Below, one piece after another: positions 1 through 33,366 of a DNA stretch of 33,366 nucleotides. Source of the DNA: Nitrospirota bacterium (lineage in GTDB: Bacteria > Nitrospirota > Thermodesulfovibrionia > Thermodesulfovibrionales > UBA6898); contig JAKAIZ010000009.1 in assembly GCA_021814065.1 (NCBI GenBank), positions 1 through 33,366 of the forward strand. The letters run 5' to 3'. Under the pieces are notes generated by a model. That model saw only the letters and a list, made by a program, of their open reading frames with translations, ran no database searches and was not told the DNA's origin. Position 1 is the stretch's first letter; every line of letters begins with the position of its first letter. A program made the position numbers and the translations under genes.

Positions 1-239
1 AACGTTGCATAAAGTGTGTGTATTTAGGCCGTCATTCCCGCAGTCTTTAGGCGGGAATCCATTCTTAAGAAAACATGGATGCCCGACTGAGAACCTCGGG
101 CATGACGGAAAAAGAACTATGCCCTGGAGGTAACATTCGGTGAACTCCAACATAAGGAGTGTCATCAGGCTCAAAAGCCCGTCAATCAAGCTTTTGTGGC
201 TGTTAATTTACAATCTTTATGCAACTGGAAGGTAAAGGT
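1..239 (+). repeat. 239-bp dispersed leader repeat, copy 1
   Basis: This block recurs at 2252-2490 with only scattered substitutions and no visible indel (constant offset 2251). Each copy ends a short distance upstream of a sugar-polymer gene: the CpsB-type phosphatase at 325 and the UDP-glucuronate epimerase at 2598. It contains the cloverleaf-like fold at 29-108. Smaller stems follow: TGGAG/CTCCA at 125-129 and 145-149, and GGCT/AGCC at 168-171 and 176-179. No open frame in it looks like a gene. The window begins at its first base, so the copy may extend further left. A leader role for the locus's NusG-like protein is inference. Confidence 0.85.
29..108. repeat. Cloverleaf-type palindromic element, copy 1
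   Basis: Eighty bases parse with no leftover into a closing stem CCGTCAT/ATGACGG (29-35, 102-108) and three adjacent perfect hairpins. These are TCCCGC/GCGGGA (36-41, 51-56), ATCCAT/ATGGAT (57-62, 75-80) and GCCCGA/TCGGGC (81-86, 96-101). Dispersed repeats with inverted ATTCCC/GGGAAT ends are known in many bacteria, which may be the wider family. Because the fold is fully nested, it could act either as DNA (cruciform) or as RNA. Confidence 0.8.
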
Positions 240-310
240 AATGAATGAGGCAGGTAGAGAAAAGAACAGGTGGAGGTAGAGCAATAAAGGCAGACTCTTT
301 ATCTTTACCT
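230..310. repeat. Degenerate AGGTARAG word tract with dyad
   Basis: Purine-rich words of the type AGGTAAAG/AGGTAGAG fill 230-290. CTTTACCT at 303-310 is the exact reverse complement of AGGTAAAG at 230-237. The tract ends 14 bases before the start codon at 325, and no strong Shine-Dalgarno sequence is seen there. Confidence 0.6.
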
Positions 311-324
311 GGTCTTTTGAAGAA

Positions 325-1038
325 ATGATCGACATACACTGCCATATACTTCCGGGGATTGACGACGGGCCTGCGGATGTCGCAGAAAGCGTTGCGATGG
401 CGAGGATCGCTGCCGCGGACGGCATACGGAGTATCGTTGCGACGCCCCATTTCTCATACGGCGAAGGCCCGGACATCAAAACGATAGAGCGTGTTAAGCG
501 TGCACTCGAAGAAAGGCTGAAAGAAGAAGGGGTCCCTTTGAGTCTGGTCTGCGGGGCTGACGTGAGGCTGACGTATGAACTGCTTGAAGGGACCGAGAAA
601 GGCGATCTGCCGACGATAAACGGGTCGAGGTATTTTCTCCTCGAACTGCCGGAGATCATACCGCCGAACCTCGACAACTTCCTGCACGCGGCGAGTATCG
701 GCGGCTTTGTGCCGATAATCACACATCCCGAACGCAACTACAGTTTCCTCGCGTCCCCCCGGAAGATGGACGGGCTCAGGGAGGCCGGCGCGCTGATCCA
801 GATTACCGCTATGAGCGTCACCGGGGAATTCGGCATGAAGATAAGAGGGCTTTCGGAGGCGCTCATCAGGAAGGGTTTAGTGGATTTTGTGGCGACCGAC
901 GCGCACGGGACCGGCCACAGGAGACCGCTCCTCTCGGCAGCTTACAACCACCTTTCGCGACTGCTGGACAAGGGACAGGTGAGGAAGATATTCTTCGGGA
1001 ACCCTGAGGCGGTTCTGGAGAACAGGGAAATAAAATAA
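325..1038 (+). CDS. CpsB/CapC-type PHP tyrosine-protein phosphatase
   Basis: A 237-aa protein of the PHP superfamily, like the metal-dependent tyrosine phosphatases CpsB and YwqE that dephosphorylate the BY-kinase controlling capsule or EPS polymerisation. Metal-site motifs are in the expected order: DIHCH at residues 3-7 followed by LPGIDDGP, ATPH ending at H42, THPERN at 133-138 and TDAHG at 191-195. The length is normal for the family and there is no signal peptide, so it should be cytosolic. It is the first gene of the locus, and the NusG-like gene follows within 60 bases. No BY-kinase gene is in the window, so the partner is either outside or absent. The ATG at 325 is the only start that keeps the N-terminal metal motif. 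Confidence 0.88.
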   Translation: MIDIHCHILPGIDDGPADVAESVAMARIAAADGIRSIVATPHFSYGEGPDIKTIERVKRALEERLKEEGVPLSLVCGADVRLTYELLEGTEKGDLPTINGSRYFLLELPEIIPPNLDNFLHAASIGGFVPIITHPERNYSFLASPRKMDGLREAGALIQITAMSVTGEFGMKIRGLSEALIRKGLVDFVATDAHGTGHRRPLLSAAYNHLSRLLDKGQVRKIFFGNPEAVLENREIK

Positions 1039-1092
1039 GCCGGCAAGCCGGCAGGCGTGTTAGCTTGTGTGCTTGCAGGCTTGTTAGCTATA
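1039..1092. repeat. GCTTGTTAGC-type word tract
   Basis: A spacer built from variants of GCTTGTTAGC and GCAGGC. It opens with GCCGGCAAGCCGGC at 1039-1052, a stem of 5 with a 4-base loop directly after the stop codon and with no T-run. The same word recurs at 1862-1918, 7730-7746, 8549-8563, 9631-9694, 10311-10325 and 10446-10470, and in reverse complement inside the glycosyltransferase gene near 30620-30720. Confidence 0.65.
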
Positions 1093-1097
1093 AAGAT

Positions 1098-1616
1098 ATG
1101 AATTGGTACGCGGTATATACGAAATCGAGGGCTGAAGAGGCGGTCGTGAACCTGCTGAACCAGGCCGGAATCGAGACGCTTGATCCGAAACTCCTGATAA
1201 GGAAATTCTGGAGGGGGAAGTATTCAGAGCGTGTGGAGCAGCTCTTCCCGTGCTACATCTTCGCCTTCTTCGACGCAGAGAGTCAGACACACCTGGTCAA
1301 CTACACGCGGGGGGTGAGGTATGTCGTCGGCAAGGAGAGGCCGCTGGCAGTGTCGCCTGATATCATTGCGGCGATCATGGGGAGGATGGAGGGCGGCCTG
1401 GTGATGCCTGTCCCCGAGGAGTTCAGAAAAGGCGAGAGGGTCCTGATAAAGGAGGGGCCGCTCAAGGACTTTTACGGCGTCTTCGACAGGAACGTCAGCG
1501 GCAAGAAGAGGGCGATGATACTCCTTGAGACCCTCCACTGCAGGGTAGAGGTCGAGAGCGTGGCGCTGAAGAAGGCGGAAAAAAATGAATCGCCAAAAGT
1601 TAAACGTGAAAGGTGA
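1098..1616 (+). CDS. NusG-family antiterminator (RfaH/LoaP/UpxY-like)
   Basis: A NusG paralog of 172 aa from the ATG at 1098. The N-terminal NGN domain begins MNWYAVYTKSRAEE and includes the family-typical LFPCYIFAFF. A C-terminal KOW domain follows (GERVLIKEGPLKDFYGVFD). Such paralogs load on RNA polymerase at one leader and let it read through long polysaccharide operons. Its place as second gene of an EPS locus matches RfaH, LoaP and UpxY logic. An in-frame ATG at 1065 would add 11 residues encoded by the spacer word tract, so I prefer 1098. The last ~12 residues (charged, ending VKRER) are encoded by the start of the next word tract, so the original C-terminus may have been replaced. Confidence 0.85.
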   Translation: MNWYAVYTKSRAEEAVVNLLNQAGIETLDPKLLIRKFWRGKYSERVEQLFPCYIFAFFDAESQTHLVNYTRGVRYVVGKERPLAVSPDIIAAIMGRMEGGLVMPVPEEFRKGERVLIKEGPLKDFYGVFDRNVSGKKRAMILLETLHCRVEVESVALKKAEKNESPKVKRER

Positions 1617-1733
1617 AAAGCTTGGTGAAGGTGAAAATTTTCGCACTTTGTTTGTATGCTGCTCTTAACCTTTAACTTTTCACTTATAACTTTTTACTGT
1701 TTCTCACTTTTCTCTTGTATTTTTATGGTAGTT
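1595..1733. repeat. GTGAAAAGTTAAA word tract with inverted halves
   Basis: The left half (1595-1640) is built of GTGAAAGG and AAAAGTTAAA words. The right half (1665-1733) is their reverse complements. Exact pairs are AAAAGTTAAA 1595-1604 with TTTAACTTTT 1671-1680, and GTGAAAAG 1613-1620 with CTTTTCAC 1676-1683. It overlaps the end of the NusG-like gene. It could act as a weak terminator or attenuator, but there is no GC-rich stem. Confidence 0.65.
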
Positions 1734-1783
1734 ACAGTATCTTAGTTCAGTGTGTGAACGCATGATGGTTCTCACCTGCCCGG

Positions 1784-1844
1784 TTCTGTCCATGACAGAA
1801 AACGGCGGCAGCCTGCCCAAAATCAGTAAAACAAGCTGATCAGC
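1784..1844 (+). promoter_or_regulatory. Structured leader with ops-like motif
   Basis: The 303-base gap 1617-1919 holds no gene. Inside it are a perfect 7-bp hairpin TTCTGTC/GACAGAA with a CAT loop (1784-1800), then GGCGGCAGCCTG at 1804-1815, then the 10-bp palindrome GCTGATCAGC (1835-1844). The middle motif matches the enterobacterial RfaH-recruiting ops element GGCGGTAGCGTG at 10 of 12 positions. It lies just downstream of a NusG paralog. The functional link is inference. Confidence 0.35.
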
Positions 1845-1861
1845 ATGTAGGCTTCTTGGTT

Positions 1862-1918
1862 CGAATTTGCTTGCCAGCTTGTTCGCTTGTTAGCCTGTTA
1901 GTTTGCCAGCCTGTAAAC
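1862..1918. repeat. GCTTGTTAGC-type word tract
   Basis: Tandem degenerate copies of GCTTGTTMGC and GCCTGTTAG fill the 57 bases before the MarR-type gene, and no Shine-Dalgarno sequence is visible. The word is the same as at 1039-1092, so the NusG-like gene is bracketed by direct copies of one tract family. Confidence 0.6.
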
Positions 1919-1919
1919 C

Positions 1920-2246
1920 ATGGACGAAACACATTTCAAGACCCTGCGTGAATTAGCGAAAGACGGCACTCTTTCGCAGCGGGAGCTTTCGAAGAAGATG
2001 GGGCTCAGCCTCGGCCGGGCGAACTTTGTCGTGAACGCGCTCCTCAGCAAGGGCTATATCAAGGCGCAGCGGTTCAAGAACTCGAAGAACAAGATCGCCT
2101 ACCGCTACATCCTCACCCCGAAGGGCATCAGCACCAAGATCGCCCAGACCTACGACTTCCTCCAGAGAAAGACCGACGAGTTCGACCGGCTCAAGGAGGA
2201 GATAGAAGCGCTGAGGAACGAAGTTCCGCAAAGAAAGGCAGAATAA
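1920..2246 (+). CDS. EPS-associated MarR-family regulator
   Basis: A 108-aa winged-helix protein. Residues ~5-75 carry the helix-turn-helix and wing (SQRELSKKMGLSLGRANFVV, then a YRYILTPKG wing). A charged helical tail ~80-108 (DEFDRLKEEIEALRNE) could be a dimerising coiled coil. It strongly resembles the small MarR-type family repeatedly found in exopolysaccharide loci. It should be a cytosolic DNA-binding regulator of this locus, but its ligand is unknown. Candidate operators are the palindromes at 1835-1844 and 5997-6018 (inference). The 239-bp repeat begins five bases after its stop codon. Confidence 0.85.
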   Translation: MDETHFKTLRELAKDGTLSQRELSKKMGLSLGRANFVVNALLSKGYIKAQRFKNSKNKIAYRYILTPKGISTKIAQTYDFLQRKTDEFDRLKEEIEALRNEVPQRKAE

Positions 2247-2251
2247 ACTCT

Positions 2252-2490
2252 AACGTTGCATAAGGTGTGTGTATTCAGGCCGTCATTCCCGCAGTCTTTA
2301 GGCGGGAATCCATTCTTAAGAAAACATGGATGCCCGACTGAGACCCTCGGGCATGACGGAAAAAGAACTATGACTTGGAGGTAACATTCGGTGAACTCCA
2401 ACATAAGGAGTGTCATCAGGCTCAAGAGCCCGTCAATCAAGCTTTTGTGGCTGTTAATTTACAATCTTTATGCAACTGGAAGGTAAAGGC
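2252..2490 (+). repeat. 239-bp dispersed leader repeat, copy 2
   Basis: The second copy of the block at 1-239, collinear throughout. It fills most of the 351-base gap between the MarR gene and the UDP-glucuronate epimerase and carries the same set of stems. I see no gene in it. Confidence 0.88.
2280..2359. repeat. Cloverleaf-type palindromic element, copy 2
   Basis: Same parse as at 29-108: a closing stem CCGTCAT/ATGACGG and three perfect inner hairpins. The visible difference from copy 1 falls in the third loop, not in a stem, which is consistent with selection on the fold. Confidence 0.8.
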
Positions 2491-2592
2491 AGGTAGAGGT
2501 AAAGAGTGAGACAGGTGGAGATGAAGACAGGTAAAGAAAAGAACAGAAATAAAAGCAGAATCGCTACCTCTACCTCTACCTCTACCTTTTTT
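2481..2592. repeat. AGGTAGAGG word tract with inverted halves and T-run
   Basis: The purine-rich left half contains AGGTAGAGGTA at 2491-2501. The right half is a (CTACCT)n run. TACCTCTACCT at 2577-2587 pairs perfectly with the left word over 11 bp and leads straight into six T residues (2587-2592). This terminator- or attenuator-like fold ends five bases before the epimerase ATG and takes the place of a Shine-Dalgarno sequence. Confidence 0.65.
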
Positions 2593-2597
2593 CTGAT

Positions 2598-3614
2598 ATG
2601 AAAATTCTCGTCACCGGCGCAGCCGGGTTCATCGGTTCCTTTCTCGCGAAGCGGCTCATCGCGCGGGGGGACGAGGTGGTCGGCCTCGACAACCTCAACG
2701 ACTACTACGACGTGAACCTCAAGCTCGGCCGCCTGAAGCAGATGTCGATGGACAGGAACTTCACTCCTGTGCGGCTGGACCTGCACGACAGGGACGGCGT
2801 TGCGAGGCTCTTTTCGGAAAACCGGTTCGATGCGGTCGTGAATATGGCGGCCCAGGCTGGCGTGAGGTATTCCCTGACCAATCCCTATGCCTACGCAGAC
2901 AGCAACCTCACCGGGTTTTTAAACGTCCTTGAAGGCTGCAGGCAAACCGGCGTAAAGCACCTCGTCTTCGCCTCGTCGAGCTCCGTCTACGGCGCAAATA
3001 CGAAGATGCCCTATTCGGTCCACGACAACGTAGACCATCCCGTCTCGCTCTACGCGGCCACGAAGAAGGCGAACGAACTTATGGCCCATGCCTATTCGAG
3101 CCTCTATCGGCTGCCCTGTACCGGCTTGAGGTTCTTTACGGTCTACGGTCCCTGGGGCAGGCCGGACATGGCCTATTTCCTCTTCACCAGGGCGATAGTC
3201 GAGGGAAGGCCGATCGACGTCTTCAACAACGGAAAGATGAAGAGGGACTTCACCTATATCGACGACATCATCGAGGCCGTCGTGAGGGTGATCGACCGCA
3301 TACCGGAGCCGGACCCTGCCTGGAGCGGAGATGTGCCTGATTCGGCGACGAGCTACGCGCCTTACCGGCTCTACAACATCGGAAACAACCAGCCTGTCGA
3401 GCTCCTGAGGTTCATCGAGGTGCTCGAAGAGGTCCTCGGCAAAAAGGCCGTAAAGAATATGCTGCCGATGCAGGCAGGCGATGTCCCGGCCACGTATGCG
3501 GATATCGGCGACCTCATGCGGGACGTCGGCTTCAAACCCTCGATGCCGATAGAAGAGGGACTCAAAAAGTTTGTGGAATGGTATAGGCAATACCATAAAG
3601 TAAGTGAGGGGTGA
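2598..3614 (+). CDS. UDP-glucuronate 4-epimerase (extended SDR)
   Basis: A 338-aa NAD-dependent epimerase of the extended short-chain dehydrogenase family that interconverts UDP-glucuronate and UDP-galacturonate in the cytosol. The nucleotide-binding GAAGFIG is at residues 7-13. LDNLNDYYDVNLK (30-42) is typical of the GlcA epimerase branch. SSSSVYG precedes the catalytic YAATK at 152-156 (Y152, K156). RDFTYIDD and the C-terminal substrate-binding region are complete. The length is normal. It pairs logically with the UDP-glucuronate decarboxylase at 6755, since both use UDP-GlcA. The start follows a pyrimidine tract with no ribosome-binding site, so translation may be regulated or leaderless. 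Confidence 0.9.
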   Translation: MKILVTGAAGFIGSFLAKRLIARGDEVVGLDNLNDYYDVNLKLGRLKQMSMDRNFTPVRLDLHDRDGVARLFSENRFDAVVNMAAQAGVRYSLTNPYAYADSNLTGFLNVLEGCRQTGVKHLVFASSSSVYGANTKMPYSVHDNVDHPVSLYAATKKANELMAHAYSSLYRLPCTGLRFFTVYGPWGRPDMAYFLFTRAIVEGRPIDVFNNGKMKRDFTYIDDIIEAVVRVIDRIPEPDPAWSGDVPDSATSYAPYRLYNIGNNQPVELLRFIEVLEEVLGKKAVKNMLPMQAGDVPATYADIGDLMRDVGFKPSMPIEEGLKKFVEWYRQYHKVSEG

Positions 3615-3684
3615 GTCGCGAGGAGCAATGCGTCTTTACCCCTTTCTTCTAACACCTAACTCCTGACTCCTTTGAACCTTGAAC
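3609..3684. repeat. GAGTC/CTCCT word tract
   Basis: A spacer with words such as CACCTAACTCCTGACTCC. GAGTC (3613-3617) and AGGAG (3621-3625) are complementary to CTCCT (3660-3664) and GACTC (3665-3669), giving a bulged stem. Its last part (TTGAACCTTGAAC) runs directly into the Wzm start codon. Confidence 0.5.
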
Positions 3685-4518
3685 ATGGAACTTAGAACCA
3701 TCAATCGGACGGTCATCAGACCGTCAGGGGGCCGTCCTTCGCTCGACCTCGGCGAGGTGTGGGCATACCGCGAGCTGCTCGGGATGCTCGCCTGGAGGGA
3801 CGTCTCGGTCCGCTACAAGCAGTCGGTCGCAGGGATCGGCTGGGCGGTCTTCCAGCCCCTGATGACGATGGTGATCTTCACGATCATCTTCGGCAAGTTC
3901 GCGAAGCTCCCGTCGGACGGGCTCCCTTATCCGGTATTCGCATACTGCGCATTGCTGCCCTGGAACTACTTCAGCCAGTCTCTGACAGGGTCGTCCGACA
4001 GCATCGTCGGCTCTTCGTATCTCATCACCAAGGTCTATTTCCCGAGGCTGGTCCTGCCGCTCGGCAAGGTCACCTCCGGCCTGATAGATTTCGGCGTCGC
4101 CTTCGTCATTCTTTTGGGCATGATGGCATGGTACGGGATCGCGCCGACATTCGGCATACTCCTTCTGCCGGTCTTTATGCTCGTGGCGATGCTCACCGCC
4201 TTAGGCGTGGGGCTCTGGTTCACGGCGCTGAACGTGAAATACCGGGACGTAAGGTTCATAGTCCCCTATATAGCCCAGTTCTGGCTCTTCGCGTCGCCGG
4301 TGGCCTATTCCACCAGCCTTGTGCCGGAGAAGTGGCGGTGGCTCTACGGCCTCAACCCGATGGTCGGCGTGATCGAGGGCTTCCGCTGGGCGCTCCTCGG
4401 AAAGGCGGCGCCCGACTTCGGGATGATGCTTGCCTCCTTCGGCGCGGTCTGCATGGTCCTGGTTACCGGCCTCTACTACTTCAGGAGGATGGAGGAGACG
4501 TTTGCGGATAATGTGTAG
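3685..4518 (+). CDS. wzm: Wzm-type ABC polysaccharide exporter, permease (first pair)
   Basis: A 277-aa integral inner-membrane protein of the ABC-2 family that forms the channel of a polysaccharide exporter with the ATPase at 4759. Family signals include YRELLGMLAWRDVSVRYKQ at the cytoplasmic N-terminal amphipathic region and VYFPRLVLPL. Others are LTALGVGLWFTALNVKYRDV and LNPMVGVIEGFRWALLG near the C-terminus. Hydrophobic stretches suggest six membrane segments. A TTG two codons upstream (3679) is possible, but ATG 3685 is preferred. The first ~8 codons have the same composition as the spacer word tract, so the start region may be tract-derived. A paralog lies at 11840. Confidence 0.9.
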   Translation: MELRTINRTVIRPSGGRPSLDLGEVWAYRELLGMLAWRDVSVRYKQSVAGIGWAVFQPLMTMVIFTIIFGKFAKLPSDGLPYPVFAYCALLPWNYFSQSLTGSSDSIVGSSYLITKVYFPRLVLPLGKVTSGLIDFGVAFVILLGMMAWYGIAPTFGILLLPVFMLVAMLTALGVGLWFTALNVKYRDVRFIVPYIAQFWLFASPVAYSTSLVPEKWRWLYGLNPMVGVIEGFRWALLGKAAPDFGMMLASFGAVCMVLVTGLYYFRRMEETFADNV

Positions 4519-4598
4519 AAAGCAAAGAGCATAGAGCATAGAGTTTCAAGCGTGAGAAAGCAAAGTGCGGAGAGCTAGAGGCTCTAAGTTAATCATTC
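4519..4598. repeat. AGAGCATAG-type purine word tract
   Basis: Words such as GAGCATAGAGCATAGAG and AAAGCAAAG fill the gap between the permease and an S23 remnant. A small stem AGAGC/GCTCT is present. No matching reverse-complement half is seen downstream, where the S23 gene is truncated. Confidence 0.45.
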
Positions 4599-4766
4599 AT
4601 GAATAAATTCCGTTTTGAGAACCTGGAAATTTGGCGAAGATCGGTAGAAGTTGCAAGGAAATTATTTCGGCTGGCCGATGACCTCGAAAACAATAAACTG
4701 TATCGGTTTGCTGATCAACTCAGAGGTGCCGGACTCTCAATGCCGAACAACTTAGCCTGTGTCTAA
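4599..4766 (+). pseudogene. 5' remnant of S23-type four-helix-bundle gene
   Basis: Reading from ATG 4599 gives 55 residues starting MNKFRFENLEIWRRSVEVAR and ending LSMPNNLACV before TAA. This is clearly the N-terminal half of the four-helix-bundle (S23/rRNA intervening-sequence) family, in which the next residues would normally be IAEG. Homology stops exactly where the start of the Wzt gene begins (GTG 4759, another frame). A deletion or insertion has therefore joined the two. Intact relatives of ~123 aa lie at 12769 and 29789. It is probably non-functional, but its DNA supplies the upstream region of the ATPase gene. Confidence 0.75.
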
Positions 4767-5997
4767 CGACGTAGTAATAAAGGTTTCCAATCTGGGCAAG
4801 AGATACCGCCTCGGCCGGCTGCATGACAACAACCTGCTAAGCGAAAAGATCGGCAATGGCCTGCGCTCCATATTTCAGAGGTTCCGTGACCTTTCACCTT
4901 TCCCTTTTCACCTTTCACAGGAAAAGGATTTCTGGGCCATTCGAGAGGTGGCCTTCGAAATAAAACAGGGCGAGGTCGTCGGGATCGTCGGCAGGAACGG
5001 CACAGGCAAGAGCACGCTCCTGAAGATACTGTCGCGCGTAACCGGGCCTACCGAAGGGGAGGTCGAGCTGCTCGGCAGGGTCGGGAGCCTGCTGGAGGTC
5101 GGGACCGGATTTCACCCGGAGCTGACAGGCAGGGAGAACATCTTCATGAACGGGGCGATTCTCGGGATGAAGAGGGCCGAGATCAAGGGCAGGTTCGACG
5201 AGATCGTCGGGTTCGCCGAGGTCGAAAAGTTCGTCGACACTCCGGTCAAGCACTACTCCTCGGGCATGTACGTGCGGCTTGCCTTCTCGGTCGCCGCGCA
5301 CCTCGAGCCGGAGGTCCTGCTCGTCGACGAGGTGCTGGCGGTCGGCGACGCCGCCTTCCAGAAGAAGTGCCTCGGCAAGATCGGGGAGGTGGCAAGGGGG
5401 GGCCGGACGGTCCTGTTCGTCAGCCACAACATGGCCTCGGTGAAGACGCTCTGCGGAAGGGCGATACTCCTCGAAGGCGGCCGCGTGGTCATGGACGGCG
5501 ATGCGGCAAGTGTGGTCGACCGGTACCTCGGGGACCCGGGCATGAAGGTCGCTTCCTACCGCATGGCCGCGGGGAAGAAACCGCCCTGTTTCCGCAGCAT
5601 CGAGCTTATCCAGGAGGAGCGGAAGAACGGCGCCTTTGCCGCTGACAGGCCGGTGAGGATCTCTTTCTCGATCGACAGCGGCGGAGAGAAAGGGCTCGGC
5701 GTCAACCTCTTCATCCGCAACGAGCAGGGGGTCTGCATCCACCATTCCGCGGATTCCTTCGTGGGCCCCTCCGGAGTCTCCGGGCCGGGGGAGCGGACCT
5801 GCGAGATACCGGCTTACGGGCTTGCGGCCGGGAGGTACCGTGTCGACGTCTCCCTGTCTCGCGGGGAGCTCGAGGTCTTCGACTACCTGCAGGACGCGCT
5901 TATATTCCAGACCGGCCTCACAGATGCCACCGACGACAAGGCCAGGGCTGCCCGCTGGAGAGGCCTCTGCGGCCCGGGATTGATACGGTGGGAATAG
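4759..5997 (+). CDS. wzt: Wzt-type ABC polysaccharide exporter, ATPase with C-terminal sugar-binding domain (first pair)
   Basis: A 412-aa cytosolic ATPase partner of the permease at 3685. Walker A is GRNGTGKS at 78-85, the signature is YSSGM at 166-170, Walker B is LLVDE at 187-191 and the switch histidine is H223. Residues ~265-412 form the extra C-terminal domain that in Wzt proteins recognises the end of the finished chain. The GTG start lies inside the S23 remnant with no clear ribosome-binding site. Residues ~43-53 (DLSPFPFHLSQ) are encoded by CCTTTCACCTTT words like those of the spacer at 1665-1733 and look like an in-frame insertion before the first conserved strand. A full paralog is at 13919. 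Confidence 0.9.
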   Translation: MSNDVVIKVSNLGKRYRLGRLHDNNLLSEKIGNGLRSIFQRFRDLSPFPFHLSQEKDFWAIREVAFEIKQGEVVGIVGRNGTGKSTLLKILSRVTGPTEGEVELLGRVGSLLEVGTGFHPELTGRENIFMNGAILGMKRAEIKGRFDEIVGFAEVEKFVDTPVKHYSSGMYVRLAFSVAAHLEPEVLLVDEVLAVGDAAFQKKCLGKIGEVARGGRTVLFVSHNMASVKTLCGRAILLEGGRVVMDGDAASVVDRYLGDPGMKVASYRMAAGKKPPCFRSIELIQEERKNGAFAADRPVRISFSIDSGGEKGLGVNLFIRNEQGVCIHHSADSFVGPSGVSGPGERTCEIPAYGLAAGRYRVDVSLSRGELEVFDYLQDALIFQTGLTDATDDKARAARWRGLCGPGLIRWE

Positions 5998-6018
5998 GAA
6001 GTGACCGCGGTCACTTCC
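5997..6018. promoter_or_regulatory. 22-bp perfect palindrome after wzt
   Basis: The half-site GGAAGTGACCG is followed immediately by its exact reverse complement CGGTCACTTCC. The first base is the last base of the wzt stop codon. There is no T-run, so it is a poor intrinsic terminator. An operator (for example for the MarR-type regulator at 1920) or a processing hairpin are alternatives. Confidence 0.6.
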
Positions 6019-6120
6019 GGTGAGTAGTAATTTGTGACTTGTGATTAGTGACTAATTGCGGGTAACCAGTTCTTAGAGTTGTTAGTTTTTATCAATTTCC
6101 AGTTACTAATTACTGTCTTT
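6019..6120. repeat. GTGATTAGTGACTAATT word tract
   Basis: Words of the type GTGACTTGTGATTAGTGAC occupy the left part. The right part (CAGTTACTAATTACTG) is their near reverse complement. It runs up to ATG 6121. Confidence 0.5.
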
Positions 6121-6699
6121 ATGTACTTAACCGGCCATACAGGACTGACACTCGGGATCGTCTCCCTTCTTAACAGGGGGAAGGGCCCGATGTCCAAGAG
6201 AAAGATCGCTGCGGTGATGGGCTTTGCGCTGATGCCGGACGTTCTCGACCGGCTGGTGCACCTCGTGGTCCCGGGATATCCCGACCACGGAGTTTTCCAC
6301 TCGGTATTCTTCTATGCCCTGGCGCTGCCGCTTGTCTTTTTCCTCATGCGCAGGGCGCTGCCGTACATCTCGATCATGGCGATGCATATCTTTTTCGACC
6401 TGGTGAATGTCGATCCGAGGGCCTTCATCTATCCGCACTACGGATGGCTGAAGCCGGTCTATTCGGGAGGAAACGCCCTTTTTCTTAATCTTGACCTTGG
6501 CCTTAACCTCAGAGGGTATGTCCCCTCGGAATTCTTCTTCAGGTTCCCCTTCGGCCATTATCTGGTCTTCGAGGCGCTCGGCGCTATCGTCATCCTCGCC
6601 GTCCTGATCGGAAGGCTGGACGGGAGGCGGGCTGTGATCTATCTGCCCGAGGGAAGAGGTCCTGAACCGACGGGCCTGGCTGAAGTGAGGGGCGATTAG
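6121..6699 (+). CDS. DUF457-like membrane metal-dependent hydrolase
   Basis: A 192-aa membrane protein from ATG 6121. An upstream TTG at 6079 would add 14 hydrophobic residues encoded by the spacer tract. Conserved-looking polar motifs are GHTGLTLG at the N-terminus, [17 protein letters not shown] and MHIFFDLVN. They resemble the His/Asp motifs of the YdjM/DUF457 family of inner-membrane putative metal-dependent hydrolases. About four hydrophobic segments are visible. It sits between wzt and UDP-GlcA decarboxylase, suggesting an accessory role in polymer metabolism, but the substrate is unknown. Confidence 0.65.
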
Positions 6700-6754
6700 T
6701 GACCAGCGACAGTCAGCCTGCCAGCTTTTAAACTTTACTCATAAAGGATCTAAA

Positions 6755-7720
6755 ATGAAAAATCTTTCGGGCAAAAGAATAGTCGTCACAGGGGGCGCGG
6801 GGTTCCTCGGCTCACATCTCTGCGAGAGGCTGCTTGGCGAGGGGCATGAGGTGATCTGCGTCGACAATTTCTACACAGGCCGCCGCCATAACGTCGCCCA
6901 TCTGGCCTCGAACCCCTACTTTGAGGTGCTGCGCCACGACATCTGCTTCCCGCTCTATGTCGAATGCGACGAGATCTACAACCTGGCCTGCCCTGCCTCT
7001 CCGGTCCACTACCAGTTCGACCCTGTTCAGACGACGAAGGTGAGCGTGCACGGCGCCATCAACATGCTCGGCCTCGCCAAGAGGGTGAAGGCGAAGATCC
7101 TCCAGGCCTCCACCTCGGAGGTCTACGGCGATCCGAAGGTCCATCCGCAGACGGAAGATTATTGGGGGAATGTGAACCCCATAGGGTTGAGGTCCTGCTA
7201 CGACGAGGGCAAGCGGTGCGCCGAGACGCTCTTCTTCGATTACCACCGGCAGCACGGGCTCAGGATAAAGGTCGCCAGGATCTTCAACACCTACGGCCCG
7301 AGGATGCACCCCAACGACGGCAGGGTCGTGTCCAACTTCATCATGCAGGCCCTGCGGGGAGAAGATATCACGGTCTACGGAGACGGCAGCCAGACCCGGA
7401 GCTTCTGCTATGTCGACGACCTGGTCGACGGGCTGGTGAGGCTCATGAACAGTCCTGACGACTTCACCGGACCTGTGAACCTCGGAAATCCCGTGGAGTT
7501 CACTATCCTTCAGCTCGCGGAAAAGGTTATTCAAATGGTCGCTTCACGCCTTACGCCTGACCCCTTACCTGGCATTGTTTTTAAACCCTTGCCCTCCGAC
7601 GATCCGACACAGCGGCAGCCGGACATAACACTCGCCGGGGAAAAGCTCGGGTGGGACCCCGGTGTTCAGCTCAGCGAAGGGCTTGTAAAGACGATAGAGT
7701 ATTTCCATAATTTGGTGTGA
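6755..7720 (+). CDS. UDP-glucuronate decarboxylase (UDP-xylose synthase)
   Basis: A 321-aa extended SDR that converts UDP-glucuronate to UDP-xylose with bound NAD. The cofactor motif GGAGFLG is at 13-19, followed by VDNFYTGRR. The family-typical [10 protein letters not shown] is at 79-86, STSEVYGDP at 119-127 and the catalytic Y149-x3-K153 in [23 protein letters not shown] is complete. AAAGGATC at 6743-6750 serves as ribosome-binding site. Residues ~263-273 ([11 protein letters not shown]) interrupt a normally short loop before [11 protein letters not shown]. Their codons (7541-7573) resemble spacer words, so this looks like an in-frame tract insertion in a surface loop. The enzyme should tolerate it, since all catalytic motifs remain. 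Confidence 0.9.
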
Positions 7721-7729
7721 CTGTGTAGA

Positions 7730-7840
7730 GCCTGTTAGCTTGTCAAAAACTCGAACCTTGGCCCTTATCCCTTAATCCTTAAGCCTGGGTTGCAAGACTT
7801 GACAAATCAAGAAACAAGACCTGACCTGACCCTATTTTGC
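7730..7840 (+). repeat. Composite repeat R, copy 1
   Basis: It consists of GCCTGTTAGCTTGTC, then a CTTATCCCTTAATCC tract, then the core TTGCAAGACTTGACAAATC...ACAAGACCTGACC (from 7790). The core contains two direct CAAGACYTGAC motifs 20 bases apart. It opens the TA island and forms a direct repeat with copy 2 around the DUF4258/DUF2283 pair. Confidence 0.85.
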
Positions 7841-7924
7841 TCTTTCTCAGTAATTTGACGTAATAATGTTCAAGATTCCAGATTCGAGTTCCTCGACGTT
7901 TGAGATGAGGGCCGGGGTTAATGT

Positions 7925-8176
7925 ATGGGTTTAACGATAACCTTTTCAAGACATGCACTGAGAAGAATGCAGCTTTATAAGGTTGAAGAAAGCGATGTTG
8001 TGGAAACAATAAACTCTACGATCGCGGAAGAACAAGTATCGGGAAAGAAGCGGGAAATTGTCAACAAAGAATTGGCAAAAAAGTATCGGTTTCCCCTGAA
8101 AGTTATTTTTGCGCAAGAAAATGATAAGATACTTGTAATAACGGTGTATCCTCTCAGAAAGGAGCGTAAGTCGTGA
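7925..8176 (+). CDS. DUF4258-family putative toxin
   Basis: An 83-aa protein beginning MGLTITFSRHALRRMQLY, with the N-terminal ..SRHALRRM.. helix, a central acidic helix and a C-terminal strand ILVITVYP as in DUF4258 proteins. These are often paired with DUF2283 and are regarded as TA-like toxins, but the biochemical activity is not established. The stop codon overlaps the GTG of the DUF2283 gene by 4 bases (GTGA), indicating translational coupling. The pair lies between R copies 1 and 2. Confidence 0.72.
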   Translation: MGLTITFSRHALRRMQLYKVEESDVVETINSTIAEEQVSGKKREIVNKELAKKYRFPLKVIFAQENDKILVITVYPLRKERKS

Positions 8177-8391
8177 AAATATCGTATGACAAGGAAGTGG
8201 ATGCCGCCTATATAAGACTTTCCGAGCAAGAGCCGTCGGGGGTCATAGAAATCTCGGAAGGGATTAATGTAGATGTGACGGATAAGGGGGAAATTGTGGG
8301 AATCGAGATGCTGGACGCCTCCAAGAAGTTCCCTCTGAAATCTCTTTTTGTCTGCGAGTACGACAGCGAATTGTTGCTGAGCAACAAATAG
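8173..8391 (+). CDS. DUF2283 putative antitoxin
   Basis: A 72-aa protein from GTG 8173. It begins MKISYDKEVDAAYIRLSE, the hallmark Y-D-x5-D-A-x-Y-I start of DUF2283, followed by GINVDVTDKGEIVGIEMLDA. It probably neutralises the DUF4258 partner just upstream (inference from the recurrent pairing). The gap to the next R copy (8392-8548) holds a TTAAAACCTGACACTT word tract and no gene. Confidence 0.75.
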   Translation: MKISYDKEVDAAYIRLSEQEPSGVIEISEGINVDVTDKGEIVGIEMLDASKKFPLKSLFVCEYDSELLLSNK

Positions 8392-8548
8392 GAATGCCGG
8401 CTCTTCGGCCAGTTTGAGCTGTGTTCTAAGGTCCATGTTCCGTGTTCAGGGAAGTGGTTTTAGGGTGCAGGATCTATTTAAACTTAAAACCTGACACTTA
8501 AAACTTAAAACCCTTCATCGATAAATGATTTTTTGTATTCACTTGAAG

Positions 8549-8652
8549 GCCTGTTAGCTTGTCAAAAACTCGCCTTGGCCCTTATCCCTTAATCCTTAAG
8601 CCTGGGTTGCAAGACTTGACAAATCAAGAAACAAGACCTGACCCCATTTTGC
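8549..8652 (+). repeat. Composite repeat R, copy 2
   Basis: Nearly identical to copy 1 over ~105 bases. It differs by a 3-base deletion and by CTGACCCC in place of CTGACCTGACCC. It lies directly upstream of a broken RelE gene. Confidence 0.88.
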
Positions 8653-8690
8653 TGCCGGAAGATTAAGACGCACAAAGATCTCTTTGGCGA

Positions 8691-8837
8691 ATGAGATACC
8701 GGCTGATCTATCTTACAGATCCTCAGCTTGGCACATATCGCTTCAGAGTTGGAGACTTCAGAGTTATTTTTGACCTTCACGGTAGGGATATCGTCATCTT
8801 GAGAGTGGGACACCGGAAAAGCATTTATCGTGGATAG
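8691..8837 (+). pseudogene. RelE/ParE toxin C-terminal remnant
   Basis: This frame encodes ~48 residues, including LTDPQLGTYRFRVGDFRVIF and ILRVGHRKSIYRG. These match the central and C-terminal core of RelE/ParE toxins (YR.RVGDYRVIF...VGHR..IY). The N-terminal ~35 residues are missing and a stop codon lies upstream in frame at 8664-8666. No antitoxin is next to it. It is probably a dead toxin inserted between R elements. R copy 2 ends about 40 bases before the fragment. Confidence 0.7.
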
Positions 8838-8862
8838 CATCAGAGATAAAGGAAAACTGATA

Positions 8863-8884
8863 TTGCAAGACCTGCCCCATTTTT
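8863..8884 (+). repeat. Short R-core fragment
   Basis: It reads TTGCAAGACCTGCCCCATTTT. It equals the R core with everything between its two CAAGACYTG motifs removed. It may be an ancestral or a deletion form of the repeat. Confidence 0.55.
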
Positions 8885-9021
8885 AGGAACTCTTGTAGAA
8901 ACTACTCATTGCTTATTCTTCACTATTCACGATTCACAGTTCACCTTTTATGGGCTCTAAATCTTAGCTTGTTATCCTGTTATCCTGGTGTTGTTCAGGC
9001 GCCTTTTTTGCAAAGGTGTTC

Positions 9022-9027
9022 TATAAT
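9022..9027 (+). promoter_or_regulatory. Candidate -10 box for hicBA
   Basis: A perfect TATAAT 26 bases before the hicB start codon. No -35 box is recognisable at the right distance, so support is only the box and its placement. The stretch from 8838 to 9053 otherwise holds word-tract sequence (CACTATTCACGATTCAC) and the R-core fragment. Confidence 0.35.
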
Positions 9028-9053
9028 AGAACAAACAGAGCGAGGAGATAACA

Positions 9054-9272
9054 ATGAAGTATAAGGTAGTCATAACTTATGACCAGGAGTATAGGGGGTA
9101 TGTGGTTGATGTCCCTGAACTCGTTGGCTGCATGAGCCAGGGCAAAACCCTTGATGAGGCCTTGGACAACATCAAGGACGCCATACGGGGCTGGATCGAA
9201 GTTGAAAAGCGGCACGGCAGATTCGAGGCCGTTGAGCCGCAGGAAATATTTCTGGGAGAGGTTACGGTTTAG
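9054..9272 (+). CDS. hicB: HicB-type antitoxin (first pair)
   Basis: A 72-aa protein with the HicB fold signature. After MKYKVVITYDQEYRGYVV comes VPELVGCMSQGKTLDEAL and a helix DNIKDAIRGWIE. HicB binds and inhibits HicA and often autoregulates. This short form lacks a C-terminal DNA-binding domain, so repression is uncertain. GAGGAG at 9042-9047 is a good ribosome-binding site. The gene directly abuts hicA, with the stop codon followed by ATG. The order hicB-hicA is the reverse of that at 13345. Confidence 0.85.
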   Translation: MKYKVVITYDQEYRGYVVDVPELVGCMSQGKTLDEALDNIKDAIRGWIEVEKRHGRFEAVEPQEIFLGEVTV

Positions 9273-9491
9273 ATGGGCATCCTTCCCAACTTATCGGGAA
9301 AGGATGCGGTGAATATTTTCCAGAAATTCGGTTATGCTGTCGATCACCAGACTGGCAGTCACATGATTCTTTTTCATCCGTCGCGGTCGACGCTTTCAGT
9401 CCCCAATCACAAGGAGCTTGCTCCTGGCCTTCTGAGGGGGCTTATAAGAAAAAGCGGTTTGACCGTGGAGGAGTTTTTGAGAGAAAAGTAG
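9273..9491 (+). CDS. hicA: HicA-type mRNA interferase toxin (first pair)
   Basis: A 72-aa double-stranded-RNA-binding-fold toxin. The conserved G-S-H is at residues 28-30 (TGSHMILFHP), with H30 the expected catalytic histidine. It is followed by VPNHKELAPGLLRGLIRKSG, matching the family core. It should cleave mRNA when HicB is depleted. It starts at the base after the hicB stop codon, so the two are co-translated. R copy 3 follows about 50 bases downstream. Confidence 0.87.
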   Translation: MGILPNLSGKDAVNIFQKFGYAVDHQTGSHMILFHPSRSTLSVPNHKELAPGLLRGLIRKSGLTVEEFLREK

Positions 9492-9537
9492 TGTTTCTTC
9501 ACTGCGACATTTCAACGATTTATCATTCTTCTTTACT

Positions 9538-9616
9538 TATTGCTCGGTACTCATTGCTTCGATCCCTTAATCCTGAGTTGCAAGACTTGACAAATCAAGA
9601 AACAAGACCTGACCCT
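9538..9616 (+). repeat. Composite repeat R, copy 3
   Basis: A TATTGCTCGGTACTCATTGC lead-in followed by CGATCCCTTAATCC and the R core from 9578. The lead-in differs from copies 1 and 2 but is shared with copies 5 and 7. It separates hicBA from the next TA pair. Confidence 0.82.
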
Positions 9617-9630
9617 CCCCAGGTACCTTG

Positions 9631-9694
9631 CAGGCTTGTCAGCGTGTTAGCGTGTATTCGCTTGATAGCCTGTCGGCCTGTTAGCTTGTCAGCC
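9631..9694. repeat. GCTTGTTAGC-type word tract
   Basis: Eight or so degenerate GCTTGTCAGC/GCCTGTTAG words upstream of the antitoxin at 9749, in the same family as 1039-1092 and 1862-1918. Confidence 0.6.
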
Positions 9695-9748
9695 ACCGCA
9701 TTATGGTAGACTTAAGAATAAATGTCATGCTGTTGGGAGGAGTTGAAA

Positions 9749-9970
9749 ATGGCAACTGTGTCTATAGACCGCAATGAGCTAAGAAAGATTATCAGCGAAA
9801 CGTTTGTCGATGTCCTGACCAAACGGAAGGACCTTATTGAGGATGCTGTGGTGGACGCGATTGAAGACATCGGCCTTGCGGCGGCTATGCAAGAAGGGCG
9901 GACCGGTGACTACGTCGATAAGAGAGAATTTGTGCGGAAACTGGACAGCAGAATCAAGCGCTCAAAGTGA
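9749..9970 (+). CDS. Putative RelE-partner antitoxin
   Basis: A 73-aa acidic-helical protein starting MATVSIDRNELRKIISETF, with a central EDAVVDAIEDIGLAAAMQEG helix and a C-terminal VDKREFVRKL segment. This is the common layout of small antitoxins encoded before RelE-type toxins. ATG 9749 is chosen because GGGAGGAG at 9735-9742 is ideally spaced. An upstream ATG at 9722 would put that site inside the gene. Its stop codon overlaps the GTG start of the toxin by 4 bases. I do not assign a named family. Confidence 0.7.
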   Translation: MATVSIDRNELRKIISETFVDVLTKRKDLIEDAVVDAIEDIGLAAAMQEGRTGDYVDKREFVRKLDSRIKRSK

Positions 9971-10242
9971 AATTCAGGATCGAAAAGTCGTTTGACAAAG
10001 ACGTTGACAGTATCAGCGACAAGAATGTGCTGAAGAAATTGCGCACTTTTGTTGCTGCGATAGAAGGCGCAGAATCGATCCGGGAAATACCGCACCTCAA
10101 AAAAATCGAAGGTTTCAGCTCATTTTACCGGGTTAAGATTGGTGACTACCGGTTGGGATTGGAGATCTCACGAAAGGAAGCTGTCCTCGTGCGATTTCTC
10201 CACAGAAAGGACATTTACCGGTATTTTCCGAAGAGAGGATGA
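9967..10242 (+). CDS. RelE/ParE-family toxin
   Basis: A 91-aa protein from GTG 9967. It starts MKFRIEKSFDKDVDSI and has an LKKIEGFSSFYRVKIGDYRL core and a VRFLHRKDIYRYFPKRG end. These match RelE-type toxins, which cleave ribosome-bound mRNA (RelE) or poison gyrase (ParE). Sequence alone does not say which. The R and K residues around YRVKIGDYR and the terminal HRKDIY are in place, so it is probably intact. Its last 17 codons (from 10192) are duplicated at 11342-11392 as part of a 269-bp repeat. Confidence 0.83.
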   Translation: MKFRIEKSFDKDVDSISDKNVLKKLRTFVAAIEGAESIREIPHLKKIEGFSSFYRVKIGDYRLGLEISRKEAVLVRFLHRKDIYRYFPKRG

Positions 10243-10460
10243 AAAAGTAGCCTGTCCCCTTTTCTCAGTCTTTCTTTACCATTTACTATTCACTATTTAC
10301 CAGTTCCAGGCTTGTTAGCTTGTGCAATGTGTAGACGCGACCCCAATCGCGCGCGCCCGAGGCGATAAAGCTCTCAGCACTTTGCTCTCTGCTTACTTAT
10401 GCGTCACCATTCACTATTTATTATTCACCAGTTGCAGGCTCGCCGGCTTGTTAGCTTGTC
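10192..10460 (+). repeat. 269-bp duplication, copy 1 (contains toxin 3' end)
   Basis: Matches 11342-11610 at constant offset 1150 with only a few substitutions. It covers the last codons of the RelE gene and a run of CACTATTTACCAGTTCCAGG word-tract sequence. It fills most of the 429-base gap 10243-10671 together with R copy 4. No gene is seen there. Confidence 0.92.
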
Positions 10461-10554
10461 AGCTTGTCATAACTTTGAACCTTGGCCCTTATCCCTTAAG
10501 CCTGAGTTGCAAGACTTGACAAATCAAGAAACAAGACCTGACCCCATTTTTTGC
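10446..10554 (+). repeat. Composite repeat R, copy 4
   Basis: GCTTGTTAGCTTGTC words, then CCTTGGCCCTTATCCC, then the complete core from 10507 ending CTGACCCC. It is closest in arrangement to copies 1 and 2. Confidence 0.83.
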
Positions 10555-10606
10555 ATTTTAATGGGTGACCCCGTAGCGCTGCCGCTTTCCAGCTTGTGCG
10601 GTTGTG

Positions 10607-10612
10607 TATAAT
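10607..10612 (+). promoter_or_regulatory. Candidate -10 box for antitoxin-toxin pair
   Basis: A perfect TATAAT 60 bases upstream of the GTG at 10672. The -35 region (around 10585) is not consensus. The TA pair has its own spacing and ribosome site, so an own promoter is plausible. Confidence 0.35.
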
Positions 10613-10671
10613 ATGAGTGAGGGACGGCATTTGAGAATACTGCGGATAAGGAAGAAAAGGAGGTAGCACAC

Positions 10672-10860
10672 GTGAAGACTATAACCCTTGAAACGATATA
10701 CAACAAAGTCGTCCATCTTGAGCGGGAGTTGGGCGAGATCAAGAAAAGGCTCATGGAAGAACCTGAGCTGCGCGAAGAATTTATTTTAAGGATGAAGGAT
10801 ATCGACGTCGAAAGATCAATAATGGTGAAGGACTTCGGGAAAAGATACGGTTTGAAATAG
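10672..10860 (+). CDS. Small coiled antitoxin of RelE pair
   Basis: A 62-aa protein starting at GTG 10672 (MKTITLETIYNKVVHLEREL) and almost entirely helical and charged, with heptad-like LERELGEIKKRLMEEPELRE. This pattern is typical of short antitoxins next to archaeal-type RelE toxins. AAGGAGG at 10657-10663 is a near-perfect ribosome-binding site. The stop codon overlaps the toxin's GTG by one base. No DNA-binding motif is obvious. Confidence 0.7.
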   Translation: MKTITLETIYNKVVHLERELGEIKKRLMEEPELREEFILRMKDIDVERSIMVKDFGKRYGLK

Positions 10861-11126
10861 TGTATAGACTTGCCGTTAAAGAAAGTCTTGACCGGAAGTT
10901 CAAGAAGCTTCAGAAGAAGGACAAGGAGATGCTTGGGTTGATCGACAGAAAAGTGCAGGACATCCTTCAGGATCCGTTCCGGTTTAAGCCTTTGAGAAAG
11001 CCGTTACAGAATAAGCGCAGGGTTCACGTCGGCGGTTCATTTGTTCTTGTGTACGAAATCAATGAGGAAGAGAAAATCGTGACTCTGCTCGATTTTGACC
11101 ATCACGATAACGTCTATAAAACATAA
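10860..11126 (+). CDS. RelE-superfamily toxin
   Basis: An 88-aa protein from GTG 10860. The basic helix region SLDRKFKKLQKKDKEML is followed by DPFRFKPLRKPLQNKRRVHV, a GSFVLVYEI strand and a terminal LLDFDHHDNVYKT. This is the layout of RelE/YafQ-like mRNA interferases, with a D-H-H-D-x-V-Y ending common in archaeal-type members. Coupled translation with the antitoxin is expected. The following 713 bases (11127-11839) contain no intact gene. They hold word tract, R copies 5-7 and the second 269-bp copy. Confidence 0.8.
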   Translation: MYRLAVKESLDRKFKKLQKKDKEMLGLIDRKVQDILQDPFRFKPLRKPLQNKRRVHVGGSFVLVYEINEEEKIVTLLDFDHHDNVYKT

Positions 11127-11274
11127 GCAGTTGCTGCCTTTTTAATTTGTCAAAACCTTGAACCTTGAACTTAGACAGAAGCAAAGACTATTAGTCATTG
11201 AAAAAAAACAGAGCCGTAGTAGGCGATGAAGCAATTTAACAATTTCACAGTTAGACTCAAAAACACTAAATAAT

Positions 11275-11341
11275 GAACTCGTTGCTCGGTACTCATTGCT
11301 TCGATCCCTTAATCCTTAATCCTGAGTCGCAAGACTTGACA
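11275..11341 (+). repeat. Composite repeat R, copy 5 (truncated)
   Basis: A GAACTCGTTGCTCGGTACTC lead-in and a core that stops after CAAGACTTGACA. The 269-bp duplication begins exactly at that point, so the duplicated segment was joined inside the R core. Confidence 0.8.
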
Positions 11342-11392
11342 CGATTTCTCCACAGAAAGGACATTTACCGGTATTTTCCGAAGAGAGGATGA
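11342..11392 (+). pseudogene. Duplicated 3' tail of RelE gene
   Basis: The last 16 codons and stop codon of the toxin gene at 9967-10242, including HRKDIYRYFPKRG, carried in the second 269-bp copy. With no N-terminal part it cannot encode a toxin. It marks the direction of the duplication. Confidence 0.8.
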
Positions 11393-11610
11393 AAAAGTAG
11401 CCTGTCCCCTTTTCTCAGTCTTTCTTTACCATTTACTATTCACTATTCACCAGTTCCAGGCTTGTTAGCTTGTGCAATGTGTAGACGCGACCCCAATCAC
11501 GCGCGCCCGAGGCGATAAAGCTCTCAGCACTTTGCTCTCTGCTTACTTATGCGTCACCATTCACTATTTATTATTCACCAGTTGCAGGCTCGCCGGCTTG
11601 TCAGCTTGTC
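11342..11610 (+). repeat. 269-bp duplication, copy 2
   Basis: A second copy of 10192-10460 with constant offset and few differences. Its left junction cuts R copy 5. Its right junction lies within GCTTGTC words, after which the two copies diverge. Confidence 0.92.
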
Positions 11611-11698
11611 TTAAACTTTGAAACTTAGACCGCTTATCCCTTAATCCTGAGTTGCAAGACTTGACAAATCAAGAAACAAGACCTGACCCCATTGTGCG
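11611..11698 (+). repeat. Composite repeat R, copy 6
   Basis: A TTAAACTTTGAAACTTAGAC lead-in, CGCTTATCCCTTAATCC, and a complete core from 11652 ending CTGACCCC. Confidence 0.82.
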
Positions 11699-11705
11699 AC
11701 TTGAT

Positions 11706-11796
11706 GAACTCGTTGCTCGGTACTCATTGCTTCGATCCCTTATCCTGAGTTGCAAGACTTGACAAATCAAGAAACAAGACCTGACCCCATTTTGCG
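11706..11796 (+). repeat. Composite repeat R, copy 7
   Basis: A GAACTCGTTGCTCGGTACTC lead-in as in copy 5, with a complete core from 11750. A further ACGACTTGACAGGCTGG scrap follows at ~11811-11827, just before the second Wzm gene. It closes the TA island. Confidence 0.83.
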
Positions 11797-11839
11797 TGAC
11801 CCTGACTCACACGACTTGACAGGCTGGTGCCGGAATTAA

Positions 11840-12667
11840 ATGGCTGAAGAAACCACATTAGTAATCGAAGCGGGACGGACAGAGAAGCACTACTGGCTGG
11901 ACCTCTGGCGGTACCGGGAGCTTTTTTACTTCCTGGCGTGGCGGGATATCCTCGTCCGCTACAAACAGACGGTAATCGGTATCGCATGGGCGTTGATCCG
12001 GCCATTCCTCACTATGCTGGTTTTTACCGTCGTGTTTGGCAAGTTGGCGAAGCTGCCGTCCGAGGGTGTGCCCTATCCTATTTTGGTCTTTGCCGCAATG
12101 CTGCCGTGGCAGTTTTTCTCAAATGCGTTGTCGGAGGCAAGCAACAGCCTTGTCGGAAACGCAAACCTCATCTCTAAGGTATACTTTCCTCGTCTGATCA
12201 TACCGGCCAGTTCGGTCATCACGAGTTTTGTCGATTTTCTCATCTCTGGCGCAATCCTCGTTGCGCTCATGGTGTGGTATCAGTTTGTTCCTGGTTGGCG
12301 CGTTTTTTACCTGTCGGTATTTATCGGGATCGCATTCGCAGCGGCCATGGGTGCAGGACTTTGGCTTACTGCCCTGAACGTCAAATACCGTGATTTTCGC
12401 TATATCGTCCCGTTTATTGTCCAGTTCGGCCTTTATGTCTCACCTGTCGGATTTTCGAGCAGTATTGTCCCCGGCAAGTGGCGGCTTCTTTATTCGCTGA
12501 ATCCGATGGTCGGGGTCATCGACGGTTTCCGCTGGGCTCTCCTCGGCGGCGAAAGCAAAATCTATATGCCTGGGTTTGTTCTCTCCATGGCTATTGTTGT
12601 AGCACTACTTATTACCGGTATCCTGTACTTCAGGAAGACAGAGAAGTCCTTCGCGGATGTAATTTAA
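11840..12667 (+). CDS. wzm: Wzm-type ABC polysaccharide exporter, permease (second pair)
   Basis: A 275-aa ABC-2 permease and paralog of the protein at 3685. It shares WRYRELFYFLAWRDILVRYK, GKLAKLPSEGVPYP, a KVYFPRLIIP motif, LTALNVKYRDF and LNPMVGVIDGFRWALLGG. Six hydrophobic segments are apparent. Its DNA is more AT-rich than that of the first pair, so the two are not a recent tandem duplication. It is probably the export channel for the cluster that follows, paired with the ATPase at 13919 despite the three genes between them. Confidence 0.9.
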   Translation: MAEETTLVIEAGRTEKHYWLDLWRYRELFYFLAWRDILVRYKQTVIGIAWALIRPFLTMLVFTVVFGKLAKLPSEGVPYPILVFAAMLPWQFFSNALSEASNSLVGNANLISKVYFPRLIIPASSVITSFVDFLISGAILVALMVWYQFVPGWRVFYLSVFIGIAFAAAMGAGLWLTALNVKYRDFRYIVPFIVQFGLYVSPVGFSSSIVPGKWRLLYSLNPMVGVIDGFRWALLGGESKIYMPGFVLSMAIVVALLITGILYFRKTEKSFADVI

Positions 12668-12673
12668 AAACAC

Positions 12674-13165
12674 GATGCTGGAAACTTGATACTGGTCACT
12701 GGATTCTGGTCTCAAGTATCGAGTATCCAGAATCAAGTATCCGGAGCCCAGCGACCTAAGTTGTTTCCATGAATATATCGTATAGAGATTTAGATATCTA
12801 TAAATTAGCTCACGAATTGGGAGTGACACTGCACAAATTCTCCCTAAAATTGCCGAAACATGAACTATATGAGACAGGCAGCCAGATGCGACGTGCTTCC
12901 AAATCGGTCTCAACCAATATTGTGGAAGGCTATGGTAGGCGTAGATATAAAGCAGAATTCATCAGGTTCCTGATCTTTGCGCAGGCATCCTGTGATGAAA
13001 CAACGGAATGGCTGGAATACATTCATGACTGTTATAAGAATCTCGAAGAAGAGGCAGAACAGCTTCTTTCCAGGACTGATGAACTTGGAAAGAAGATAAA
13101 TCGCTTTATCCAGGCTGTTGAATCTAAACATCAAGTATGACATCCATCATCAAGTCTCCAGCATC
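12674..13165 (+). mobile_element. Inverted-repeat-flanked S23 element (candidate)
   Basis: GATGCTGGAAACTTGAT (12674-12690) is matched at 16 of 17 positions by the reverse complement of ATCAAGTCTCCAGCATC (13149-13165). Between them lies one gene, the S23-type protein at 12769-13140. A further inner dyad GATTCTGG/CCAGAATC is at 12702-12709 and 12727-12734. Complementary ends around an S23 gene are the layout of 23S rRNA intervening sequences, but here the unit sits between two protein genes. Mobility is inferred. Confidence 0.4.
12769..13140 (+). CDS. S23-type four-helix-bundle protein
   Basis: A 123-aa protein of the family first seen in rRNA intervening sequences. It starts YRDLDIYKLAHELGV and has QMRRASKSVSTNIVEGYGRR and FLIFAQASCDETTEWLEY. 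It has four amphipathic helices and a conserved N-I-x-E-G turn. Family members form pentameric bundles; the molecular role is unknown. It lies between wzm and wzt, in the same slot as the remnant at 4599 in the first exporter pair. It is flanked by an inverted repeat. Confidence 0.87.
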   Translation: MNISYRDLDIYKLAHELGVTLHKFSLKLPKHELYETGSQMRRASKSVSTNIVEGYGRRRYKAEFIRFLIFAQASCDETTEWLEYIHDCYKNLEEEAEQLLSRTDELGKKINRFIQAVESKHQV

Positions 13166-13305
13166 TAGTTTCGCGGATCGAGTGTCGATCAGCGAAAGTC
13201 CAGCATCTTGTATCCAGCTTTCAAGAGTCCAGCATCTTGTTTCTAGTTTCTGGTATCTGGCATCCAGCAACAAGAAGCGAGTATCCAGTAACCAGCAGCG
13301 TGTCT
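13141..13305. repeat. TCCAGCATC-type word tract
   Basis: At least ten degenerate words such as TCCAGCATCTAGTTTC, GTATCCAGTAACCAGC and CATCCAGCAACAAG. The same word appears before the S23 gene in reverse complement (12674-12765), after hicB at 13812-13918, and inside the wzt gene at ~14060-14100. Confidence 0.7.
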
Positions 13306-13309
13306 GTCG

Positions 13310-13318
13310 TGCTATAAT
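13310..13318 (+). promoter_or_regulatory. Extended -10 promoter for hicAB
   Basis: TGCTATAAT gives a consensus extended -10 (TGn plus TATAAT) 27 bases before hicA. Extended -10 promoters can work without a good -35, and none is seen. A 4-codon mini-frame (ATG 13334, MKTE, stop) overlaps the hicA start codon. Confidence 0.45.
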
Positions 13319-13344
13319 TTTGGGGGAAATAGGATGAAAACCGA

Positions 13345-13599
13345 ATGAGCAGATATGACAAACTCATTGCCCGATTATTGCAAGGCGATGCTGATACCAA
13401 CATGGCATTTGATGATTTGTGCGATCTCCTTCAGCGCCTTGGATTTGAAATGCGTACGCGGGGCAGCCATCATATCTTCAGGAAGTCAGGCATTGAGGAA
13501 AGGATCAATTTGCAAAGAGACGGTGATAAGGCGAAGGCTTACCAGGTTCGCCAGATAAGATCGATTATATTGAAATACAACCTCAAGGGGGTGAAGTGA
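13345..13599 (+). CDS. hicA: HicA-type toxin (second pair)
   Basis: An 84-aa protein with FDDLCDLLQRLGFEMRTRGS, then G40-S41-H42-H43 in RGSHHIF, the HicA catalytic histidine context. The end RQIRSIILKYNLKGVK fits the family. It is slightly longer at the N-terminus than the HicA at 9273 and belongs to a different subgroup. ATG 13345 overlaps the stop codon of a 4-codon mini-frame, so it may be reached by coupled translation. It sits between wzm and wzt of the second exporter, an unusual place for a TA pair. Confidence 0.83.
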   Translation: MSRYDKLIARLLQGDADTNMAFDDLCDLLQRLGFEMRTRGSHHIFRKSGIEERINLQRDGDKAKAYQVRQIRSIILKYNLKGVK

Positions 13600-13811
13600 T
13601 GGAAAAATATGAAATCATTATCTACTGGAGCAGTGAAGATAGTGTATTCGTTGCTGAAGTCCCGGAGTTGCCAGGCTGTATGGCGCACGGCGCAACACAT
13701 GAAGATGCCCTGCTGCAGGTGAAGGAGGCTATTCATTTATGGATGGATACTGCCAGAGAGTTCGGTGATCCTATACCGAGTCCCAAAGGCAGACGTCTTG
13801 TATTTGCATGA
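13599..13811 (+). CDS. hicB: HicB-type antitoxin (second pair)
   Basis: A 70-aa protein, MEKYEIIIYWSSEDSVFVAE then VPELPGCMAHGATHEDALLQ and VKEAIHLWMDTARE, the HicB partial RNase-H-like fold without a DNA-binding tail. ATG 13599 shares one base with the hicA stop codon. AAGGGGGTG at 13585-13593 is the ribosome site. A GTG one codon upstream (13596) is less likely. Confidence 0.85.
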   Translation: MEKYEIIIYWSSEDSVFVAEVPELPGCMAHGATHEDALLQVKEAIHLWMDTAREFGDPIPSPKGRRLVFA

Positions 13812-13918
13812 ATGACGCCGCAAGTATCCAGTATCCAGCAACTAGTAACGGGTAACAAGCATCCGGGACCGGCATTAGTGATCTAGTTCCGCGCATCCAT
13901 TAACGAGAAACAGGCAAT
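13812..13918. repeat. GTATCCAGC-type word tract
   Basis: Words AAGTATCCAGTATCCAGCAAC and CATCCGGGACCGGC precede the wzt start. They are of the same family as 13141-13305. Confidence 0.6.
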
Positions 13919-15181
13919 ATGTCCGATACGGTCATCAAAGTTGACAATTTAAGCAAATCCTACACCATCAGCCACAAGTCCAATGAACGATATGTGGCTT
14001 TGCGCGATGTTATTACAGACAAGTTCAAAGCTATTGGCTCAAAGCTTAGTTTAAGAAATCGAGCATCCAGTAACCAGCATCCAGCATCAAGTAGCAAGGA
14101 ACAGTTTTATGCTCTTCGCGACGTTTCTTTCGAAATCAAACGCGGTGATCGAGTGGGCATTATCGGCAGAAACGGAGCTGGGAAGTCTACTCTGTTAAAG
14201 GTGCTCAGCCGGATTACCGAACCTACAAGCGGGAGAATAGAGATTACTGGGCGAGTGGCGAGCCTTCTGGAGGTGGGAACGGGATTCCATCCTGAGTTGA
14301 CGGGGCGAGAAAATATTTTTCTCAACGGGGCTATTTTGGGGATGACGAAAGCCGAGATTAAAAGGAAATTCGATGAGATCGTCGATTTTGCGGAGATTGA
14401 AAAATTCCTGGATACTCCCGTGAAAAGATATTCGTCGGGAATGTATGTGCGCCTCGCCTTTGCAGTGGCGGCGCACTTGGAACCGGAGATACTTATCGTT
14501 GATGAAGTGCTGGCGGTGGGGGATGCGCAGTTTCAGAAGAAGTGTTTGGGGAAGATGGAGGAAGTAGGGAGGGAAGGTCGGACGGTGTTGTTTGTGAGTC
14601 ATAATATGGCTGCTGTGCAAAGACTCTGTAGCCGGGCGGTCATGTTGTCCGAAGGCCATGTTGTGGCTGACGACGATAAGGGAACTGTTGTAGAACGCTA
14701 TCATCTTGACTGCAGTCATGCTGCTTCTTCTTCAAGGCCTTTTTTTGCACCAGAGTCCCCGTATACAAATTTGGCGGTGACCATCGATGGTCGGTCACAG
14801 AACGGCCAACATTTTTGGGACCCAGTTAAGCCGCTGGATTTGACGATGACCATTGACTGTAATAAAGCGATGACATGCCCTATGGTTGACATAGCATTCT
14901 TTAGGCTTGATGGCTGCAAACTTTTTGCTCTTCAAAGCTATCATCTGCTTGATTATAATGAGGACGACAGGCGCAACCGTTGGGTGTTAAGGTTTTTGCT
15001 AAGTAATGCTAGTCTGGTCCCGCAAACAATATATTTTGATATTGGTGTGCGAGATCGTGGAGGTGGATATCTCATTCATTGGATTAGGATCGCTGAGATT
15101 AAAGTTCAGGACCGCGATCACCTTATGAAGGTTACATCTGATTCTTTGATATGGCCGGATGTTCGAGCATCGATTGGGTAA
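13919..15181 (+). CDS. wzt: Wzt-type ABC polysaccharide exporter, ATPase with C-terminal domain (second pair)
   Basis: A 420-aa ATPase with Walker A GRNGAGKS at 83-90, signature YSSGM at 171-175, Walker B ILIVDE at 191-196 and switch H228. Residues ~262-420 form a C-terminal domain unlike that of the first Wzt, so the two exporters probably recognise different chains. Residues ~48-61 (RASSNQHPASSSKE) are encoded by CATCCAGTAACCAGCATCC words identical in style to the flanking spacers. They fall between the first strand and the nucleotide-binding core, so this is an in-frame tract insertion in a loop. ATG 13919 gives the normal N-terminus MSDTVIKVDNLSKSY. Confidence 0.9.
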   Translation: MSDTVIKVDNLSKSYTISHKSNERYVALRDVITDKFKAIGSKLSLRNRASSNQHPASSSKEQFYALRDVSFEIKRGDRVGIIGRNGAGKSTLLKVLSRITEPTSGRIEITGRVASLLEVGTGFHPELTGRENIFLNGAILGMTKAEIKRKFDEIVDFAEIEKFLDTPVKRYSSGMYVRLAFAVAAHLEPEILIVDEVLAVGDAQFQKKCLGKMEEVGREGRTVLFVSHNMAAVQRLCSRAVMLSEGHVVADDDKGTVVERYHLDCSHAASSSRPFFAPESPYTNLAVTIDGRSQNGQHFWDPVKPLDLTMTIDCNKAMTCPMVDIAFFRLDGCKLFALQSYHLLDYNEDDRRNRWVLRFLLSNASLVPQTIYFDIGVRDRGGGYLIHWIRIAEIKVQDRDHLMKVTSDSLIWPDVRASIG

Positions 15182-15187
15182 AATGTC

Positions 15188-15910
15188 ATGAGAAATAAAT
15201 TCATTTCAACAGCGCCGGTGTGGCGACAAAGTCAGTATAAGGGTATTCCCATTGGTGCGGTGGAAGGGTTGCATGATGAAGTGGGCAGTTTACTTACTTC
15301 TCTACTTCCGCAAAATAGCAGTGTCTTGGACATGGGCGCAGGACATGGGGCATTGTCGCTGCGTCTGGCTGATCTGGGCTTCGGAGTGTCAGCCATTGAC
15401 AAAGAAGACCATTTTCAACCCAAAGGAATTCCCTTCCAAAGAATCGACCTCGATAAGGCCGTGCCTCAATTCGGGCCATTTGACGCCGTTTGTGCCGTCG
15501 AAGTCATTGAGCACATCAAGAATCCTTCGACGCTGCTTGCAGACTGCTGGGCGCTGATCAAGCCAGGCGGCTACCTCATCGTCTCGACACCGAACATCAC
15601 TTCCTTCCTTTCAAGGATGATTTTCCTCCGCACAGGTCGTTTTCATCAGTTCATGGATCAGGACAGACTATTCGGCCACATAACCCCGCTTGCACTGGAA
15701 GAGATATCTTATTTTTTACGTGAGATCGGCTATGAAATTATCAACGTCAAGTCTGTCGGTTATCTGCCGCTCCTGTTTCTTGAGGGCGGATTTGGGACGC
15801 TTCTCAATCCAAAGTCATTACTGTTCAACGCGGCTACATTATTGCTCTACCCGTTCATGAGGGGTTTTAAGCGGGGTTGGTGTCTCATTATGGCCGCCCG
15901 TAGACCTTAA
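15188..15910 (+). CDS. SAM-dependent methyltransferase (class I)
   Basis: A 240-aa cytosolic methyltransferase. Motif I is VLDMGAGHG at 46-54. DAVCAVEVIEHIKNP and KPGGYLIVSTPN are the post-I and UbiG/Methyltransf_11-type motifs. Next to an exporter ATPase it may add a terminal methyl group to the sugar chain, which in some ABC-exported O-antigens is the length-setting cap that Wzt recognises. That role is inference. The gap to wzt is 6 bases and the next gene follows directly, so these are one operon. Confidence 0.82.
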   Translation: MRNKFISTAPVWRQSQYKGIPIGAVEGLHDEVGSLLTSLLPQNSSVLDMGAGHGALSLRLADLGFGVSAIDKEDHFQPKGIPFQRIDLDKAVPQFGPFDAVCAVEVIEHIKNPSTLLADCWALIKPGGYLIVSTPNITSFLSRMIFLRTGRFHQFMDQDRLFGHITPLALEEISYFLREIGYEIINVKSVGYLPLLFLEGGFGTLLNPKSLLFNAATLLLYPFMRGFKRGWCLIMAARRP

Positions 15911-17053
15911 GTGAGTAAGAATCTAAGTATTCTCATCGTTCCTGAATGGTTCCCTACAGTTGCGGCACCCTATGCGGGAAGATTTATTTATGACCAGGCG
16001 CGGGCCCTCTCAGCGAGGCATCACGTAACTGTTCTTTACTGTCCGTTAGTGCTGGCCAAAGAAGAGGCAACTTCCGTAATTAAAGGTGATTCTTTTGAAA
16101 CTATAGTTGAGCCGCTTCTTCCCAAGAAAGGATTGTTCCAGTGGTCATATGCTCAAACAATTCGGCGTCACTTATTAAATGCCTCAGCAAAATACGACAT
16201 CATCCATGCCCATGTAGCAATCCCAACGGGACTCGCTTCTGTGACTGCCGGCCGTCTTTCCGGCGTCCAAACGGTGATTACCGAGCACTCGGGCCCCTTT
16301 TCCATCCTGATGAAGACGGGACGTAACAGATTCAAAGTTCGGCTGGCAAATGCGCTCGCGACAAAAATCGTGGCTGTGAGCGATGCGTCAGCAAGTGAAA
16401 TTCGTTCCTACGGATTGCGGGTCGACACGGTGATTTCCAACCTTGTCGATACTAAGCTCTTCTCATGTGAGTCTGTCGCTGGCAATGTGCGAACAACGAT
16501 AAAGCTTCTTTTTGCTGGGCGCCTTGACGATCAGCAGAAGGGGTTGACGTATCTCTTGGAGGCTATGTCTCTGTTGATGAACACCAATAATATCGGCATG
16601 CAGTATGAGTTGAGCATTATCGGGAGTGGCAGAGAATTGGCGGCTTCTAAGGATGTAGCCAGGAAGCTTGGTGTTGAAAGGTGTTGCGAGTTTCTCGGGA
16701 CACTAACTCATGAAGCCGTCGCAAAAGAAATGAGCAAATGTGACATTTATGTTTCTCCTAGTCTCTATGAATCTTTTGGCGTGACGTTGATCGAAGCGAT
16801 AGCGAGCGGGAAACCTGTTGTGGCAACCAGATGCGGAGGTCCTGAAGAGATCGTTACAACTGAGACGGGAGTGCTTGTGGAACCAAAAAGTGCAGGGGCG
16901 TTGGCGAAGGCTATTGCTGACGTGGCTGGCAACCTTAGCCGTTATAACCCAAAGTGCATATCAGAACATGCTAGAAATAAATATGGCTTCGATGCCGTTG
17001 TTGACCAATTGGAAGAATTGTATGAAGAGGCAATGGGGAAAAAGTCTTTATGA
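15911..17053 (+). CDS. Glycosyltransferase family 4
   Basis: A 380-aa GT-B enzyme. The N-terminal domain starts LSILIVPEWFPTVAAPYAGR. The C-terminal donor-binding domain has FAGRLDDQQKG at ~201-211 and the E-x7-E motif at E287 and E295 in SLYESFGVTLIEAIASGKP. It is likely a retaining transferase using a nucleotide sugar on the cytoplasmic face. GTG start directly after the methyltransferase stop codon. It overlaps the carbamoyltransferase by 4 bases. Donor and acceptor are unknown. Confidence 0.87.
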   Translation: MSKNLSILIVPEWFPTVAAPYAGRFIYDQARALSARHHVTVLYCPLVLAKEEATSVIKGDSFETIVEPLLPKKGLFQWSYAQTIRRHLLNASAKYDIIHAHVAIPTGLASVTAGRLSGVQTVITEHSGPFSILMKTGRNRFKVRLANALATKIVAVSDASASEIRSYGLRVDTVISNLVDTKLFSCESVAGNVRTTIKLLFAGRLDDQQKGLTYLLEAMSLLMNTNNIGMQYELSIIGSGRELAASKDVARKLGVERCCEFLGTLTHEAVAKEMSKCDIYVSPSLYESFGVTLIEAIASGKPVVATRCGGPEEIVTTETGVLVEPKSAGALAKAIADVAGNLSRYNPKCISEHARNKYGFDAVVDQLEELYEEAMGKKSL

Positions 17054-18813
17054 AAATCCTCGGCATCCACGACGGACATAATTCATCTGCATGCCTGCTG
17101 GTTGATGGACAGATTCATATGGCTGTTCAGGAGGAGCGGCTGCGGCGTGTCAAGAATTATGCAGGGTTCCCGGAAAAGGCCGTAGAATTCATTCTGCAGG
17201 AATCGGGGCTTACGATAAACGACATCGACCTGTATGCAATCGCAGGGCATGAAATGCCCGATCAGAACACGAAGGAAAGCAGACTTGCGCTTTATCGGGA
17301 ATTCGGCATGCCGGGTTATCTCGAAAAACGCGGGAAAAAGTTGAAGAGACGGCAGATATATGATACCGCATTGCCTCCTTCGCTGCGCAGGAAGATCAAG
17401 GGCGCAATAGGAAAGGGGGCTCAAGAAGAAAAATTCAGCGGCAGGCTGGGAAGGGCGCTTGCGTTCGGTATCCCTGAGGAAAAGATTCAACCTGTGGAAC
17501 ACCATCTGGCCCATGCAGCGGCCGCATATTACGGGCAGGGGATCTATGATCGGGATATTCTAGTCCTGACGTGCGACGGCGAAGGAGACGGGCTCTGCGC
17601 AACGATAAATATCGGGGAAAAGGGAAGCCTCAAAAGGATCGCAGGTGTGCCGCGAAACGAATCCATCGGTAACCTCTATTCGGTAACGACCTTCATGATG
17701 GGGATGGTCCCGCTGGAGCATGAATATAAGTTGATGGGAATGGCGCCTTATTCTGATGAGAAGCGCGCTATCACAGTGAGCAAGAAACTGCATTCTCTTT
17801 TCACCTTCGGCGCGGCTGACCCTTATGGCTGGAGGCGCGCTGACGGTTGCCCGGATCTATTATATAGCTATAGCTTCCTTCGAAACCTCTTTGAGCTCGA
17901 CCGTTTCGACCATATCTGCGGGGGCCTTCAGCGATTTACAGAGGAATTTCTACTTCAGTGGGTGAAGAACTGCATTTCTGCAACTAGCATCAGGCGGCTG
18001 GCACTGAGCGGTGGTGTATTTATGAATGTGAAGCTCAACAAGGCGATCATGGAGCTATCTGAAGTTGAAAGTTTGTTTGTCTTTCCCTCTTGTGGGGATG
18101 AGACAAATGCAATCGGCGCAGCCTATGCGGCGGCGGCAAAAAATGAGGGATACCGGCAAATCAAGCCGATGAAAGAGTTTTATTTTGGTAAAGGTTACAG
18201 TAATGAAGAGGTGAAAGCGGCAGTTGACAATTTCCGCTTTGAGTGTCCTGTTTTCTGCGAACGCGTTGACGACATCGAGTTGCGTGTTGCCGAATTGCTT
18301 GCCGCGGGTGAAGTTGTGGCACGCTTCAAAGGCCGTGAGGAGTTCGGTGCGCGCGCCCTCGGCAACCGCTCGATCCTGGCTGATCCGTCAAATAATGAAG
18401 TAATCAAGGTGATAAACAGCATGATCAAATGCCGTGATTTCTGGATGCCCTTTGCGACCTCTATGACCGATCACCAGGCCGACTCATGTCTCATCAATCC
18501 AAAGAAGGTTGAAGCACCTTATATGATTCTCACCTTCGATTCGACGGATCGTATCAGGGACTTCAAAGCCGGTGCCCACCCCTATGACCTTACGGTCCGT
18601 CCACAGGTGGTCTACCCGGATTGGAACCCGGACTACTACCGTTTAATCGAGGAGTTCGAACGGGTATCAGGGAAGAAGGGCGGCGTGCTCAACACTTCTT
18701 TCAACCTGCACGGTCACCCGCTCGTTAGTTCACCGGAAGATGCTTTTGATGTTTTCAATCGATCGGGGCTCAAGTATCTTGCGATCGAGAGTTATCTACT
18801 GAGAAAGACGTAG
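17050..18813 (+). CDS. NodU/CmcH-family carbamoyltransferase
   Basis: A 587-aa protein of the carbamoyltransferase family, which moves carbamoyl from carbamoyl phosphate to a sugar or antibiotic hydroxyl via an adenylate. The N-terminal Kae1-like fold begins MKILGIHDGHNSSACLLV, with HHLAHAAAAYY and LTCDGEGDG in the core and LALSGGVFMNVKLN later. The C-terminal YrdC-like-linked domain has EEFGARALGNRSILADP and LNTSFNLHGHPLVSSPEDAF. The length is normal and all motifs look intact. It probably carbamoylates a sugar of the exported polymer. A second, different member survives only as C-terminal scraps at 28674, 29670 and 33102. Confidence 0.88.
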   Translation: MKILGIHDGHNSSACLLVDGQIHMAVQEERLRRVKNYAGFPEKAVEFILQESGLTINDIDLYAIAGHEMPDQNTKESRLALYREFGMPGYLEKRGKKLKRRQIYDTALPPSLRRKIKGAIGKGAQEEKFSGRLGRALAFGIPEEKIQPVEHHLAHAAAAYYGQGIYDRDILVLTCDGEGDGLCATINIGEKGSLKRIAGVPRNESIGNLYSVTTFMMGMVPLEHEYKLMGMAPYSDEKRAITVSKKLHSLFTFGAADPYGWRRADGCPDLLYSYSFLRNLFELDRFDHICGGLQRFTEEFLLQWVKNCISATSIRRLALSGGVFMNVKLNKAIMELSEVESLFVFPSCGDETNAIGAAYAAAAKNEGYRQIKPMKEFYFGKGYSNEEVKAAVDNFRFECPVFCERVDDIELRVAELLAAGEVVARFKGREEFGARALGNRSILADPSNNEVIKVINSMIKCRDFWMPFATSMTDHQADSCLINPKKVEAPYMILTFDSTDRIRDFKAGAHPYDLTVRPQVVYPDWNPDYYRLIEEFERVSGKKGGVLNTSFNLHGHPLVSSPEDAFDVFNRSGLKYLAIESYLLRKT

Positions 18814-18825
18814 GACTTCAGCATT

Positions 18826-20193
18826 TTGAAAAATATACTTTTCATAAGCTATTATTTCCCTCCTGTGGGAGGGTCAGGTGTACATTATCCGTCTAAGCAT
18901 GTCAAACACCTAAGGTATTTTGGCTACAACCCCATCGTTCTGACCGTGTCACCCGAGGACTACTCGGGGCATTCGGAGCTCAGAATGCCCCTTGATGAGA
19001 CACGGTGCGAGGACATACCGGGCGACATTGAAACCCATAAAGTGCGATCGCATCAGCCCTTCCGTCTCTTCAGGGTGCTTTCAAAAATTCGTCTCGAGTT
19101 TCTGAGGGAAATCTTCTTTGTGCCTGATAGTGCTATTACCTGGATTCTTCCTGCTGTTAGAAGAGGGCGTCTGATTGCAAGGGAAAAACCAATTGATCTG
19201 ATTTACACCCATAGCCGGCCTAACAGCACCGCGATCATCGGATGGATTCTTAAGAAATTATTGGGCAAACCCTGGGTTTTGGACTTTCGCGACCCCTGGA
19301 CAAATTATTTTCTTCAAACCCATCCCACAAAAATGCATTTTTGGGCCGAGCGTCATCTGGAGCAATTTCTGATAAAAAGGGCGGATCATGTAATTATGGT
19401 GACCCCGACCGCATTGGCTAATCTAATCGCGGAAAATGAATGCCTTACTTCTGAGCGGACGGCTTGCATTACGATGGGGTATGATAAGGAGGACTTTGAT
19501 CGAACCGAAGCCACTCAGAAAAAAGGAAAGGACTTCACTCTTTTATATCCCGGCGTTTTTTGCGGTGCGCCATCGCTTAATCAGTGTGAGAGAGGTAATC
19601 TTACTGAGCGACTATGGCGCAAAGTTCGGGGTCGGCTTTCTTACCGGCACAGAAATTTCGATCGACTGACTCACTCTCCGAAATTTCTGCTCGATGCGAT
19701 GCGGGAACTTTTTGCGGAAAGGCCGGAATTGCGGGACCGCCTAAAGTTTTTGCACATCGGGCCGTTCAGCAGTGAAAACAAGCGCTATGCGGAATTGATG
19801 GGTCTTTCTCAGAATGTAGAATTTCTCGGCTATCATTCGCACGCGGATGCGGTTAAAGCAATGAAACAAGCTGATGCACTTTTTATCTGTCTCGCCGATT
19901 CGCCTGACGGCGAGCGTAACGATTGTGTCCCGCAAAAGGTTTATGAATACATGGGTGCCCGGAAACCCATTCTGGCACTGGTTCCGGAGGGAGATGCGCG
20001 GGATTTTCTCGAAAAGGCCGGCACTGCAGTCATTTGTCCTCCCCGCGATATCTCGGCAATCAAGAATGCCCTTATATCTCTGATCGAAGGCGACGCAAGG
20101 ATTGACCCAAACGATGAATTTATTCGGAATTTCGAGTGTCGCAATATCACAGCGAGACTGGCGTCTGTATTCGATCGTCTCACTAGAGTGTGA
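18826..20193 (+). CDS. Glycosyltransferase, GT4-like
   Basis: A 455-aa GT-B-type enzyme from TTG 18826. The N-terminus ILFISYYFPPVGGSGVHYPS and KPWVLDFRDPWTNYF are typical of a large GT4-like group. The C-terminal part has NDCVPQKVYEYMGARKPILA and VICPPRD, the donor-binding region. It is longer than average because of a linker around residues 240-300 (with GRLSYRHRNFDRLTHSPKF). TTG is used because the conserved first strand begins immediately after it. The acceptor is unknown. Confidence 0.8.
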   Translation: MKNILFISYYFPPVGGSGVHYPSKHVKHLRYFGYNPIVLTVSPEDYSGHSELRMPLDETRCEDIPGDIETHKVRSHQPFRLFRVLSKIRLEFLREIFFVPDSAITWILPAVRRGRLIAREKPIDLIYTHSRPNSTAIIGWILKKLLGKPWVLDFRDPWTNYFLQTHPTKMHFWAERHLEQFLIKRADHVIMVTPTALANLIAENECLTSERTACITMGYDKEDFDRTEATQKKGKDFTLLYPGVFCGAPSLNQCERGNLTERLWRKVRGRLSYRHRNFDRLTHSPKFLLDAMRELFAERPELRDRLKFLHIGPFSSENKRYAELMGLSQNVEFLGYHSHADAVKAMKQADALFICLADSPDGERNDCVPQKVYEYMGARKPILALVPEGDARDFLEKAGTAVICPPRDISAIKNALISLIEGDARIDPNDEFIRNFECRNITARLASVFDRLTRV

Positions 20194-20203
20194 AGAGGTG
20201 TTT

Positions 20204-21121
20204 GTGCAACCACTGGTCCATATCATTATCTTGAACTACAACGGCAGAAAGTGGCTTGAGGCGTGTTTTAAATCATTGCTTCAGACGGCATATGAGAACT
20301 ATAAGGTGATGCTCGCAGACAATGGTTCTAATGATGGAAGCATTGAGCTTGTGAGGCGCAAATTTCCACAGGTGGAGATCATCGAAAACAAGGCTAACCT
20401 CGGTTTTTCTGAAGGGAATAATGTGGGCATTAGAAGAGCGATGTCCTTGGGAGCGGAGTATGTGGTATTGCTCAATAACGACGTTAAGGTTGATCCCCGC
20501 TGGCTGTCCGAGATGGTGAATGTGGGTGAAAGCGACGAGGATATCGGCATCCTTGGGGCGGTGCAACTGAATTATGAGGATGACGAATTCAATAACTGGA
20601 CCACTGCAGCTCTAAATGATCACCTGGAGGAACTTGCCGCTCCTGAAAAGGCCCGTCAGTGGATACCGGTGGCGTGGGTGGAGGGCTCGTGCTTCGCTGT
20701 AAAACGAAGAGTCTTTGATGAGATAGGGCTGCTGGATGCGATATATTTTTCCTTTTACGAAGAGATCGACTTTTGCCGCCGCGCCCGGTATCATTGCTAT
20801 AAAATAGGCCTTGTGCCGCGCAGCCGGATACATCATCACCGAGGGGGCAGTTGGGAATCGGACCCCGGCAAGAAGCGCGAACGGGATTACCACTGCGATC
20901 TAGGGCAGTTTATATATACGCTCACGGATCCGGGACGGTCCTTGATTGGCAACGTGGGAGCGCATTTCGTCGCCTTCGGAATAAAAATTAAAGATCTCTT
21001 CAGGAGCTTCAGCCTTGATCGTGCATGGGACTTGTTAAGAATGCAGAGAACGCTCATGAGGAATTGCGGCTCACTACTCGATAAATGGAAGCATGATCGT
21101 AATCGTCTGAGGGAGGCGTAG
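20204..21121 (+). CDS. Glycosyltransferase family 2 (rhamnosyltransferase-like)
   Basis: A GT-A enzyme of about 305 aa. It begins VHIIILNYNGRKWLEACFKS and has the ADNGSNDGS loop, NLGFSEGNNVGI and VVLLNNDVKVDP, with NND in the metal-binding DXD position. The acceptor-side segment is FYEEIDFCRRAR. These features match WbbL-type transferases. GTG 20204 is chosen because GAAGAGG lies 6 bases before it. GTG 20198 is an alternative. An in-frame ATG at 20102 would overlap the previous gene by 90 bases and is rejected. Confidence 0.85.
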   Translation: MQPLVHIIILNYNGRKWLEACFKSLLQTAYENYKVMLADNGSNDGSIELVRRKFPQVEIIENKANLGFSEGNNVGIRRAMSLGAEYVVLLNNDVKVDPRWLSEMVNVGESDEDIGILGAVQLNYEDDEFNNWTTAALNDHLEELAAPEKARQWIPVAWVEGSCFAVKRRVFDEIGLLDAIYFSFYEEIDFCRRARYHCYKIGLVPRSRIHHHRGGSWESDPGKKRERDYHCDLGQFIYTLTDPGRSLIGNVGAHFVAFGIKIKDLFRSFSLDRAWDLLRMQRTLMRNCGSLLDKWKHDRNRLREA

Positions 21122-21122
21122 C

Positions 21123-22046
21123 GTGGCAAAGCAGAAGGCGTCTGTCGTAGTTCCGACTCGAAATCGGGCGGACTTATTGCTTACATGCCTTGATGCTCTT
21201 TCAAGGCAAGATATCGATCTTCAGTCTTTTGAAGTGCTTGTCTGCGATGATGGCAGCGCGGAAGATATCTTGTCTGCTGTTCAGCCGGTTTTGAATAGAG
21301 GTATGAATATCAGGATACTGCGGCAGCCCCCAAAAGGACCTGCGGCGGCTAGGAATCTTGGAATCAATAATTCCAGCGCCCCGATAATAATCTTTGTCGA
21401 TAGCGACACCGTACCTGAACGTTCTATGATAAAAAGGTTGATGGAAAGCCTCGAGTCTCAGCCGAATTGGCTCGGGGCGGAAGCGATGATCGAGCCGATT
21501 GGCGGTGACGAAGGATTGTTGTGGGATGCCCCTTCTTGCGATAAGGGCGGTCGGTTTCATACGGCCGCAATTGCTTTTCGCAGAGAAGCTCTGATTGAAG
21601 CAGGCGGGCTGGATCAGGAATTCAAGCTTCCGGCATGTGAAGATGTTGAATTGGCGATGAGGATACTTCCTTACGGAGCAATAGGTTTTGTACCTGAGGC
21701 GGTTACATATCACCCCCGCCGTCCGATCACGCTGAAGAGCCACTGGTACTGGCGCAAACGCTGGAGGTATGTAGTAATACTTGCAAAGAGATACGGGATA
21801 CTCGCGTTTCCCGAAAAGACCGCGGGCAGGTTCCCCCGCCTGAGAGTGGCAATTGCCGCCGTGATAACGTTGCCAGTGGGCAGATTCCTTGCGGGGCTGA
21901 AATACCTGACGCATGATCCCACAGAGGGGCTACTGGCATGCGGCTATGCGCTATTTGATATATTCTGCGGCGCTGTCGCTCTTCCCATGATTCTGTTTGA
22001 TCGGGTCCCTGAACGAAAGAACTATGTGGATAAGGGAAAGCCCTGA
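21123..22046 (+). CDS. Glycosyltransferase family 2
   Basis: A 307-aa GT-A transferase from GTG 21123, one base after the previous stop codon. Motifs are KASVVVPTRNRADLLLTCLD, VLVCDDGSAED, PKGPAAARNLGINN and IIFVDSDTVPE (DSD as metal motif). CEDVELAMRI with PRRPITLKSHWYWRKRW follow. A hydrophobic C-terminal stretch of ~40 residues may associate with the membrane. It is part of the same translationally coupled run. Confidence 0.85.
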   Translation: MAKQKASVVVPTRNRADLLLTCLDALSRQDIDLQSFEVLVCDDGSAEDILSAVQPVLNRGMNIRILRQPPKGPAAARNLGINNSSAPIIIFVDSDTVPERSMIKRLMESLESQPNWLGAEAMIEPIGGDEGLLWDAPSCDKGGRFHTAAIAFRREALIEAGGLDQEFKLPACEDVELAMRILPYGAIGFVPEAVTYHPRRPITLKSHWYWRKRWRYVVILAKRYGILAFPEKTAGRFPRLRVAIAAVITLPVGRFLAGLKYLTHDPTEGLLACGYALFDIFCGAVALPMILFDRVPERKNYVDKGKP

Positions 22047-22141
22047 CTTGGCGATGAAAAACTTTGTTTTACAGTTGGCGTGCGGCAAGTTATAAAAAAT
22101 GGAAACACAATCGAAATTGTCCAGGGGCGGCGTAATTATCT

Positions 22142-23161
22142 ATGAATATACCAGAATCGGCAGTGGCGCTTGTGCTGGCAGTACCGAATGCCTTGCTTAC
22201 CTTCGATATGGCCGTTAACGGTTATGGTATGACATTTCAATGTAGACTGTGCGGAAGCACGAATATCCGCGAGCTATTTATTGCGCAGGAATACCCTATT
22301 TGTAAATGCGGAGACTGCGATATCGTGTTTACCGGTAAATCCTTCAAAGCGGAAGAGCAGGCGGAATTTTACAAGACCAGATATTATGCCGCCGCTGCCG
22401 ATTATGCAGCCAAACTAAAACAGTCAGCGATGAGCGACAACGAGGACCACCAGGAAAGAGTTAAAGCGATCTCAAAAATGATCCTCAAGAAAAAAGGTTC
22501 GGTTCTCGATGTGGGCTGTGCCGCAGGCGCACTACTTGCGGCCTTCAAAAGTGCAGGTTGGGAATGTTACGGAATTGAACCATCTGCGGATCTCGCAGCG
22601 TACGCACGCACTGCAGTAGGCTGCGAAGTCCATGAAGGGTTGCTGGAGTCAAGTGATCTTCCATTTAACAATTTTGATGCCGTAACTGCACTTCATGTTC
22701 TAGAGCACACCTCAAATCCTCTTGCTTTTCTGAAGCGTTGTCACAAACTCCTGAGGAAAGGTGGCATTTTGCTTATAGAGGTGCCGGACTTCGGCTCTAC
22801 GTCAGCGCGTACCAAAAAGGAATCATGGTTACCGCTTTACCCGGACACGCATCTCTTTCATTTCACTGATAGAACGCTCATACGTTTATTAACAGATGCG
22901 GGGTTTCGTGTTGAAAGATTGCGCAGATATGGCGGATTAGGGGCCTTAGCGCCGACTGCCCTTAAAAGCGTCAAGGAAGAAAACTCGTTCTGCAATTTCA
23001 CCAGTAACAGGACTTGCTCGATAGATCGCGCGAAAGAGTACATTTTTGTAATGCGGAAATATTTTTATCGGGTCCCTGCCATAAAAAAGCTGATACGTTA
23101 CTTTTACTGGCATGTCTTTGGGATGAATGATTTTATGCGCAGCTACGCAAGGAAGATCTGA
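22142..23161 (+). CDS. Zinc-ribbon SAM-dependent methyltransferase
   Basis: A protein of up to 339 aa. A zinc-binding pair CRLCGS and CKCGDC (around residues 34-57) is followed by a class I core with VLDVGCAAGALLAAFKSAGW, FDAVTALHVLEHTSNP and LLRKGGILLIEVPDFGS. This matches the family of sugar or nucleotide-sugar C- and O-methyltransferases with an N-terminal zinc ribbon. The start is uncertain. ATG 22142 adds ~29 residues before the zinc ribbon, and ATG 22208 or 22229 would fit the family better. It lies 95 bases after a GT2 gene, the longest gap in this run. Confidence 0.8.
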   Translation: MNIPESAVALVLAVPNALLTFDMAVNGYGMTFQCRLCGSTNIRELFIAQEYPICKCGDCDIVFTGKSFKAEEQAEFYKTRYYAAAADYAAKLKQSAMSDNEDHQERVKAISKMILKKKGSVLDVGCAAGALLAAFKSAGWECYGIEPSADLAAYARTAVGCEVHEGLLESSDLPFNNFDAVTALHVLEHTSNPLAFLKRCHKLLRKGGILLIEVPDFGSTSARTKKESWLPLYPDTHLFHFTDRTLIRLLTDAGFRVERLRRYGGLGALAPTALKSVKEENSFCNFTSNRTCSIDRAKEYIFVMRKYFYRVPAIKKLIRYFYWHVFGMNDFMRSYARKI

Positions 23162-23172
23162 TAGCGTCCATA

Positions 23173-24108
23173 ATGCCGTCGGTTTATATCATAATTGTCT
23201 CCTATAACTCGAAGGAAGTGTTGCGAAGATGTTTGCAGTCCCTGCGTAAGCTGCATTACCCCACCTATCGGATTGTTGTTGTCGATAATGCCTCAATCGA
23301 CGGGACGGTGGATGCAGTCCGCCCCGAATTCCCAGAGCTCCCTTTGATCCAGACCGGCGGCAACCTGGGCTATACCGGCGGAAACAACAGGGGCATGGAA
23401 TATGCACTTTCGGAAGGGGCCGACTATGTTCTGCTTCTTAATCCCGATACCGTGCTATACAATTCCAACTTTCTCAAAGAGATGATTGGCTATATGGAGG
23501 CGCATGGAGAGACGGGAATATGCGGCCCTCGCGTTTTCCTCCGCGAGGGCGGGGTGGTGCAGAATACGGTACTCTTTCCTCCCGGCCTTTGGCGCAATAT
23601 CGTCCATTGGATACGGTATCGAATGAATCCGGCCTTCGGCCATCTGTCGGCCGACAAGATCGTTGATGCGGAGGTGTTGAACGGAGTCTGTTTGCTGGTC
23701 CGTGCCGACTGCCTACATGATATAGGACTATTTGATGAGAACATCTTTATGTATATCGAAGACGTGGACATGCAGCATAGGGCCACTCAAAAGGGTTGGA
23801 AGATACGTTATCTGCCGATTGACAGCGTCGTCCATGAGCAAAAACGTGAAGGATATCACATGACGAGCTTCGTTAGTTTCCTTCTTAAACGCAATACGGT
23901 CTATTATCTTGTCAAGATTGGGAAGAGGTTCGACGCTGTGGGGTATGCTCTGCTGTCCCTCGTCATAATGTTTGGTCGGGCCTTGTCCCCCTTCAAGAGT
24001 GAGAGCACAGGCGAATATCTAGCATTCTGCAAGAGACTCGTTGCCGCTTACAAACAGATCTTGTTGGATCGCCCGCTGGGCAAATCTTTCGGACCTCCTT
24101 ATGCGTAA
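23173..24108 (+). CDS. Glycosyltransferase family 2
   Basis: A 311-aa GT-A enzyme: VYIIIVSYNSKEVLRRCLQS, VVVDNASIDGT, GGNLGYTGGNNRGMEYA and VLLLNPDTVL (NPD at the metal site). MYIEDVDMQHRATQKGW is the catalytic-base region. It is close in type to rhamnosyl- and galactofuranosyl-transferases, but the donor is not determinable. Its stop codon overlaps the start of the polymerase/ligase gene by 8 bases. Confidence 0.86.
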   Translation: MPSVYIIIVSYNSKEVLRRCLQSLRKLHYPTYRIVVVDNASIDGTVDAVRPEFPELPLIQTGGNLGYTGGNNRGMEYALSEGADYVLLLNPDTVLYNSNFLKEMIGYMEAHGETGICGPRVFLREGGVVQNTVLFPPGLWRNIVHWIRYRMNPAFGHLSADKIVDAEVLNGVCLLVRADCLHDIGLFDENIFMYIEDVDMQHRATQKGWKIRYLPIDSVVHEQKREGYHMTSFVSFLLKRNTVYYLVKIGKRFDAVGYALLSLVIMFGRALSPFKSESTGEYLAFCKRLVAAYKQILLDRPLGKSFGPPYA

Positions 24109-25531
24109 GTCTGCAAGCACTTACATGAGACGTCCGGCTATTCGAAAGATACGCATGAAGAAGAATCTCCATACAAAGCGCAATATAATCCTCTGGCGAG
24201 AGCTGATAGCCTTATGTGTAATCCTTGCTGCCCAGCGAGTAAGTGGGACGCTTCAAACACTCACATTTGCTGTATTGATACTCTGGGCACTAAGGGGCCC
24301 GAAGCAGACAATCCAGGCGCTGTCCTTCTCTTGGCTCTTGGCCTTCTTGAACCCAGGCATATTCCCCTCCAGCGGGAGTGTTACGATCTATAGATGGGTG
24401 CTCATATTCGGCGGGTTTGCGCGGGTTGTCTTCGAAGTCTTACGCAGAAGGCCGCGTGTCATAAAAGAGATCCTTTACTTTCTGCCATTCGCGGTTGGCA
24501 TCGCGGTTCTTTCGGTGTTTTACAGTTATGAGCCAATTATCTCTTTGTTCAAACTGATAAGCTTTGTAGTCGGTGGTGGAACGATTATTCTTGCTTTTTG
24601 TGTAACCGCTGAGGAGACTGAATACTGGAAGGCTTGGTTCACAACTTTTCTTCTCGCTATCATGATCATAGGGTTCCCATTCTATTATTCGGAACTCGGA
24701 TATACTAGAAACGAGAGGGGATTTCAAGGCCTTCTGAGCCATCCCCAGTCATACGGTTTATTTCTGGCGCCCGCGATTGCATGGCTCGCGGGAAGATTTC
24801 TCTTTGAGAAAGAGCGTTCCGTATATGTTGTCGGTGGGATTACTATAGGAGTGCTTTCGCTTGTTGCAACGCAGTCTCGGACTGCCGCCTTTGCACTCTT
24901 GCTTGCCCTGGTGTTGACCCTGATGATGAGCATGGGCCACGCCCCTGGGAGGCGGCGTACCTTAATACGCACTCTTAAACATCCTCTTGCCGTATCTGTG
25001 TTCTGTTTTGGGATGATATTCGTGATATGGAAGGCGGACCTCTTGAGCGAACAAGCCCTTTCTTTCGTGAAAAAGGGTGTTGACACAGAAGGTTTTGTGA
25101 GTGTGTATAAGGCCTCGCGTGGCGACTTGATAGAGAGGTCCATGAATAATTTTTATCAATATCCGTTGACCGGCATAGGGTTTGGTCTCCCTTCCAGTCC
25201 GCAACTGCTTGAAGTACAGAAAGACAAGTGGGTCGGACTCCCCTTGGGGGCTACTATCGAAAAGGGCTTTTTACCTTCTGCTATATTGGAGGAAGTCGGT
25301 CTCATCGGTTCCGGTTTCGTAATGTTTCTTCTTTTCGCGCTTGTGTCACCCTTAATGCGTCGGGGGACGATCCCTGGCGTATGGCTTCTTATGACCTGCC
25401 TCACGATCAATTTGGGCGAAGAAGTATTTTTTTCGATGGGCGGCATGGGGCTCTATATCTGGCTGTTGATCGGCCTGACCAAAGTGATGTCGGAAAAGCC
25501 CGGTGAAGCGGATAATCTTCTGGCAAGATAG
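24101..25531 (+). CDS. O-antigen ligase/polymerase-family membrane protein
   Basis: A 476-aa polytopic protein from ATG 24101 with ten or more hydrophobic segments. A large soluble loop around residues ~310-400 contains the SFVKKGVDTEGFVSVYKASR region. Motifs HPQSYGLFLAPAIAWLAGR and VATQSRTAAFALLLALVL are typical of Wzy/WaaL-type proteins, which polymerise repeat units or ligate chains in the periplasm. With an ABC exporter, a WaaL-like ligase is expected, while Wzy would imply a flippase not seen here. Sequence alone cannot decide. It overlaps the next gene by 29 bases. ATG 24155 is an alternative start. Confidence 0.82.
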   Translation: MRKSASTYMRRPAIRKIRMKKNLHTKRNIILWRELIALCVILAAQRVSGTLQTLTFAVLILWALRGPKQTIQALSFSWLLAFLNPGIFPSSGSVTIYRWVLIFGGFARVVFEVLRRRPRVIKEILYFLPFAVGIAVLSVFYSYEPIISLFKLISFVVGGGTIILAFCVTAEETEYWKAWFTTFLLAIMIIGFPFYYSELGYTRNERGFQGLLSHPQSYGLFLAPAIAWLAGRFLFEKERSVYVVGGITIGVLSLVATQSRTAAFALLLALVLTLMMSMGHAPGRRRTLIRTLKHPLAVSVFCFGMIFVIWKADLLSEQALSFVKKGVDTEGFVSVYKASRGDLIERSMNNFYQYPLTGIGFGLPSSPQLLEVQKDKWVGLPLGATIEKGFLPSAILEEVGLIGSGFVMFLLFALVSPLMRRGTIPGVWLLMTCLTINLGEEVFFSMGGMGLYIWLLIGLTKVMSEKPGEADNLLAR

Positions 25532-26606
25532 CCTCAGCATTCATCAGGCCCCCCTGATTAGAAATTTTGCCGAGCGACACGCCGAAACCTATCTTGTGGT
25601 CAGGAAAGGGCTCGGTGAAGCCCGTCGGCTTCTGGGATGGCAGAGCCCTAGTTTCGGTAGCGCCAACGTTATGATTTCTCCGGATCTTGAAGTGAAGAAT
25701 CGGCTTATATCTTCTGATCAGGACGAGACGGTCCACATTTTTTCGGGCATCAGTGCCTATTCATTTGTTTATGAAGCTTTTGAACGCTGTTTGCCGGGTA
25801 CGGCAAAGCTAGGGATCATGACAGAAAGCCACGACGGGCGGGGGATTAAGGGCATGCTGCGCTTTGCGAGAAGCTTCGTTGATGCTCGGAGGTGCGGGAG
25901 GCGGATCGATTTCATCCTCGCCATTGGGCACTTGGCAATGAGGTGGCATGAGATGTGCGGCTATCCCGCTGATAAGCTCTATCCCTTCGCATATTTTGTT
26001 GAAAGTCCGTCTAAGTTGTCCCCTAGAATGGATAGCGAAGTAACGCAGCTTTGTTATGTCGGCCAACTCATTGACCGTAAGGGAGTAGATTTGCTCCTTG
26101 CATCACTTGCTCGGCTCAGGTATTTGAACTGGCGGCTCAGGATCGTGGGCGACGGGCCAAAAAAAGCGATGATCCAGTCGTCCGCAGTCGCATATGACCT
26201 CGCTGAGCGTCTCGTATTTATGGGCGCACTTGCCAACGATGTCGCGCTGTCTGTGATTGCCGGAAGCGACCTGCTCATTCTTCCGAGCCGTTGGGATGGA
26301 TGGGGTGCCGTTGTCAATGAGGCTTTAATGCGAGGTGTGGCGGTCGTTTGTACTGATATGTGCGGTGCCGCGGACTTAATACGCTCCGAAGAACGGGGGA
26401 CCGTAGTAAAGGCAAATTCTATCGATTCGCTTGTAGGTGCCCTTGAGCGATGGATAAGAGGCGGACCAACTGGCGCAGAACGCCGTCTGATTATCCGGAA
26501 TTGGGCGAAGTGCATAGAAGGACGCACTGGGGCTGAATATCTCGACCGAGTAATTATTAATGTCTCCGGCAAAGGAGGGCGACCTGAAGCGCCGTGGCTT
26601 GGCTAA
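25503..26606 (+). CDS. Glycosyltransferase family 4
   Basis: A 367-aa GT-B enzyme from GTG 25503, overlapping the upstream gene by 29 bases. The donor domain carries CYVGQLIDRKGVDLLLASLA and LRIVGDGPKKAMIQ. In LPSRWDGWGAVVNEALMRG the usual E-x7-E is D-x7-E, as in some relatives. The N-terminal domain is poorly conserved. An uncharacterised hexosyl or pentosyl transferase of the same pathway is likely. Confidence 0.85.
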   Translation: MKRIIFWQDSLSIHQAPLIRNFAERHAETYLVVRKGLGEARRLLGWQSPSFGSANVMISPDLEVKNRLISSDQDETVHIFSGISAYSFVYEAFERCLPGTAKLGIMTESHDGRGIKGMLRFARSFVDARRCGRRIDFILAIGHLAMRWHEMCGYPADKLYPFAYFVESPSKLSPRMDSEVTQLCYVGQLIDRKGVDLLLASLARLRYLNWRLRIVGDGPKKAMIQSSAVAYDLAERLVFMGALANDVALSVIAGSDLLILPSRWDGWGAVVNEALMRGVAVVCTDMCGAADLIRSEERGTVVKANSIDSLVGALERWIRGGPTGAERRLIIRNWAKCIEGRTGAEYLDRVIINVSGKGGRPEAPWLG

Positions 26607-26643
26607 AGAGGGATTAAAGGTTGTTTCAGAGTAACAATAGGGC

Positions 26644-27813
26644 ATGAAGATCTTACATGTTGTTCCGTCGTTGTCCTTGCTCACTGGCGGACCCTCAAAA
26701 TCTGTCCCGGCATTATGTGATGCGCTGGCAAAATCCGGACATGAGGTTGTCCTTTTTTCCACGTGTTGGCCTGAGCGTAACCAGCAAAGTTACTTGCGAG
26801 ACTGTATGAAAATAACGGATGGCCTCCAGATAAATCTTTTCTCAACCGTGTCTGTGGCATTATTCCCCAATTTGCCGTACTCCCCTTCTCTGTTAGAGGC
26901 CGTAGCAGTCAATTATAAGCATTTCGATATCGTACACGTCCATAGCTTATGGAATCCCATTGCGACATTTGCAATGAATAGACTTCGCAGACGAGGGATG
27001 AAATATTGCGTAACGCCACGAGGCATGCTTGATCCTATTGTATTTGATAAAAGACGATGGAAAAAGAAACTTTGGGCAACAGTATGGGAACAAGCAAACA
27101 TTGAAGGGGCGTCTTTTATTCATTTTACGGCGCAAGAAGAAGCGCGAAGAGCGCATCATTGTAATTGGCGAATTAACAACTCAATCGTAGTTCCGAACAT
27201 TATTGATGTTGATGAATGGAAGTCATTACCCTCAAAGAGTCTTTTTGAACGTAAGTTTCCTATGACGCAAGGGCGGGAGATAATATTATTTGTGGGGCGA
27301 ATAAATTGGGTGAAGAATCTCGATAAGTTGCTGGATGCCTTTGCTCTCGTGCACAAAAAACGGCCGTCTGCGATGCTCGTATTTGTCGGGCCGGACAACG
27401 AAGGATACGCCAAGGTCATATGGAAGAAAGCCGAAGGGCTGGGGTTACACAAACACATTCTTTTTACTGGAATGCAAAAAGGTGAAATGCTGAAGTCTGC
27501 ATATGCCTGTGGTCGCGCATTTGCGTTGGTATCGCAAAAAGAAAATTTCGGGTTAAGCGCAGCAGAGGCACTCGCAAGCGGCCTCCCTATCGTCTTAAGT
27601 GAGGGTGTAAATATGGGCATGGAGTGGGTCGCGAACAATGTTGTGAGACGCGTCAGCACTCTTCCAAATGACATAGCAAATGCAATCTTTACTATTCTAG
27701 AAACTACTTCCCATGGATTGCCTAATGCCGAGGCACAGGCTTTGGCATCGCGAGAATGGGGTGTCTCATCTCTCGGCAGACTCCTGGATGCATATGAATC
27801 TGCAATTGCCTGA
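26644..27813 (+). CDS. Glycosyltransferase family 4
   Basis: A 389-aa GT-B transferase starting MKILHVVPSLSLLTGGPSKS. YCVTPRGMLDPIVFDKRRWK and FIHFTAQEEARRA lie in the N-terminal domain. ILFVGRINWVKNLDKLLDAF and the E-x7-E in SQKENFGLSAAEALASGLP are in the donor domain. DNA here is visibly more AT-rich than in block A. Its 3' end overlaps the next gene by 20 bases. Confidence 0.86.
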   Translation: MKILHVVPSLSLLTGGPSKSVPALCDALAKSGHEVVLFSTCWPERNQQSYLRDCMKITDGLQINLFSTVSVALFPNLPYSPSLLEAVAVNYKHFDIVHVHSLWNPIATFAMNRLRRRGMKYCVTPRGMLDPIVFDKRRWKKKLWATVWEQANIEGASFIHFTAQEEARRAHHCNWRINNSIVVPNIIDVDEWKSLPSKSLFERKFPMTQGREIILFVGRINWVKNLDKLLDAFALVHKKRPSAMLVFVGPDNEGYAKVIWKKAEGLGLHKHILFTGMQKGEMLKSAYACGRAFALVSQKENFGLSAAEALASGLPIVLSEGVNMGMEWVANNVVRRVSTLPNDIANAIFTILETTSHGLPNAEAQALASREWGVSSLGRLLDAYESAIA

Positions 27814-28684
27814 AAGATTACCCGTAACTGTGCTTGTCGCTACGAAAAATGAAGAGGCAAATATTAAGCGCTGCCTAACAGCGCTTTCACCGGCTACTAA
27901 AATCATCGTCGTAGATTCACATAGCACAGATACGACTATCAAAATTGCTGAAGATTTAGGGGTCGAGGTTGTTCAATTCAATTATAACGGCAGATATCCT
28001 AAAAAGCGGCAGTGGGCTCTGGACAATGTAACGATCGACACGAAATGGGTCCTTCTTCTGGACGCAGACGAAGTCGTTCCAGAAGCTCTTTGGCGGGAAA
28101 TATCATCCGCGACCAATACTATGTCGCCAAATGTGGCATATTTGATTACTAAGGAATTTCATTTCTTGGGACGGCCCCTTCGATTCGGAGGATTCTCTCA
28201 TAGTGCCGTGCTTCTCTTTCAGAAAGGGAAGGCTAGATTTGAACACATAGTAGATGGGAATTCTGCAGGGCCTGACATGGAGATTCATGAGCGTTTAATT
28301 GTTGATGGGTCGATCGGAAGAGTCGGGCCCGCGCTTATTCATGAAGATTTTAAGGGAGTAGAAGCATATATCGCACGCCACAACTATTATTCGACTTGGG
28401 AGGCAAATGTGCGGCTCAAATTTCTTAGTGAGGGAAGCTGGGGGCATAATTCCGTAGAAGCGAAATTGGCGGGTAATGTTCAGGAACGTCGTCGTTTCTT
28501 GAAGGGAATAGCTGCAAAGGTACCTTTTGAATCATGGCTCTGGTTTTTTTACCACTTTTATTTTAGATTGGGTTTTCTCGAAGGCCGCCGCGGATTAATT
28601 GCCTGCCAGATAAGGCGTAATTATATTGAGCAGGTCAGAGCAAAAATATTTGAAATGCAACTAAGAAAAGAAAATGGCACCTGA
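27794..28684 (+). CDS. Glycosyltransferase family 2 (WaaE/LgtF-like)
   Basis: A GT-A enzyme of 296 aa from ATG 27794. VTVLVATKNEEANIKRCLTA, VVDSHSTDTT, KKRQWALDN and WVLLLDADEVVPEALWREI (metal-binding DAD) are diagnostic of the LgtF/WaaE group of glucosyl- or heptosyl-type transferases. FLKGIAAKVPFESWLWFFYH is a hydrophobic, probably membrane-associated C-terminal part. An in-frame ATG at 27713 would overlap the previous gene by 101 bases and is rejected. Its end overlaps the carbamoyltransferase scrap at 28674. Confidence 0.85.
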   Translation: MNLQLPERLPVTVLVATKNEEANIKRCLTALSPATKIIVVDSHSTDTTIKIAEDLGVEVVQFNYNGRYPKKRQWALDNVTIDTKWVLLLDADEVVPEALWREISSATNTMSPNVAYLITKEFHFLGRPLRFGGFSHSAVLLFQKGKARFEHIVDGNSAGPDMEIHERLIVDGSIGRVGPALIHEDFKGVEAYIARHNYYSTWEANVRLKFLSEGSWGHNSVEAKLAGNVQERRRFLKGIAAKVPFESWLWFFYHFYFRLGFLEGRRGLIACQIRRNYIEQVRAKIFEMQLRKENGT

Positions 28685-28811
28685 TTGTGTGAATACCTCG
28701 TTCAATGAAAACGAGCCGATCGTCTGCAGGCCCGAGGAGGCGCTCGATTGCTTCCTCAGGACGAAGATGGATGTGTTGGTTTTGAATGACTGGTTTGTGG
28801 ATAGACGGTAA
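28674..28811 (+). pseudogene. Carbamoyltransferase C-terminal remnant, copy 1
   Basis: From ATG 28674 the frame reads ...VNTSFNENEPIVCRPEEALD, then CFLRTKMDVLVLNDWFVDRR and stop. This is the last ~42 residues of a NodU-type carbamoyltransferase (NTSFN..EPIV..PE.A...F). The intact paralog at 17050 has LNTSFNLHGHPLVSSPEDAF at the same place, so this comes from a different member. All upstream domains are missing. It follows the last gene of the transferase run and is the first of three scraps. Confidence 0.75.
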
Positions 28812-28945
28812 GGGGTCATGGGTTTTTGCCTATAACCAATTGCCTATAACCCATAACCTAGAGATACGCGAAAACAAGGTAATAGGCAATAGGTAAAGAG
28901 GTTAAGGGGCTTCTTGGACTCATGACTCCCGACTTTTAGACTTCT
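28812..28945. repeat. CCTATAACC/GGTAATAGG word tract with inverted halves
   Basis: The left half has TTGCCTATAACCCATAACC words and the right half AACAAGGTAATAGGCAATAGG. ATTGCCTAT 28839-28847 is the exact reverse complement of ATAGGCAAT 28882-28890. It is followed by GGACTCATGACTCCCGAC words. The reverse-oriented word family reappears at 31108-31250 and 33044-33101. Confidence 0.65.
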
Positions 28946-28956
28946 TGACATTCCTG

Positions 28957-28962
28957 TATAAT
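28957..28962 (+). promoter_or_regulatory. Candidate -10 box for mntA-hepT
   Basis: A perfect TATAAT that also contains the first base pair of an ATG (28961), which is a poor start candidate. TTGACA lies only 6 bases upstream (28945-28950), too close for a normal -35/-10 pair. The real promoter geometry is unclear. Confidence 0.35.
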
Positions 28963-28972
28963 GAAATCAGCC

Positions 28973-29266
28973 ATGAAGACAAGAGAAGACATTCAGATAT
29001 TGCTCTCTGAACTAAAAGATTCCCTCGAACACGACTACGGAGTCAGGGAGATCGGCCTGTTTGGCTCGTATGTGCGGGGCGATCAACGTTCAGGGAGCGA
29101 TGTTGATATCCTTGTTGAATTCGAAAGGCCGGTGGGTCTTTTGGAGTTCGTCGGGCTGAAGTATTATTTGTCGGATATGCTCGAAATGCCCGTGGATCTT
29201 GTGATGAAAAATTCACTTAGGCCTGCAATAGGGCAAAGAATTCTTCGGGAAGTCATCTATGTCTGA
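28973..29266 (+). CDS. mntA: MntA-type antitoxin nucleotidyltransferase
   Basis: A 97-aa minimal nucleotidyltransferase. GSYVRGDQRSGSDVDILVE contains the complete G-S-x10-D-x-D catalytic motif (G31, S32, D43, D45). In characterised MntA-HepT systems this enzyme adenylylates a tyrosine on the HEPN toxin and so inactivates it. ATG 28973 is preferred over 28961, which lies in the TATAAT box. It overlaps hepT by 8 bases. Confidence 0.87.
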   Translation: MKTREDIQILLSELKDSLEHDYGVREIGLFGSYVRGDQRSGSDVDILVEFERPVGLLEFVGLKYYLSDMLEMPVDLVMKNSLRPAIGQRILREVIYV

Positions 29267-29612
29267 GAAAAGAGAGATTGTTGACTACATCGCTGATGCT
29301 ATTGACGCGATGAATAAGGCTGAGAAGTTTGTCGAAGGTATGTCATTCGAGATTTTCAAAGAGGATGATAAGACAGTGTTTGCAGTGATTCGTGCCCTGG
29401 AAGTGATTGGCGAAGCTGTAAAAAATGTTCCGGAGGAGTCGCGGGACGCTGCCGCGCATATTCCATGGAAGCAGATAGCGGGCATGAGAGATATATTGAT
29501 TCATGAGTACTTCGGGGTTGATCTCGAGACACTGTGGCAAACAGTCAAGGTTAATATTCCCCAAACAAAACCGCTGCTTTCCGCATTTCTTGCAACACTG
29601 CAAAAGAATTAG
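29259..29612 (+). CDS. hepT: HepT-type HEPN ribonuclease toxin
   Basis: A 117-aa all-helical HEPN protein. The active R-x4-H-x-Y motif is complete in MRDILIHEYF (R77, H82, Y84), and Y84 is the expected modification site for MntA. An upstream AVIRALEVIGEAVKNVPEES helix is typical. Released HepT cuts RNA. Both partners look intact, so the module is probably active. Confidence 0.88.
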   Translation: MSEKREIVDYIADAIDAMNKAEKFVEGMSFEIFKEDDKTVFAVIRALEVIGEAVKNVPEESRDAAAHIPWKQIAGMRDILIHEYFGVDLETLWQTVKVNIPQTKPLLSAFLATLQKN

Positions 29613-29669
29613 TTTTATACCTTGTTTCGCATCCTCTATGGACAGAACAGGGGAGGAGCGGTTCACCCG

Positions 29670-29747
29670 CTCGATTGCTTACTCAGGACGAAGATGGATG
29701 TGATTGTGCTGAATGACTGGTTCATTAGTCGAAAGGCAGTCGAATAG
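29670..29747 (+). pseudogene. Carbamoyltransferase C-terminal remnant, copy 2
   Basis: LDCLLRTKMDVIVLNDWFIS, followed by RKAVE and stop, aligns with the scraps at 28674 and 33102. Only the last 25 codons remain. The terminal RKAVE is encoded by the AGTCGAAAGGCAGTCG word tract, so the tract has replaced the native end. Confidence 0.7.
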
Positions 29748-29895
29748 TCGAGAGTCGAAAGACAGTCAAAGGCACTTAGCAATCAAACATGAAAATACAG
29801 AGGTTTGAAGATATTATTGCCTGGCAGAAAGCAAGGGAACTGGTCGCGGAGATCTACAGACTGACGAATGCCTCAGAAAACTTCAAAAAAGACTT
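29670..29895 (+). repeat. Long direct repeat, copy 1 (S23 5' half and upstream)
   Basis: Matches 33135-33366. It covers the carbamoyltransferase scrap, an AGTCGAGAGTC word tract and the first 107 bases of the S23 gene. The S23 part is identical by eye. The other copy has a 6-base insertion (ACTAAG) before the gene. The match continues up to the window edge. Confidence 0.92.
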
Positions 29896-30184
29896 TGGGC
29901 TTAGAGAACAGGTTCGCAGGGCGGCTGTTTCCGCCATGTCAAACATTGCCGAGGGGTTTGGTCGCAATAGTGACAAGGAGATGGCGAATTTTCTGAATAT
30001 TGCCAGTGGATCGTTATCAGAAGTTCAAAGCCAGATTTATGTTGCACTCGACCTGCAATACATCGGGACAGATTCTTTTGATACGGTTTATTCTTTAGCA
30101 GGTGAAACAAGCCGGCTTCTTACTGCTTTCATGAAATATCTCCGAAAGCCAACCAAATGACCCCTAACCTCCCAGACTCTCGAC
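29747..30184 (+). mobile_element. Inverted-repeat-flanked S23 element (candidate)
   Basis: GTCGAGAGTC at 29747-29756 and its exact reverse complement GACTCTCGAC at 30175-30184 bracket the single S23 gene at 29789-30160. CGAA lies just outside both arms (one base offset). The layout is the same as at 12674-13165. Confidence 0.4.
29789..30160 (+). CDS. S23-type four-helix-bundle protein
   Basis: A 123-aa member of the S23/rRNA intervening-sequence family: MKIQRFEDIIAWQKARELVA, then LREQVRRAAVSAMSNIAEGF with the diagnostic N-I-A-E-G, then a SLSEVQSQIYVALDLQYI helix. It differs clearly in sequence from the protein at 12769, so it is not a local copy of that. An identical 5' half begins at 33260, so this gene lies inside a long direct repeat. 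Function unknown. Confidence 0.88.
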   Translation: MKIQRFEDIIAWQKARELVAEIYRLTNASENFKKDFGLREQVRRAAVSAMSNIAEGFGRNSDKEMANFLNIASGSLSEVQSQIYVALDLQYIGTDSFDTVYSLAGETSRLLTAFMKYLRKPTK

Positions 30185-30198
30185 ATGTTCGGACTTAA

Positions 30199-31107
30199 AT
30201 GACTGTTTCTATTATCACCGCCGTATTTAACAATGCGCAGCATATCGCTTCCTGCCTCGAAAGCATTCACTCCCAGTCCTGGCCCGGCATCGAACACATC
30301 ATCATCGACGGTGGGTCTACTGACGGAACGCTTCAGGTCATTGAAGAAGTCATGAGTCGAGAGTCCCGAGCAACGAGTCAAAAGGACAGTAAAAGAGTCG
30401 AAGAGTCGGGTGTCAAAGGGGTGAGGGTTATAAGTGAGCCCGACAACGGCATTTACGACGCGCTCAACAAGGGTATAAAGCTGGCGACCGGAGACGTGAT
30501 CGGCTTCCTCCACGCCGACGACATTTATGCAGATAAAACAGTCATAGAAAAAGTGGCAAAGGCCATGACTGAAAGCAATGTAGACAGCTGCTACGGGGAT
30601 CTGGTGTATGTAAAAGACAGCGAACAAGCTATCAGGCCGACAAGCTTACAAGCGGCAAGGCAAGACAGCGAACAAGCTAACAAGCCGACAAGCTGGCAAG
30701 CCTGCAAGCCTGCAAGCGATTCACGATTCACGGTTGTGCGTTACTGGAAGTCGGGGCCTTATGAGAAGGGGCTTTTCAAAAAAGGCTGGATGCCTCCGCA
30801 CCCCACTTTTTTTGTGAGGCGCGAGGTGTATAGAAGGTTAGGAGCCTTCGATACCGGACTCAGGATCGCAGCCGACTACGAACTGATGCTAAGGTTCCTC
30901 TGGGAAAATGATATCTCGACGTGCTACATCCCCGAGGTTCTCATAAAGATGCGGACAGGGGGCGCAAGCAACGGAAGCCTCCGAAACATTCTTAAAAAAT
31001 CGGCCGAGGACTATAAGGCGATGAGGATGCACGGGCTTGGCGGGATGACGACGCTCTTCCGAAAGAATTTGTCGAAGATACCGCAATTTTTTAAAAAAAT
31101 CGGGTGA
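30199..31107 (+). CDS. Glycosyltransferase family 2 with two in-frame tract insertions
   Basis: A 302-aa GT-A enzyme: MTVSIITAVFNNAQHIASCL, IIIDGGSTDGT, ISEPDNGIYDALNKGIK, FLHADDIY (metal-binding DD), MPPHPTFFVRREVY and RIAADYELMLRFLWE. It belongs to the WcaA/PgaC-like group common in EPS loci. Residues ~53-76 and ~140-177 have no counterpart in the family. The first is encoded by AGTCGAGAGTCCCGAGC words (30355-30426). The second (30616-30729) has a SEQAIRPTSLQAA / SEQANKPTSWQA internal duplication and is the reverse complement of the GCTTGTTAGC tract family. Both leave the frame open and fall in loops between conserved motifs. Confidence 0.88.
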   Translation: MTVSIITAVFNNAQHIASCLESIHSQSWPGIEHIIIDGGSTDGTLQVIEEVMSRESRATSQKDSKRVEESGVKGVRVISEPDNGIYDALNKGIKLATGDVIGFLHADDIYADKTVIEKVAKAMTESNVDSCYGDLVYVKDSEQAIRPTSLQAARQDSEQANKPTSWQACKPASDSRFTVVRYWKSGPYEKGLFKKGWMPPHPTFFVRREVYRRLGAFDTGLRIAADYELMLRFLWENDISTCYIPEVLIKMRTGGASNGSLRNILKKSAEDYKAMRMHGLGGMTTLFRKNLSKIPQFFKKIG

Positions 31108-31250
31108 TAGGTCATAGGACAAAGAAAAGGTAATAGGATAAAAACAGGTGATAGGCAATAGGTCAGGGATGATAGGTCTTTACCCATTACTCATAACCAA
31201 TGACCAAGTCTTTGACCCATAACCAGTCTTTATACCACTTTTTAATTCAG
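31108..31250. repeat. GATAGGTCATAGG word tract with inverted halves
   Basis: The left part repeats GGTGATAGGCAATAGGTCA. The right part repeats CCCATTACTCATAACCAATG. GGTCAT 31110-31115 pairs with ATGACC 31200-31205 and other word pairs are obvious. It starts at the GT2 stop codon. Confidence 0.6.
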
Positions 31251-31251
31251 C

Positions 31252-31280
31252 TTGTTGATATTCAGGAAATAAGTTAGAAT
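31252..31280 (+). promoter_or_regulatory. Sigma70-type promoter for DUF433/DUF5615 pair
   Basis: TTGTTG (31252-31257), a 17-base spacer and TAGAAT (31275-31280). A good ribosome site AAGGAG at 31286-31291 precedes ATG 31301. This is the most convincing promoter in the window. Confidence 0.5.
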
Positions 31281-31300
31281 GACAAAAGGAGTGTGATGAG

Positions 31301-31531
31301 ATGTCACTGATGGACCGGATTGAACTTAATCCCAGGGTTTGTAACGGAAAACCCGTAATAAGGGGCACTCGGATTCCCGTAACAGTAATTATCGAGCAGT
31401 TGGCCGAAGGGGATTCATGGGAGCAGATCCTTGCCGGCTATCCTGAATTAACCAGGGAAGACATACACGCCGCGTTGAAGTACGCGAAAGCTTCACTCGA
31501 GCATACCGAACTAGAACCCATCGGCAACTGA
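31301..31531 (+). CDS. DUF433 antitoxin
   Basis: A 76-aa protein with the DUF433 consensus: ..IELNPRVCNGKPVIRGTRIP, then TVIIEQLAEGDSWEQILAGY and LTREDIHAALKYA. This winged-helix-like domain is the regular partner of DUF5615 (PIN-like) proteins and probably binds DNA and neutralises the toxin. It has its own promoter. Four bases separate it from the toxin gene. Confidence 0.85.
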   Translation: MSLMDRIELNPRVCNGKPVIRGTRIPVTVIIEQLAEGDSWEQILAGYPELTREDIHAALKYAKASLEHTELEPIGN

Positions 31532-31535
31532 ACCC

Positions 31536-31895
31536 GTGAGGCTTTATCTCGATCAAATGCTTCGACTTGAGGTCGCTGAGTCGTTGCGGCATGAGGGATA
31601 TGATGTGATTCGTGCCTCGGAAACCGGGCACGCCCGCGCAGACGACTCGGAAATTCTGAAAACAGCTGTTGAAGATAATCGCATTCTTGTCACCCTTGAT
31701 GATCATTTCGGCGACTGGGTGATACTTCCCCTTCAGGAGCATTCCGGAGTGATCCGGCTGAAGATCAATCCTACGACTTCAAAGAAAGCGCTAGAAGTGC
31801 TTTTGCCATTTTTGCGTCTTCACGCTCAAGAACGATTCAAAAATAATCTTGTTATTCTTTCGGAAAAACGTGCCAAATGGATTTCGACGGCGTAA
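31536..31895 (+). CDS. DUF5615 PIN-like toxin nuclease
   Basis: A 119-aa protein from GTG 31536. It begins MRLYLDQMLRLEVAESLRHE with the first acidic residue D6. ARADDSEILKTAVEDNRILV and TLDDHFGDW give the further acidic residues of the PIN-like active site. Family members are predicted Mg-dependent RNases. The motifs are complete, so the module is probably functional. Confidence 0.83.
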   Translation: MRLYLDQMLRLEVAESLRHEGYDVIRASETGHARADDSEILKTAVEDNRILVTLDDHFGDWVILPLQEHSGVIRLKINPTTSKKALEVLLPFLRLHAQERFKNNLVILSEKRAKWISTA

Positions 31896-31934
31896 GCCGT
31901 CCTACTGAGGCTCCGCACTTTTAACTTTTTAGCA

Positions 31935-33053
31935 ATGCCTCCTGAAGAAGAAATTATTATGATCCTTTCACGGCCCTTGCATACGGCGGCCGGCCAAACG
32001 CGCGTCCGTGGCCTGACAGCGAAGGGTGCCGTCGACTACGATCGGCTGCTCCGCCTCGCCGACGACAACGGCGTCTCGCCTTTCATCTTCAGGAATCTGA
32101 CTGGTGACGAGGGCATTCCCGGACCGGTTGTTGAGCGGATTCGTACAATATACTACCGGACGCTCAGTCGGAACCTCGGCCATCTGAAAGAGACGCTCAG
32201 GCTCGCAGGCCTTTTAGGCGCTGCGGGGATAGAGGCGGTCCCGCTGAAAGGGTCACTTGCTTCGGAGCTTTTCTTCGGAGATATCGGCAGATATCCGACT
32301 TCTGACATCGATATCCTCGTGAGACCCTTAGACCTCGGCAGGGCGCGGCAGGTACTGGAGGCTGCAGGTTACCGCAATGCCGAGAGAATCGCCTGGGAGG
32401 ACCTGAAGGGTAGTACCTACCATGCGGTCATGACGAACGGCAGCTATCATATCGAGCTGCACTGGAACCTGGCGATGCGATACTTCAGCGTTGCCCCCGA
32501 ATTTTGGTGGCAGAAGACTTCGCGCACGGTCCATGAAGGCCGGGAAATCATCGTTCTCGCTCCGGAGCGATATCTCCTTTATCTCATCTTCAGGGCCTTT
32601 GCGAAGGGCTTCTACCCGCTCAAGTATCTGGTGCTCGCTGCAGGACTCATCTCCTCGTCCGAAAAAGATTTCGACTGGCCGGCGTTCTCCGGTCTGGCCG
32701 GAGAATGCGGGATGGGCCCTCTGGCGGCCTTCACCCTCTCATTTCTCCGGAATGAGCTGGGAATCGATTGCCCCGCGAAGGTCATCGGGAGTTCCGCCGG
32801 CTACCGGCTTGTCGGAAGAATCGTCCTCTCGGGATTATTTTCCCCGGGTAGGAGGGTCCACGTGAGGATGCTCCTGTATGCCCTGCTCCTTCTGTCGCCG
32901 AAGAGGAGCCTTCCGGTGCTCCTCAGGAGGATCTTTCCGGGCTCAGGCGAGATCCGGCTCCGGTACGGCCTTCCGGCTAAATCGAAGACGCTCTATCTCT
33001 ACTATCTTTTGAATCCTGTTTTTTTGATTACAAAAAGACAAGGTCATAGGTAA
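31935..33053 (+). CDS. Nucleotidyltransferase-family protein (PF14907-like)
   Basis: A 372-aa protein. LKGSLASELFFGDIGRYPTS then D-I-D-I-L (D124, D126) and YHIELHWNLAMRYF match the uncharacterised nucleotidyltransferase group often found in EPS and PqqD/HPr-kinase-like loci. An all-helical C-terminal half follows (APERYLLYLIFRAFAKGFYP). The second catalytic acid is not obvious, so activity is uncertain. Its last residues (TKRQGHR) run into the GGTCATAGG word tract. GC-rich codons like those of block A suggest it belongs to the original locus. Confidence 0.78.
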   Translation: MPPEEEIIMILSRPLHTAAGQTRVRGLTAKGAVDYDRLLRLADDNGVSPFIFRNLTGDEGIPGPVVERIRTIYYRTLSRNLGHLKETLRLAGLLGAAGIEAVPLKGSLASELFFGDIGRYPTSDIDILVRPLDLGRARQVLEAAGYRNAERIAWEDLKGSTYHAVMTNGSYHIELHWNLAMRYFSVAPEFWWQKTSRTVHEGREIIVLAPERYLLYLIFRAFAKGFYPLKYLVLAAGLISSSEKDFDWPAFSGLAGECGMGPLAAFTLSFLRNELGIDCPAKVIGSSAGYRLVGRIVLSGLFSPGRRVHVRMLLYALLLLSPKRSLPVLLRRIFPGSGEIRLRYGLPAKSKTLYLYYLLNPVFLITKRQGHR

Positions 33054-33101
33054 GAGGATAAGACAAAAAAAGATGAGGTGATAGGTGATGGGTGAGAGGT
33101 A
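33044..33101. repeat. GGTGATAGG-type word tract
   Basis: AGGTCATAGGTAAGAGG, GGTGATAGGTGATGGG and GAGAGGTAATGGG words. It overlaps the 3' end of the nucleotidyltransferase gene and is the same family as 31108-31250, single orientation only. Confidence 0.6.
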
Positions 33102-33212
33102 ATGGGGCCGATTGTTTACAGGCCCGAAGAGGCGCTCGATTGCTTCCTCAGGACGAAGATGGATGTGCTGGTGATGAATGGCTGGTTCATTAGTCGAAAG
33201 GCAGTCGAATAG
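33102..33212 (+). pseudogene. Carbamoyltransferase C-terminal remnant, copy 3
   Basis: MGPIVYRPEEALDCFLRTKM continues with DVLVMNGWFISRKAVE and stop. It has the PIV..PE.A...F pattern of copies 1 and 2. It retains 12 more N-terminal residues than copy 2 and the same tract-derived RKAVE end. Confidence 0.72.
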
Positions 33213-33366
33213 TCGAGAGTCGAAAGACAGTCAAAGACTAAGGCACTTAGCAATCAAACATGAAAATACAGAGGTTTGAAGATATTATTGCCTGGCAGAA
33301 AGCAAGGGAACTGGTCGCGGAGATCTACAGACTGACGAATGCCTCAGAAAACTTCAAAAAAGACTT
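33135..33366 (+). repeat. Long direct repeat, copy 2
   Basis: Second copy of 29670-29895, running off the window edge. The two copies bracket a ~3.2-kb segment (rest of the S23 gene, GT2 with insertions, DUF433/DUF5615, nucleotidyltransferase), which could be deleted or amplified by homologous recombination. Confidence 0.92.
33260..33366 (+). CDS. S23-type four-helix-bundle protein, second copy (partial)
   Basis: The first 35 codons of a gene identical in this part to the S23 gene at 29789 (MKIQRFEDIIAWQKARELVA...). Cut by the window end, so I cannot say whether it is complete. The same scrap of carbamoyltransferase and the same word tract precede it. Confidence 0.85.
   Translation, partial: MKIQRFEDIIAWQKARELVAEIYRLTNASENFKKD

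What the first reader, a model, noticed from the sequence alone, without database searches (positions are those of the whole stretch)
12674..13165. S23 gene flanked by a 17-bp inverted repeat between protein genes
GATGCTGGAAACTTGAT before and ATCAAGTCTCCAGCATC after the four-helix-bundle gene are complementary at 16 of 17 positions. S23 proteins are known from intervening sequences inserted in 23S rRNA genes, where complementary ends fold and carry the gene in the loop. Finding the same layout between wzm and wzt suggests an intervening-sequence-like element that inserts outside rRNA. It could be an undescribed mobile unit with the S23 protein as its cargo or helper.
Basis: partly seen in the sequence, partly recalled or inferred. 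Interest (0 to 1): 0.75.

Follow-up and report, generated by a model that had tools for sequence, protein, structure and literature searches.

The report
S23 gene inside repeat-built hairpin element
A small gene long known from hairpin inserts in ribosomal RNA genes also travels, in bacteria and archaea, as a roughly 500-base unit between ordinary operon genes, its two ends being mirrored arrays of a seven-base repeat; this unit appears to be undescribed and gives known but unexplained seven-base repeats a possible source.

Summary
The inverted repeat is real (16 of 17; 0 of 200 shuffles), and it is one case of a general pattern. Both arms belong to degenerate 7-nt tandem arrays. Among 103 S23 genes from order-level relatives, 50% have inverted flanks at a score reached by 3% of other small ORFs in the same loci; in 79 S23 loci from many phyla it is 67% against 5%. 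HepT and ParE genes give 0 of 40. The unit sequence differs between loci, but the two sides of one S23 gene carry the same unit, inverted: G-rich upstream, C-rich downstream (94 of 104). Elements are about 494 bp long and sit in sense orientation inside operons. Occupied and empty alleles exist (nrdB-nrdA, cas6-cas4, wzm-wzt). In two archaeal genomes an 89%-identical element ends at its arms amid unrelated flanks. wzm|wzt is a recurrent target, twice in this window. Best reading: an IVS-like mobile element outside rRNA, tolerated because its hairpin lies between cistrons. Shown: anatomy, polarity, the unit of transfer, empty sites. Inferred: RNase III release and the role of S23. Unknown: how it inserts. 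Correction: the 17-bp arms are not the element ends.

The parts
11840..12667 (+). wzm, ABC-2 transporter membrane protein (upstream cistron)
   Evidence: PF01061 5.8e-20; abuts wzt in relatives
12668..12695 (.). left arm, outer part: heptamers in inverted orientation (contains the 17-mer 12674-12690)
   Evidence: 82% complementary over 28 nt to 13144-13171; closing stem in RNA fold, z -3.1
12711..12757 (.). left side, inner heptamers in direct orientation
   Evidence: TCAAGTA TCGAGTA TCCAGAA TCAAGTA TCC
12769..13140 (+). S23 / IVP four-helix-bundle gene (123 aa)
   Evidence: PF05635 2.4e-28, TIGR02436 7.3e-29; PDB relatives 2GSC, 2RLD
13144..13171 (.). right arm (contains the 17-mer 13150-13166)
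13197..13303 (.). right array continued, heptamers in direct orientation
   Evidence: 49-column inverted alignment of 13197-13245 with 12665-12712
13345..13599 (+). HicA toxin gene, neighbour of the element
   Evidence: PF07927 4.4e-8
13599..13811 (+). HicB-like antitoxin gene
   Evidence: PF15919 8.8e-11
13820..13870 (.). heptamer array, same unit and direction as 13197-13303
   Evidence: inferred split of one array by HicAB
13919..15181 (+). wzt, ABC transporter ATPase (downstream cistron)
   Evidence: PF00005 5.8e-24
14056..14109 (+). heptamer array of the same unit inside the wzt N-terminal linker (reads RASSNQHPASSSKEQ)
   Evidence: three other wzt genes carry arrays of other units at this linker
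29735..29784 (.). upstream array (AGTCGAA type) of the second S23 gene
29789..30160 (+). second S23 gene in the window
   Evidence: PF05635 2.9e-35; inverted 10-mer 29747-29756 with 30175-30184, weak here
4599..4766 (+). truncated third S23 gene between a second wzm (3679-4518) and a second wzt (4759-5997)
   Evidence: AGAGCAT-type array upstream (about 4519-4562), TTTCACC-type array in the wzt2 linker (4875-4930)

Best explanation
This is a copy of a small mobile element, about 430-620 bp, made of one S23/IVP gene enclosed by two complementary arms; the arms are inverted arrays of a short unit, mostly 7 nt. It is the non-rRNA counterpart of the S23-bearing intervening sequences of 23S rRNA. 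It sits in sense orientation between co-transcribed genes (here wzm and wzt). Transcribed with its host operon it would fold into a long stem with the S23 gene in the loop. As in rRNA IVSs, cutting of that stem (RNase III) would free the S23 message and leave both host cistrons intact, which would explain tolerance. The arms are homogenised within an element and turn over quickly between elements, and arrays of the same kind spread or expand locally, even into coding linkers. Shown here: anatomy, polarity, transfer of arms together with the gene, empty sites, a recurrent target. Inferred: RNA-level release, and that S23 (basic, Avd-like) binds the hairpin and helps the element or its arrays multiply. 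The insertion chemistry is unknown.
For: Inverted flanks: 54/103 S23 genes beat all 60 shuffles; 49.5% against 3.2% of small ORFs in the same loci; 67% (53/79) against 4.6% in a multi-phylum set; HepT 0/24, ParE 0/16. Array density 23.8% of bases within 100 bp of S23, 1.0% at 4-8 kb, 0.23% in random stretches. Fixed polarity: downstream arm C>G in 94/104, upstream G>C in 96/104. Sense orientation between co-directional genes 137/174, antisense 7; length median 494 bp; median pI 9.0. Empty alleles. Archaeal pair L194/L201: 511 bp at 88.7% identity covering arms plus gene. S23 pairs of at least 70% identity at unrelated loci share the unit, 7/7. Stem folds: z -3.1 and -8.1. The Coxiella rRNA IVS (428-444 nt, 28-bp stem, cut by RNase III) has tandem GACAGAT heptamers just upstream of its S23 gene (PMC4990558).
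Against: A third to a half of the S23 genes lack a detectable inverted pair at the threshold, including the second S23 gene of this window (p 0.08). No consistent target-site duplication; only two clear cases (L139, L133). No transposase or other mobility gene is known for the element. Arrays also occur without S23 (170 solo arrays in the loci examined). No RNA or protein data. The Dolichospermum empty allele holds another insert. L201 could be a misbinned contig.
Confidence: 0.66

Rival explanations
1. S23 is a resident gene whose inverted arrays are its own regulatory site: S23 protein binds the hairpin in its mRNA and controls its own translation or stability; nothing is mobile.
For: Fixed polarity and close spacing to the gene (medians 27 bp upstream, 18.5 bp downstream); S23 proteins are basic; stems are strong.
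Against: Empty alleles with conserved flanks; arm+gene+arm shared by genomes with unrelated flanks; same junction hit by unrelated S23 proteins; unit sequence unrelated between S23 proteins below 60% identity, odd for a conserved binding site.
Confidence: 0.15
2. Heptamer arrays (STRR-like) are the primary, slippage-driven feature, and S23 genes merely insert into or recombine at arrays.
For: Solo arrays exist; HicAB in this window is flanked by same-direction arrays, as insertion into an array would give; Pseudanabaena ABRG5-3 has an array and no S23 at the cas6-cas4 site.
Against: Insertion into one array gives direct, not inverted, flanks; S23 flanks are inverted with fixed polarity. HepT and ParE genes show nothing like it. 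Arrays are about 100 times denser beside S23 than in random DNA. S23 pairs of at least 70% identity carry the same unit to unrelated sites.
Confidence: 0.14
3. Chance or compositional artefact: two short AT/GC-skewed low-complexity tracts that happen to pair.
For: Low-complexity flanks raise chance matches; the second S23 gene here has only a 10-nt match.
Against: Dinucleotide shuffles, swapped flanks and matched control genes all exclude it.
Confidence: 0.02

Closest known systems
Intervening sequences (IVS) of 23S rRNA with an S23 ORF (Coxiella, Leptospira; PMC4990558)
   Same: S23 gene in the loop of a hairpin formed by complementary ends; similar length (428-444 nt); sporadic, horizontally spread; Coxiella IVS even has tandem heptamers directly upstream of the ORF
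   Different: lies between protein genes, not in rRNA; arms are long arrays of locus-specific repeats; S23 gene mostly intact; excision not shown
Short heptameric tandem repeats (cyanobacterial STRR; GGGAATC of Xanthomonas/Nostoc, PMC4692102; TAACTGA of Beggiatoaceae, PMC4679880)
   Same: 7-nt degenerate tandem arrays, mostly intergenic, sometimes inverted or inside genes
   Different: those reports give no S23 link, and PMC4692102 reports no association with mobile elements; here arrays are paired, inverted and polar around one gene family
Avd / bAvd of diversity-generating retroelements
   Same: same four-helix-bundle superfamily; basic nucleic-acid-binding protein
   Different: no RT needed here: S23-rich genomes G007 and G032 have no detected RVT_1 domain
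IS elements and MITEs with terminal inverted repeats
   Same: inverted ends, empty sites, small size
   Different: no transposase, no fixed terminal sequence, no consistent target duplication

Membership tests
23S rRNA IVS | inserted in a 23S rRNA gene | tested here: not met
   between wzm and wzt; no rRNA by Rfam in the window and 12 key loci; only 2 of 165 loci gave a single fuzzy 23S signature
23S rRNA IVS | complementary ends enclosing the insert | tested here: met
23S rRNA IVS | S23 ORF in the loop | tested here: met
   PF05635/TIGR02436
23S rRNA IVS | excised from the transcript by RNase III | not testable with these tools
   needs RNA data
S23/IVP protein family | match above curated cut-off | tested here: met
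   98.9 bits against cut-off 33.8
IS element / MITE | transposase or a relative in trans sharing terminal sequence | tested here: not met
   S23 is the only gene in the unit; arm sequences differ between loci; helpers in trans not searched beyond RT
IS element / MITE | short target-site duplication | tested here: inconclusive
   long duplications of a ribosome-binding region at L139 and L133 only
Diversity-generating retroelement | reverse transcriptase with template and variable repeats | tested here: not met
   RVT_1 not detected in S23-rich genomes G007 and G032; template/variable repeats not searched
Heptameric short tandem repeats (STRR-like) | tandem arrays of a 7-nt unit | tested here: met
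   best lag 7 in 60 and 8 in 24 of 93 arms; period-7 peak

The most novel reading that the evidence does not exclude
S23 elements are an autonomous class of mobile DNA whose protein makes or spreads heptamer arrays: it binds the hairpin, promotes templated copying of its arms so that they stay matched inside an element, and seeds solo arrays nearby. The unexplained heptamer repeats of cyanobacteria and other bacteria would then be footprints of S23 elements, and rRNA IVSs one special insertion site.
Probability: 0.28. Interest if true: 0.93.

Novelty: new variant of a known kind. Interest (0 to 1): 0.8.

Why it matters
S23/IVP proteins are widespread and have no known function; rRNA IVSs are treated as rRNA oddities; heptamer arrays have been described several times without a cause. 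This links the three, gives S23 proteins a testable substrate (their own hairpin), and gives annotators a way to recognise a common small element that sits inside operons for polysaccharide export, CRISPR and nucleotide metabolism.

Tried and rejected
First S23 alignment too diverse for a collection scan; a closer subfamily alignment was used. ATCCAGC-type pattern search: outside this locus only isolated one-mismatch hits in the genome, and matches in 3 of 120 relatives, so the unit itself cannot serve as a search key. Phages: no S23. RT as obligatory helper: rejected, several S23-rich genomes have no detected RVT_1. Target-site duplication as a general rule: not supported. Simple insertion of S23 into a pre-existing array: disfavoured, flanks are inverted and polar. 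Chance: rejected. Literature searches found heptamer repeats and IVS papers but no report of the association; only an open-access library was searchable.

Full report
OBSERVATION. Each is a slice of a degenerate tandem array with a 7-nt unit (ATCCAGC, ATCAAGT, ATCGAGT ...). The left side begins with inverted heptamers (12668-12710) and continues with direct ones (12711-12757); the right side is direct (13144-13303), resumes after HicAB (13820-13870) and reappears inside the wzt coding sequence (14056-14109). A search of the genome for this unit finds it repeated only here. Between the arms is an S23/IVP gene, whose family has solved structures 2GSC and 2RLD.

GENERALITY. I took 103 complete S23 genes with 250-bp flanks from relatives in the same order. 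Inverted similarity between the two flanks averages 14.2 against 8.5 for dinucleotide shuffles; 54 of 103 beat all 60 shuffles, and 65 exceed the 95th percentile of flanks swapped between genes. At a score of 13 or more, S23 genes reach 49.5%, other 80-200-aa ORFs of the same loci 3.2%. An independent set of 79 S23 genes found by protein pattern in genomes of many phyla, archaea included, gives 67% against 4.6% for control ORFs, and 46% against 2.5% at 17 or more; 53 positives are spread over Bacteroidota, Planctomycetota, Omnitrophota, Cloacimonadota, Nitrospirota, archaea and others. Two other families of small mobile genes in the same genomes, HepT and ParE, give 0 of 24 and 0 of 16. Seven of eight S23 genes on plasmids (seven cyanobacterial, one Riemerella) have obvious inverted heptamer arms, for example TAGGGAG x8 ... 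CTCCCTA x5 in Nostoc.

ANATOMY. Arms lie close to the gene (median 27 bp before the start, 18.5 bp after the stop), are about 30 nt long, with unit length 7 in 60 and 8 in 24 of 93 measured arms. They are polar: on the S23 coding strand the upstream arm has G>C in 96 of 104 and the downstream arm C>G in 94 of 104. The whole unit has a median of 494 bp (10-90%: 429-621). S23 proteins are basic (median pI 9.0). The gene lies between two genes of its own direction in 137 of 174 cases and antisense within an operon in only 7; both gaps are 200 bp or less in 74%. Array bases make up 23.8% of the first 100 bp around S23, 5.8% at 100-250 bp, 1.0% at 4-8 kb and 0.23% of 20 random 20-kb stretches of the same genomes. 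Folded as RNA, the window element closes with the stated arms (z -3.1); the Nostoc element forms an uninterrupted stem of more than 30 bp (z -8.1).

MOBILITY. (a) In Nostoc edaphicum pNe_5 the element separates nrdB from nrdA; in Calothrix NIES-4105 the same operon, 85% identical, lacks it, and the extra DNA runs from the outer end of one array to the outer end of the other. (b) In Anabaena sp. 90 it lies between cas6 and cas4; Dolichospermum UHCC 0315A has 98.5-99.3% identical flanks without S23, though another hairpin sequence occupies the gap. (c) wzm and wzt abut or nearly so in relatives of this genome. (d) An ANME-1 and a Methanomicrobiales contig share 511 bp at 88.7% identity, exactly arm, gene and arm, with unrelated surroundings. 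(e) S23 pairs of at least 70% identity at non-collinear loci share the unit in 7 of 7 cases; below 60% the resemblance is at background, whereas the two arms of one element still match. Arms therefore travel with the gene, are kept alike within an element and change quickly between elements.

RECURRENT TARGET. The wzm|wzt junction carries S23 units in this window twice: at 12769-13140, and as a truncated gene of a different S23 subfamily at 4599-4766 between a second wzm-wzt pair. It does so also in G071, G010 and G001, in six Bacteroidota loci and in an Aminicenantes locus. In G071, whose wzm is 85.6% identical in DNA to this one, the junction holds a different S23 gene with different arms, and the linker in wzt that carries ATCCAGC heptamers here carries ATTCACT-type heptamers there. 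The second wzt of the window and the wzt of G009 carry yet other units at the same linker. Arrays of different sequence are thus fixed independently at the same tolerant spots.

MECHANISM. The layout, length, gene and orientation match IVSs of 23S rRNA, which are cut out by RNase III and tolerated because the rRNA works in pieces. Coxiella's IVS is 428-444 nt with a 28-bp stem, RNase III cutting, and two to four tandem GACAGAT-type heptamers, variable between strains, immediately upstream of its S23 gene (PMC4990558). A gap between co-transcribed genes is the other place where cutting a transcript does no harm. This is inference: no RNA data were available. A role of S23 in keeping or spreading arrays would explain local arrays in wzt and a glycosyltransferase gene, but is untested. 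A reverse transcriptase is not required. No transposase and no regular target duplication were found; two loci show 17- and 30-nt duplications that include a ribosome-binding site.

KNOWN OR NEW. The protein family and rRNA IVSs are known; heptamer arrays are known in cyanobacteria, Xanthomonas and Beggiatoaceae (PMC4692102, PMC4679880), with one of these papers stating that no association with mobile elements was found. I found no report that non-rRNA S23 genes are bounded by inverted heptamer arrays. It cannot be called a 23S rRNA IVS, because the defining location is not met; it is built like one.

LIMITS. Gene starts and control ORFs were assigned mechanically; related loci are not fully independent; a third to a half of S23 genes lack a detectable pair; most genomes are metagenome assemblies; the pair in (d) could involve a misbinned contig; the literature search covered open-access papers only.

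Noticed in passing
window 3679-5997: A second wzm-wzt pair in the same window also has an S23 gene (truncated, another subfamily) at its junction and a heptamer array in the wzt linker.
   Followed up: yes
window 30352-30412 and 30619-30731: A glycosyltransferase gene (30199-31107) carries two low-complexity array-like inserts in frame, one resembling the AGTCGAA array of the adjacent S23 gene.
   Followed up: partly
window 11639-11698 and 11737-11796: Two 60-nt direct copies, 95% identical, 98 bp apart, upstream of wzm.
   Followed up: no
window 9722-10242, 13345-13811, 28961-29612: Three toxin-antitoxin pairs (RelB-like/ParE, HicAB, MntA/HepT) in the same polysaccharide region; HicAB is flanked by arrays of one direction, as if inserted into an array.
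   Followed up: partly
L265:13368-13447 and L265:1743-1862: Arrays without S23 that form hairpins by themselves (GGTGAAG ... CTTCACC), possibly gene-less derivatives; 31% of 170 solo arrays have an inverted partner nearby.
   Followed up: partly
L139:4130-4660 and L133: S23 units flanked by a 17-nt and a 30-nt direct copy that include the next gene's ribosome-binding site: possible target duplications.
   Followed up: partly
L262:1070-1320: Dolichospermum cas6-cas4 gap holds a CCCAACC hairpin sequence where Anabaena sp. 90 has the S23 element: the gap seems to be a hot spot.
   Followed up: no
PMC10910872: A large CRISPR-linked gene survey lists 23S rRNA IVP among proteins associated with predicted CRISPR arrays; heptamer arrays or insertion in cas operons may explain that.
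   Followed up: no
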